Below the pieces are notes generated by a model. It did no database searches. It had not been told where the DNA came from and saw only the letters and a list, made by a program, of their open reading frames with translations. A DNA stretch of 64,000 nucleotides from Meghimatium bilineatum (taxonomy: Eukaryota > Mollusca > Gastropoda > Stylommatophora > Philomycidae): positions 8,611,640-8,675,639 of the forward strand of contig CM067298.1 of the NCBI GenBank assembly GCA_034231615.1. The letters run 5' to 3'. Shown piece by piece: positions 1 to 64,000 of the stretch. Every line of letters begins with the position of its first letter. Within the stretch, counting starts at the first letter, position 1. The translations under genes and the position numbers were made by a program.

Positions 1-166
1 TCCTGTAATAGGTGTGGCATCAGCAAGGGTACGCGGTCTTTATCACAGAAAGCACAAACTCCCGGCAAGACCTTAACGTAAAATTGCAGTATTAATTGTT
101 TCTTATTTTTGGTTTCAGTGAACCTCTGATCTCAACAAACAAAAACTGAATATATATATTTCATAA

Positions 167-328
167 ATGTACTGACTTATTATGTACTGACTTATTATGT
201 ACTGACTTATTATGTACTGACTTATTATGTACTGACTTATTATGTACTGACTTATTATGTACTGAATTATGTACTGACTTATTATGTACTGAATTATGTA
301 CTGACTTATTATGTACTGACTTATTATT
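167..328. repeat. 15-bp minisatellite
   Basis: Tandem copies of ATGTACTGACTTATT. A few 12-bp variants (ATGTACTGAATT) lack three bases. Reading frames through it are artefacts of the array. Confidence 0.95.
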
Positions 329-380
329 AGTAACAAAAATGTGCATCAAAATTAATGTTGTTTTCAAATACGCTTAGTCC

Positions 381-546
381 AGATACGATTACACCATTTT
401 TCGATATATTGAAGATACGATTACACCATTTTTCGATATATTGAAGATACGATTACACCATTTTTCGATATATTGAAGATACGATTACTCCATTTTTCGA
501 TATATTGAAGATAAGATTACTCCATTTTTCGATATATTGAAGATAC
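381..546. repeat. 32-bp tandem repeat, five copies
   Basis: Five exact-period copies begin with AGATACGATTACACCATTTT. Single-base variants (ACACC or ACTCC) occur in the last two, followed by a partial sixth copy. Confidence 0.95.
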
Positions 547-1263
547 AATAATCAGAAAACGAGACAGTCGAATAAATCTCAATCCGGCAGAACAGGTCAG
601 TATTTAAAATGAGAATAAAATCTGTATGATTTTCTGGAAAGATACGCAGAGATATTTACATATGATGTGGAAATACTGACCACTATGATAGTGTAGTAGC
701 CACGACCTTTACACGACGTTTAGTAGCCACGACGTTTACACGATTTTATTAGCTACGACGTTAGCTACGACGTCTGTCTTTAAAATAAAAATGAAACTGT
801 GAATCAGAAAAAGTAACTCTGAATTAGAAAAAGTAACTCTGAATGAGAGAATATTCAGAACCTTATCAATAGTATCAATATTGTCACGTGCAATGCGTTC
901 TGTAAAAGACGACTATGTGTATTAGGGGTGATGTTCATTGTTCCAACACGAAGGATAAGGATAGAGAAGCGAATGCCGCAAGGAGATGGAAATAGATCGT
1001 AGGAAATAAGTGAATTTCATTCATCTCCTTGCACTCCTGAGAGATACAACAACAACTACAACATAACATTGTTATTACAAATGCCCTTGATTTCACGAGT
1101 ATCGTCATCTGTAATTTGACCGCCATACTTGGCTAATTCTGTATCCCAAACCAATATTACTAATACAGAGTTTTTGATGAAATTTGCATTTTCATTATGA
1201 CTGTATGTCTAATATATACTCTCAAATTTTCTTTATCTTCACAATTTATCGTTGGTAAATTAA
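547..1263. other. Gene-less stretch with minor repeats
   Basis: No coding signal was recognised. Around 694-775 there is an irregular repeat of TAGTAGCCACGAC followed by a TTTACACGA-like segment, and at 795-850 a short repeat of GAATCAGAAAAAGTAACTCT. Confidence 0.5.
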
Positions 1264-1279
1264 TACACACACACACACA

Positions 1280-1311
<32 letters not shown>

Positions 1312-1319
1312 TACACACA
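1264..1319. repeat. CA/GCAC microsatellite
   Basis: Compound (AC)n, (GCAC)n and (AC)n tract. A short (TA)n tract follows at about 1448-1462 and a (TTC)n tract at 1522-1541. Confidence 0.95.
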
Positions 1320-2220
1320 AATATTAATTTAATTACCGCTTTATTCAATATAATCCGTAGTGTGGATTGTTAATACTTTCTTGATTGAATCATATATTTC
1401 AGACAAGATTGAATTATTTAGTTATTTAGCAATATACATTCACATTATATATATATATATACACACATCATTAGGTGCAGTATAGACTGGATTAGGCGAT
1501 CGTTGATCTCCACTGCTCTTTTCTTCTTCTTCTTCTTCTTCTATTTCACAGTTCACCATGTCTACACTGCAAGTCCGGCTGTCTTGACAGATGCTGCTGT
1601 GTTTAAATGCTCCTCAGTGCTCCCATACATCTGTCTCTGCATATTTTGTATCAGTGCTCCCATACATCTGCTTCTGCATATTTTGCTCATCCCCTAACTG
1701 GTTTAGTTTCCTGCAGTCTTGCACGATATTCCACTGTCAATGCTGTAATAATGAACAAAGAATTGATGGAATCAATTTTAATCTATTTACGTGGCTTTTT
1801 CGTCTGTTGTATACTGTCCAGAAGGTAATTAATATCTCCCCTGTCAAGATAAAGGTAGTTATGTTTTGGCTGGTCGACTTTCCTAACATCTTTGATGGGG
1901 ATCGTCTTGTCTCGGTTGGTGATTTGTAGATAACATGTCTTCACAACTCTCTATTTCCAGTATCTTTTATTAGTAAAGTATCGTTGTTGACGCTTTGCCA
2001 TGCCAGGATGTCAAACTATCTAATATTGTCTCAGTCTATCGCCCTCGAGTTCTCTTGCCTTGTATAATACCCGTTGTAACTAGATTCTCCAGACTCCCTT
2101 GTCTCATAATTTCCCAAAAAGTAACAATAGTCTCTTTCTGGTATTATTAAGTAACAACGTCTCTCATTCGCTCTCGGCGTCTCCTCGTTAGTTATATTAG
2201 AAATAGCTCTTTAAAAATCT
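1320..2220. other. No recognisable gene
   Basis: Two copies of a roughly 40-bp segment with the core CTCCCATACATCTG lie at 1610-1690. Nothing else could be assigned. Confidence 0.4.
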
Positions 2221-2224
2221 AAAA

Positions 2225-2335
2225 TTAAACTCTGGTGCAACTAAGGTGTTGCAACCCTGATGTGCAACTCTAGTGTGCTACACTGACGTGCACCTCTGGT
2301 CTGAAATACTAAAGTGCAATTCGGAGTGGAACTCT
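2225..2335. repeat. Left flank of a split minisatellite
   Basis: Diverged copies of GTGCAACTCTGGT-like units run up to the 5' end of the LINE fragment at about 2336. Related units resume after the LINE at 4795, so the LINE appears to have landed inside this array. Confidence 0.6.
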
Positions 2336-4745
2336 GCTATGAACAAGGACTAAGACTATTGGATTTTGCTAATAAATTTAAATTTACTCTTGCAAATACA
2401 ACATTCCCACACAAGCTTTCCAGAAGAACAACGTGGCATGCTCCAAAAGCAGACATACATAATCAAATTGATTTCATTCTTACACCGAGAAAATTCAAGT
2501 CCAGCATAAACAAAGCACAAACAAGAACTTTTCCAGGAGCAGACATCGGTAGTGACCATGATATGGTTCTATTGACGATCAAAATTAAGCTTAAAAAGAA
2601 TCATAAGCAAAACAAATGCACACGATTAAGATTTAATTTAGAAAAATTGAAAAAATCCAGAAATAGCAGAGATATTTGAGGCAACTGTGGGAGGAAAATT
2701 TGCAGCTCTAAGCCTTGTAAATGAAGATGTTAATTCTCTCACAGAAACCATGAAAGGAACTTTATAAGAATCAGCAACTGAAATACTAGGGACAAGAAGA
2801 ATAACACACAAACCTTGGGTAACAGATGACATCCTAAAATTGTGTGACGAACGGAGGGAAATGAAAAAGATTAAGAAAGAGGCCCCTGAAATGTCAGGGC
2901 AATATAGCAAAATAAACAAAAACATCAGAAGGAAAATGAAACAAACACAAGAAGTGTGGCTAAAGGAAACATGCGAAACCATCAATTGAAGTATTAAAAG
3001 CGGAAACAGTAAGGTAGCATACGACACTCTAAGAAAGATAACACAGCCAAATAGACCAAAGATATCTACAATACAAGACAAACACGGATATATACTCAAT
3101 GAAACAACAGATATAGTGAAAAGATGGACAGAGTATTGCAAGGAGCTGTATAACTGCAAGTGTAATCCTGACTACACGATATTACAGAATTCTGAACTAA
3201 ACAACAGAGAAATAGGAAATGCAGAAATTCTAGTAGATGAAATAAAAGAGGCCATACGAACATTGAAAGGAGGGAAGTCACCTGATGTAGACAACATTCC
3301 AGCAGAATTGTTGAAATACGGGGGAATTAATGTGGTAAATATTATGACCAAAATATGCCAAAATATATGGAACACAAAACAATGGCCCACTGATTGGACA
3401 CAATCACTAATAATACCAATTCCCAAGAAAGGAAATTTGAAAGTGTGTACAAATTACAGAACAATTAGCCTTATAACACACCCCAGTAAAGTGATGCTCA
3501 AAATACTACTTAACAGAATAAAACACAAGACAGAAGAAATAATTGCAGAAGAACAAGCTGGCTTCAGAGCAAACAGAAGCACTGTTGAAAATATATTTAA
3601 CATCCGAACACTAATCGAAAAACATATTCAGTACCAACGTGATCTATACCACAACTTCATTGACTTTACAAAGGCCTTTGATCGTGTTTGGCATGATGGT
3701 CTGTGGCACATACTGAGGAAATTTAATTTTGACACCACAATTATAGACATTATTGAAGCTCTGTACGAAAATGCAAATAGTGCTGTCTTGTCAAACAATA
3801 CAATTGGAGAGTTCTTCAAAACAACTGTGTGAGTTCGACAGGGATGCATAATGTCCCCAGTACTTTTTAAACATATACTTAGAGCACATCATACAAGAGA
3901 CATTACATGACTACAACACGTCTATATCGATCGGAGGTCGCCCTATTTGCAACTTGCGTTTCGCTGATGATATTGATCTTATAGCTGGGTCAGAACAATC
4001 ATTGCAAGAATTAACATCAAAGTTAGAAAAAGTTACCAGCAAGTACGGAATGGAAATCAATTCAGATAAGAGCAAAATCTTGGTAAACAGCAGAGACACT
4101 GAAAACCAGACTAATATCGTGATGAATGGACATAAGCTTGAGGTGGTAAATACCTTCAAATACCTCGGATCCAGTATATGCAGCGATGGTAAATGCAAAG
4201 CAGAACTAAAAATAAGGCTGGAGATGGCTTCAGCGTCCTTGTCAAGGCTAACTGTGATTTGGAAAAACAACATCAGTGTTGGAGTGAAAATCAAACTGTA
4301 TAGGTCACTGGTGCTTTCTGATGTGTTGTATGGTTGTGAGAGTTGGACACTCACTGCGGACATGGAGAGAAGATTACAGACTTTCGAGTATAAATGCTAC
4401 AGAAGAATTCCACGAATTTCCTATAGGGAACATAAGACCAATGTGTACATAAGAAATAAAGTAGAGATGTGTGCAGGTGTCCAGGAGCCATTGCTTTCAA
4501 TAGTGAAACGACGAAAACTAGCATAGTTCGGACATGTATGCAGGCACGATTCCTTGTCAAAAACAATACTGCAGGGAACTGTCGAGGAAGGAAGAAGCAG
4601 AGGAGGACAAATAAAGACATGGACAGACAACATCAAGGAATGGACAGGGCTAGATATTTCCACACTCATCCGCATCGCTGAGGATAGAATTCGCTGGAGG
4701 ACTCTGTGTGCTGAAGCATCCAATGTGGTACCCCTACGACCCTGA
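2336..4745 (+). pseudogene. Endonuclease-reverse transcriptase pseudogene of an RTE-like LINE
   Basis: The endonuclease C-terminus is recognised by HNQIDFILTPR and the catalytic-type motif GADIGSDHDMVLL (about 2455-2570). The reading then shifts frame near 2656 and runs through GGKSPDVDNIPAELL (fingers), FIDFTKAFDRVWHDGL (motif A), VRQGCIMSPVLF (motif B) and FADDIDLIAGS (motif C, FADD in place of YADD). It ends with YGCESWTL and a C-terminal FGHVCRHDSLSKTIL / WTDNIKEWTGLDIS / PLRP stretch. Breaks seen are in-frame stops at 2765, 2987 and 3830, an extra A near 3867 that shifts frame, and a TGG-to-TAG change at 4525. The protein would mediate target-primed reverse transcription, but this copy cannot be active. 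The 5' half of the endonuclease is missing. Confidence 0.9.
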
Positions 4746-4778
4746 AGGGTTATGGGTTTATTGATTGATTGATTGATG
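2336..4778 (+). mobile_element. RTE-like non-LTR retrotransposon, 5' truncated
   Basis: The fragment contains the end of an AP-type endonuclease, the whole RT region and the C-terminal domain. The stop codon at 4743-4745 is followed by only about 20 bases and then a (TTGA)n tail (GATTGATTGATTGATG). A very short 3' UTR and a simple-repeat tail are typical of the RTE group, so I favour that clade. The same family recurs at 50645-50900 and 51155-51240. The element is flanked on both sides by GTGCAACTCTGG-type minisatellite units. Confidence 0.85.
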
Positions 4779-4794
4779 AAAGGTTTATAATTAT

Positions 4795-5065
4795 GATGTG
4801 CAAGTTGTGCAACTCTGGTGTACAAGAGTACAACTTTGATGTTAAATGTGTGCAAATCTGTTGTGCTAGATGCACAGTATGGTGTGCAAGATGTCCAAAT
4901 CTGGTGTGCAAGGTGTACAAATCTGGTGTGCAAGGTATACACATCTGGTGTGCAAGGTATACAAATCTGGTGTGCAAGGTATACAAATCTGGTGTGCAAG
5001 GTGTACAAATCTGGTGTGCAAGGTGTAACACCATGGTGTTCAATCTGTGCAACTCTGTCACCATG
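4795..5065. repeat. Right flank of the split minisatellite, about 20-bp units
   Basis: Tandem GTGCAAGGTGTACAAATCTG units, more regular than the left flank. Several frames stay open through it on both strands, and all are repeat artefacts. Confidence 0.9.
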
Positions 5066-5079
5066 TCTAAAGGATTGAA

Positions 5080-5690
5080 TCCACAGTTTTGGAAGTGGGT
5101 GGTAAACTCTCCCACTTTCAGGAAGTGGTTTGGAAGGATGTTTGTAATCGTCATGTTAAATGGAGTGTCATTTGGGCTGCAGACGCTTATAATGTGGAGT
5201 TCAAGGGTGATGTTCTGTATGTGAGTAATCTGGGATTGAACACATTCCTTGTGTATTTTGGTTTATGGGGAATTGATGTTATTCTTGTTCGTGTTTGTAT
5301 GCTACCTTTCCTGCGATCCTTCCTATCAACTATAAACAAGTGTACCCTCGTATCGTGAAGGTTATTTTTTCCATCAAGGTGGGATTTCTGTAGGCTGATG
5401 TTGCGAATTTATTTCTGGTGCAAGATGGATTCTAGTTCTGTTTCTTATTGTCAACTTCCTCTGCATTGAAGTGCATGATATTTAGAGGGGTTGTCGCCAT
5501 TTCTGGTTCGCCGCTTTCCTCTTCTGTCGCATGGCTCCACAAAGTAGATTACATGGACCTCCAGTGTCTGGGAAGGGGGAAGTGAATTCTGTCGAAGTTC
5601 ACAACATAGTACTGCTCGTGCCTGGGAGAAATTCACCAGGGGGGAGCACCAAGATTTTATTTTAAAACGTTTGTTGTGAAGACATGTTAT
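5080..5690. other. No recognisable gene
   Basis: Unique-looking sequence with no domain I can identify on either strand. Confidence 0.4.
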
Positions 5691-5699
5691 CTAGTCGTA

Positions 5700-6536
5700 C
5701 AATTATAAATGATTCCCAGAAAATATAGGAGTGATGCAAGGATGTGTCATGTCACCGATGTTATTTAGTATTGCAATGGATTGGGTCATGCGAAATTTCA
5801 CAGCCGATAAAGATCGAGGTATCGAGTGACTCGGAAAATAAATTCTGAAAGATATCGACTTTTCATACGACCTAGCGTTACTTAGCTCAACTCACAGAGA
5901 TTCCCAAGAAAAAAAGCCTTTGATTATTCTCTGCACAACTTGGGCTTTAAATCAATACATCCAAAACACAAATATTTGACCTTACCAAAAACCAACGGAC
6001 ATCAAACTAAACGACAACACTCTTGAAAAAGTCAACAACTTCACATACCTTGGCATCAAGCTATCAACAACAAGAGATTCATCAACAGAAATATCACACC
6101 GTATTGCACTAGCTGTTAACTCATTCAATAAACTATCAAATATCTGGCATTCAAAAACACTAAGAAATGACACAAAACTCAAAATCTTCAACTCCTGCAT
6201 AATTCCAACATTAACATATGGATGCGAAAGTTGGAAAGCAACATCAAAATTAGAGCAAAGACTGAACAGTTGTCAGACAAGAATCAAAACAATACTATGT
6301 ATCCACCTATATTAGAAAGGGTCGCTGGAATTACATTGGACACGCGCTGCGAATGGATACTGAAAGACTCCCCTGTCAAGTTCTGATGTGGTCACTAAAG
6401 GGTAAGAGAAAACGAGGAAGACAAAAAGAAAATTTACGTAAAACTATCACAAGAGAACGTTTCACCATCGGTATCAGAAACAATGAAGACCTAAAGCAAA
6501 TTGCAATTAAACGAGAGACATAGAAATCTATGATAT
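5700..6536 (+). pseudogene. RT palm-to-C-terminus fragment of a second LINE family
   Basis: Recognisable blocks, in order, are IGVMQGCVMSPMLF (motif B), AMDWVMR, a damaged motif C (SYDLALLSSTHRD), LHNLGF, NNFTYLGIKLSTTRD, PTLTYGCESWKATSK and a C-terminal GHALRMDTERLPCQVL / GKRKRGRQKENLRKT block ending at a TAG near 6522. Frameshifts separate the blocks, and motif A and everything upstream are missing. The last 80 bases match a minus-strand fragment at 42905-43015, so this family is present at least twice. The 3' end abuts the I-like element that begins near 6537. Confidence 0.85.
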
Positions 6537-7032
6537 TCGCCGTATGTGCCAATAATTTCCTATTGGCTGGTATTTTCAGCTCTTCCTTTTTTTGGCTGGT
6601 TCTAGTGGGTCCTTTTCGCAGAGCATGTACATATCTTCCTTTTGCACTGTTATTCCATATTTCTGTCAACTCCTTTAGTATTGTGTCCTTTATTATGCTT
6701 TTGGTGTCAGATTTGCCAATTCCTCTCTTGATTTCTGTTCCTTGTGTACGACCTTTCTTGGCTTCCTTGTCTCTGCTTCATTTTCTGGTATTTCGACATA
6801 GGCTGTTCCACATTACAGTAACCCTCGTACCAACGTGATATAAGCTGTTAGGTGTAGTATATCTTCTACTATATCTGGTCTTTGGCTGTCTTGTTTATTT
6901 TGAATATCCTGGACTGATGATAATGAGTCAGTCAGGATTGTTACTTTTTTATCATTTATTATTTCTAGAGCTTTTAATATTGCAACAAATTCAGCTGTGA
7001 AAAGGTTTATGTTTGTTCTGTTTAAATCTCAT

Positions 7033-7042
7033 TGATATTCCT
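7033..7042. repeat. TSD, 3' copy, of the nested element
   Basis: TGATATTCCT, identical to 7922-7931. The two copies bracket the nested element exactly. Confidence 0.92.
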
Positions 7043-7921
7043 TAGTTAGTTAGTTAGTCGTCGGATCATCATTACTGCAAACTGGACACATCCATATTTG
7101 CTCCAATCTCTCGTTGAGTGTATTCGCCATCACACTTCTGCTGACAGTACCGGTCCTATGCTGGTTGACCATCATTCTTTTGCGCCCTCCAAAATGTTAA
7201 CTTCTATAGCAACACCGCATTTCAATCCCTGATCTTTAATTCTAGCCATTGAAAAGGAATCATAATCCACATTAGTCTCACTCTCGCGTGTTATATCTCT
7301 TAAGGAGTTCAAAACGTCAGCGGTATCCATTGCCCCATCGCCCTGTGCTACAATCGCACACGATGCCAGTTGATCAGCTCTTTCATTGCCTCGAACGCCC
7401 ACATGTTCCGGCACGAAAATAAATGTAACCACTTTCAAGCTCGCATTTCTCAAGGCCTCAATCCACTGTTCGCGAACGAGAACCACTAGTACCTTCTTAA
7501 TCATACTCATAGAGTCACTCAAGATGCAGCCCTGCGTTACCTTCTGTGTGCGTAGCCACTCAAATGCCTTGGTCACCGCCATAGTCTCCATGGTCATACT
7601 ACTCGTAGTGACCGCAAAGGCACCACTTTCCTCCAAGATTGTTTTACCTGCGCACTGAGCTGTAAAGGCCCAAGCACTGCGAACATGCCTAATTACAGAT
7701 CCATCAGTGTATATAATCACATCCCCCTCTTTGGTATTCTCACTGATTAAAGCCTGCACTTCTTTCTCCACAGCTGTGGGACACCATTCTCTGCATTCCC
7801 TGCTAAGTGATATTACTACTCTCAAATAAGTTTCGAAATATGTGGGTAGACATATCCATTCCGCACCTGCTGCCACATCCTGTAATCTGCATACGCTTTG
7901 TATTACATACCCTGAAGCACA
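7043..7921 (-). mobile_element. I/Nimb-like element, 5' truncated, nested in the older I-like element
   Basis: Minus-strand 3' fragment of 879 bp. Its 3' end is CPVCSNDDPTTN plus a stop inside a CTAA repeat (ACTAACTAACTAA), so the 3' UTR is essentially absent. It is bounded by perfect 10-bp direct repeats TGATATTCCT at 7033-7042 and 7922-7931. The host reading frame (RNase H of the outer element) continues on both sides. Related 3' fragments occur at 34608-34950, 38122-38516 and 51689-52266. Confidence 0.93.
7053..7905 (-). pseudogene. RNase H and C-terminal zinc-knuckle part of the nested element
   Basis: RNase H blocks are VIIYTDGSVIRHVRSAWAF (first Asp), MTMETMAVTKAFEWL (Glu), CILSDSMSMIKKV (second Asp) and FIFVPEHVGVRGNERADQLA (His and last Asp region). 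A tail with CPVCSNDDPTTN follows. There is an in-frame TGA near 7172, after LEGAKE, with a shift before the tail. The main RNase H frame is otherwise open, so this copy is younger than its host element. Confidence 0.9.
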
Positions 7922-7931
7922 TGATATTCCT
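7922..7931. repeat. TSD, 5' copy, of the nested element
   Basis: TGATATTCCT, identical to 7033-7042. Neighbouring bases differ between the two sites, so the repeat is exactly 10 bp. Confidence 0.92.
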
Positions 7932-10900
7932 GTCATGTGTTACTATTCCAGCGCCAGTGTGGTCTTCCTCTCCTTTAGACCCATCTGTGAATACTTTAAG
8001 ACTATTTATTGTTCTATCATTTATGTCTTCTATTGCTCCATTTTTAGCTGAATCTTTATTTTGGTCTTTTTTTTTACCTATATAAGATAGGGAAATGTCA
8101 GTTTCTGGTGATATTAATTCCCAAGGGGGTATTACTGATTTATATTGGTTTTGATTACCTATTAGCTCTCTAAACTCTGGTCTTTGGTCAAGCTCTGAAT
8201 TTATTCGCCACCCTGATGGAGCTCGGTAGCTTTCAATTGAGAACTTGCCTGTGTTATCAGAGCTATTGAATGATTTATATGCTGGATGTGAGGTATCATT
8301 TCCTATTTTTGACCAGAAGTTGAGTCTCAGTTTTTTTTCTTTTTATGGATAATGGCATTATTCCTAGAGTTACTTGAACTGCCTCAGAAGATGTTCCTCT
8401 AGTCGCCCTAGCTATTGTTGAGAGAGCCTTATTTTGAATTATATCGGTTTTAGATATATTGGCTGGTGCCATCGACTCGTAGACAATGCTGGCGTACTCT
8501 AGTTTACCTCTAATACAGGCTTTATAGAATGTCGTCATTGTCTTAGTCGACGCTTCCCAACCGCTACCACTCATGTACCTAAGCATGTTTAGGGCTCCTC
8601 TGCTTCTGTCTACTATATAGTTTATATGTTCATGCCATCTGAGGCTTGGATCTAATACCATTCCCAAGAATTTGGTGGATGGCGAGAATTTAATTGGTTC
8701 GTTATTTATAAATATATCCTTAATTTTATATACTTGAGCCCCATCTCTGCTGAATAGCATTCCTACTGTTTTTCTAGCATTAATTTTAAAACCCAAATTT
8801 GCCATCCAGCTTGTTACTTTATATAGGTGTCTCTAAATTCCTACTTTTAGATATGTGATGCTATTGCATGAGCGCCAAATTGCGGCATCGTCTGCAAATT
8901 GTGATAGGCTGTTCTTAATATCAGAGAATTCTTTTCCTAAATCATTTACCATTATTGTGAATATTGTTGTAGATATTACAGAACTCTGTGGGATGCCATT
9001 TTCCTGTTCATATGAATCTGACATGCCATTATTTATTAGAACTGTAAAGTGCCTATCTTGCATGACGATTTATTGTGGTTGTATGCCCTACCATCTATAC
9101 CTATGTTCTTAATTTTTAAATAGGACTCATTCTCTCTAGCACTCGTAGTAAGCTCTCGCTAAGTCGAGGAAGACAGCCGCTGTTTTCTCACCTTTTAGAA
9201 ATCCCTGTTTCACTTCATGCTCTAGTTTTAACCGTGTTCCGATGACTCCGGAAGCCACTTGAGTTGGACTATAAATATTATGTTTATTTAGGTGGAATAC
9301 TACTCGTTTTTAATGATTGTCTCTAATATTTTACCCAGGTGGCAGGTTAGTGATATTGGTCTATATGAGCGTACTTCTTTAGCTTCTTTACCTGGCTTTA
9401 GTATTGGTATTATGGTGGCAGACTTCCATGCCTTTGGTATGGTGCCAGATTCCCATATGTTATTGAATAGGTGAGTTATTATCATTAATATATTTGTTGG
9501 TACTTCTTTAGTATGGCATAACTTAGGCTGTCAGGTCCTGAAGCTGTGTTTGATTTCTCACATATTGCTTTAATTACTTCATATATTGTTACATCTGCAT
9601 TAATATATGATTACAGTGTATTCTGTATTATTTATGGTATTAGAGTTTAGTTCTTCCAGAGTTGTCTGACGTCTATTAATCTCATTTTGATTTAGGTTGT
9701 TACTAGCACTAACTATGTAGTCAGCCAGTGCATTAGCCTTCTCTACATCAGTTTGTGCTTTATTTGATGCTGGCATTATGTAATGTTTAGGTTTACTTAC
9801 ACTGGTTGCTTTCAATTTATTCCATACTTCTGATGATGGCGTTCTGAAGCTTATTGTTTCACAGAAAGTTCTCCAGTGGAGTTGTTTAGCTTTAAAGATT
9901 AGTTTATTGGTTTGATTTCTTATTTCTTTACATGTTTAGTATGTTCTCTTCTGATCTCTTATATCTAGCTAGTTTTAATGTTTTATCTGTAGCTTTAATC
10001 TGCTCATCCAGTTTAGTGTTCTACCAAGGAACTGGGTTTTTAGGTTTTTGTCTCTTTGTTCTTGTTAGATTGACTGGTTTGATATGATTAGGCATGTTCT
10101 CGTGAGTTATATGTTTTACTGTTACTTTGAGTAGTTCATTTGTTATATCCTCACCAAATTCTTCTACATTGTTAGTATTAATGTTGCTTATTCCTACTGT
10201 CATTAGTTCTGTTGTTAATGCATCCCAGTTGGCTTTTCTATAGTTAAATGTTGGTTTTTTGTTTACTTCATTGAGATTACATTTGGCTATAATATTAATT
10301 TCAATTGGGAGATGATATGATCCATTTGTATTTAGTGTCTCCCACTTGGTTGTATATAGGTTAGTAGTTACAATGCTCAAGTCTAAGGCTGAGTCATTGC
10401 CATTTGCTATTGGATTAATTCTAGTTATAGAAACAGCATTTAAAATGAATAGGTTATTATTGTCCCAAAATTCTGCTATCAGCTGCTCTCTGTCTTGTCA
10501 GATTTATGACTGCCCCACATTGTGTGATGTGCATTGAAATCACCACAATAAGGGTTCTCTTAGTTATTTCTGAAATTAGCATTTCTATATGGCTACTGGT
10601 TAGTATACCTTTTGGGTTATGTATGTTAACTAATTTAGTTCCTACTGGTTTGCTGTCTGTAGTTACAATTATTCCTTCTATGTTAGCTGAATTAAATCTT
10701 TCCCAGTCTACTATTTTATATGAATCGGTAATAATGAAGGCGACCCCTCCACCTTTGGAGTTGCGATCATTTCTTATTATTTATGTCCTGGAATGTTTGG
10801 TTTTTGGTTAGTATTTAGACTTGTTTCATGTAGAGCATAGATTATTCTCTCAGACTAATATTTAGTCATAATAGGAACTATATTCTGTCTGACACTGGAA

Positions 10901-11049
10901 ACATTCCACTAAATTATCTTAATCTGATTTGTATCCATTATGGTTTATTTATAATTGTTATTTGGATCTGCAAGTAGAGCTTACTTATTAGTGTTTAGTG
11001 GGTTTGGTCGGAGTGCGTGTGAACGTTGCTGCCCGAGCCAGCGTTCTAT

Positions 11050-11330
11050 TTATTCTTCTGCCTGTCTGTGTTTCTCTTCCTTGCTGATCTCTGCTATTTG
11101 TCTCAGAATGCTCCTAACTTCTCTCAGTTCCTTTGTGATCATGTCCTACCACTCTTCCTCCTTTTCATGTTGTTCCTTTCATTGTCTCCTTTCCTCATTT
11201 TCTGTCTCTCAGTTTCGATTCGTTTAAGAAGTTCTTCATTGTCCTTCTTCAATATGTTGAGACTGCTGATTCCTTCCTGGATCTTGTCTAGTATGACTTT
11301 ATCTAAATGCAAGATGTAAAATTGGGCATA
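11050..11330 (-). pseudogene. ORF1 C-terminal fragment (coiled coil) of the I-like element
   Basis: Minus-strand reading KVILDKIQEGISSLNILKK then NEELLKRIETERQ, a shift, then ITKELREVRSILRQIAEI and EEKHRQAEE with a stop at 11050-11052. It is strongly charged with heptad-like leucine/isoleucine spacing, as expected for the coiled-coil end of an ORF1 RNA-binding protein. The N-terminal part is absent. ORF2 starts about 110 bases downstream. Confidence 0.55.
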
Positions 11331-11334
11331 TAAA

Positions 11335-12000
11335 ACAAACAGAATTTCGTTCAGAGTGGAATTTATATATTCACATTTCCTTTAAAAGAGGAATTTATAT
11401 GAATGAGCACAGACATGGGGTGGTAATTAACGAATGATTTTTACTTTTTTTCCCCTGTTCCATGTTATTTCTATGTCCCATGACATCAGTTGCAACAAGA
11501 TCTCGCGATACATGTGAAAAAAATAGAACAGAAATTGAACAAACGCAAAAATTGGCTGATATTTTGAAAAATGTTCTCTGTGAGAGCAAATGTTGCCTTG
11601 AAAATGTTTTCATTTAACACGTAACAGTATTGGTTATTCGATATAAACCGATAACATTGCTCTTCGAACTCTCCATCATTGCTTAACCCTCCCTGACACA
11701 TATCGAAGGGTGTGCAAACTGATGGTTCCCATAACTCACTTGTTAATTATCCTTCTCGTTCTAATGCACATGAGCTAGTTTCACTCGTGCCATTTTTAAT
11801 ACCATAAGTCTACAAATCTTAGAGTATCTTCACAATCAATGAGGGTACCATCATTCATCCAGCTTTAGTGAGTTTCAGCGTATATTTCTTATCCATTGTT
11901 AAATTCTATTGAAACTTTGTATACAAGCCGGTCTGTTCTTTTATTAACGCGGTCAGCAGCGTGGCCCTTTTCAGTAGAAAAATCGAATATCGTGGAAGTT
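11335..12000. other. No recognisable gene
   Basis: AT-rich sequence without identifiable domains, leading into the 46-bp array. Confidence 0.4.
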
Positions 12001-12003
12001 GTG

Positions 12004-12865
12004 TGTATCTATAACTGCTGTTAGATGAATGAATGTATATCATGGACACTGTGTGTATCTATAGCTACTGTCCGATGAATGTATATCATGGACACTGTGT
12101 GTATCTATAGCTACTGTCCGATGAATGTATATCATGGACACTGTGTTTATCTATAGCTACTGTCCGATGAATGTATATCATGACCACTGTGTGTATCTAT
12201 AGCTACTGTCCGATGAATGTATATCATGGACACTGTGATTATCTATAGCTACTGTCCGATGAATGTATATCATGGACACTGTGTTTATCTATAGCTACTG
12301 TCCGATGAATGTATATCATGGACACTGTGTGTATCTATAGCTACTGTCCGATGAATGTATATCATGGACACTGTGTTTATCTATAGCTACTGTCCGATGA
12401 ATGTATATCATGGACACTGTGTGTATCTATAGCTACTGTCCGATGAATGTATATCATGGATGTCGTGTGTATCTATAGCTACTGTCCGATGAATGTATAT
12501 CATGGACGCTGTGTGTATCTATAGCTACTGTCCGATGAATGTATATCATGGACACTGTGTGTATCTATAGCTACTGTCCGATGAATGTATATCATGGACA
12601 CTGTGTGTATCTATAGCTACTGTCCGATGAATGTATATCATGGACACTGTGTGTATCTATAGCTACTGTCCGATGAATGTATATCATGGACTCTGTGTGT
12701 ATCTATAGCTACTGTCCGATGAATGTATATCATGGACACTGTGTGTATCTATAGCTACTGTCCGATGAATGTATATCATGGACACTGTGTGTATCTATAG
12801 CTACTGTCCGATGAATGTATATCATGGACACTGTGTGTATCTATAGCTACTGTCCGATTAATTTA
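12004..12865. repeat. 46-bp minisatellite, about 18-19 copies
   Basis: Each unit contains TAGCTACTGTCCGATGAATG followed by TATATCATGGACACTGTG. The first copy is the most diverged. Scattered point variants affect ACACTGTG and GTGTATCT. Confidence 0.97.
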
Positions 12866-13162
12866 TATCAGCACATTTATGCAGTACAAGCATAAGTCCT
12901 TGTATGACTATCACTTTAGTCCTTTTTGTGGCTAATAAGATAGCATAAAAATCATAGCTGAATAGAGAAAATACTAGATGTGCTCTGAAATCGAAAACTA
13001 ATCAATAATAAGTAGTAATTATCAAAAACCATAACGTCACACTTATATAAAACACCAATACTCTCTAATCTAACCACAACGGAGTCCGGTCATAGGTTGA
13101 AAGGGACTTGCCTCTTCTTAAAGGAACTTTTATCCACACTAGGCAAACATACAAAAAGATTA

Positions 13163-14302
13163 GGGGTTGGAAACCGAGATCCCTGCTCTAAAATATACCG
13201 GGATACCGGACTAAACGGGAATTTATGAAAACCGGGATTTTCAAGATTAATTTTCCACAAATATAAATCCCTTTTCTTAGTTTCCAATAACTTTCCATGC
13301 TGTATTTTGGAAAAAAAAATACCAATAAAGTATGTGATGTGCAACCCTCACACCTAGTATCTCTTAATGAGACATGACCGACGGACTAGATCTGTGTTCT
13401 GTGTTTTATTTGTAAAGAAGGCATGCGTTGTGATTAGTTTTGTTTTTATATCGTTCGCGTGTTGTGTGTAAGTGTCGAGTGACGTGAGTCACGATGTGAA
13501 TGTACGGGATTGGTAAGTTAATGTTTTCGTATTATGACAAATAATAAATTTGTATAATCGAATAAAGATCGAATTTTGACGTAGATTGAAGTAGATTAAT
13601 TTATTTGTATTATGAATTATATAGAAATAATAACAGGTTGCACTCGAATCACGGGGTAAATATTTTATAACGAAAATATTTTATTGCTTTATTTCCTTTA
13701 TTCATTTCAATATTCTGAAGTACCTACATATTGTAAATTATGACTAAATCGGTATTTATCACAGACACATTATATTACTTGCATTGTGTGATAAAAATAT
13801 TAATAATTAATTTCATAAATGGTTTTCTTTTTTAGATATAATAATCCTCTAGCCATTTCGAGGATTATTATTTTTAAAACATTTTTAAAACTCTACACGT
13901 CAAAACAATTCGATTTAAATAAATTTACCAAATATATTTTGTTAATTGGCATTTATCGCTATGATTTATTTTCACACAGGTTGATAGAACAAAATGGAGA
14001 ATGTGGAAAAGATACGCCGAATTGTCGAGTCTAAGCTGGTGTTACCATGTTACATTTTCCGCCATTTACACTCATAATTTCCGAAATGTCGAGTCTAAGC
14101 TGGTGTTACCATGTTACATTTTCCGCCATTTACACTCATAATTTCCGAAATGTCGAGTCTAAGCTGGTGTTACCATGTTACATTTTCCGCCATTTACACT
14201 CATAATTTTGCTCAATATCGAAAAAATCAGGATCCCGGTACTCGTAAATTTCAAACTGGAAAATTAAACCGGTCTTAGCACAGGTACTGCGACTCCCAAC
14301 CC
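13163..14302. mobile_element. Candidate non-autonomous DNA transposon with imperfect TIRs
   Basis: The left end begins GGGGTTGGAAACCGAG and the right end is the inverted CTCCCAACCC. Inside, CCGGGATTTT with AATTTATGA on the left pairs with an inverted GTACTCGTAAATTT and AGGATCCCGGT on the right, giving about 80 bp of imperfect inverted repeat. No transposase was seen in the 1.1-kb interior and no TSD is clear. It could be a decayed hAT-type MITE. Confidence 0.4.
14022..14213. repeat. 64-bp tandem repeat, three copies
   Basis: Three nearly identical copies begin TGTCGAGTCTAAGCTGGTGT. They lie inside the candidate TIR element. Confidence 0.95.
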
Positions 14303-14392
14303 ATGGCCATCGTGAACATTGTCATCTTCTCAAGAGTTATAAGAAATTTGTTGAGATATTTCAAAGCTAGCTTTTTCATGACCATTAAAGTT

Positions 14393-17055
14393 ACATCACC
14401 AGTTTGTAACAGCTACACGTTACATCACCAGTTTGTAACAGCTACACGTTACATCACCAGTTTGTACTATCTATACGTTACATCACCAGTTTGTACTATC
14501 TATACGTTACATCACCAGTTTGTACTATCTATACGTTACATCACCAGTTTGTACTATCTATACGTTACATCACCAGTTTGTACTATCTATACGTTACATC
14601 ACCAGTTTGTACTATCTATACGTTACATCACCAGTTTGTACTATCTATACGTTACATCACCAGTTTGTACTATCTATACGTTACATCACCAGTTTGTAAC
14701 ATCTATACGTTACATCACCAGTTTGTACTATCTATACGTTACATCACCAGTTTGTACTATCTATACGTTACATCACCAGTTTGTACTATCTATACGTTAC
14801 ATCACCAGTTTGTACTATCTATACGTTACATCAACAGTTTGTAACATCTATACGTTACATCAACAGTCTGTAATATCTATACGTTACATCAACAGTCTGT
14901 AACATCTATACGTTACATCAACAGTTTGTAACATCTATACGTTACATCAACAGTCTGTAATATCTATACGTTACATCAACAGTCTGTAATATCTATACGT
15001 TACATCAACAGTCTGTAATATCTATACGTTACATCAACAGTTTGTAACATCTATACGTTACATCAACAGTCTGTAATATCTATACGTTACATCAACAGTC
15101 TGTAATATCTATACGTTACATCACCAGTTTGTAACATCTATACGTTACATAACAGTTTGTAACATCTATACGTTACATCAACAGTTTGTAACATCTATAC
15201 GTTACATCAACAGTCTGTAACATCTATACGTTACATCAACAGTTTGTAACATCTATACGTTACATCAACAGTCTGTAACATCTATACGTTACATCAACAG
15301 TCTGTAATATCTATACGTTACATCATCAGTTTGTAACATCTATACGTTACATCAACAGTTTGTAACATCTATACGTTACATCAACAGTTTGTTACATCTA
15401 TACGTTACATCAACAGTCTGTAACATCTATACGTTACATCAACAGTTTGTAATATCTATACGTTACATCAACAGTCTGTAATATCTATACGTTACATCAA
15501 CAATTTGTAATATCTATACGTTACATCAACAGTTTGTACCATCTATACGTTACATCAACAGTCTGTAATATCTATACGTTACATCAACAGTTTGTAACAT
15601 CTACACGTTACATCAACAGTTTGTAACATCTATACGTTACATCAACAGTTTGTAACATCTATACGTTACATCAACAGTTTGTAACATCTATACGTTACAT
15701 CAACAGTTTGTAACATCTATACGTTACATCAACAGTTTGTAACATCTATACGTTACATCAACAGTCTGTAATATCTATACGTTACATAAACAGTTTGTAA
15801 CATCTATACGTTACATCAACAGTCTGTAACATCTATACGTTACATCAACAGTTTGTAACATTTATACGTTACATCAACAGTTTGTAACATCTATACGTTA
15901 CATCAACAGTCTGTAATATCTATACGTTACATCAACAGTCTGTAATATCTATACGTTACATCAACAGTTTGTAACATCTATACGTTACATCAACAGTCTG
16001 TAATATCTATACGTTACATCAACAGTTTGTAACATCTATACGTTACATCAACAGTCTGTAATATCTATACGTTACATCAACAGTCTGTAATATCTATACG
16101 TTACATCAACAGTCTGTAACATCTATACGTTACATCAACAGTCTGTAATATCTATACGTTGCATCAACAGTCTGTAACATCTATACGTTACATCAACAAA
16201 TTGTAACATCTATACGTTACACCACCAGTCTGTAACATCTATACGTTACATCAACAGTCTGTAATATCTATACGTTACATCAACAGTCTGTAATATCTAT
16301 ACGTTACATCACCAGTTTGTAACATCTATACGTTACATCAACAGTTTGTAAAATCTATACGTTACATCAACAGTTTGTAACATCATACGTTACATCAACA
16401 GTTTGTAATATCTATACGTTACATCAACAGTCTGTAATATCTATACGTTACATTAACATTCTGTAATATCTATACGTTACATCAACAGTCTGTAACATCT
16501 ATACGTTACATCAACAGTCTGTAAAATCTATACGTTACATCAACAGTTTGTAACATCTATACGTTACATCAACAGTTTGTAACATCTATACGTTACATCA
16601 ACAGTTTGTAACATCTATACGTTACATCAACAGTTTGTAACATCTATACGCTACATCAACAGTCTGTAATATCTATACGTTACATCAACAGTTTGTAACA
16701 TCTATACGTTACATCAACAGTTTGTAACATCTATACGTTACATCAACAGTTTGTAACATCTATACGTTACATCAACAGTTTGTAACATCTATACGTTACA
16801 TCAACAGTTTGTAACATCTATACGTTACATCAACAGTCTGTAACATCTATACGTTAATCAACAGTCTGTAATATCTATACGTTACATCAACAGTCTGTAA
16901 TATCTATACGTTACATCACCAGTTTGTAACATCTATACGTTACATCAACAGTTTGTAACATCTATACGTTACATCAACAGTCTGTAACATCTATACGTTA
17001 CATCAACAGTCTGTAATATCTATACGTTACATCAACAGTCTGTAATATCTATACG
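14393..17055. repeat. 29-bp minisatellite, about 92 copies
   Basis: The unit contains ACGTTACATCACCAGTTTGT or ACGTTACATCAACAGTTTGT. The first 15 or so copies are almost all the ACCAG...TACTATC type. From about 14830 the array switches to AACAG...TAACATC and TAATATC types in mixed order. Because 29 is not a multiple of 3, the array reads through all three frames. The long frames at 14303-14902 are artefacts. Confidence 0.97.
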
Positions 17056-17301
17056 GAAAATGACGTGAACACACATAGACTCTTGTTTTTAAAATGTTTT
17101 ACATTCTTGGATTGTATTTCTGATTTCTAATATTGTCAGGAGAACTCACACTGTCCGGTGGCACCGCCCCTGAGATACTCCAAATTATGTTCATGACTTT
17201 CTGAGCTGCAATCTGTATGTTTTTTATGATCAAACACTCTGATTTAACCAAACTGGAGTGACGCGTCCGCGGTTGAAAGCAGAGTACCTCACAAACAGAG
17301 A

Positions 17302-17432
<131 letters not shown>

Positions 17433-17504
17433 TTTCGAAACATTATACAGTCTACCCCCCCTTCCTGCTCTTGTATTGTCGGTGTTTGAAACGGGAGTAA
17501 AGAA

Positions 17505-17760
17505 TAGCAACACTATTAACCTTCCGCCATGTTCTAAAAAGTGACTAGGAGGTTTTGGGGTGGATATGTCTGCCCTGATCCCGCATAGTGTTCATGTTAC
17601 TAAGAAACCAGGATGAAATGTGATGCTTACGTTAAAATGTCAAAGTGACCAAGAAACGTGGATGAAAATTGATGCTTCATGTTTAAATGTGCAGATATCG
17701 CAGCCAGATTATCCGGACTGCATCCTGTTAATTTGTATGAGTTTGAGAACACAAGAATAT
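17505..17760 (+). repeat. Dispersed repeat family, copy 1
   Basis: A roughly 250-bp interspersed repeat seen several times in this window. The recurring landmarks are AAAGAATAGCAACA near the start, then GCAGATATCGCAGC, CTGCATCCTG and GAGTTTGAGAACA at the end. Other copies: 25435-25570, 28770-29025, 32380-32720 and 49535-49800 (plus), 40410-40510 and 47455-47645 (minus). No coding capacity and no clear tRNA-like promoter boxes. It may be a SINE or a MITE. Confidence 0.65.
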
Positions 17761-17984
17761 TAAGAGTCTTTAGATATCTTTAGATATTTCCATGTGATAC
17801 CACAATCACTGAGAGATTTCATCATCTCTCTTCTCAGGGTTTATCTCCAGGTCTTCCCTGATGTCATCGTCTCCCTCTTGAGGTTGGTTTAGGTCTTCCC
17901 TGTCATCATCTCTGTTCTCGAGATTGCTCTGGGTATTCCCTGAATTCATTGTCTCCATTCTCGAGGTTTGTCTAGGTATTCCCT

Positions 17985-18205
17985 GATTAATTTGTATCAG
18001 CTTCTGTGACGCGATAGTCATCCTTTTTCTGACTTCTTCTTCCGTTCACGTTCACCGTAGCAATCTACTGTGTTCTCAGTACTGTTGATAAGAGAACCAA
18101 AGTATTCAAAACTGGTGACTCTTTCTAATTCGCTGTTGTTGATACTGATTGAGATCTTGCTAGTGGTTTTGTCGCTTGTCATAATCTTGGTTGTGTTTCC
18201 ATTCA
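17985..18205 (-). pseudogene. RT thumb fragment, minus strand
   Basis: Reads FLNGNTTKIMTSDKTT-like sequence, then SISINNSELERVTSFEYFGS and, after a shift, a thumb helix with RMTIASQKLIQI. It belongs to the same type of LINE as the fragments on either side. Downstream (17810-17985) the sequence turns into irregular roughly 42-bp repeats. Confidence 0.65.
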
Positions 18206-18224
18206 GAAATGCGTTTTGTCACTA

Positions 18225-18720
18225 TGTTCTTTAATGAAATTTATGACGTTTTTAGTTATATTACAGTGCTATATAACTCTTATACTAACGTATGGATGGG
18301 AGTCTGAGCCTTGGACACTAAACAAACTGGAAAGTGGGAAATAAGAGGCAGTAGATATGTGGTTCTATAGAAGAATGCTGAGAATACCGTGGAGTGCCAG
18401 AAAAATTAATGTGGAAGTGTTAAAAGAGTCAAATGTGAAACAGAGCTTAATCAATAATATAGGACAGAGGCAATCTTCATTTTTGGCCACTTCATGAGAC
18501 AGGGAGGTTTGGAGAACATAGTTACAACGGGAAAGATTGAAGGCGACATAGACAGAGGGCGAACACGTGAGCAAATATTAGACATTTTGACAACCTGGCA
18601 CGGCAGGGAAACAACAACGATCTTGATACATAATACTGGAGACAGAGCTGTGGCAAGCCATGATCGCCTACGCCAGCCGACATAGCAGCTGATGATGAGA
18701 GTTTCGAGACATGCGTGACT
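18225..18720 (+). pseudogene. RT C-terminal fragment, plus strand
   Basis: Reads LILTYGWESEPWTLNK, MWFYRRMLRIPWSARK, VEVLKESN, then in another frame FGHFMRQGGLENIVTTGK and a final WQAMIAYASRHSS followed by a stop near 18686. It lies between two minus-strand RT pieces. Either it inserted into the minus-strand LINE, or the pair 17985-18205/18225-18720 is a 5'-inverted (twin-primed) insertion. A related C-terminus lies in the foldback arms at 53170-53450. Confidence 0.75.
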
Positions 18721-18734
18721 GTGAGCTAATAATC

Positions 18735-19770
18735 TTGTATCATCCCAATTCTTAGTTGTGGCATCTTGTGACCTACAATATTGAGTGGATCGAAGTTGTT
18801 TCTCTTTTGGTCATTCCTTGCATTCTTAATTATTGTTATCTGCGTAAATGTTTAATAGAAATCGTGATTGGAAACATCCTTGTCTGACTCCTTTTTCCAC
18901 GCTGAACCAATCACTGTCTACTCTCACGGCTGCTTTCTGGTCTTGATACAGCCCTTTGATGAGGAAGATTATATGTTCTTCCTCTTGTTTGCGAACCCCA
19001 GGAATTGCGAACGATTAGCTCTTGCTTCCTATGTGCAATGGGGAGGTTTCTCCGAGCTTTCATCATACCCAGGAGGTTTCAACGTTCAGCTTAGTGCAAT
19101 GCCTATTGAATGAGATGTCCATACAAAGGAGGTTCATTTCTTTCATGACATTCCAAGATTTTGATGTTGTACACAATCGAATACTTTGGTGTAGTAAATA
19201 AAGCATGTGTAGATGTCGACGTTAAACTTTCTGAATTTCTCTATGGTGTTCCGCATATTGAAATTGTTGTCTCTGGTGCCTGTGCCCTGTCTGAAACCTG
19301 CCTGTGCTTCATTTAACTCTCTTTTCAGCTTATTTTGTAGTCTTTTCATGATGATATCCAGTTGTTTTTTGCTGGCTGACTGATCAGTGTAATGTTTCTG
19401 TAGTTGATGCAGGGTCTTAGTTTTCTCTTTTCAATTCTTCGGTAGCGGTATTTAGACTGATCGTGTCCATTCCTAGGGCCAAACTTCACTTTTCTAGATA
19501 TTAGTGCAGATTGTGTGATAGATGGTGATGGTCGTTTCTAGATATTATTGAAGATTGTGTGATAGATGGTGATGGTGGTTTCTAGATATTATTGAAGATT
19601 GTGTGATAGATGGTGATGGTGGTTTCTAGATATTATTGAAGATTGTGTGATAGATGGTGATGGTGGTTTCTAGATATTAATGCAGATTGTGTGATAGATG
19701 GTGATGGTGGTTTCTCCTCCTGTCTGGAACATTCAGAAGTTATATTATCACACCTTGTTTCCCCCCCCTC
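18735..19770 (-). pseudogene. RT fingers-palm fragment, minus strand, with an internal array
   Basis: In minus-strand order: DNITSE...TGGETTITIYHTIFNN (expanded as an array at 19484-19712), WKSEVWP, INYRN-like and LNEAQAGFRQGTGTRDNNF, FIYYTKVFDCVQHQNL (motif A with altered Asp), GLYQDQKAAVR, FSVEKGVRQGC (motif B) and a degenerate DDTRLLAHS (motif C) near 18745. Multiple frameshifts make it inactive. Confidence 0.8.
19484..19712. repeat. 44-bp tandem repeat, about five copies, inside RT coding sequence
   Basis: Units begin TTTCTAGATATTATTGAAGA. On the minus strand each unit reads TITIYHTIFNNI, which is the segment that precedes WKSEVWP in the surrounding RT. The array is therefore an amplified piece of the RT frame. 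Confidence 0.85.
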
Positions 19771-20029
19771 TTTTTAATGACCAATCTGACTTCATATAAA
19801 CTGAGTTCTGGTTATATTTCACTCTCATTGTGGATGTTATTGTCGGTGTTGTTGTGTCTCCTCTCATACATTTCCTTACAGCATTCTTTCCATCTTTCCA
19901 AGATTTTCTTTATTTTATGTCAATTCTATGCCACTCCCATAGAAACATTCATATGCAACGTTCCTCCGTTTTTGTTTTTAAAACATATTATACATACCTG
20001 AACTTAATAATCTTGAAATATACGGTAAT

Positions 20030-21548
20030 CATGTTAGTTTTACCATGTTACCATGTTAGTTTTACCATGTTACCATGTTAGTTTTACCATGTTACCATGT
20101 TAGGTTTACCATGTTATCATGTTAGTTTACCATGTTAGTGTTACCATGTTACCATATTAGTGTTACCATGTTATCATGTTAGTTTTACCATGTTATCATA
20201 TTAGTTTTACCATGTTACCATGTTAGTTTTACCATGTTACCATGTTAGTTTTACCATGTTAGTTTTACCATGTTACCATGTTAGTTTTACCATGTTACCA
20301 TGTTAGTTTTACCATGTTAGTTTTAGCATGTTATTATGTTAGTTTTACCATGTTATCATGTTAGTTTTACCATGTTACCATGTTAGTTTTACCATGTTAC
20401 CATGTTAGTTTTACCATGTTACCATGTTAGTTTTACCATGTTACCATGTTAGTTTTACCATGTTACCATGTTAGTGTTACCATGTTATCATGTTAGTTTT
20501 ACCATGTTACATGTTAGTTTTACCATGTTACCATGTTAGTTTTACCATGTTACCATGTTAGTTTTATCATGTTACCATGCTAGTGTTACCATGTTAGTTT
20601 TACCATGTTACAATGTTAGTTTTACCATGTTAGTTTTACTATGTTATCATGTTAGTTTTACCATGTTACCATGTTAGTGTTACCATGTTACCATGTTAGT
20701 TTTACCATGTTATCATGCTAGTTTTACCATGTTACCATGTTAGTTTTACCATGTTAGTTTTACCATGTTACCATGTTAGTTTTACCATGTTACCATGTTA
20801 GGTTTACCATGTTATCATGTTAGTTTACCATGTTAGTGTTACTATGTTACCATATTAGTGTTACCATGTTATCATGTTAGTTTTACCATGTTATCATATT
20901 AGTTTTACCATGTTACCATGTTAGTTTTACCATGTTACCATGTTAGTTTTACCATGTTAGTTTTACCATGTTACCATGTTAGTTTTACCATGTTACCATG
21001 TTAGTATTACCATGTTAGTTTTACCATGTTATTATGTTAGTTTTACCATGTTATCATGTTAGTTTTACCATGTTACCATGTTAGTTTTACCATGTTACCA
21101 TGTTAGTTTTACCATGTTACCATGTTAGTTTTACCATGTTACCATGTTAGTTTTACCATGTTACCATGTTAGTGTTACCATGTTATCATGTTAGTTTTAC
21201 CATGTTACCATGTTAGTTTTACCATGTTACCATGTTAGTTTTACCATGTTACCATGTTAGTTTTATCATGTTACCATGCTAGTGTTACCATGTTACCATG
21301 TTAGTTTTACCATGTTACAATGTTAGTTTTACCATGTTAGTTTTACCATGTTATCATGTTAGTTTTACCATGTTACCATGTTAGTGTTACCATGTTACCA
21401 TGTTAGTTTTACCATGTTATCATGCTAGTTTTACCATGTTACCATGTTAGTTTTACTATGTTACCATGTTAGTTTTACCATGTTACCATCTTAGTTTTAC
21501 CATGTTACCATGTTAGTGTTACCATGTTACCATGTTAGTGTTACCATG
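20030..21548. repeat. Compound 22/14-bp minisatellite with about 698-bp higher-order duplication
   Basis: Units are ACCATGTTACCATGTTAGTT plus TT, or shorter ACCATGTTAGTTTT. Diagnostic variants recur at a fixed distance: GGTTTACC at 20103 and 20801, ATTATGTT at 20333 and 21031 (both 698 bp apart), and CCATGC at 20575 and 21274 (699 bp). Two copies of a roughly 0.7-kb higher-order block make up most of the array. Confidence 0.95.
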
Positions 21549-21959
21549 GAAAAGTTCTAATCTTGGAATAGAATGGTAAGATGACTACCACGTGTAAGAT
21601 GATAAAGGCAGCAAGATTCTCAGCTTCAAATCTCCATAATAGATTTTCTATCGTATTAAACGAGTATTTAAAAGTGACTATACATCTAAATTTTTTATCG
21701 TACAGCGATAGACAGGGTTGGTCTATGTGACAGTGATAACTGCCTGTCGCACTTAACGAGTTAATGATATATATTAAGTAGGTTCAGCTTCGACAAACAG
21801 AACTGTACGACTTTCCTGTATTTATTGTAAGCCCGTATTCTCCGGAGATAGAATTTAGAGAAGAATATACAAAAGTAGGAGAAATTATATGAAACAAATG
21901 CATATGCAAGCGAGATGGAAACACCGGTAATTGCAGGACAAGAAGCCTGACATTCTGAT

Positions 21960-22120
21960 TAGTTGAAACTGTATTTGGTTTGGGCAATTTATAAGGCATG
22001 ATACACCTTTTCAAGACATTCCTGCAAGTGAGAGTTGAGAATGCCAGATGATGAAGAAATTGTCAAAGTCACATATGGATTGTCAATATTAAAGACTGGA
22101 CAGGATTAAGATTATCTACA
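21960..22120 (+). pseudogene. RT C-terminal fragment leading into an array
   Basis: The end of this stretch reads WIVNIKDWTGLRLSTILK, equivalent to WTDNIKEWTGLDIS in the LINE at 2336-4745. Upstream, IRHDTPFQDI resembles the RHDSLSKTIL block. The next 16 units of the array repeat this NIKDW segment. Confidence 0.65.
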
Positions 22121-22645
22121 ATATTAAAGACTGGGCAGGATTAAGATTATCTACAATATTAAAGATTGGGCAGGATTAAGATTATCTACAATATTAAATA
22201 TTGGGCAGGATTAAGATTATCTACAATATTAAAGACTGGGCAGGATTAAGATTATCTACAATATTAAAGATTGGGCAGGATTAAGATTATCTACAATATT
22301 AAAGATTGGGCAGGATTAAGATTATCTACAATATTAAATATTGGGCAGGATTAAGATTATCTACAATATTAAAGACTGGGCAGGATTAAGATTATCTACA
22401 ATATTAAAGACTAGGCAGGATTAAGATTATCTACAATATTAAAGACTGAGCAGGATTAAGATTATCTACAATATTAAAGACTAGGTAGGATTAAGATTAT
22501 CTAAAATATTAAAGACTGGGCAGGATTAAGATCATCTACAATATTAAAGATTGGGTAGGATTAAGATCATCTACAATATTAAAGATTTGGTAGGATTAAG
22601 ATCATCTACAACATTAAAGACTGGGTAGGATTAAGATCATCTACT
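22083..22645. repeat. 35-bp tandem repeat, about 16 copies, from RT C-terminal coding sequence
   Basis: The unit contains AATATTAAAGACTGGGCAGG then ATTAAGATTATCTAC. In the frame of the fragment upstream it reads NIKDWAGLRLST. The period of 35 shifts frame at each copy. Variants accumulate towards the right end (ATCATCTAC). Confidence 0.88.
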
Positions 22646-22749
22646 CTTAAACAATGAATTAGGAAACATGAATTCATGGCATGATCGTTGTGGTGATGTT
22701 TCTAAAGTAGCATCACTTCAAACCTGATTGGTAATGGGTTCATTTATAA

Positions 22750-22866
22750 TGATGACAATGATGATGATGATAATGACGACGATAATTATGATGATAATAA
22801 TAATGATGATAATAATAATGATGATACTGATGATGATAATGATGATAATAATAATGATGATGATGC
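22750..22866. repeat. GAT/AAT trinucleotide tract
   Basis: Imperfect (GATGAT)n and (AATAAT)n microsatellite. Confidence 0.9.
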
Positions 22867-22914
22867 TGAACTAAAACCTGGTTAACACAGTTTATATAAT
22901 ATAATAATAAGACT

Positions 22915-23110
22915 CATGACCCGGTGACGGTCTTAGTGGCACAACACTGGAGACATCAGCACAAAAAGGTCCTCCAAACACCTCTATCCTCAGCAATTCA
23001 GAGGTGTTGCAGAGAAATAACGCCCAGACTATTCCTGGATGTTATCAATCCAGTAATTTCTTTGGCCTCATCTTCTCCTTCCACAATCCAACTTTACCTT
23101 GCATCATAAT
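22915..23110 (-). pseudogene. RT C-terminal fragment, minus strand
   Basis: Minus-strand reading gives IAEDRGVWRTFLC and, near the end, CCATKTVTGS. It matches the usual LINE C-terminal pattern IAEDR-x-WR followed by a pro-leu-arg-pro type end. The upstream part is shifted but shows a TGLITSRNSLG-type remnant. Confidence 0.6.
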
Positions 23111-23599
23111 GTTAGAATAGCACAGTTTACTCTATACTGAATATTCAAAGATAATACAGAAATATTACGTATGTATATTCCTCATCATCGTTTCCCTCGA
23201 GCTATATACTCAATCTCTGGAGACTTAAAAGCTGTCAACACGAAACGAAATCCAAGAACAAACATATTCATATTACGCACACTAAGCCCTACCCTGACAA
23301 GGGTAACGAAGTGTTATGATTCCATCAATATCTGCGTCCGAAAATAGCCCGGTCAAAGGAAAGGACTTGGCTGTCAGATACCACCACACCCCCTACTTCC
23401 TCCTGACATGATCCTAGATTCAGCCGCGCATTATTCAAGTATGTTTTTTTTTTGTTATCATCATTTCTATCTATGAATACGTGATCTCTGAGACTGAATT
23501 CATCAATATTGTAGACACTTGATACTGTATAATATTGATCGTGATATCTCTTTCCCAACGATAATCAATTGTAGAAAGTATCGCAAAAAAGAGATATTA

Positions 23600-24335
23600 T
23601 CAAATAAAAGATAATTTTAACTAATAAGAGATACGAGTATCAAATAAGATATACTATTACATAATAGGAGATAATATTACCGAATAAGAGATAATATTAC
23701 CTAATAAGAGATAATATTACCTAATAAGAGATAATATTACCTAATAAGAGATAATATTACCTAATAAGAGATAATATTACCTAATAAGAGATAATATTAC
23801 CTAATAAGAGATAATATTACCTAATAAGAGATAATATTACCTAATAAGAGATAATATTACCTAATAAGAGATAATATTACCGAATAAGAGATAATATTAC
23901 CGAATAAGAGATAATATTACCGAATAAGAGATAATATTACCGAATAAGAGATAATATTACCGAATAAGAGATAATATTACCGAATAAGAGATAATATTAC
24001 CGAATAAGAGATAATATTACCGAATAAGAGATAATATTACCGAATAAGAGATAATATTACCGAATAAGAGATAATATTACCTAATAAGAGATAATATTAC
24101 CTAATAAGAGATAATATTACAGAATAAGAGATAATATTACCGAATAAGAGATAATATTACCGAATAAGAGATAATATTACCGAATAAGAGATAATATTAC
24201 CTAATAAGAGATAATATTACCGAATAAGAGATAATATTACCGAATAAGAGATAATATTACCGAATAAGAGATACTATTACCTAATAAGAGATAATATTAC
24301 CTAATAATAGATAATATTACCGAATAAGAAATCAG
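23600..24335. repeat. 20-bp minisatellite, about 36 copies
   Basis: The unit is AATAAGAGATAATATTACCT or the same with final CG. The CT variant dominates 23690-23880 and the CG variant 23880-24240, in blocks, as expected from unequal exchange. Confidence 0.97.
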
Positions 24336-24469
24336 CATTACTGAACAGGAGCCATTCCCATAAATGCTCTGCTTGCCATGTCGTTGGTCATCTAAAAGTG
24401 TATAAGCTCAGTGTGTCAGTCAGTTGTTGGTTATTGGATTTTTCTGGTCTTTCCAGTGAGGATGCACTT

Positions 24470-24650
24470 TCATCCTTTTCCCCTAGTCACTTCCCTTTCT
24501 ATCATTTTCTGAACATGTGAATTGTCTTTTTCAGCGTCCTCTTCATGACTTTGTAGTGCATCAATGACAACAGCGTCTTCATCGTTGTGTATTGTATCCG
24601 TGACTGTTCTAATTGGCACTGCTAAACAAGGAAACATTAACGAGAGCAGC
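24470..24650 (-). other. Possible host exon or small secreted peptide frame
   Basis: Minus-strand open frame from 24721 to 24470. A pyrimidine-rich stretch ending in TTTAG near 24628 resembles a 3' splice site. It is followed by an acidic open segment reading VPIRTVTDTIHNDEDAVV, then HEEDAEKDNSHVQKMIERE, ending RGKG and a stop. Read instead from an internal Met, MLLSLMFPCLA could be a short signal peptide. I recognise no family. It is not repetitive and does not resemble the transposons around it, which is why I list it. Confidence 0.2.
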
Positions 24651-24734
24651 ATCAACGGGTTCAAGTAAATAAAATTGGAATCATAACAATGTCTCGGGGT
24701 AAAAACTAGACCGAACCACAACGCGTTACTGGTG

Positions 24735-24975
24735 ATAAAGGTAAAGGTATGTCACATGGCAGCAACCTGCCGTCGGGAAGGAAGAGAACTCTTCATGTAC
24801 TAAGCCGTAGCAACTATTAGGTGTGGTGGCCAGTTTCCTTCCTTGCTGTCTGTACATCCCCTAACTCATGCGTCAGGTACTCATTTATTTACAGCAGAGT
24901 CGACTGGAGGAGTGGTCGTGTCAAGTGAAAAATCACAACCCGGAGTTACTGGTGATAAACGAAGTAAAATAAACT
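24735..24975 (+). repeat. Probable dispersed repeat
   Basis: Contains GGTAAAGGTATGTCACATGG and then GGTACTCATTTA, CAGAGTCGACTGGAG and GTCAAGTGAAAAATCACAAC. This order of blocks resembles a widespread invertebrate interspersed repeat. No coding content. Confidence 0.35.
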
Positions 24976-25236
24976 GTTCAGATGAAAGATGTTAAAATAT
25001 ACTACAGTGAAATCCCGTTATAAAAACTTGGTCCGGACCAACAAATTATGTATGTAATATCAGAAATTTGCTATATACTGTAAAAATATAAAATAGACTA
25101 AATATAATTGGAGATTTTGGAAAGGGTTGTTATAAAGGGACATTTATTACGAAAGAATGCGCTATAGAGGAGTTCCACTTCTTATAGCGGGCTTCGGGAA
25201 CTACCAGTATACACACACTACGACATCCCTTGAAAG

Positions 25237-25372
25237 AAGCTTCTATGAGAATTCTCCGAGTGTTTTTGCTGGCTACCTCTGATGCTTCTATGGGAATACC
25301 CCGATTGTTTCTGCTTGCTACTTCTGAAGCTTCTGTGGGAATGCAACGAGTGTTCCTGCTTCCTACCCCTGG
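25237..25372. repeat. About 45-bp tandem repeat, three diverged copies
   Basis: Copies begin GCTTCTATGGGAATACC-like. Each ends in GCTACTTCTGAA-like sequence. Confidence 0.8.
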
Positions 25373-25434
25373 CTCAGTTAGTTACCATTTTCCTTCTTCT
25401 AATGAGGTATTGGAAGGTCAAAGTGAGCAATAAC

Positions 25435-25570
25435 TCATGCTGAAGTCGGTTGTGTCCTGCCGAAATAAGGGAATATCGCAGCTGCTGCAATAACGAGAAC
25501 GCAACGCAGCCGGTTCACTAGGCTTAATTATGTTTAATCTGCAGGAGTTTGAGAATAAATGATAAAGAAG
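25435..25570 (+). repeat. Dispersed repeat family, copy 2 (partial)
   Basis: Has the landmarks ATGCTGAAGTCGG, CCGAAATAAGG, ATATCGCAGC and CTGCAGGAGTTTGAGAA. A short inverted partial copy (TTTACAGCTTTGCTG) follows at 25592-25625. Confidence 0.65.
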
Positions 25571-25664
25571 AGAAAGAAATGTTATGTTGTTTTTTACAGC
25601 TTTGCTGTAGTATTTGCGAATTTTAACTTAAGGGCCATTGTGGCCAAATAGGGTCTGGGGAGTA

Positions 25665-25920
25665 CCACACCTCTAATGTATGGGAAGTATCACACCTATG
25701 TCTGGGGTTCCCTAACACATTACTTCAGAGTAACATATAAGTTGCAAGTTATCACACCTATGTCTTGGGTTCCCTAACAAAACACTTCAGAGTAACATAT
25801 AAGTTGCAAGTTATCACACCTATGTCCGGGGTTCCCTAACAAATCACTTCAGAGTAACATATAAGTTGCAAGTTATCACACCTATGTCCAACACTATCTA
25901 GAAACCACTTCAGAGATCCA
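25665..25920. repeat. 62-bp tandem repeat, about four copies
   Basis: Units contain ATCACACCTATGTC and TTCAGAGTAACATATAAGTT. A short repeat of CATATAGGTTG/CATATAGGATG follows to about 25990. Confidence 0.9.
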
Positions 25921-26361
25921 TATAGGGTGCATATAGGTTGCATATAGGATGCATATAGGTTGCATGTAGGATACATGTAGGTTGCATTGTACTATATTAT
26001 ACCTTTCTGTCGAACCCCGGTATCGTACAGGCAATCATCATATTTAAAAATAAAGAAAAGTCTGAATCTATGTCTCGTTTTATTCCAAGTGACATGTTCT
26101 TTGCTGATAAATATCGATTCTGGTATCTACATTTAACTCTTCCATGTGAACGCGAACGTCAATAGTACCATTTTTACGTGTCGTATTTTGTAGTGTATAT
26201 GTTCTTAATACATATCTTTTAGTCGAAACGTCGATTTGTGTGTTATCATGTGTCTTTCTAGTGATTAACAAGTCTTCCTTACCCTGTTCAAAGTTTCGCC
26301 TATCGGATTTAGTTGTGCTGCATTGAGTACATACATGGATATATAAACTTCACAATAGAAG

Positions 26362-26500
26362 GCTGCGTTATGAGTGTGTGCAGTATTTAGGATGTCACAG
26401 CTCCACGGCTGCGTTATGAGAGTGTGCAGTATATTGGGATGCCACAGCTCCAAGGCTGCGTTATGAGCACATGGAGTATAATAGGATGTTACAGCTCCAA
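26362..26500. repeat. 46-47-bp tandem repeat, three copies, from RNase H coding sequence
   Basis: Copies begin GGCTGCGTTATGAG. The third copy reads, in the plus-strand frame of the next fragment, RYEHMEYNRMLQLQGHT and continues directly into the RNase H motif. The array is therefore an amplified piece of that frame. Confidence 0.75.
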
Positions 26501-26880
26501 GGACATACTTGTATATTTTGTCCTGATCACACTGGGGTTGAGGGTAATGAGAGAGCATACAGACTGGCGTCAAAAGCACGTGTGTCACACAAATGACATG
26601 TGAGGGGATGCATTGTAAATTCCCTATTTATTCATGGTCTGTTGTACGAGGCCATCAAGATGGATGAGACTGCTACTAAGGGTTTGAGGAATTTAGAATT
26701 TCTCTAGGGGATAGTAGAGGGGGGGGGGTGACTGACGAATTGGATTAGGAAAATATACGATCAATGCGCCACGGGCACTATTAGCATTCATGCCCTCCAC
26801 CATTTACTGAAAGAGAAGGAACTCATGGATCGAGTCTACCCCGGTGTACTGCCGTCGGTTTAGATAATCATTAACCGCAT
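26440..26880 (+). pseudogene. RNase H C-terminal fragment of an I-like element
   Basis: The frame reads RYEHMEYNRMLQLQGHT, then CIFCPDHTGVEGNERAYRLA. The PDHTGVEGNERA block is the RNase H His/Asp motif of I-group LINEs. The rest is shifted and ends with HHLLKEKELMDR and a degenerate CPEC-type tail near 26865. A run of nine Gs at 26711 breaks the sequence. The frame upstream of the array is not recognisable. Confidence 0.7.
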
Positions 26881-26881
26881 T

Positions 26882-27019
26882 CAGGGCCGGACTTAGACTT
26901 GATAGGGCCCTAAGCTATTTGAGATATGGGGGCCCTTTAACGATTAAGAATATATAGATAGGGAAAATTTAAAAGTGGGGGCCCTAAGCTATAGCTAGTT
27001 TAGCTTATAGGTAAATCCG
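26882..27019. mobile_element. Short hAT-like MITE
   Basis: Begins CAGGGCCGGACTTAGACTTG and ends with the inverted TAAATCCG. Both sides carry GGGGGCCCT(AAGCTA) sequence. The ends resemble those of the hAT element at 57171-60862 (GGGCCGGATTAAG). 138 bp, no coding. Confidence 0.6.
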
Positions 27020-27479
27020 TTATATAACTCCTGCTTATTTTTCTTTCTGTTTCTCATAGCAAAAACTGAGTCTTGAATGTTCATTAACGAGTGATCCACG
27101 TCCTCCACTTGACAACTCTATCCATGTCTTTCAGCTTGAGAGGTTATCTTGGATAAATTATACAGGAAACGACCTTCTTATCCCAATTATCAGTTTCCGC
27201 CTGCTACATACTTCTTGGTAACAATGTCAAGTGTGGACAATACGAACTGTCAATTTGCTAATTACAAAGTTCGCGCTGGGCATGGATGTGATGCGTATGG
27301 GATGTTCTATGTCTATATATCTGAATTATGTTCTTACAACATATTTCATATGTATCTCGCGTATATCAGTGGTATAATTTATATTTGTCTGCGATCTATG
27401 TCTCTCTAACAGATTTCAGCATGATCTATAACTTTGTTAAAGTTTTTCTTTCTGATTTATAACAATAATGTCATTTTTT

Positions 27480-27890
27480 GATCACATATATAATACAGGA
27501 CACATTCATTTCTAGATCACATACAGGACACATTCATTTCTAGATCACATACAGGACTCATTCAATTCTAGATCACATACATGACTCATTCAATTCTAGA
27601 TCACATACATGACTCATTCAATTCTAGATCACATACATGACTCATTCAATTCTAGATCATATACAGGACTCATTCAATTCTAGATCACATACAGAACTCA
27701 TTCAATTCTAGATCATATACAGGACTCATTCAATTCTAGATCACATACAGGACTCATTCAATTCTAGATCATATACAGGACCCATTCAATTCTAGATCAC
27801 ATACAGGACTCATTCAATTCTAGATCACATACAGGACTCATTCAATTCTAGATCACATACAGGACTCATTCAATTCTAGATCACATATAT
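27480..27890. repeat. 28-bp minisatellite, left part
   Basis: About 15 units of GATCACATACAGGACTCATT plus CAATTCTA. The array resumes at 28285-28345, after the foldback element. Confidence 0.95.
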
Positions 27891-27896
27891 ATATAA

Positions 27897-28284
27897 TGGT
27901 AAATGCAAATAAAGTAAATAGGTTACTAGAAAACTATCAATATAAAATAATAAAATATAGAAAATAACAATAAAAAAAAGAACAAATACAATTGTCAACG
28001 TGTCGGTCCAATTGGGACCTTCATCAAGACAAAAAAAACAGTTAAGAACAAGAAACTATAACGAATATAAACAAAATGGATATAAACAAAAGGTCCTAAT
28101 GGGACCAACACGTTGACAATTGTATTTGTTTTTTTTTTATTGTTATTTTTTATAATTTATTATTTTATATTGATATAGTAACCTATTTACTTTATTTGCA
28201 TTTACCTCTATTTGTATGGTTACTGCGGCACATCCTTTTTGTCGGTCATCCTCCGATATTTGGGTTATTTATATTCACATATAT
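27897..28284. mobile_element. Foldback element, probably Penelope-like
   Basis: The arms at 27897-28018 and 28100-28206 are inverted repeats sharing GGTAAATGCAAATAAAGTAA and CAATTGTCAACGTGT. After the right arm comes a unique tail, GGTTACTGCGGCAC...TTTTTGTCGGTCA...GGGTTATTTAT. Flanks CACATATATATAAT and CACATATATAAT form an imperfect 12-14-bp TSD within the array. On the minus strand the left arm reads CTTGATGAAGGTCCCAATTG and then GACACGTTG, resembling the hammerhead-type motif found in Penelope-like termini. The same tail and layout recur at 52880-54940. Confidence 0.65.
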
Positions 28285-28345
28285 AATACAGGACTCATTC
28301 ATTTCTAGATCACATATATAATACAGGAAGCTACCATTTCTTGAT
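28285..28345. repeat. Continuation of the 28-bp array after the foldback element
   Basis: Same GGACTCATTCATTTCTAGATC units as 27480-27890. Confidence 0.85.
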
Positions 28346-28424
28346 CAGATATATAAGACAAGAGTCAGCCAATACTTGTTCAGATATATATATAAGATAT
28401 ATAAGATATGAGACATTCCTTTCT

Positions 28425-28690
28425 TGATCAGATATACGTCAGGAATAAGTCATTTCTTGATCAGATATACGTCAGGAATGTCATTTCTTGATCATATATA
28501 CGTCAGGAATAAGTCATTTCTTGATCAGATATACGTCACGAATAAGTCATTTCTTGATCAGATATACGTCAGGAATAAGTCATTTCTTGATCATATATAC
28601 GTCAGGAATAAGTCATTTCTTGATCAGATATACGTCACGAATAAGTCATTTCTTGATCAGATATACGTCAGGAATAAGTCATTTCTTGAT
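28425..28690. repeat. 32-33-bp tandem repeat, about eight copies
   Basis: Units contain TTTCTTGATCAGATATACGT and CAGGAATAAGTCA. Possibly a diverged relative of the preceding array (both contain GATCA and ATA-rich cores). Confidence 0.92.
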
Positions 28691-28769
28691 CAGATATATG
28701 ACAAGAGTCAGCCAATACTTGTTCAAATATATAAGACAGGAGTCAGCCATTGTTTCTTCCGTGTTTTTT

Positions 28770-29025
28770 TCGGTGCTGAAAGATAGCAAAGAATAGAAAC
28801 ACTAGTTACCTGCAATGCATATCACAAGAGACCACTAATGGAGTTTTGGTACGGAATTGACTGTACCATCCCATATAAAGTCAAAGAATGACCCAGAAGC
28901 CATGCTGAAGTCGGATGTTTCTGGCCGAAATATTGTAAACCATGACATAACACATTCCATTTTCATGACTACGTCCTGCTAATCTGAAGGAGTTTAAGAA
29001 CGAGCAAAAAGAAGGAGAGGAAAGT
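28770..29025 (+). repeat. Dispersed repeat family, copy 3
   Basis: Landmarks: GCAAAGAATAGAAACA, CATGCTGAAGTCGGATGT, GGCCGAAATATTG, CTACGTCCTGCTAATCTG and GGAGTTTAAGAAC. Confidence 0.7.
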
Positions 29026-29039
29026 AACTGTCTAGTACG

Positions 29040-29860
29040 TATAATAGGAGAGTACATGTATGTTATGTATATAATGAGAGTACATTAAGTTAGATATATT
29101 ATGAGAGTACATTAAGTTAGATATATTATGAGAGTACAGTAAGTTAGATATATTATGAGAGTACAGTAAGTTAGATATATTATGAGAGTACAGTAAGTTA
29201 GATATATTATGAGAGTACAGTAAAGTTAGATATATTATGAGAGTACAGTAAAGTTAGATATATTATGAGAGTACAGTAAGTTAGATATATTATGAGAGTA
29301 CAGTAAAGTTAGATATATTATGAGAGTACAGTAAGTTAGATATATTATGAGAGTACAGTAAGTTAGATATATTATGAGAGTACAGTAAGTTAGATATATT
29401 ATGAGAGTACATATATGTTATGTATATTATGAGAGTACAGTAAGTTAGATATATTATGAGACTACAGTAAGTTAGATATATTATGAGAGTACAGTACGTT
29501 AGATATATTATGAGAGTACAGTAAGTTATATATATTATGAGAGTACATTAAGTTAGATATATTATGAGAGTACAGTAAGTTAGATATATTATGAGAGTAC
29601 ATATATGTTATGTATATTATGAGAGTACGGTAAGTTAGATATATTATGAGAGTACAGTAAAGTTAGATATATTATGAGAGTACAGTAAGTTAGATATATT
29701 ATGAGAGTACAGTAAGTTATATATATTATGAGAGTACAGTAAAGGTAGATATACTATGAGAGTACAGTAAAGTTAGATATATTATGAGAGTACAGTAAAG
29801 TTAGATATATTATGAGAGTACAGTAAAGTTAGATATATTATGAGAGTGCATTAAAGTTTC
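29040..29860. repeat. 27-bp minisatellite, about 30 copies
   Basis: Unit ATTATGAGAGTACAGTAAGT plus TAGATAT, with a 28-bp variant (GTAAAGTT) and a rarer ACATATATGTTATGT variant. Confidence 0.96.
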
Positions 29861-30242
29861 CTATATTAACGCCTGAGGTGTATTGGGGACCACAGAGTGA
29901 GAACCGTATTTTTCATTGACTAAATTCAGACCTGCAGACGACGTCGTCATAATCACGCATGTTTGCCTTACTTTCATTGACTAACTGCAGACCTGCGGAT
30001 GATGTTGAAATAATCACACATGTTAACTTTATATTTTCAGAAAACTTAGCATACCGGATGGATGTAGTAGCGGTTAGTGATTATGAAATATTTCTTATTC
30101 AACTAAGAATTGAACCTTGGTACACCTGACAAGAACACCGGTGCACTAACTGCTCAACTGCCGTGCTATGATGAGAGTTATCCATAGATGGATCTGTATC
30201 TTTTGTGTTTTTTCTCTGCGTTGTCTGTGAGATGTCGCAGAA

Positions 30243-31810
30243 TTAAAAGACGTTCGGGTTTCGAGCTATGACACCAATGGAAGCTTGATATGCAATACTA
30301 TTATGACGTCTCAGAATGCCTGTAACTCCTTCAATCCACCTTCTTGTTGGTCCTCTTCTGTATCTTGCTGTTTCAATTTTTATTCTGTATACTTCTCCAG
30401 CTAGCCAATAAGGATTCAGCTTATTTAAGTGACCGAGCTCTTTCAGTTTCTGTTTTTCAATATATTTGTCCGCAGACGTTTTTCCGAAAGTTATTGTAAT
30501 CTCTTTATTTCTCACATGATCTTCTGTCTGTTGCTTTTCTTAGACATCTCATTTCACACGCAGTAATTTTTCTCTCTTGTTCTTTTGTTAGTGTCCATGT
30601 CTGACATTGTCCATTTCATACAATTATGTTGATATATAGAGTGGATTTATGATGACTTATTGTATCCATTGGGATTGATATAATTCATGTCGTTTCCTTT
30701 TTGAATTATTGACTCGAGCTATCTGTCCATTCTTCTGTCGTCTGTAAAAAACCTCCCAAAATATTCAAATTCCTTCACTTGTTTCAGTAGTTGATCATTT
30801 ATCTTTATGTTGGTTATAATGGGTTTTCTGCCTATAGACATTACTTATGTTTTTTTCTGTATTTTATTCTCATGTTGTGTTTGAGGCAGCTTTCGTTGAG
30901 TAGGTTTATGTGATCTTGCAGCTCTTCACTTGAACTGTGAGGTAGGCACTGATCGTCAGCAAAAAGTAGTTCAGTTAGTTCATATGTGGATGGTAAGCTT
31001 CTGGTGGTGTTTCTACTGCTTTTGTAATATTATCCATATAAATGATAAACAATAATGGTGATAAGACACATCCATTTCTACTCCTGATGTTATTGAAAAC
31101 GAGTTTGTAAGCCCTTCATTTGTTCTAACTGTACTTTCACTACCTTTGTATATGGCTCTTACACAGTCTAATAATTCTCCTTATATTCCACACTTTTCTA
31201 TAATACTCCAGAAAAGTACTCTATTTATTCGGTCGAAAGCCTTCTTTTGATCTATAAAAGCAATATTCATTTGGTTTTTGTATTCTGTTGTCTTTTCTAT
31301 TTTATTGTCTAATTTATAGTAGAGAATATATTGCGTCTGTACACTATCTTCCTTTTCTACACCCGAACTGTTCTTGGCTAAGCACTGGATCTATAATAGG
31401 TCTTATCCATTTTTCAATAATCTTAGCGACCATTTTATCGACATGATTACGCGAGAAGATACCTCTGTATGTGCCACAATCTTGCTTGCTTCATTGTTTA
31501 TTTCATATTGGTACTATGATAGCTCTTTACGCATCTGTTATTGGTACTATAATAGCTCTTTACGCATCTGTTATTGGTACTATGATAGCTCTTTACGCAT
31601 CTGTTATTGGTACTATGATAGCTCTTTACGCATCTGTTATTGGTACTATAATAGCTCTTTACGCATCTGTTGGGTACAGCTCATTCTTTTCAAGTCTTTC
31701 TAAAGATATGAAGAAACCAGGCTACTCAAGTCTCTCCACCTGCATTGTATTTCGTCGTAGAGTATTTCATCAATTCCCGCCGATTTATTCTTTGGGTTGT
31801 TCTTAATAGC
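30243..31810 (-). pseudogene. RT pseudogene, minus strand, with an internal array
   Basis: In minus-strand order: NPKNKSAGIDEILYDEI (fingers), NELYPTDA then RAIIVPI (amplified as a 33-bp array), IIEKWIRPIIDP, a shifted EQFGCRKGR-like block, NIAFIDQKKAFDRINRVLFW (motif A), a degenerate motif B (SGVEMDVSYHH), LLFADDQCLP (motif C region) and a C-terminus KLKELGHLNKLNPYWLAGEV / RGPTRRWIEGV. Frames change several times. The endonuclease part is not seen. It is one more LINE family, different from those at 2.3 and 5.7 kb. Confidence 0.82.
31507..31673. repeat. 33-bp tandem repeat, five copies, inside RT coding sequence
   Basis: Unit TTGGTACTATGATAGCTCTT plus TACGCATCTGTTA. On the minus strand each unit reads TDA-stop-RAIIVPI, matching the RT pattern PTDWRKAIIVPI that should occur once at this point. 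The period keeps the frame. Confidence 0.88.
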
Positions 31811-31929
31811 TTATCTAACTTGTTCCAATACTTTCTGTTCTTATTCATTTGTATGTCTTGGCTTGAAAGCTTATATATGTATCTTTCGGAAGAACAATAC
31901 TTAGAGAAATTAAAACACAAAATATTCAT

Positions 31930-32030
31930 GCTATTCAAGATCTTCACAGAATAGCTTTGAACAGACAGAATTGGAGAGATCTGACCTCTGCCCTATGCGC
32001 TAACTTCAGCGCAAAAGGAAAATGAATGAA
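31930..32030 (+). pseudogene. 3' end of another LINE ORF2
   Basis: Reads RIALNRQNWRDLTSALCANF then SAKGK and a stop, followed by ATGAATGAATATG. This matches the usual LINE C-terminus (D-R-x-x-WR...LTSALCA) with a tetranucleotide-like tail. Confidence 0.6.
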
Positions 32031-32379
32031 TATGTATCTTGTCTGGTATGTTCAAGAAGTCTCGAGTATGCTCTAAGTATAATAAAATATAGTTTGGTAA
32101 CAATTTATCCGCGTTCTCATTTTTACATTTTACTGACGTTTTCAAATTAAGAAATTGTCAAGAACTCTGAACACTTTTGTGAAATTTTCATCAACATTTT
32201 GTGTGTTTCCAAGGGAATACTTTGTGTTGCGTAATGTAATAGCTTTAAGAAATGCCCAATCAACTGAAGTTCAAAAGGTGCACCGGGACCGTTTTTCACG
32301 GTGAGATAATGTGTTCAACGCAATCATTGATAATGACGAGTTTTTTTTTAAAGATTGTGAGAAGTACGCTTTATTAATT

Positions 32380-32720
32380 GTTTCCGCCATGCTAGTTATA
32401 CATACTGGGTACCAGAGCTAATGCTTTTAGAAGGTCGATCGCCCGTGTGGTTCCAGGAACCAGAAGGGAAGAAAATAATGTCAATACTATTTACCATACA
32501 TGCATGTCGTAGGAGACGACTAAGACGGTTATGGTTGGATATGGTATCCCATCCCATTTCTAGTCACAGTGTCCCATAAACCATGCTGAATTCTTATTTG
32601 TGAGTCCGAAAGGTGCAGATATCACAGCTAAGCTGTAAAAATGCTAGAACGCATTACGTTCACAGGAGCACATCATGCTAATGTGCTGGAGTATGCTAAC
32701 GAAGAATGACAAGAAAAAGG
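32380..32720 (+). repeat. Dispersed repeat family, copy 4
   Basis: Landmarks: TGTCGTAGGAGACGACTAAG, CCATGCTGAATTC, GTGCAGATATCACAGCTAAG and GCTGTAAA. The end (CATGCTAATGTGCTGGAGTA) is diverged. Confidence 0.65.
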
Positions 32721-32744
32721 AACAATAAATGCTAAAGAAGAGAC

Positions 32745-33745
32745 GGAATCTTATAAACAATAAATGCCACTAAAGAGACTGAATCATCCACCAATACATG
32801 CCACTGAAGAGGCTGAATCATCCAACAATAAATGCCACTGAAGAGGCTGAATAATCCAACAATAAATGCCACTGAAGAGACTGAATCTTTCAACAATAAA
32901 TGCCACTGAAGAGACTGAATCTTTCAACAATAAATGCCACTGAAGAGACTGAATCTTTCAAAATAAGTTCCACTGAAGAGACTGAATCTTTCAACAATAA
33001 ATGCCACTGAAGAGACTGAATCTTTCAACAATAAATGCCTCCGAAGAGACTGAATCCTTCAACAATAAATGCCACATGAAGAGGCTGAATCATCCAACAA
33101 TAAATGCCACTGAAGAGGCTGAATCATCCAACAATAAATGCCACTGAAGAGACTGAATCTTTCAACAATTAATGCCACTGAAGAGACTGAATCTTTCAAC
33201 AATAAATGCCACTGAAGAGACTGAATCTTTCAACAATAAATGCCACTGAAGAGACTGAATCTTTCAACAATAAATGCCACCGAAGAGACTGAATCTTTCA
33301 ACAATAAATGCCACTGAAGAGACTGAATCTTTCAACAATAAATGCCACTTAAGAGACTGAATCTTTCAATAAATGCCACTGAAGAGACTGAATCTTTCAA
33401 CAATAAATGCCACTGAAGAGACTGAATCTTTCAACAATAAATGCCACTGAAGAGACTGAATCTTTCAACAATAAATGCCACTGAAGAGACTGAATCTTTC
33501 AACAATAAATGCCACTGAAGAGACTGAATCTTCCAACAATAAATGTCACTGAAGAGACTGAATCTTTCAACAATAATTTCCACTGAAGAGACTGAATCTT
33601 TCAACAATAAGTTCCACTGAAGAGACTGAATCTTTCAACAATAAATGCCACTGAAGAGACTGAATCTTTCAACAATAAATGCCACTGAACAGACTGAATC
33701 TTCCAACAATAATTTCCACTGAAGAGACTGAATCCTCCAAATGAA
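32745..33745. repeat. 34-bp minisatellite, about 29 copies
   Basis: Unit CAATAAATGCCACTGAAGAG plus ACTGAATCTTTCAA. Early and late copies have CATCCAA or TTCCAA variants. Some units have lost a few bases. Confidence 0.96.
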
Positions 33746-33749
33746 AATT

Positions 33750-34150
33750 AATATATTACATTATTAAACTGTTGACACATTAGTATCTTTAAAATATATT
33801 TAATTGTATTATTATATCATTAAATTTGATCAAAAATCACCTGAACATGGCATTAAAAGAAGCACGAGGATTAACTAAAGACGATAGACATTTCTTTCGA
33901 AAGACCGTCATGACCTCCTACTTCTTGTGCAGGATATACTAGCTGATAATGATATGTAAATTAGATATGTCAACGTTTCGACCCGAAGCATTAGTTAACC
34001 ACGCCTATTTGGTGACAGACTTTGTTATTGACTTTGAAAGCATATTTACTTAACCAGACATTAGTAATGCAATTATAACCAGCTACCAATGCAATTATGT
34101 GGCTGAAGAGTCAGCTTCACGTATGCTTAACCGTCTGTTATACCATTTAA
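33750..34150. other. No recognisable gene
   Basis: AT-rich and unique-looking, with nothing identifiable. Confidence 0.4.
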
Positions 34151-34156
34151 GATTTC

Positions 34157-34400
34157 TCACGATAAAATAAATGTACAGAATATATTAAGTGTATTAGGTT
34201 GTGGTAAGCACAGATTTGTGACGTTGCGTATTCTTTCCAGAAAGTATTCTTCCTTATTAATCTCATGAAATACGCGCGATCTCTGATAAGTTTCCCCGCT
34301 TCTTCCATCGATATTTGCATGCATTCCTGAATGTCTCTTGTCCAACGACGTCTTGGTCGAGCTCTCCCCTACTGCCTTCTAAATGTAGGCACAATATGTA
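34157..34400 (-). pseudogene. RT C-terminal fragment (family of 42365-42890)
   Basis: Minus-strand blocks ARPRRRWTRDIQECMQISME, EEAGKL, then KNTFWKEYATS. The same end (RPRRRWTKDIQKCM...TTFWKEYVT) is present in better form at 42372-42563. Confidence 0.75.
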
Positions 34401-34607
34401 CAAATTTTAGGAACATTTGTACATTAACGTATCTATGGATATGATACCCATTTCTCCATAATGTGTGGGTTGGAGGGTAAAAGATTAATTAGGTAAAAAC
34501 GTAATGCATAAGTAAACAAAAGTGATATCAATAATGATTATTTAATTTTAGAAAACTAACAAAAGTGAAACTAAACATTAAATATAGACCTTGTTAGTAA
34601 ATTAGTT

Positions 34608-34950
34608 AGTCGTTGGATCATCGTCACTGCACTCCGGACAAGTCCGTAGGTACTCAGATTTCTCCTTGAGTGTAGCCGCCATTACACGTTGACTGACGGT
34701 CCCCACGATTTTTCGTGCCCCACGAAACCGCTCTTTTCTAGCGACACCACATTTCGAATCAAACTCCCTTATTCTAGTCATGGAATAAGAGTCATTCGTC
34801 GCTTTTACAGTCATTTGTTTGTGCGTTTTCTCGTAGGGAGTTCAAAATGTCTGCTACATCCATCGCTCCGCAAACAGCCGTAGTAGCAGCGAGTGCCGCC
34901 AACCTATCTCCTCTCTCATTATCTGGACTCCCGCATGTCCCGGCATTGTA
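34608..34950 (-). mobile_element. I/Nimb-like element, 3' fragment
   Basis: Minus strand: a PGHAGV...NERG-type RNase H end, then MTRIREFDSKCGVARKE, VGTVSQRVMAATLKEKSE and CPECSDDDPTTN with the stop in a CTAA repeat. It is homologous to 38122-38516, but in the opposite orientation. No TSD was found. Confidence 0.82.
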
Positions 34951-34954
34951 AAAG

Positions 34955-35510
34955 TGCATACTCAAATTTTATTTACACATTTGTTTGGCAAAAATGTTTG
35001 CTACAAATGTAAGTACATGAAAAACTTCACTGAAATCATTCATCCTCTTGAAATATTCACGGCTCGATGGAAAACACATGTGGCTCTACATGAATCAACA
35101 ATTTAGATTGTGGACACAAAAATGATCAAAATACATCTCCAACATACATGTCGCAACATACGTGTCCCAGCAACGTGTCACAACATACGTGTCCCAGCAA
35201 CGTGTCACAACATGCGTGTCACAGATTCGCCTGTGGGATCTGTTATATAGTCACTGATTGACTAGAAATCTCCCAGTTTGTTTCATGAATGGGGGATTAC
35301 GTCTCTGGCCGAGGCACGAAACTTTCAACCTAAACCCAAAGTATCTTCTGGTTGTATCAGACCTTGTTGGCTTTTATCTATGTGTGACCTTATGGTCTGG
35401 GGAAATTTAAAAAAAAACACCATGCGTGCAATTATTGTAAAAGAAAATCCATACTGCTAGGCGTTCACTGTTGTGAGCGGCTGGTGAAAATGGAACAAAC
35501 CTGAAAAAGA
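34955..35510. other. No recognisable gene; short 27-bp repeat
   Basis: At 35158-35225 there are two to three copies of CATACGTGTCCCAGCAACGT plus GTCACAA. Nothing else could be assigned. Confidence 0.5.
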
Positions 35511-35514
35511 CGAG

Positions 35515-35860
35515 TCTTGCCAGCAACTAAAAGTGATGAGAAAGACTGAAAGTTACGAGAAAGACTGAAAGTTACGAGAAAGACTGAAAGTTATGAGAAG
35601 GAATGACAGTTATGAGAAAGACTGAAAGTTACGAGAAAGACTGAAAGTTACGAGAAAGATTGAAAGTTACGAGAAAGACTGAAAGTTACAAGAAAGACTG
35701 AAAGTTACGAGAAAGACTGAAAGTTACGAGAAAGACTGAATGTTATGAGAAGGAATGAAAGTTACGAGAAAGACTGAATGTAATGAGAAGGAATGAAAGT
35801 TACGAGAAAGACTAAACGTTACGAGAAGGAATGAAAGTTACAAGAACTACTAAACGTTAT
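35515..35860. repeat. 19-bp minisatellite, about 17 copies
   Basis: Unit GAAAGTTACGAGAAAGACT, with GAAGGAATGA variants towards the right. Confidence 0.95.
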
Positions 35861-36324
35861 GTTAAGTCATGAAAATCATGAAACGAATGACTAGGGTTCG
35901 TTCATTGTTTAGAGTAGCATCAGATATAAACATTTTAGATTCAGTGTCGAGTTTAAAACGTCACATTTAGATAACTCGACAATTCTCAACATTCAAGTGT
36001 GTGTGTGTGTGTGTGTCCTTATACATATCTACAGTCAGGAGGTGCGTATTGACAGTAACACCCTATAAGCATAATGAAAACAAGCCATCATACGTGATGA
36101 TTTTTATTTTATTGATTTTCTTTGGTCACTATATTTATAATTTTTGTCACATGTTAATGTCCACCAACGAAATACATGGAAATAATCAAAAACTAAACGT
36201 ACGAAGGCTTATTCTTTTTTTCTTTTTGTTATTTTTTATTGTTACTTGACCATCACAATTGATACTGACAATTTGTTACATCAACATTTGAAATTCATTT
36301 AGAGTTATGTCCTTGACTATCAGA

Positions 36325-36430
36325 TCGTAGGTGGAAAATAAGTCCTACTCTGTCTGCAAATAAACCCTACTCTGTCTGCAAATAAACCCTACTCTGTCTG
36401 CAAATAAACCGTACTCTGTCTGCACATGTC
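36325..36430. repeat. 22-bp tandem repeat, four to five copies
   Basis: Unit AAATAAACCCTACTCTGTCT plus GC. A (GT)n tract lies at 36000-36017. Confidence 0.9.
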
Positions 36431-36434
36431 CCTG

Positions 36435-37365
36435 GGAATGGAATGGCCACTGCACATAGTTTTTGGTCTACCCGTGACATTCTAGTTACTCTGCGCTGTT
36501 GATCTGCTGCATTTATCGTCTCTTCACAAGATTCTGTGCATTTCTGGACCATATAGCGCCATCTTGTCGAATGATCTTTGTTTTCTTCCTCTTCTGCTAG
36601 AAGAAAAATTACTGTTCAAGGCACGGTAAAAATAAGCTCAGTGTAAAGATAATGTAAAGATAACTCAGTGTCAGCACAAAATAATTTTTCTGCTGCCTAG
36701 TCAGCGATCTAAACCACACTGTCGACACAAGAAACAACCTCAGTGTCGTCTTAACTACCTGCTAAGTATCGAAGGTGTTATTTCTGGACCTGCCCAGAAT
36801 ATCAGCAATTGTACCCATTTTCTGATGTCGGAGTAGATTCACGGTCAATGACAATCAACGTTTATAAGACATATAAGGTAATCTAGATCATTTCAGATTT
36901 CTGACGTTATAGATTTTTTGAGTGCTTTTCATTGGCTGCCGATATAAAGTACACGATTATTGACCAATGAACAGTAGCAACATCCCAGAATGCCTTGTAA
37001 TGTAGGACTAGCGCTGAAGAAGGGCATGGTAGAACACTATGCTTATTCGTGTATTACACGTCATCAAGGAAGAGTGAACTCAAAACCCTGATAGGATAAT
37101 CTGGTAAACAAGAAAGTTACTTAGATATTAAACACTATCACCTCTACCATTGGTTCACTAACTTAATCCTATTGCCAGCTGGCGTATTATGACCGTCTGC
37201 CCCCTCTCTGCTTGTCTAAATAGATAAACTAATTCAGGTGTTCTCAATCTGGTGTACTCGAGTACCTTGGTGCCTTCGTAAGGAAATGTGGTTGCTCGCG
37301 TAATGAAATTTAACAATTGTTCACAATTCACATTTTATTATACAAATAGAAGCAAATAATTGATA
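36435..37365. other. No recognisable gene
   Basis: Mixed-composition sequence with no domain or repeat family that I can name. Confidence 0.4.
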
Positions 37366-37369
37366 TCCA

Positions 37370-37765
37370 CGATTAGGCGCGCATCACGGCTTATACACTT
37401 TAATGTATACGGTATAATGAAGGTTATAGAAGTACAGCGTATAAACTGTAATGCATACGGTACAATGAAGAAGGTTATAAGGAAACGGCTCATATACTAT
37501 AATGTATACGGTACATTAAGGAAGTTTATAGGAGTACCGCTTATACACTTTAATGTATACGGTACAATATGGAAGTTTATAAGGGCATGGCATATAAATT
37601 GTAATGTATATGGTACAATGAAGATAGGGGCATGGCTTATAAACTGTAATTTATACGGTACAATGAAGATAGGGGCACTTCTTATAAACTGTAATTTATA
37701 CGGTACAATGAAGACAGGGGCACGGCGTATAAACTGTAATTTATACGGTACAATGAAGAAGGTTG
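37370..37765. repeat. About 36-39-bp tandem repeat, ten copies
   Basis: The core TAAACTGTAATTTATACGGT followed by ACAATGAAG. Units on the right are shorter and more uniform. A 174-codon frame stays open through it because most unit lengths are multiples of 3. I regard the frame as an artefact. Confidence 0.9.
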
Positions 37766-38110
37766 TATGGTCAAAAATTATAAGTATATTTTTGTTTGCT
37801 ATTTTATGTTTTAGTGATCGCACATTTAATGTTACACGTGACCAATGGTTTCATTTACTTTGGCAGCGTTCTCAAACAAGCTGAAAACATTGACACTGAG
37901 ATAAAGAACAGAATAGCAAAAACTAGGGTCACACTTTGAAGACTGCGCAAAAATGTATGGGATAGAAAGGGAATAATGATTGCCACACAACTCATAGTTT
38001 ACCAGGCAGCAGTAATAGCATCATTTCTTTATACATGCGAAACATGGACAGTATACCGCCAAATACGATAGAAGACTCAACTATTTCCACCTAAACTACT
38101 TTCGTAAGAT

Positions 38111-38121
38111 ACTTAACACCC
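38111..38121. repeat. TSD, left copy
   Basis: ACTTAACACCC, identical to 38517-38527. Confidence 0.9.
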
Positions 38122-38516
38122 TTTAACACCTTTACTTCGTGATTTTTGTGTGTGCCGGGACATGCGGGAGTCTGGGGTAATGAGAGAGCAGATAGGTTGA
38201 CCGCAGACGCTGCTACTACGACTGTTGGTGGAGCGAAGGATCGAGCAGGCATTTTGAACGCTCTACGGAAAACGCACGAACAAATGACTCTATAAATGAC
38301 GATGACTCTTGTTCCATGACTAGAATAAGGGAGTTTGGTTTGAAATGTGGTGTCGCTAAAGAGGAGCAATTTAGTAGGCAAGAATGAATGATGGTCAGTC
38401 AACGACGTACTGGGACCGTCAGTCAACGTGTAATGGCGGCTACAATCAAGGAGAGATCTGAGCACCTATGGACTTGTCCGGAGTGCAGTGACGATGATCC
38501 GACGACTAACTAACTA
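38122..38516 (+). mobile_element. I/Nimb-like 3' fragment nested in the LINE
   Basis: Plus strand: VPGHAGVWGNERADRLTADA (RNase H end), then frames with IREFGLKCGVAKEE-type sequence and SEHLWTCPECSDDDPTTN with the stop in CTAACTAACTAA. Flanked by 11-bp direct repeats ACTTAACACCC at 38111-38121 and 38517-38527. Confidence 0.92.
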
Positions 38517-38527
38517 ACTTAACACCC
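38517..38527. repeat. TSD, right copy
   Basis: ACTTAACACCC. Its first bases could also be counted as part of the CTAA tail. Confidence 0.88.
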
Positions 38528-39064
38528 ATTGGTGGGATAAAATACCAGACAGTGAAGTAGTAATAACATTTTAATCTCTAAGCAGATACACAGTGTTCAT
38601 GAAGGTACATACATGATATGCAAGTCACCTGATCTGCATGTAAGATAGTCGTTTACCATACTACTGTTAAACGGAGAACTCCGGACTGTGTGCTGCAAGG
38701 CCAGAGAACAGAAAAAGCGTTTAAATCACACCCTATGGACATGAATGACTCACTTAAACATAGACATAAATTAATTGGAGAGTCCTACACAAGACAGATC
38801 AGACTGGCGCCACAGCATCAAGAGTGGTGCAGCAGCTGCAGAGAATCTCATACAGCATGCTCCAGAACAAAAGCGCGCTAGAAGAAAGTCAAGAGCTGCA
38901 CAATGTCCCACAGACTCCTCCCACACATGATTAGAATGAGGTAGACTATTCCAGCCACAAATATGACTTATTAATCACAGTCAGGCACATCGCAGACATC
39001 ACCATCTCCATCATCACCCTAGTTGAACCGAATTGTCATAACTAATTGCGACGGAATATCAACA

Positions 39065-39825
39065 TTAAATGTGGTCGGTGTTCACCGTCTGAAAAGGTTA
39101 AGAATCCCTGCTCTAAATCCAATAATTATTTACTTATCTCAATTTTACTTCTAAATTAAATTCTTTTACTTGCGTTTATTCTGCAACAACTGATATATGC
39201 GTGGCTAAATCGCGCACTTCAATGTGATAACAACGTTTGTAAATATCGGACGCACAGCTGGTTATTTCATAAAATTAGAAATCAAACGATCAGAGATATG
39301 ATGTCGGTCGTTTTCTTTATCTCACTCACATTGCCACAGTCCTGTACAGGCAATCACTGGTTCTGAAGTCGGAGATTTCAGAGTGAGAAGCGTGACAGCA
39401 ACCATAGTATTACGCAACACGACTAAAGCCTTGTAACATGCCTTTACAACAGACAGAAATATGGGGATGCAGTAGATAGAGAGATGATAATAGATGAAAC
39501 GTACAGCTGATAGAGAGATGATAATAGATGGAACGTCTAAAAAACGTATGGGAATTTACTTGGGCTCTCAGAGTCCGATGCAGCTCAATTTTTACTAAAA
39601 TGGCAACCTAGTTTATGATTCAAAGTTCAAGTTCAACCAAAAATGCTTTTTAAATCACCACTAACATATGTCAATTCAACCTAAGGAAAGGGGTACTAAA
39701 TTTTATTTAAAGTGTAGGTAGTGGGCGTGATGCTGACTACATCATCCCAAGGTACAATGAAAAAGACGGGCCTAATATCGTATTCCCCTGCAGGCCTTTA
39801 TGGCTGCGCTAGCTTTACTTATGTT
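39065..39825. other. No recognisable gene
   Basis: Unique-looking sequence. A short direct repeat, CAGCTGATAGAGAGATGATA/TAGATAGAGAGATGATAATA, occurs near 39470-39530. Confidence 0.4.
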
Positions 39826-39831
39826 TCCGGA

Positions 39832-40172
39832 TATCTATATTCTAGTATCTGCCAACACAGCTTTACGGTGCCTGACAAAAATTTATATTCTAGTATCTGC
39901 CAACTCAGCTTCACGGTGCCTGACAAAAATTTATATTCTAGTATCTGCAAACACAGCTTCACGCTGCCTGACAGAAATATATATTCTAGTATCTGCAAAC
40001 ACAGCTTCACGCTGCCTGACAAAGATCTATATTCTAGTATCTGCAAACACAGCTTCACGCTGCCTGACAAAGATCTATATTCTAGTATCTGCCAACACAG
40101 CTTCACACTGCCTGACAAAAATCTATATTCTAGTATCTGCCAACACAGCTTCACACTGCCTGACAAAAATCG
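39832..40172. repeat. 48-bp tandem repeat, seven copies, open on both strands
   Basis: Unit TATATTCTAGTATCTGCCAA plus CACAGCTTCACGGTGCCTGA and CAAAAATC. The period is a multiple of 3, so two plus frames and one minus frame remain open for 115-168 codons. No independent coding signal. Confidence 0.95.
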
Positions 40173-40409
40173 ATATCAAAGTATGAGACCATGTATCTCA
40201 TATAATGCACTTGTGCACCAAACATAGCAGCAAAGATTTGAACAAGAAACTAAAGGAAACACGACGTACATGCAGTTTAACATATTCGAAACGGAAATAC
40301 ATATTGCCGTCCTCTCATACGGCTCCCCATATTGGGTTAGTGTGATGTAGTCATGTGACGTTGATAGCACTAATTTCACGTTTGATGTTATATTATTAGG
40401 CATTTGTTC

Positions 40410-40510
40410 TCAAACTCCCACCGAGTCTCGCCTGCAACAGGAAGGTCTACTATGTTTCCAGAAGCATGTACTCATGTAACTGATTCCACCACCGGCCTGA
40501 TACATCCGAC
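40410..40510 (-). repeat. Dispersed repeat family, minus-strand copy
   Basis: Reverse complement shows GCCGAAGTCGGATGTATCAG, GCCG and, at the far end, GGGAGTTTGAGAACAAATGC. Confidence 0.6.
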
Positions 40511-40596
40511 TTCGGCGATGGTTATAGTGCACTTTGACCTTTCTATTTTGACCCTCCTTATTTAGTACACTTCCATATACCCCCAAATGCATTTCG

Positions 40597-40695
40597 TTTC
40601 GTTATATTTACTTTAAATATTTCATAAACTTTTATTTCCTTTAAATATTTCATAAACATTTATTTACTTTAAATATTTCATAAACATTCACTTTC
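40597..40695. repeat. About 29-bp tandem repeat, three copies
   Basis: Unit CTTTAAATATTTCATAAACA plus TTTATTTA. Confidence 0.85.
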
Positions 40696-41094
40696 TAGCG
40701 GCATGTATTTGTTTGTGTTTTCATTTAATATGTCTTGAAGTTTTTATAGGCGATGACGTTTTGTCCTCCGGTAAATTTGTTCTTAATAAAGGAATTTTGG
40801 TAGAAACGTAAATTATTCAAGTATCATCGGTTTATTTGTAGTGATTTAAAAAAATAACATTAACCCGTATTTCCACCTACAATTTGTCTTGTCAGACGAA
40901 AATACTACCATTAATTGCTTCCCTTTCGGCACCAGGAACACAAAGAACGTTATTTTAATACACAATGTATACTGTTTGCACTTATTTTATCTTTTAGACG
41001 TCAGCTCTTCCTCTAGCCTTCCATCCATTGATTTTCGATCAGATGTGATCGATGACACGGACTCCATTTTTAATATCACTTAACTGCATTTTTG

Positions 41095-41152
41095 TTAATT
41101 ATTCATAAGCACATTATTGCTCATTATTCATAAGCACATTATTGTTAATTAT
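41095..41152. repeat. 25-bp minisatellite, left of the chimera
   Basis: Units of TTAATTATTCATAAGCACAT plus TATTG. Equivalent units resume at 42065-42118. Confidence 0.85.
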
Positions 41153-41301
41153 GCCGGGAGTTATTGCTTGCTCCTGTAATCCAGCTACTTGGAGGCTTGA
41201 GGTGGAGGACGGTTTGAGGGCAGGGGTTCCGCTCTCAGACGTACGATGTCAATCGGGTGTCCGCACTAAACTCGGCATCAATATACTGATCTCTTGGGAG
41301 C
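41153..41301 (+). pseudogene. 7SL (SRP) RNA 5' fragment fused to a LINE
   Basis: Starts GCCGGGAGTTATTGCTTGCT and has the conserved 7SL Alu-domain blocks CCTGTAATCCAGCTACTTGG, AGGCTTGAGG and GGACGGTTTGAGG, then TCAATCGGGTGTCCGCACTA and CTCGGCATCAATAT, ending at TGGGAGC. It therefore begins at RNA nucleotide 1 and stops at about nucleotide 149 of roughly 300, where LINE sequence starts without a gap. It lacks the S domain, so it cannot be a functional SRP RNA. It is not a full Pol III gene, because upstream sequence is minisatellite. Confidence 0.92.
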
Positions 41302-42064
41302 TTAGACTGGCAAAAGCGAGTGCTGTATTTGGCAGTATACGCAACAATGTATGGGACAGAAGAGGTATAAGAACAAATTTCAAGTATATCATGCTGCTGT
41401 TATACCAACCCTACTATACGCTTGCGAAACGGGGACAGTGAATGCTAGACATGCAAGAAAATTAAATAATTTCCATCTTACCTGCCTACGTAAATTACTA
41501 AACATCCATTGGTGGGACAAAGTACCAGACTATGAGGTCTTGGAAAAATCAACCTCAATAAGCATCCACAGAATACTTATGAAGGCGCAAGCACGCTGGG
41601 CAGGCCATCTTGTGCGTATGGAGAACTCACGTTTGCCAAAACAAATATATTATGGAACACTCAAGGCAGGATTTCGAAAAGCTGGTGGACAGAAAAAGCG
41701 CTTCAAAGACACGCAAAAGTCATCACTGAAACATTTTAACATTGACGTAGACGCTTGGGAGAGCCTCGCTCAGGATAGAACAGCATGGCGTTACAGCATT
41801 AGAACGGGAGCACTAGCGGCGGAAGAGTCCAGACAAGATACTGCAAGACAGAAGCGGACACGTAGAAAAGATAAAACATCTCAACCTCACACAGATACCT
41901 TCTATTGTTGTCAATTCTGTAAAAGAACATTTTGTGCGCGCATTGGACTTGCTAGTCATTTAAAAACGCACTATTAACTTTTATTATTTTATTATTTATT
42001 GTTATTATTATTATGGTTGAGTTTTTGGTCATCGTCGATCACGACGAACGAACATCACATCATC
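41302..42064 (+). mobile_element. LINE 3' portion of the 7SL-LINE chimera
   Basis: Starts at RLAKASAVFGSIRNNVWDRR, about 41307, in the RT thumb region and runs to the LINE 3' end. One frameshift lies near 41365. After it a 208-codon frame includes HAAVIPTLLYACETGTV, HLTCLRKLLNIHWWDKVPD, ILMKAQARWAGHLVRM and a terminal zinc finger CCQFCKRTFCARIGLASHLK with a stop at 41977. The 3' UTR is about 85 bp and ends in ATC repeats. Flanks ATTGTTAATTAT at 41141-41152 and 42065-42076 are consistent with a TSD but also with the surrounding array. Confidence 0.9.
41351..41977 (+). pseudogene. RT C-terminal domain with C2H2-type zinc finger
   Basis: 208 codons open without a stop, the best preserved RT piece in the window. 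It begins after the frameshift and lacks all catalytic motifs. The end shows C-x2-C-x12-H-x4-H spacing typical of the tail of this LINE family. The polypeptide would not be an enzyme. It survives simply because the insertion is recent. Confidence 0.85.
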
Positions 42065-42118
42065 ATTGTTAATTATTCATAACCACATCATTGTTAATTA
42101 TTCATAACTGCATTATTG
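42065..42118. repeat. 25-bp minisatellite, right of the chimera
   Basis: Same TTAATTATTCATAACCACAT-type units as 41095-41152. Confidence 0.82.
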
Positions 42119-42364
42119 TTCAGGAAATTTAAGTTGGAAACATCCAAAATTATGCAAATACTAGTTAACTTCATGATTACAATTTTCAAAATTTTAATTT
42201 TTCAGCAATTAGAACATTTAACGAACAGTATTCCAAACATGTAATTTTCCTTTTGTTTACTTCCGCCATCTTGAATTAACCGGTGAGCTGACAGTTTACT
42301 GATTCCAAATAATAACAAAAACATTATAAATTATTAGCATAATTTTGTTTTTCAACTTGGTATC

Positions 42365-42890
42365 ATCATCATCAAGTGACATATTCTTTCCAGAACGTAG
42401 TCTTTCCTATGGATCTCTTGAATTCTCCGTGGTCCTGAGCAAGTTGCCCTGCATCTTCCAGTGACATGCGCATGCATTTTTGAATGTCTTTTGTCCAACG
42501 GCGTCTTGGTCGGCCTTTGCCCCTGTTGCCTTCTATCATCCCATCCAGTAACACTCTCTCCATGCCGTCGTGTCTCTTAATATGACCGAAAAAAACTAGC
42601 TTTTTCTTATGATGTTCAGAAGCCAGCCTTCCTGAAAGTTAATTGTTCTTAACACCTCCTGGTTTGTTTTCTTCGCTGTCCGTAGTATTATCAAAACTCT
42701 TCTATAACACTTTAATTCAAATGATGTTATTCTCTTGGACACTGTTTTATTTAGTATATTTACCACATCCATAGAAAATTTCTTGGCACAATACTCATGT
42801 AGTTCATCTTGGTATGCAGACTCTAAGAGTACTTTGAATACATCTTTTCTATGTTCATGATAATTGTTTTCTGGTTAGTCAATATTATTT
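42365..42890 (-). pseudogene. RT C-terminal fragment, minus strand
   Basis: Minus-strand blocks ELKCYRRVLIILRTAKKTNQ, EVLRTINF, a shift, HHKKKLVFFGHIKRHDGMER, GKGRPRRRWTKDIQKCMRM and TTFWKEYVT with a stop near 42375. The last 80 codons are undamaged. The family recurs at 34157-34400 and 63915-64000. Confidence 0.83.
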
Positions 42891-42904
42891 AGTTATTTCT
42901 CTAG

Positions 42905-43015
42905 GGCCAAAAAAATATTTCCATAGGAAGGATGTCATAGATTTTCATGTCTCTCGCTTCATTGCAATTTGCTTTAGGTCTTCATTGTTTCTGATACCGT
43001 TGGTGAAACGTTTAG
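42905..43015 (-). pseudogene. RT C-terminal end of the family at 5700-6536
   Basis: The reverse complement carries CGTTTCACCAACGGTATCAG, AAACAATGAAGACCTAAAGC and GCGAGAGACATG, nearly identical to 6457-6530. Confidence 0.75.
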
Positions 43016-43059
43016 TCAATATTAATTACCAATTATACAGCAAATTTTTTCATCGAGTA

Positions 43060-43355
43060 ACAATAAGATGCAGAATTAGAAATGAAAACATCAGAAGACT
43101 AACAAACACAATGCCAATCCTGGATTACATCAGAAGGTGACCATCAGATAGTGCTCCTCAAAAAAGCATAGCTATGCAGACACGATGGAGGCCCAGGGGC
43201 AGACCATGCAAAACATGGATTGCAGAAATAAAAGTCGACAAAAGGAAACATTTGAGACACACAAAAAAGACCGTCTTCAGAGGACTCTTCTACCCTCTCC
43301 TGATTCTGCGAGGCAGAAAGTGGTATAAAGCGAAAAGAACAAAGATTATGTTATG
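43060..43355 (+). pseudogene. RT C-terminal fragment, plus strand
   Basis: Reads RRLTNTMPILDYIRR, stop, PSDSAPQKSIAMQTRWRPRG, RPCKTWIAEIKVDKRKH, and ends KWYKAKRTK. A second copy of this family is at 56600-56800 (PSDSIPQQAMLRWTTEIKEA). I do not recognise the clade. Confidence 0.55.
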
Positions 43356-43359
43356 AAAG

Positions 43360-44220
43360 AAAGAAGATTATGTGGTACAATAATTGTACATAGAAATGAA
43401 TTTATATCGAATATGAAAGACAATCAGATATCATGGAACAAGTCATTCAAGGTGAATAAGTCATGGGAGGGAATTGTAGAAGATTGACTTCATTGTATTC
43501 GGGGTACCCAATATGTCCTTAGTCCTCTCGATGAAATGACACGTCGCCTACCTAGAGTACCACATATAACACGTAACTCCGTAGCTTCAAACGGTAATTC
43601 ACAGCAACCTACTAGAAAACCCCACTTTATAAACAAGGTGTCACAAGTGAACGACTTTAGAATTGATACAAAAAAAATTAAAAAACAACAAAACAACCTT
43701 GCTATCTGCAATATATAAATCATATACATTACAAAACAAATTAAGCCTGTATTTTATAAACGTTACAAGAAAATATTATCTTTTCCAAGCAAATGATACA
43801 ATATAAATAATAAAACCGTGACATAATCTCTTCATATATCTACACCAGCTACACAACACTTGCATAGAATATTCTGTTTTCGTGGAAGCCATTCCACTCA
43901 AGTCTTGTAAATCGGAATATTTCTGACAGCTATTGATCACGACAACCTGATTCTATCAAAACGACATCTGCAATAATTAGCTGCAAGAAAGGTTTTTCTA
44001 GATCCTTTTTTTTCTTGTTCGTGCGTGTCCTTGATTCATCGTATATATCATAAATATTTGGTTAGAAAATATAGATACAGCGAGTTCTAATGTTACAATA
44101 TTATTTATTATTTGTGGTTTTTTTTTCTTCACAAGTCCATTAGCCAGATACAGCATGGAAAATATGACAAAAACAGTTTTTAAAATTCTGTTACACAAAC
44201 ATTTAACATAACGATGAATG
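43360..44220. other. No recognisable gene
   Basis: AT-rich, no domains. A GAT-rich microsatellite follows at 44225-44305. Confidence 0.4.
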
Positions 44221-44377
44221 TATATGATGATACAATGATGATGATGTTGATGATGATGATATGATGATGATGATGTTGATGATATGATGATGATGTTGAT
44301 GAAATAATCCTTTAGCTGTGAGCAGGTAGTTTTTGAAATCATTTCTGACAAAAAAGCACAAGTTTTTCTAACTTGTG

Positions 44378-45012
44378 TAAACAGTGGCTACACCCAGATT
44401 AATATAAGGTTGTCTCAACGCCATGGTTGTGTAAACAGTGGCTACACCCAGATTAATATAAGGTTGTCTCAACGCCATGGTTGTGTAAATAGTGGCTACA
44501 TCCAGACTCATATAAAGTTGTCTCAACGCCATGGTTGTGTAAACAGTGGCTACACCCAGATTAATATAAGGTTGTCTCAACGCCATGGTTGTGTAAACAG
44601 TGGCTACACCAAGATTAATATAAGGTTGTCTCAACGCCATGGTTGTGTAAACAGTGGCTACACCCAGAATAATATAAGGTTGTCTCAACGCCATGGTTGT
44701 GTAAACAGTGGCTACATCCAGACTCATATAAGGTTGTCTCAACGCCATGGTTGTGTAAACAATGGCTACACCCAGACTCATATAAGGTTGTCTCAACGCC
44801 ATGGTTGTGTAAACAGTGGCTACACCCAGATTAATATAAGGTTGTCTCAACGCCATGGTTGTGTAAACAGTGGCTACATCCAGACTCATATAAGGTTGTC
44901 TCAACGCCATGGTTGTGTAAACAGTGGCTACACCCAGATTAATATAAGGTTGTCTCAACGCCATGGTTGTGTAAACAGTGGCTACACCCAGATTAATATA
45001 AGGTTGTCTCCA
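44378..45012. repeat. 54-bp tandem repeat, about 12 copies, open on both strands
   Basis: Unit GGTTGTCTCAACGCCATGGT plus TGTGTAAACAGTGGCTACAC and CCAGATTAATATAA. The period of 54 keeps frames open for 208 codons (plus) and 244 codons (minus). Variants ATCCAGACTCATA alternate with ACCCAGATTAATA. Confidence 0.96.
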
Positions 45013-45240
45013 CATGTTATGAATAGCTCTGTTTAGCGCTTGATAATTCTCCACCAATGTTGTGAATAGCTCTGTGTAGCGCTTTCTAGCTCTCCTCCAC
45101 ATGTTATGAATAGCTCTTTTTGGCGCTTTCTAGCTCTCCTCCACATGTTGTGAATAGCTCTGTGTGGCGCTTTCTAGCTCTCCTCCACATGTTGTGAATA
45201 GCTCTGTGTGGCGCTTGCTAGCTCTCCTCCCCATATTGGA
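45013..45240. repeat. 44-bp tandem repeat, five copies
   Basis: Unit TAGCTCTCCTCCACATGTTG plus TGAATAGCTCTGTGTGGCGC and TTTC. It joins directly to the 54-bp array, which also ends in a CCACATGTTATGAATAGCTC segment. Confidence 0.9.
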
Positions 45241-45559
45241 AATAGCTCTGTGTAGTAAAGACGAACTCTCCTCTATAACCAATGACTAACTTTGCGTTGC
45301 ACTTACGGACTCTCTTTCAGATGACTAACGTTGTTCAATACTGTCAAAGTATTTTCCTTTCATATGTTGTGACTCGTTCTGTGTTGACAAACCTTATTCT
45401 AGCGTAAACCATACGTACTATGTATATGTAAAATCTTCTATAATGATGTATTGGCGGGATGTTATCGGCATCACATCACCTGCTCTTTGTAGCGTCGACG
45501 TTCAGTAGTTCAGGTAGTATGTATAGTTATCATAGTCTTAGATTGTAAATAGCGTTTAC

Positions 45560-45842
45560 AACAAATACATCCCGAGTTTATGAACAACGCTGCCCTCGCA
45601 AATATATTATGGTTCCAGATATCCCGAGTTTCTGAACAACGCTGTCCCCGTAAACATATTATGGCTCCAGACATCCCGAGTTTCTGAACAGCGCTGTCCC
45701 CGTAAACATATTATGGCTCCAGACATCCCGAGTTTCTGAACAACGCTGACCCCGCAAACATATTATGGCTACAAACATCCCGAGTTTCTGAACAACGCTG
45801 CCCTCGCAAACATATTATGGCTCCAGACATCCCGAGTTTCTG
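45560..45842. repeat. 52-bp tandem repeat, five copies
   Basis: Unit ATCCCGAGTTTCTGAACAAC plus GCTGTCCCCGTAAACATATT. It abuts the RT fragment that starts at 45843. Confidence 0.93.
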
Positions 45843-46205
45843 CCGTGTATTCTCTGATGTTGGGGTCTGTAAAGAAATAATTCATTGAGATGTCTTTGTA
45901 CTTTGCATTGGTCTACCACGGGTTCGCTATCCTTCAATCAGTTCTCCGAATAGTATTTATTTTGGGATGCTGGAGTTCAGCATTCTGCGGACGTGACCCA
46001 GCAAACGCAATACATTCCTATTAAGTAATTTCATAGCATATGGTAGCTAAGTGCGGGGTAAAACTTCCATGTTGGTGATTATGCCGTGGCATTCATTGTT
46101 TAAGATTGTGCAGAGACATCTTAGATGAAAGATGTCAATTTTCCTCTCATGTTTGGTGTAGACAGTCCACATTTCGGATCCATAGCAGATAGTGTGCTCA
46201 ACGAT
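45843..46205 (-). pseudogene. RT C-terminal fragment, minus strand
   Basis: Reads CYGSEMWTVYTKHERKIDIF, HLRCLCTILN, ITNMEVLPRT, stop, then LLNRNVLRLLGHVRRMLNSS, ILFGELIEG, stop, RTRGRP. This is the typical order Y-G-S-E-x-W, H-L-R-C-L, R-L-G-H-V-R-R, G-E-L-x-x-G of a LINE thumb and C-terminal domain. The catalytic palm is absent. Confidence 0.82.
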
Positions 46206-46675
46206 AACGTTTGATAAGCCTGTAGCTTAGTCTTCAAGTACAATAATTATATGTGAACGTATGCGTATTGTCTAGAAAATCATTCAGTCTTACAAATGCT
46301 ATGTTGATGGTTATATCCTGTTTATTCTTTTGAGAATTTCCCAAAACTATTCCTGTAGTGAAGAATAAGCTTATATTACAGTAATCCTATTGTAGCATAT
46401 GGAGGAAAAGAGGTTTGTAAACACGATCACACGAGGCTTGTTATAAATCATGGCATTGAGCATTATTTGGAAAACAATTTTCAAACAATTCAACATCAGT
46501 GGACATGACATTTGTGACGTTTTTCATCATTTCTCAGTCGTCTTAGTATATTTGATAATGATTTGTTTCGCCATTCCAATAATGGAATTTTTAGAATTAT
46601 TTCAGTGAGCAGTTCTTATTTTGGAGATATAGCATTGCCATTATTTTTAGACAATTTAAAAACATTTTAACTGTG
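46206..46675. other. No recognisable gene
   Basis: May include shifted upstream parts of the RT fragment, but I could not read them. Confidence 0.35.
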
Positions 46676-46679
46676 AATG

Positions 46680-47365
46680 TAGTGTTGATATGATCGTATT
46701 ATGTTATAGAAGTGTTGATGTGATCGTGTTATGTTACATAGTGTTTACGTGATCTTGTTATGTTATAGAAGTGTTGATGTGATCGTGTTATGTTATAGAA
46801 GTGTGAATATGATCGTGTTATGTTACATAATGTTGATGTGATCGTGCGATGTTACATAGTGTTGATGTGAGCGAGTTATGTTATAGAGTGTTAATATGAA
46901 CGTGTTATGTTATAGAAGTGTTGATATGAGCGTGTTATGTTATAGAGTGTTAATACGAGCGTTTTTGTTATAGAGTGTTAATATGAGCGTGTTATGTTAT
47001 AGAGTGTTAAAATGAGCGTGTTATGTTATAGAGTGTTAAAATGAGCGTGTTATGTTATAGAAGTGTTGATGTGATCGTGTTATGTTACAGAAGTGTTAAT
47101 ATGAGCGTGTTATGTTATAGAGTGTTAAAATGAGCGTGTTATGTTATAGAAGTGTTAATATGAGCGTTTTATGTTATAGAAGTGTTAATATGAGCGTTTT
47201 ATGTTATAGAAGTGTTAATATGAGCGTGTTATGTTATAGAAGTGTTAATATGAGCGTGTTATGTTATAGAAGTGTTAATATGAGCGTGTTATGTTATAGA
47301 AGTGTTAATATGATCGTGTTATGTTATAGAAGTGTTGATGTGAGCGTCTTATGTTATAGCAGTAT
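46680..47365. repeat. 30-bp minisatellite, about 22 copies
   Basis: Unit GTGTTATGTTATAGAAGTGT plus TAATATGAGC. Left copies are 26-29 bp and more variable, right copies are regular and open in frame. Confidence 0.95.
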
Positions 47366-47454
47366 TTCAAATACTTGTCTTATTTTGTTCTTGTGCATTT
47401 ATTCTCAAATTTGTTTGGATTAGCAGAATGAAATCTGTAGAACATAGTTTGTTG

Positions 47455-47645
47455 TCTTATGTTTTACAGCTTTGCTGCAATATTTGCGCCTTTCAGCCTG
47501 ATACATCTGACTTTTGCAAGAATTTTAGGTCTCTGTTATCCACTATGGAATTGGACATTTAGCTTCACCCATTAATGTCCTTAGTGGAACATACAACACG
47601 GGAGGTAACCTTTGTTGCTATTCTTTACTCTCCATTAGACTCGAT
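47455..47645 (-). repeat. Dispersed repeat family, minus-strand copy
   Basis: Reverse complement begins GAGTAAAGAATAGCAACAAA, GGTTACCTCCC, and ends AGTCAGATGTATCAGGC, GCGCAAATATTGCAGCAAAG, CTGTAAAACA. Confidence 0.7.
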
Positions 47646-47954
47646 TGTTTATAACGCCATTTTATGTATTTTAAAATTACTACAACGTGTCCAGACATTC
47701 AACAATCGTGTACAATAACTACAGAAAACGTAAACAAAACGATTTTGTAAAGCAGAAAAACGCAAATGAAAGATTGAAATCGAATATCTACATCACAGAT
47801 ATAAAGGCAGCAGGCTTGATGTTGACAAGGTCATCTGTTGGTCACGAAAAACATGGACATAACACTCTGTTACCCAATCTATCTCCAATGTTGTGGAAAA
47901 GGAAAAACTGTACTTTTACATCGCGGAGATTAATTACATTATCTATCTAGATTA

Positions 47955-48140
47955 TGTTTTAACAACAATTCTCAGAGAAGGATTTGTTCACAACAATTCT
48001 CAGAGAAGGATTTGTTCACAACAATTCTCAGACAAGGATTTATTCACAACAATTCTCAGAGAAAGATTTGTTTTAACAACAATTGTCAGATAAAGATTTG
48101 TTTTAACAACAATTCTGAAAGATGTGTTTTAACAACAATT
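47955..48140. repeat. 30-bp array, left part
   Basis: Units AACAACAATTCTCAGAGAAA plus GATTTGTTTT. It resumes at 48743-48935. Confidence 0.88.
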
Positions 48141-48141
48141 C

Positions 48142-48742
48142 TCTTCGTCTATGGGTCTCGCCAATGGCCCACTAGACATACCACCCATGCAACAGAAAAC
48201 CTTAATAGATGACGTGCTGTTATATTGAGGTTATCTTCTCAGAGAAGCTTCATGGCACGTCATCTATACAGTTATGATTTTATTTTGTTGTTGAAATGTG
48301 TTTCATGTTTACCTGAATATATATGTATGCACCGTCTGTGGTTGGAAGGGAGCCAGAGATGTACTGTGCAGCACTGGGGAGGAGGAAACTGACAGCACTG
48401 TTTTTCCTATGATTTAGACCCATCATAGAGGCACAGTGACTCAGGACGTGACAATCCTTTTGACTTGATTTTTGGTTGCATGCCTAGAGCAATAGAGAAG
48501 TTCGGCATAACCAGTAGTCAATTGGTGGCGGGGAATGAGCACAGTGAACCCTATCTTGGCTGCAGTGGCTAGGAGCAGTGTATAGGTTGAAACCTACCTT
48601 CCTGGAGGTGTGATAGTTATTCTCTGGCTCTGTCCCGGGGTGGGCCAAAAATCCACAGACTTCCCAGCAATATAATGCCATTTAATGTCATTAGGTCAAA
48701 GGGCATGAGCCCGTGGACCGCTGCATCAGCAACCAACCAACT
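48142..48742 (+). mobile_element. Insertion with LINE-like 3' tail, possible SINE
   Basis: It splits the 30-bp array. Flanks AACAACAATTCTC and AACAATAATTCTC are the array units on either side. No protein frame. Its 3' end, GGCATGAGCCCGTGGACCGC then ATCAGCAACCAACCAAC, matches the 3' end of the I-like LINE fragment at 56095-56144. TGGCTGCAGTGG and GGTTGAAACC near 48558-48598 resemble Pol III A and B boxes but are too close together, so a tRNA origin is doubtful. Confidence 0.55.
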
Positions 48743-48935
48743 AACAATAATTCTCAGAGAAAGATTTGTTTTAACAACAATTCTCAGAGATAGATTTGTT
48801 TTAGCAACAATTCTCAAAGAAAGATTTCTTTTAACAACAATTTTGAGAGAACGATTGTGTTTCAATAGCAATTATGAGAGAAAGATTTGTTTTAACAACT
48901 CTGAGAGAAAGACTTGTTTTAACTCTGAAAATAAA
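48743..48935. repeat. 30-bp array, right part
   Basis: Continuation of the units at 47955-48140. Confidence 0.85.
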
Positions 48936-49534
48936 AATTACTATCAGCAAAAATATTTCTTAATACGATCAGACTTCTCATATTCCTTATCAATGTGAAC
49001 AAATTAGTACAGAAAAGTTAAAGTTTAAAATGAGATAAAAATTGTATTATATATATTGTAGACCGCCCTGTAATATAATGAAACTTCAAGAGTTCAAATG
49101 TTATAGAGAGCTCAAGGGGCATAGAGAATTCAACTCATTGTATTCCGTTTTCCTTATATGCACTCCGTTTCTCCCAAATTGGATCTTCCTCTATTAAAGG
49201 TAAAGTTTTAAATATTTGTTTTTTGCGTGATATCTGTCGTAATGCCTCGAATAATTGTTTATAGTTGGTGGGATTATCTTCCGTGTTCGGCTGGAAACAT
49301 CCGATTTCAACATGTCTTCTGATTTTTTTCTGACCCAATATAGGATGGGACAACAAGGATCAAATATAACACATGCTTCGCCTCTTGGGACATTACCTAA
49401 CGGGCCCCAGGAAGACAAGGGAGAAACTAACAAACAGAACAAGTTTATGTGGAGCACACTATGGTAGTTGGACCTTTATTTCCATGGCATATGTATGTCC
49501 CTTTGCACGTCTTAAACAAGAGAATCACTCATGT

Positions 49535-49800
49535 GTCGTACGGCTATGACCAGGAAGAAAACAATAGCGACATTAATACTTGCTATGTATGTCGTAAGAG
49601 GTGACTAAGGTTTTGAATGTTTTTTGGCTATCTCTCATCCATTAGAGGGTTAAAGTAACGCAAAAAATAATGCTAAAGTCAGGTGTGTCAAACCGAAATG
49701 CGCAAATATCGCAGCTAAGCTGTAAACGATGATCGCACATTCAGCTCTCCGAACTACATCCTGCTCTACTGCAGGAGTTTGAAAACAAACTGAGATGAAG
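49535..49800 (+). repeat. Dispersed repeat family, copy 5
   Basis: Landmarks: TATGTCGTAAGAGGTGACTA, GCTAAAGTCAGGTGTGTC, ATATCGCAGCTAAGCTGTAA, CTACATCCTGCT and CTGCAGGAGTTTGAAAAC. Confidence 0.7.
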
Positions 49801-49824
49801 AAAAATTTCAGAGAACTGATGTTA

Positions 49825-50352
49825 TAAGAAAATTTTAGAGACCCCAAAATACTAGTGAAAGTGTAACATATTTAGAAAGTTAACAGACCCCAAACTACTA
49901 GTGAAAGTGTAACAAATATTTAGAAAGTTAACAGACCCCAAACTACTAGTGAAAGTGTAACATATTTAGAAAGTTAACAGACCTCGAACTACTAGTGAAA
50001 GTGTAACAAATATTTAGAAAGTTAACAGACCCCAAACTACTAGTGAAAGTGTAACAAATATTTAGAAAGTTAACAGACTCCAAACTACTAGTGAAAGTGT
50101 AACATATTTAGAAAGTTAACAGACCCCAAACTACTAGTGAAAGTGTAACAAATATTTAGAAAGTTAACAGACCCCAAACTACTAGTGAAAGTGTAACATA
50201 TTTAGAAAGTTAACAGACCCCGAACTACTAGTGAAAGTGTAACATATTTAGAAAGTTAACAGACCTCGAACTACTAGTGAAAGTGTAACAAATATTTAGA
50301 AAGTTAAAAGACCCCAAACTACTAGTGAAAGTGTAACAAATATTTAGAAAGT
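49825..50352. repeat. 45/48-bp tandem repeat, about 11 copies
   Basis: Unit CTACTAGTGAAAGTGTAACA plus AATATTTAGAAAGTTAACAG and ACCCCAAA. A 3-bp shorter variant (AACATATTTAG) is interspersed. Confidence 0.95.
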
Positions 50353-50539
50353 TGGTTTTTCTCAAAGTTACAGTATAATGAAGCATGTGATTGTTTGGCT
50401 GTAACGAAAATTGGTTAGGTACTTCAGGATCCTGTCGATTATGTGACAGCTTCAGGCGTTTAACAAGCGGAAAAACTATTAGCACTTTTGAGGCAAGGAT
50501 TCTAAAATTGTGATGTATATGGGGAACTAGATATGTGCA

Positions 50540-50573
50540 CTAACACACACACACACGCACGCACGCATGTACA

Positions 50574-50632
<59 letters not shown>
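50540..50632. repeat. CA and TA microsatellites
   Basis: (AC)n/(GCAC)n then about 55 bp of (TA)n. Confidence 0.95.
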
Positions 50633-50635
<3 letters not shown>

Positions 50636-50644
50636 CACATGAAA

Positions 50645-51240
50645 GAAGTAAAAAAGAGATATATGAAGGCTCACAAGAACCATTATTTTGAATAGAGAAA
50701 CGACAAAAAACGTGCATAATTTGGAAAATAATTCTAACATGATTCCTTATCAAAAACAATATTGTGCAAGGAATTTTCGAAGGTGAAAGAAGTAGAGAAG
50801 GACAAATGAAAACATGAACAGACCACATGAATGACTGGACAAGATAAGATATCTCCTCACTCTTCGGCATTGTTGAAGATAGAAATCACTGGTGGACTGT
50901 GTGTGTGTGTTTATGCATGACGTCTCCAATTTAGACATTTGAAAAGATTTTATTAGGCCTTCAATCGCAAGGTTTTTTTAAAATTATTGCCGTGATTTCG
51001 ATTGGTCACTATTTCTATGCTTGGAGTCCACTTGGTTATTTTTGGCATGCCTATAAATATAGAAATAGAGACCAAGGGAACCATAAGAGTAATCAAGAAA
51101 AGGAAAGAATGAAGATCTATTTAATTGTGGTGATATATCTCATAAGTACTGTCAAAGGTAGCAGTTGATGCATTCAATGTGGTACCACTACGACCCTGAC
51201 CTTGGTTATTGGTGGGTTTATACCACGATCGACTTCTTCA
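50645..51240 (+). pseudogene. 3' end of the RTE-like family, interrupted
   Basis: 50650-50900 encodes, in changing frames, a KRRKN / ACIIWKIILT-type degenerate block, then ARNFRR, TDHMNDWTR and GIVEDRNHWWTV, homologous to the 4490-4710 part of the first LINE. The end AVDAFNVVPLRP plus stop lies at 51168-51210, so about 250 bp has been inserted between 50900 and 51160, including the hairpin at 50985-51095. Confidence 0.65.
50985..51095. mobile_element. Small hairpin element 1 (MITE-like)
   Basis: GATTGGTCACTATTTCTATG on the left pairs with ATAGAAATAGAGACCAA on the right. It shares TTGGTCACTATTT and a GGCATGCC-like centre with 51288-51392. Confidence 0.5.
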
Positions 51241-51287
51241 AAGACCTTCAAACATAATTAATTACGACACCATTTGTTACATTTAAA

Positions 51288-51392
51288 AAATTATTGTTGG
51301 TCTTTCGGTTGGTCACTATTTGCACACTTGGAATTGCATGCCACAAATAGCCAAGGCGACTCCAAGTATATAAAAAGTAATCAACCGAAGTC
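51288..51392. mobile_element. Small hairpin element 2 (MITE-like)
   Basis: TTCGGTTGGTCACTATTTG pairs with CAAATAGCCAAGGCGAC and with a terminal CAACCGAAG. Related to 50985-51095, and both may be copies of one non-autonomous family. Confidence 0.5.
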
Positions 51393-51676
51393 CAACATTA
51401 ATCTAAAACGTAACGAATAAATGCGATGGAACGGAGTTAATTATTGTCAAAGCGAGATAATCCGAACAATAATTTTACTAAGAGTAGTAACTGGATTACA
51501 TATCTTGTATTTGACAAATAGATCTTTCCTACCATCGGGAAAATACGTCCCATCAATGATTTGAAATATGCCTGTGGAAATATTTTTATAATAATTATAA
51601 CTTTTTTTAAAATTCCCGAACCGTCGATTATGTTCTGTTTATTGTTATTTGTATGATTATATCCTGTGTATTATTG

Positions 51677-51688
51677 TGTGTATTATTT
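51677..51688. repeat. TSD, 3' copy
   Basis: TGTGTATTATTT, identical to 52267-52278. Confidence 0.92.
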
Positions 51689-52266
51689 AGTTAGTCGTCG
51701 GATCATCATCACTGCAAACTGGACACATCCATAGTTGCTCCGATCTTTCCCTGAGTGTATCCGCCATTACACTTCTGCTGACAGTACCGGTCCTATGCTG
51801 GTTGACCATCATTCTTCTGCGCCCTCCAAAATTTTCACCTCTAGCAACACCACATTTCAATCCCTGATCTTTAATCCTGGCTATTGAAATGGAATCATCA
51901 TCCACATTAGTCTCACTCTTGCGTGCTATATCTCTTAAGGAGTTCAAAACGTCAGCGCGATCCATTGCCCCATCGCCCTGTGTCACAATCGCGCTTGACG
52001 TCAATTGATCCGCTCTTTTATTGCCTCGAACACCCACATGTCACGGCACGAAAATAAATGTGACCACTTTTAGCCTCGCCCTTATCAATGCCTCAATCCA
52101 GCATTCGCGAACGAGACCCACATGTATCTTTCTAATCATACTCATAGAGTCAATCAAGATGCAGACTTGGGTTACCTTCTGTGTGCATACCCACTCAAAT
52201 GACCTGGTCACAGCCATAGTCTCCATGGTCATACTACTCGCAGTGACCGCAAAGGCACCACAGTTA
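51689..52266 (-). mobile_element. I/Nimb-like element, 5' truncated, with TSD
   Basis: 578-bp minus-strand copy. RNase H blocks MTMETMAVTRSFEWV, CILIDSMSMIRKI (Asp), VVTFIFVP, stop, then GVRGNKRADQLTSSAIV and a tail MCPVCSDDDPTTN with the stop in a CTAA repeat. Compared with 7043-7921 it starts later in RNase H. Flanked by perfect 12-bp TSDs TGTGTATTATTT at 51677-51688 and 52267-52278. Only one stop, near 52038, breaks the frame, so it is young. Confidence 0.94.
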
Positions 52267-52278
52267 TGTGTATTATTT
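52267..52278. repeat. TSD, 5' copy
   Basis: TGTGTATTATTT, identical to 51677-51688. Confidence 0.92.
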
Positions 52279-52279
52279 C

Positions 52280-52865
52280 ACGTCAGCATCCGACAGTGAT
52301 AGTGTGTTTGTCGTCGTACATTAATGCTTCAATGCCTGTATCCTATTATCATACAGTTCTACAGCTGTATTACCTTTTATTAATTACAAATAGGATATAA
52401 TATCCCTATATATAAAAAAGCAGTGGAAAATTATGCCCTACACTATTTTTATATTTATTATCTTACATAAGTTGTAAAAAAGTTTTTTTTTAAAATGTGT
52501 TACGTATAATTTACACCCAGCCTCATAATAAAATAGAAAATGTGGAGAAAAAACTCTGTAGTGATAACAGTATGTATTTGCAGCACGCAAGAAAGATGCA
52601 ACCTTGAAGTATCAAAAAAGGCGGAGAATAAATAAGTTGTTTACGTCATAAAGTTACCTTCAAAAGCATGATATAAGTAAGCTTGGAAAAGCAGCTAGTT
52701 TGTCTAGATAAAAAATGATCATAGATAAAATAAGTTGAAGGACAAAAGGAGGCGCAGTGTGAATTTTGGTGAACTGTCTGGAACATTGAGACACAACAAA
52801 TGTGTTAAAACAAAAAATAAATAGGCTTTTAGATCATTTTGTGATCAATATTACTTTCGAAGCCG
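52280..52865. other. No recognisable gene
   Basis: AT-rich, nothing identifiable. Confidence 0.4.
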
Positions 52866-52879
52866 TATAGTACAGGTCT
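52866..52879. repeat. TSD, left copy, of the foldback element
   Basis: TATAGTACAGGTCT, identical to 54941-54954. Confidence 0.9.
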
Positions 52880-54940
52880 TAATAGTAATGCAAAATGATG
52901 TAAAAAGGTTACTAAAACACTTACCTAGCCTATTAATAAAAATATATTTTTAAGAAAAAAAACAAAAAACATACAATAAAACTAAACAGGACAATTCTCA
53001 ACGTATCGGCTCAAATTGAACCTTTTTCAAGAGACAAACAACAGAAAACGACAAAATAAAAAAATAAATAGATGTCTATATTTCATCAAGCCCTCGTCTC
53101 CATAATAGCGCAGGGATGGCAACGCATCTAGTCAAGGTGAAAATGCGTGCATTCATTATAAACAAACCGAAAGTGGGAAATTAGAGACACTATAGATGAG
53201 TGCAAGAATAATAAAAGAAAAAGATAAGAAAAATACCCCTTTTGTCACTCTATCAGACAGGCAGGTTTTAAGAACATAGTCACAACAGGAACGACTGAAG
53301 GGAACAGAGACAGATGGGGACGTGAGAAAATATTCATGTGACAACCTAGCAAGGCTTGGAAACAACGATCCTGATAACAATACTGTGAACAGAGAACCAT
53401 GGTCACCTACGCCAACAAGAATGGCATATGACAATGATAGATGAGTAATGATGAGGTTGTGTGGTGGTGGGGTGAGTGGGTTTGGGGAAGGAAGGATAGA
53501 AGAAGAATCAACATTTGAAAACGCATGGAATGAATGTGAAACCAAATATAGACATAAACATATATATAAAACCAAACCTAAACATACATAGAAATGTAAA
53601 CACACACCAAGAGTCAAGAAATAAACACATAACAAGATGGACACAGATGTGTGAAGGATACCCACACAAAATGCACAGGCATGTAAATGTATCCACACAC
53701 AGGAAAGGGCTCACACCAGAATAGGTATACACATTGACACAGAATGGAGATACGTGCATTAACATAAAAAAGCGCTCACATAAATATGCATATATATATG
53801 TATACACAAATATGAACATTCATGCACATAAACACTTTCTCGTATAAATAATAACATGAACATTCATACACATAGAAACATATACATATATTAATGTAAA
53901 TATAAACGTTCGTTCACATAAAGATAATGCTATAACAACTGCATATGTATACATACAAATGTGTGGCCCAAAGTAATTGTGTGGATACATAGAACCATGT
54001 AAAACGAAATGCATATACAAATAACTATATATGTGGGGGCACCCATCGAAGAGACAACTGCAATAAAAACGAGGAAATCAAAATCTAAATATGTAAATGA
54101 TTTAACAATAACAAAATGGCAGAGTACAAAATAATCACATATTGACATACACAAACGAAAGAAGACATAAAGGAATTATATAGAAGAACGGCAAACACAA
54201 AAATAATAATTATTCACGAAAGTGTACAAAGACAAATAATTAAAAGAATCAGTGCAATACGGGAGTAGAGGGTATAAAGAAAAGGTGGGTAACTCAAACA
54301 AAACGGTGATTAATGTTCATTCCGTTTGGTTGCAAGACTCTCATATGACAAATGAGACGATATTAAAATCACGATATTTTTATCAGGATCGTTGTTTCCA
54401 AGCCTTGCTAGGTTGTCACATGAATATTTTCTCACGTCCCCATCTGTCTCTGTTCCCTTCAGTCGGGCCTGTTGTGACTATGTTCTTAAAACCTGCCTGT
54501 CTGATAGAGTGACAAAAGGGGTATTTTTCTTATCTTTTTCTTTTATTATTCTTGCACTCATCTATAGTGTCTCTAATTTCCCACTTTCGGTTTGTTTATA
54601 ATGAATGCACGCATTTTCACCTTGACTAGATGCGTTGCCATCCCTGCGCTATTATGGAGACGAGGGCTTGATGAAATATAGACATCTATTTATTTTTTTA
54701 TTTTGTCGTTTTCTGTTGTTTGTCTCTTGAAAAAGGTTCAATTTGAGCCGATACGTTGAGAATTGTCCTGTTTAGTTTTATTGTATGTTTTTTGTTTTTT
54801 TTCTTAAAAATATATTTTTATTAATAGGCTAGGTAAGTGTTTTAGTAACCTTTTTACATCATTTTGCATTACTATTTGTTCATTAGGTTACTGCGGCACC
54901 ATCCACTTTGTCGGACACCCTCTGGCCATTTGGTTATTTA
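52880..54940. mobile_element. 2.1-kb foldback element, probably Penelope-like, with 14-bp TSD
   Basis: Left arm 52881-53377 and right arm 54380-54877 are inverted repeats that look about 98-99% identical: a minus frame in the left arm and a plus frame in the right arm share the same 69 codons with one difference. The 1-kb spacer is CA/AT-rich. After the right arm there is a one-sided tail, GGTTACTGCGGCACCATCC, CTTTGTCGGACACCC and TTGGTTATTTA. Flanks TATAGTACAGGTCT at 52866-52879 and 54941-54954 are perfect 14-bp repeats. No RT frame is left except a C-terminal scrap in the arms. The same architecture and tail occur at 27897-28284. Confidence 0.85.
53170..53450 (+). pseudogene. RT C-terminal scrap within the left arm
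   Basis: Reads RQAGFKNIVTTGTTEGNRD, then a shifted QPSKAWKQRS and finally VTYANKN. It resembles the C-terminus at 18490-18690 (RQGGLENIVTTGK ... IAYASRH). Most of it (to 53377) is duplicated inverted in the right arm, at 54380-54590. Confidence 0.6.
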
Positions 54941-54954
54941 TATAGTACAGGTCT
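54941..54954. repeat. TSD, right copy, of the foldback element
   Basis: TATAGTACAGGTCT, identical to 52866-52879. Confidence 0.9.
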
Positions 54955-54957
54955 ACC

Positions 54958-55285
54958 AGAAAATTGTAATACCATTCAGTCAATTAACTGTCAAACGTAA
55001 GTAGGGGGGGGGGGGAGAGGAAGGTTTCTTGTGTTAGTTCTTCTGGAATGGATGTAAGAATTCACTGAAAGATATGTAAGTTAACCGTAGTCTTTACATT
55101 GTGGATATATAGGTGGAGCTCAACCATTATCGTGAGCCGTTAAGTGTCATATATGAACATGAAGGAGTGATATGTTTGAGAATTTAATAAGGAGTTCACT
55201 CTAAAGGAGAAAATAATATAACTTGGAATTATTCGTCGTTTGTGAGGAACTTATTAACTTGCATATAACTATGGAAGGTTATGTA
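54958..55285. other. No recognisable gene; poly-G tract
   Basis: A run of about 12 Gs at 55005-55016, otherwise unassigned. Confidence 0.4.
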
Positions 55286-55294
55286 TGTCGACGT

Positions 55295-56144
55295 ATAGTG
55301 CTATGTCAATTTATATAGAATATCCAGACAAAACATCTGATGAGTTGTTTGATGCCTGTGGGAAGATTCTAATATGTTCTAACTGTGAAGCTGAAATAAC
55401 ACTAGAAGTTGCCATGTGCCACGTACAGATCATATTTGATGCTTTTCCATCAAAAGTCTAAAATATTGTGATTTTTACAGACTGTCTGCACTTCAAGCAC
55501 TAGAATGTGATGGACATTGTAAACCTGAGCTAGCTGAAATATATCACAATACCAACCAGCTGCTTACATCTTATCAAGTCAGCATTGTTATGCATTGGAT
55601 TCCTGGCCACTCAAACACACCTGACAATGACAAGGCAAACCGACTAGCAAAGAAGGGAGCACAACAAGAACAGCCATATACACAAACAACCATGCACACA
55701 GTTAAAATGATGTTTAAATCTGTGAACAAACAAAATTGGATGAACAGATGGGCTATGGGAAACACTGGGAGGGAAATCTATAAATATATGACCAGCCCAA
55801 ATCCTAAAGACAACATCAACCTCCTGGGAAAGAAAAGACCAGAGTATCTTCTTCAGACTACGCATACAACATGTACAGCTTAACAATCACCGAGCAGAAC
55901 AACCACAACACACTCCAGAGTGCCAGCTGTGCACGCATCCCTATGAAACTGTTGACCACCACTGTCTTGAATGTATAGCGCTGAATGACGCCAGGAAAAA
56001 ATATTTCCCTCCATGGCCAGATAAGTTGAACACATTATATAGATCAAAACAAGAACTCACAAACACATGCATATATCACACAATGGCAATATGCCAGAAG
56101 GCATGAGTCCAAGCACCGCTGGATCAGCAACCAACCAAGTTCAA
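55295..56144 (+). mobile_element. I-like LINE 3' fragment: RNase H and zinc knuckle
   Basis: RNase H runs from about 55300: IEYPDKTSDELFDACG, then ICSNCEAEITLEVAM (catalytic Glu), a stop, IVIFTD (Asp), a small deletion, LSALQALECDGHCKPEL and MHWIPGHSNTPDNDKANRLA (His and Asp). After a frameshift near 55845 come FRLRIQHVQLNNHRA and a zinc knuckle ECQLCTHPYETVDHHCLEC. The stop is near 56106. The 3' tail is GGCATGAGTCCAAGCACCGC then CAACCAACCAAG. The tail is shared with the insertion at 48142-48742. Confidence 0.9.
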
Positions 56145-56214
56145 TAAACTAATGATTTATGGTCTAGGATGTTCGAAAAATATTTGTGTCAGTCAGTGGG
56201 GAACATTATGATTA

Positions 56215-56600
56215 AATAACTAGAAGACAGAATTGATGTCATTGAGATGTGGATATACAGAAGAATAGGGAGAACTACATTGAAGGAGAAGAAAACTAAC
56301 AAAGAGTTTCAAATAACACTACGTATGAAAAAACAAGAAATATTATAGGAAACAAAGATCAACAAATAAAGTATTTTTGGAAAACTAAAAGACATGACAT
56401 CACATTTGGTGAATAAATTACTTGAGAGTAAAGTCGAGGGGAGGAGAGCAAGAGGGAGGCAGAGATACAAGTGGGGTCGACAGGAAACAAACGAGACGAC
56501 AAATTAGCTAGCCTAACCACCATATCAGATGGTCAGCCTATGGACCAAGCATACATTCTAAAGGATATTCGTGAGTTCTCACGATTGGAGTTATTTGACA
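56215..56600 (+). pseudogene. RT C-terminal fragment
   Basis: Reads RIDVIEMWIYRRIGRTTLKE, KKTNKEFQ, stops, then KLKDMTSHLVNKLLESKVEG and RRARGRQRYKWGR. Standard LINE C-terminal order (E-M-W-x-Y-R-R-I, K-T-N, G-R-R-x-R-G-R-Q-R). Confidence 0.75.
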
Positions 56601-56800
56601 TTAATGAACATGAATAAGCATTGCCGACAACAGTAGACAACCATCAGACAGCATACCACAGCAAGCTATGCTACGATGGACCACTGAAATAAAAGAGGCG
56701 ACAAAGAAAACTCTTCTACACCTGACGCTCAAAGGCAAGAAATGGTTTAGCGAAAAGATAGATAGAATAAGTATTGAGAATGCGCGAGCTAGGAGTCAAA
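56600..56800 (+). pseudogene. RT C-terminal fragment (family of 43060-43355)
   Basis: Reads PSDSIPQQAMLRWTTEIKEA, TKKTLLHLTLKGKKWFSEK. It shares the order P-S-D-S-x-P-Q, W-x-x-x-I-K and G-x-K-W with the other copy. Confidence 0.55.
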
Positions 56801-57587
56801 TGCTGCTTAGAAATTGAAAATGTGCGACTTAGACGTGACCCCTAGAGAACCCTTAATAAGATTCTTAACATTAACACTGATACACCATAGATCCAGAACA
56901 AGCAGCCGCTATACCATCAGAGATTAGTGAAACGGGGATGTGAACACCTAGCGACGTGTACGACGTGAGAAGAGAATAATCCAAATTGTTCCGTGATTGG
57001 TTTTTTTTTCAGATATCATTAATGGAAACAATGCTTTATTATTGATATTTAGAAGACGTTGGGCTCATTAAGCTACAATCTCAGGAATTACATCGTACAG
57101 TATGAATGTATTGTTATTTTGATAGAAGGTAACTTCAAAATATAATCTGTAATATAAATTATTTTATTATGGGCCGGATTAAGTCATCTTGGTGCCCTAG
57201 GCACAAACCCACATGGGTGCCCCCTTCTGTCCCGGGCCCCCGATCCTCCACTGACGCTGGTATGTTAAATATTATACAAAAAACTAACTCAGAAAAAACA
57301 GTTGTTAATACATATATTTGTATTATTATCACTGATATAAAACAGTTGTTAATACATATATGTGTACTATTATCACTGATATAAAACCTACGATAAGGTA
57401 TTTCTGTATTCAAATTAATAGTTAATCAATTTTATAATAATAATTGGAAAAATACTGTAACTTGTTTAATAGATAAGAAAGTCAGGGAGAGTTTAACATT
57501 TACATTTGAATGTTCTTTTTTCTAGATTTACATCTGGCAAAGTTTTTGAGTACATCATCAAAGTTAATTTAGCGCAACAAGTCTGCC

Positions 57588-57806
57588 TCAATCATCAGCA
57601 GAGATAAGGAATCAATCATCAGCAGAGATAAGGAATCAATCATCAGCACAGATAAGGAATCAATCATCAGAAGAGATAAGGAATCAATTATCAGCAGAGA
57701 TAAGGAATCAATCATCAGCAGAGATAAATAATCAATCATCAGCAGAGATAAAGAATCAATCATCAGCAGAGATAAAGAATCAATCATCAGCAGAGATAAG
57801 GAATCA
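57588..57806. repeat. 24-bp array, nine copies, in the transposase C-terminus
   Basis: Unit AATCATCAGCAGAGATAAGG plus AATC. On the minus strand it reads DSLSLLMI, nine times in frame, within the dimerisation-domain end (normally one such segment before IEADLLR). Variants include DYLSLLMI and DSLSVLMI. Confidence 0.95.
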
Positions 57807-58104
57807 AACCCTTCTTGTGTCATTGTTGATCTACTTGGATTTTTTTGTACGTTTCAACTGAGAAAAAGAGCGCTCAGTCGAACAGTTCGTAACCAATAAT
57901 GTTACAAATATGCGCAAGACGATTTCTAAATTTGGAAAAGCACACTCGATGTTGTCTCTAACTATTACTTTGTTTAATTCTGTATGACTGAACGTGCTAT
58001 TTTCAGATATTGATGCACGAAACGTGTGGCGAATATGAGTGGAACTGTTGTAGTTCAGTATATAAATTATTGTTCAGATCTTCAGGATAAGCATTCATTA
58101 GTCC

Positions 58105-58205
58105 TTCACAACACTGACTGATGTTTGTGGTACATCGACTTCACAACACTGACTGATGTTTGTGGTACATCGACTTCACAACACTGAGATGTTTGTGGTA
58201 TATCG
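58105..58205. repeat. 35-bp tandem repeat, about three copies, in the transposase
   Basis: Unit ACACTGACTGATGTTTGTGG plus TACATCGACTTCACA. It extends the minus-strand frame LIDIPQTSQCCEVDVPQTS. The third array inside this hAT element. Confidence 0.85.
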
Positions 58206-59249
58206 ATCAAACAAGAAGATCGAACTGCTATATCATTATATACCTGTCCTCGTCTACGCATCTCTGTCTCAAGTTTGTCAACAATGGCGTAGAAAGAAGA
58301 TGCACGAAATATGTCTCTGGCATTCAGAGATACCTTAGGGGCATCACCATCAATGACCACTGTCTTTCGTTTACGATTACGGGTCAATTCTTGCATCTTC
58401 TTTGCAATTTTTTACTGCTTCTCTTCTGATGTCCCCCTTCTGTGACTGGTCTTTTTGTAAACATTCTAACGCTTCTATAATCTGAAGATGAGACTTTTTA
58501 ATAGCTTCAGTTGCAACAGCATGTGTTTTCTATCTGGTATCGAAAGGAGACTTCACCAGCGTTTCATTCACAAGGCATCATTTAAGAATCTTCCATCTGT
58601 TTGTTGAAGCTGAGAAAAAAGTATAGATCAGTTGCACTGAATGGAAGAAGTTTACGGTCTATAAACAAGATTCAACGGCATTTCTGTCTACCAGATTTAG
58701 TGAATGGGTTAGCACAGGGTATGTATATAGCAAACTCATTTTCCTCTAGAATTTTTTCCTGCATGCCCTTGTAGAACCCACACATATTAGCTGCGTTATC
58801 GTAGGACTGACATCTGCATTTCGTAAAATCAATATTGCAAACTTCACGTAAGTACTGGAACACTTGGTTAGCCATACGTTCACCGGTGTAACTTTGCAGC
58901 TCCAAGAAAGTCAAAAAGCGCTCAATGGGCTCTCCATCTACCAAATATCGAAGAACAACGCTTATCTGATCTATTTGTGAAATATCGGGTGTTGATTCTA
59001 CTGACAAGCTGAATTAACCGGAAGCCTTTACTTTATCTACAATTACTTCGTGGACTTTTGCACATATTTTCAATCAGTTCTTCACATATAGTTTTGGATA
59101 AATAAGAAGGATTTCCTTTTCCAGAATTTCCATATTCCGCAATGTGTGATGCTAAATATGGATCACACTGACTGACCAACTCCAGCAACCATAGATAATT
59201 TCCATTTTGTAAAGATCCACATTTTTCATTTGTCCATTTAATAGTCAGA

Positions 59250-60306
59250 CCAGGCTCAGCTATAGTACAAAGTTAGACCATGTTCAGCTATAGTACAAAG
59301 TTAGACCACGCTCAGCTATAGTACAAAGTTAGACCACGCTCAGCTATAGTACAAAGTGAGACCACGTTCAGCTATAGTACAAAGTTAGACCACGCTCAGC
59401 TATAGTACAAAGTTAGACCACGCTCAGCTATAGTACAAAGTTAGACCACGCTCAGCTATAGTACAAAGTGAAACCACGTTCAGCTATAGTACAAAGTTAG
59501 ACCACGCTCAGCTATAGTACAAAGTTAGACCACGCTCAGCTATAGTACAAAGTTAGACCACGCTCAGCTATAGTACAAAGTTAGACCACGCTCAGCTATA
59601 GTACAAAATTAGACCACGCTCAGCTATAGTACAAAGTTAGACCACGCTCAGCTATAGTACAAAGTTAGACCAGGCTCAGCTATAGTACAAAGTCAGACCA
59701 CGTTCAGCTATAGTACAAAGTCAGACCAGGCTCAGCTATAGTACAAAGTCAGACCAGGCTCAGCTATAGTACAAAGTCAGACCAGGCTCAGCTATAGTAC
59801 AAAGTCAGACCACGTTCAGCTATAGTACAAAGTCAGACCAGGCTCAGCTATAGTACAAAGTCAGACCAGGCTCAGCTATAGTACAAAGTCAGACCAGGCT
59901 CAGCTATAGTACAAAGTCAGACCACGTTCAGCTATAGTACAAAGTCAGACAACGTTCAGCTATAGTACAAAGTCAGACCACGTTCAGCTATAGTACAAAG
60001 TCAGACCAGGCTCAGCTATAGTACAAAGTCAGACCACGCTCAGCTATAGTACAAAGTCAGACCACGCTCAGCTATAGTACAAAGTCAGACCACGCTCAGC
60101 TATAGTACAAAGTCAGACCACGCTCAGCTATAGTACAAAGTCAGACCACGTTCAGCTATAGTACAAAGTCAGACCACGTTCAGCTATAGTACAAAGTCAG
60201 ACCACGTTCAGCTATAGTACAAAGTCAGACCACGTTCAGCTATAGTACAAAGTCAGACCACGCTCAGCTATAGTACAAAGTCAGACCACGCTCAGCTATA
60301 GTACAA
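59250..60306. repeat. 28-bp array, about 38 copies, in the transposase
   Basis: Unit GACCACGCTCAGCTATAGTA plus CAAAGTTA (or CAAAGTCA). On the minus strand one unit reads CTIAERGLT, which sits between VLRRAVAVI and NEKCGSLQNGNYL of the transposase, so the repeat was amplified from coding sequence. Left copies have GTTAGACC, right copies GTCAGACC. Confidence 0.93.
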
Positions 60307-61049
60307 ATAACCGCTACTGCTCGTCTCAAAACATGATCCCAGTAATTGTACTCTTAATTTATTTGCTCTTCTATCTTGTGTAGTAGACCCGAGCCGTGTC
60401 GACGAGCTAGGTATATTAACATGCAGTCTTTATGAGTAGCGCTTTGTTCATGATTATCAACTTGAATGTTATTTTTCACTGAACCCAATTACTATTGAAC
60501 CAAATTCACAATTGTTTTCACTTGCAGACCAAAACGAAAGTGAATTTGTCTCTACGCATTAGTGTGTTACGTAGCACAAACATATCATTAAAAAGTAAAA
60601 AAAAATAGCACAAAAAACCTTAAAGAAAAATAGCACACAATGGGGGGGGGGGGAACTGGATGGGAGGAATTTTAACCCCCAGGTTGTGGGACAAAGGTTA
60701 AATAATATGCGATTCAATATTACATTTGCGATTTGCTAATGTCATGTCGATTACGCGCGGCTACCGGGACAATATACACATTTTTCTTAAGGACTTGAGG
60801 TGCCCCCCCCCAAACGCTTGGTGCCCTGGGCACGTGCCTGGTTTGCCTAATGGTTAATCCAGATGTGAATATAATATTCAAATGATATATTTGTGTTTCA
60901 ATCTTCCATTTATTCATCTTGTAACATTATTTTGGTTAAATGATTAATGACTGAAAGGAACAACAATGACTTTGAACAAGAATGTTTGTGACTTAGTCTG
61001 CCAGTTTTAATAATTCCTAGAAAATAGCGTTTAAAGTCAGAAATACAAA

Positions 61050-61325
61050 TAAATTATAGCAGTCTTTTTCCCAGAAAGATCAAATTCAGTAAAATAAAGT
61101 ATGTGAATAAATCTCAAAATTAAAGCAGTTTATTTCCCAAATAGATGAAATTCAGTAAAATAAAGTATGTGAATAAATCTCAAAATTAAAGCAGTATTTT
61201 TCCCAGAAAGATCAAATTCAGTAAAATAAAGTATGTGAATAAATCTCAAAATTAAAGCAGTCTTTTTCCCAGAAAGATCAAATTCAGTAACATAAAGTAT
61301 GTGAATAAATCTCAAAATATTCTGC
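61050..61325. repeat. 65-bp tandem repeat, four copies
   Basis: Unit CCCAGAAAGATCAAATTCAG plus TAAAATAAAGTATGTGAATA and a poly-A-rich remainder. Confidence 0.93.
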
Positions 61326-61329
61326 GAAA

Positions 61330-61980
61330 TAAAACTACCCCGAATTATAAATTTATCAAGATGGCAACTTATTGTGTTATATTTTATGTTCTAATTTCTG
61401 TATATTGAAATTTATGGCATTCAGTATATAAGGAAACTTCCATGAGAACGTTACACTATAACCCTACAGACCACGAAGATCGTGTAGCAATTTTAAATTT
61501 CAATGCACGTCTACAGAATTTGAACACACGATAATATGCTACAGAATAGCCAATATATATTAACTATCAAATAATCGTTGTCATGGAAACTGTGCACTGG
61601 AAGATTTCTAAATTAAATGAAATAAGTATAAGTGTTAAGCAATGGTTATAAACATTGAGTAAAAGCCAAATGAAGTATTAGAAACATGACGTAATAGAAC
61701 GTCGTTTTGGGTTAGACAGCCTTCATAACGATGAAAAGCAGCAGACAAACTTTACATGGACACACATTTAGAGAAGGGGTGACTGTAGTAAAAGTGTGCA
61801 CCATTTGGTCGGTACATTGCAGTTTTACTTGCAATAATACACCTTATAGACTTTCGACCAAAACGGTCTCTATCAAGATAATGACAAACAAACATACAAT
61901 GGAACCACAAGATTAAGTAAACAAAAAAACACGTATCAGACATATTGGAACTGTCAGGTCAGGAATTTACAATAACACGG
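61330..61980. other. No recognisable gene
   Basis: AT-rich, no identifiable domain. Confidence 0.4.
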
Positions 61981-61984
61981 CGAC

Positions 61985-62165
61985 AGAAAAAAAAACGTAC
62001 GACAGAACACATCTCTGAATTCAGAAAAAAACTGACGACAGAACACATCTCCGAATTCAGAAAAAAACTGACGACAGAACACATCTCCGAATTTAGAAAA
62101 AAAGAAAGAACACATCTCCGAATTAATAAAAAAAATGACGACATACTACATCTCCGAATTATGAG
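61985..62165. repeat. 36-bp tandem repeat, four to five copies
   Basis: Unit ACGACAGAACACATCTCCGA plus ATTCAGAAAAAAACTG. The right copies are diverged. Two related short tandem duplications follow at 62405-62515 (about 39 bp, core TTGTATAGAG) and 62670-62790 (about 56 bp, core TTAATAATACTACAATTAGT). Confidence 0.88.
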
Positions 62166-62819
62166 TACATTCTGTTCCAATGTTTATTGGTCCGTTTATC
62201 TTGCTGCAAGAGCAAGAGAAATCCAGTTGGAGAAAGAACGTCAAATATATCATAATAATAAAATAATCATCATCTTATCAGAAAATGTCTTTTTGATATA
62301 AATACGATCATGATACGGCTTCACATAGAGTCGGTTGTCAAGAAATGTTGCCAGGATGTCCGTTTAATGAACCATTTTTCACAAGTATGACTGGGAAATT
62401 TATTAGACTCTCGAGGATCGTACATTGTATAGAGAAGTACTCGGTATACCTGAAGATTATACATTGTATAGAGACGTACTCGGTATACGTGAAGATTATA
62501 CTTTGTATAGCTAAACTAGTGAACAATAGTTCAAAGACGAAGTTCAGACAACCCGTTTTGACACTGATTCTAAAGCGCAGTCTCAAAGTCTTTTTTTATA
62601 TTTTAGATGTATATGGAATAACTGTAGTAATATTTGAGCATGGGGAGTCCTCCCCTACTGTACAGGTAGAAAAAATAGTGGGTTAATAATACTACAATTA
62701 GTTCGCAGTGACATTTGCAATAGAAAAGGAAATAGTGGCTTAATAATACTACAATTAGTGGGCAATAACATTTGCAATAGAAAAGATATTATGGGCATTT
62801 GAAATGAACTATATAAAGG

Positions 62820-63115
62820 TCCTAAGAATATAATAGACAGAAAGACGAACTAGCGCAGATGTCTACAAAGACATGAACATAGAGGAAGACTGGCACTGGA
62901 AAGCTATCCAAAAATGCAAACTGTCACATTGTGGACATATATAACGACAAAATGATTTAGACAAATTAATCAAGGAAGAAAACGTTCCATGAAGTGAACA
63001 AGAGACAGGCCAAGACTACGATAGACACAGAATATCAAAGATCTGAATATCACAGTGGAAGAGACTGGACGGCGTGCACATTTGCGAGGTGTTTACAGAG
63101 TGGCACTACGGACAA
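62820..63115 (+). pseudogene. RT C-terminal fragment
   Basis: Blocks KCKLSHCGHIQRQNDLDKLI, then RPRLR and QNIKDLNITVEETGRRAHL, RGVYRVALRTTL, in changing frames. This matches the LINE C-terminal pattern F-x-G-H-I-x-R, R-G-R-P-R, W-x-x-N-I-K. Clade not determined. Confidence 0.65.
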
Positions 63116-63119
63116 CACT

Positions 63120-63910
63120 CTGTAAAGGACACGTCACATGGATATATTTTATAGGCAATATTTTTAGCAATGCAAGTTGCCAGTGGTTTCTCAAAGGTCT
63201 CGACATATAGCTTCCTGCTACAAAAATTGAAACTGCCATCTTGGCCCACCATGACGGTCTCTGTAACTTTCAGAGCGGACACACAATTGATTGTCCGTGA
63301 GCAGTTTAGGCATCATAACGCACAGAGTTCCGTGCTATGAATTGTAATCTACCAGGTGGAAGGGAAATAATATGTATGGGTAACCCTAGTACAATGAAGT
63401 CAATCCTCTACATTTTTACTATCTTTTTTGCATTTCAGTCACAAAACATTGACTGGCGAAACAAAATATAAATATGATGACAATTAAAAAAAACTTGAGT
63501 CAGCCGCAACTATTTGCAGTATATAAGACTTGTTAGCTAATGTGAAAACAATCCTTCTAACATAAATCACTTGACTATTCTCTTGATTTTCATTGGCTGT
63601 CACACAAAGGTCTTATATTGATTATTAATCACGTGTCAGACCGATGGATCAATTTATTCAAACACCTTAATCTGTAGACGGTTTCGTGTGGATTTCTATT
63701 TGTTTAAAATAGATCTTATATTTATTTTTGTGTTAGATAACAGCTAGCATTAGCATTGATCATTTTTAATAAGATCAAATAATAAAAATAATTGAAATTA
63801 TCCTTTTTTTATAAGGAATTGAGTTTTCGTACATCAGTTTTGAATGTACGGGTGTACATGATTGAAATTATTAAGGAATTGTGATTTTGTACGACGGTTT
63901 TGATTGTACG
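63120..63910. other. No recognisable gene
   Basis: AT-rich. Two copies of a roughly 90-bp segment around 63790-63910 share ATTGAAATTAT, AAGGAATTG and TGTACG(C/G)GTGT. Confidence 0.4.
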
Positions 63911-63914
63911 CGTG

Positions 63915-64000
63915 TCATATGTCATGTGACGGAGTCTCTCCAGAACATTGTCTTCCCAATGAACTCTTTGAACCCCTTCTATGTCTTGAGCGATACGGCA
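63915..64000 (-). pseudogene. RT C-terminal end, cut by the window edge
   Basis: Minus strand reads GFKEFIGKTMFWRDSVT and a stop, homologous to EFKRSIGKTTFWKEYVT at 42372. The rest would lie beyond 64000. Confidence 0.7.

Follow-up and report, generated by a model that had tools for sequence, protein, structure and literature searches.

A partial 7SL RNA retrocopy fused directly to the 3' part of a LINE within a split minisatellite

Rare fusion events are the supposed starting point of SINEs headed by 7SL RNA, Alu among them. Among mammals, the available part of PMC13174262 describes small-RNA/L1 chimeras comprising U6-L1 and five newer partner types, including 7SL/L1, with a few to 21 loci for each newer type. 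The available text of PMC2104539 likewise lists 7SL as a partner in LINE chimeras and states that chimeras have, as a rule, a full-length 5' part. It further describes MINE of Magnaporthe, in which WEIRD RNA is fused to the MGL LINE in 33 bipartite elements with full-length WEIRD; two WEIRD fusions have duplications of 12 and 14 bp, and enclosing duplications are reported for the chimera class. In Anolis, U6 is fused to L1-, L2- and RTE-like LINEs, with three chimeras of each type, according to the accessible portion of PMC4476161. A sequence-only reading of the locus described below had assigned 7SL-derived families mainly to primates, rodents and tree shrews, a range that holds only in part, since PMC7245038, in the excerpt available, also reports SINE1-1_EBu of hagfish, an amplified 7SL-headed SINE family outside Euarchontoglires with internally deleted 7SL, and models how such a SINE originated there. 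No invertebrate 7SL/LINE chimera was named in the titles or abstract openings of the literature searched.

The window, the whole stretch of 64,000 nucleotides that was analysed (G000:C1:8611640-8675639), belongs to an assembly of 1.61 Gb in 32 contigs, and its positions 41153-42064 were confirmed to carry a 7SL (SRP) RNA retrocopy fused to the 3' part of a LINE. With the stretch cut at 41303, the Metazoa_SRP model RF00017 (gathering score 70 bits) matched 41153-41303 on the plus strand at model positions 1-152 with 78.7 bits and an E value of 1.2e-20, a significant score that bears out the proposed 7SL identity and rules out chance similarity as the source of the match. The same part scored 40.8 bits (E 4.4e-7) in a scan of the whole uncut window, falling short of the gathering score for lack of the RNA's 3' half, and an Rfam scan of the whole window at default gathering thresholds returned 0 matches. 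Position 41153 corresponds to 7SL nucleotide (nt) 1, also position 1 of the model, so the claim that the copy begins exactly at the RNA 5' end is correct; it spans nt 1-151 of about 298. Fold energies were ordinary for the 149-nt 7SL part (z -0.78), its first 48 nt (-0.76) and the LINE 3' end (-0.77).

A BLAST search of the 1.61 Gb with the 7SL gene on C14 gave nine 7SL-like places (9/9 candidates scored), namely three full genes, the window, and the loci L013, L024, L025, L026 and L027; an earlier genome search with 7SL nt 1-149 as query had given five (5/5 candidates scored). The full genes are L010 on C14 and a divergent pair, L011 and L012, on C20. Full-model scores, obtained for two of the three, were 270 bits (L010) and 279 bits (L011). 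L011 and L012 are near-identical (299/300 bases) and are placed head to head at G000:C20:50542649-50544663, with some 1.4 kb between them. The nearest host gene to the window copy was L010, with 10/151 bases differing compared with 18/151 for L011; BLAST aligned the copy to L010 over nt 1-151 at 93%, and the window has the L010 base at all eight sites that discriminate L010 from L011 in nt 1-151.

The window, L010 and seven LINE copies (L002-L008) were aligned across the switch point (41303-41304, plus strand). The C14 gene reads GGGAGCTTGAGAT, and 7SL identity therefore extends to 41303 (nt 151). At the junction this gene has GGGAGCTT then GAGAT and the window has GGGAGCTT then AGACTGG, while 6/7 LINE copies read AACAAT then AGACTGG, with AACAAA in L003. 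The base matching 41303 is accordingly T in six LINE copies and A in L003, so that the templates overlap by 1 nt at most; 7SL ends at 41303, and the LINE starts at 41303 or 41304, with one T shared that suits either template. The sequence-only reading was right about the 7SL identity but had ended the copy at 41301 (nt ~149), with the junction at 41301/41302; the C14 gene and the seven LINE copies place it two bases further on, at 41303/41304. The GGAG tetraloop at the apex of SRP helix 6 (41297-41300, plus strand; located by the loop marks in Rfam's structure annotation and also present in L010 and L011) ends three bases ahead of the switch point, and the available part of PMC8185352 names the tip of the tetraloop as the binding site of SRP19. 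A helix 6 break directly after 41301 was considered and dropped, the C14 gene having UU there too.

The 5'-truncated LINE (41304-42064, plus strand) comprises the family's 3' 761 bases, with the end of the RT-protein region, a C-terminal Cys-His motif (read by eye), the 3' UTR and a CAT-rich tail. An open stretch at 41306-41977 (plus strand), defined from the ORF list and tblastn frames, takes in the C-terminal end of the LINE protein with its stop codon; the LINE is in the frame of 41304 up to about 41373, where 7 nt are deleted (a gap relative to L002, L006 and L008), and thereafter in the frame of 41306. The part is 90.7-97.2% identical to the seven genome copies, and upstream of AGACTGG all seven continue with their own coding sequence, absent from the window. 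At 42064 it ends in the family 3' tail, which six of the seven copies share before diverging (L002 lacks the tail), in accordance with the claim that the LINE runs to its 3' terminus.

Of 242 candidates compared with the LINE protein, 161 were relatives at E <= 0.001, the best of them 69% identical over 90%; several have an upstream RT domain, and some carry RVT_1 in precomputed Pfam data. Named relatives, on which the view of a non-mammalian host is based, came from molluscs, lancelet, a fish and a tapeworm record, and also from a land snail. The LINE is likely non-L1, and we presume that it resembles RTE-type elements. Four of seven relatives in tblastn (P0003, P0006, P0007 and P0015) reached upstream of 41304 by 11, 10, 9 and 42 residues, respectively; protein homology across the 7SL part was rejected and these overhangs were put down to chance, since the underlying DNA is 7SL and the seven LINE copies have another sequence at that place. 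Broken LINE fragments of the same protein family (26-59% identity) were also seen at window 37805-38978, 3945-4721 and 5737-6535 and, on the minus strand, at 45780-46208 and 30853-31053. Pattern scans of the genome-contig and viral-contig collections found 0 stretches, and a protein scan of the viral contigs matched three, none of them a relative. Several microRNA-family matches on both strands at window 50557-50643, all under their own gathering scores, are probably low-complexity sequence.

Two other 7SL-like places are also fusions. L013 (C19:46866242; L013:1501-1731) joins 7SL nt 1 to ~145 to the 5' start of a SINE of which most of the middle is missing and the 3' end is present; the same SINE occurs in L015-L017, and a genome search with the L013 tail gave four places, L013 and three others (4/4 scored). 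We take this SINE to be tRNA-like from a box B-like motif. The single-copy L013 fusion has an exact 13-bp duplication and the plan of a 7SL-headed SINE. Its 7SL part differs from L011 at 10/140 bases and from L010 at 13/140, and ends within nt 143-149, where GG to GGAGC is common to 7SL and the SINE 5' end. In L026 (C15:18845314; about 1316-1537, minus strand) the 7SL part covers nt 76-113, shows no difference from L011 in these 38 bases and is joined to the 3' end of a LINE of the window's family (96.8% over 185). No letters shared by 7SL and LINE were seen at its junction, and a duplication search found at longest 4 exact bases, or 6 with one mismatch, so that target-primed insertion is not proven for L026. 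The window, L026 and L013 thus show three different junctions, with 7SL incomplete in all. Among the remaining places, L024 and L025 are diverged 7SL copies without a match to the window's LINE or the L013 SINE, L025 having a possible 10-bp duplication, and L027 (G000:C19:33441292; L027:1501-1536 and flanks) has 7SL from nt 1 to about nt 41, a tandem duplication of 8 bases and no target-site duplication above 4 bases.

The window fusion interrupts a 25-bp minisatellite, whose left half lies at 41087-41152 (TRF period 25, 2.6 copies) and whose right half lies at 42077-42120 (within TRF 42061-42120; delimited by the empty-site join). Joining 41152 to 42077 restored the period at 23/25 positions, the best of 48 offsets; the next-best offset gave 19/25 and was one period off. 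The 12 bases before 41153 (ATTGTTAATTAT, 41141-41152) recur exactly at 42065-42076 (ATTGTTAATTAT), the next best end in 42050-42094 matching 2 bases, and the identity is 15/16 if extended to 41137. This duplication is good but imperfect evidence of a target site because the array itself repeats and would give some match on its own, and a phase shift of 12-16 bases within a 25-bp array is only moderately telling. It encloses both parts together; the parts have the same direction with zero bases between them, and the inner junction at 41303/41304 shows no duplication above 3 bases and no A-run or tail.

These observations make it very probable that the fusion is a chimeric retrocopy from one target-primed insertion, a single, non-amplified relic; the two further 7SL fusions, L026 and L013, also speak for this reading. 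The locus shows the start at the RNA 5' end, the 5'-truncated LINE with its family 3' end, the common direction and direct join, and the enclosing short direct repeats of such retrocopies. Its 5' part is not full-length, and this does not exclude membership because the available part of PMC13174262 accepts partial 28S and tRNA parts. The sequence-only reading had proposed a 7SL version of the U6-L1 template-switch chimera, made by a LINE, a proposal supported by the exact 7SL 5' end, the family LINE 3' end, the enclosing duplication, the split minisatellite and the lack of an inner tail or duplication. In the proposed course of events, a LINE endonuclease would nick the minisatellite, and reverse transcriptase would start at the 3' tail of the LINE RNA, copy about 760 bases and leave this RNA within the coding region. 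It would then take 7SL RNA as a new template just beyond the helix 6 tip (GGAG) and copy it to its 5' end, after which the copy would be attached across the break. As for the 7SL template, either a fragment cut close to the loop of helix 6 or an intact RNA, entered at an internal position, may have served.

The alternative that best survives places the join at the RNA stage, with a piece of 7SL that stops close to the tip of helix 6 ligated to a fragment of LINE RNA and the fusion then copied as a single template. We consider this route possible but on balance unlikely. It predicts identical DNA, counts among the two routes put forward for U6-L1 in the available part of PMC13174262, and draws on the processing of 7SL into fragments of 20-200 nt, described in the accessible text of PMC8185352. 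The helix 6 tip, an exposed loop that a nuclease could cut, is where both the window copy (nt 150/151) and L013 (nt 143-149) end, as ligation of such fragments would lead one to expect. Against it, the shared GG to GGAGC of L013 is easier to reconcile with a cDNA end that annealed there than with a blunt ligation, and L026, which has no visible shared letters, ends off the helix 6 tip at nt 113.

The break in helix 6 raises a further proposal, that 7SL is a repeated landing site of LINE reverse transcriptase here, preferentially entered at the exposed GGAG tip, to which the growing copy would anneal by its 3' end, and that the C19 7SL-SINE fusion illustrates the birth of a 7SL-headed SINE without mammalian L1. 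We regard this combined proposal as doubtful. Two of three fusion ends lie within about 8 bases of each other at the tip, in copies nearest to two different 7SL genes, and a break common to two of three fusions is suggestive only. We held back from calling helix 6 a proven hot spot because two of 3-4 break points would fall within 8 bases of each other by chance in ~15 to 30% of cases by our own rough arithmetic.

Returning to the window, insertion of the two parts in separate events, with the LINE going in first and a truncated 7SL retrocopy landing precisely at the LINE's 5' end, or in the opposite order, is very improbable. It draws on an age contrast: the 7SL part, with 10/151 differences, seems older than the LINE part, with 17 private changes over 715 sites (Fisher p 0.016; changes counted against six copies, with the interrupted L008 left out). 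Both parts should be of the same age after a single event, unless the 7SL template gene was lost or is unassembled. Nine of the ten differences of the 7SL part from the C14 gene are at G, six of these G to A, a pattern unlike the private changes of the LINE part; such a missing source gene could account for these differences, as could damage suffered by the RNA or by its copy. Separate insertions are opposed by the inner junction without tail or duplication, the single duplication enclosing both parts, the 7SL 3' half not being found at the locus, and the common direction of the parts with no base between them.

Membership in an amplified family of this genome, be it a SINE or a composite, with a 7SL head and a LINE tail has next to no probability. 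A 7SL Alu-domain start with a LINE 3' tail is the plan of a SINE founder, and the available text of PMC7245038 describes SINE1-1_EBu as a 7SL head on an RTE-tailed SINE. The sequence-only reading had suggested that, if recurrent, the junction could have founded a 7SL-derived family, but no second copy was found among the nine 7SL-like places of the BLAST search (1.61 Gb), 7SL nt 1-151 with this junction being present at 1/9; no amplified family was therefore detected, and a recurrent junction family is rejected at BLAST sensitivity. For a 308-nt junction query, all 39 other genome matches among the 40 scored of 1161 candidates covered the LINE side only, starting at query base 151-153 and lacking 7SL. 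The three fusions have differing junctions, and the single junction copy stands against the many uniform copies of a 7SL-derived SINE family (SINE1). An assembly join is equally negligible, given the enclosing duplication, the minisatellite period restored on removal of the block, and a 7SL part identical to none of the three host genes.

The preferred reading of the window fusion as a one-event chimeric retrocopy places it in a known class, as mammalian 7SL/LINE chimeras are already published (PMC13174262 and PMC2104539, in the parts available), and probably extends 7SL capture beyond mammalian L1. With three single-copy fusions and locatable 7SL genes, founding events can be viewed here apart from later amplification; the helix 6 tip as a favoured entry is a wider suggestion that can be checked in other genomes by the same searches. 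Like the mammalian L1 chimeras, the locus has a 5' RNA copy, a 3' truncated LINE, a common direction, direct fusion and an enclosing duplication, but its host is probably an invertebrate and its LINE likely non-L1. It also departs from the full-length 5' part that the available portion of PMC2104539 gives as the rule, its 7SL being cut at nt 151. The Anolis chimeras are alike in that a LINE outside mammalian L1 switched to a small RNA, but they have U6 as partner and a vertebrate host. As in MINE, one LINE was repeatedly joined to one RNA and enclosing duplications occur, the 33 MINE elements comparing with two 7SL fusions to one LINE family and one to a SINE, all with incomplete 7SL. SINE1-1_EBu shares the 7SL head on a tailed retroposon, a plan similar to that of the 7SL-SINE fusion L013, but it is amplified and its 7SL is internally deleted, whereas the fusions described here are single copies with 3'-cut 7SL.
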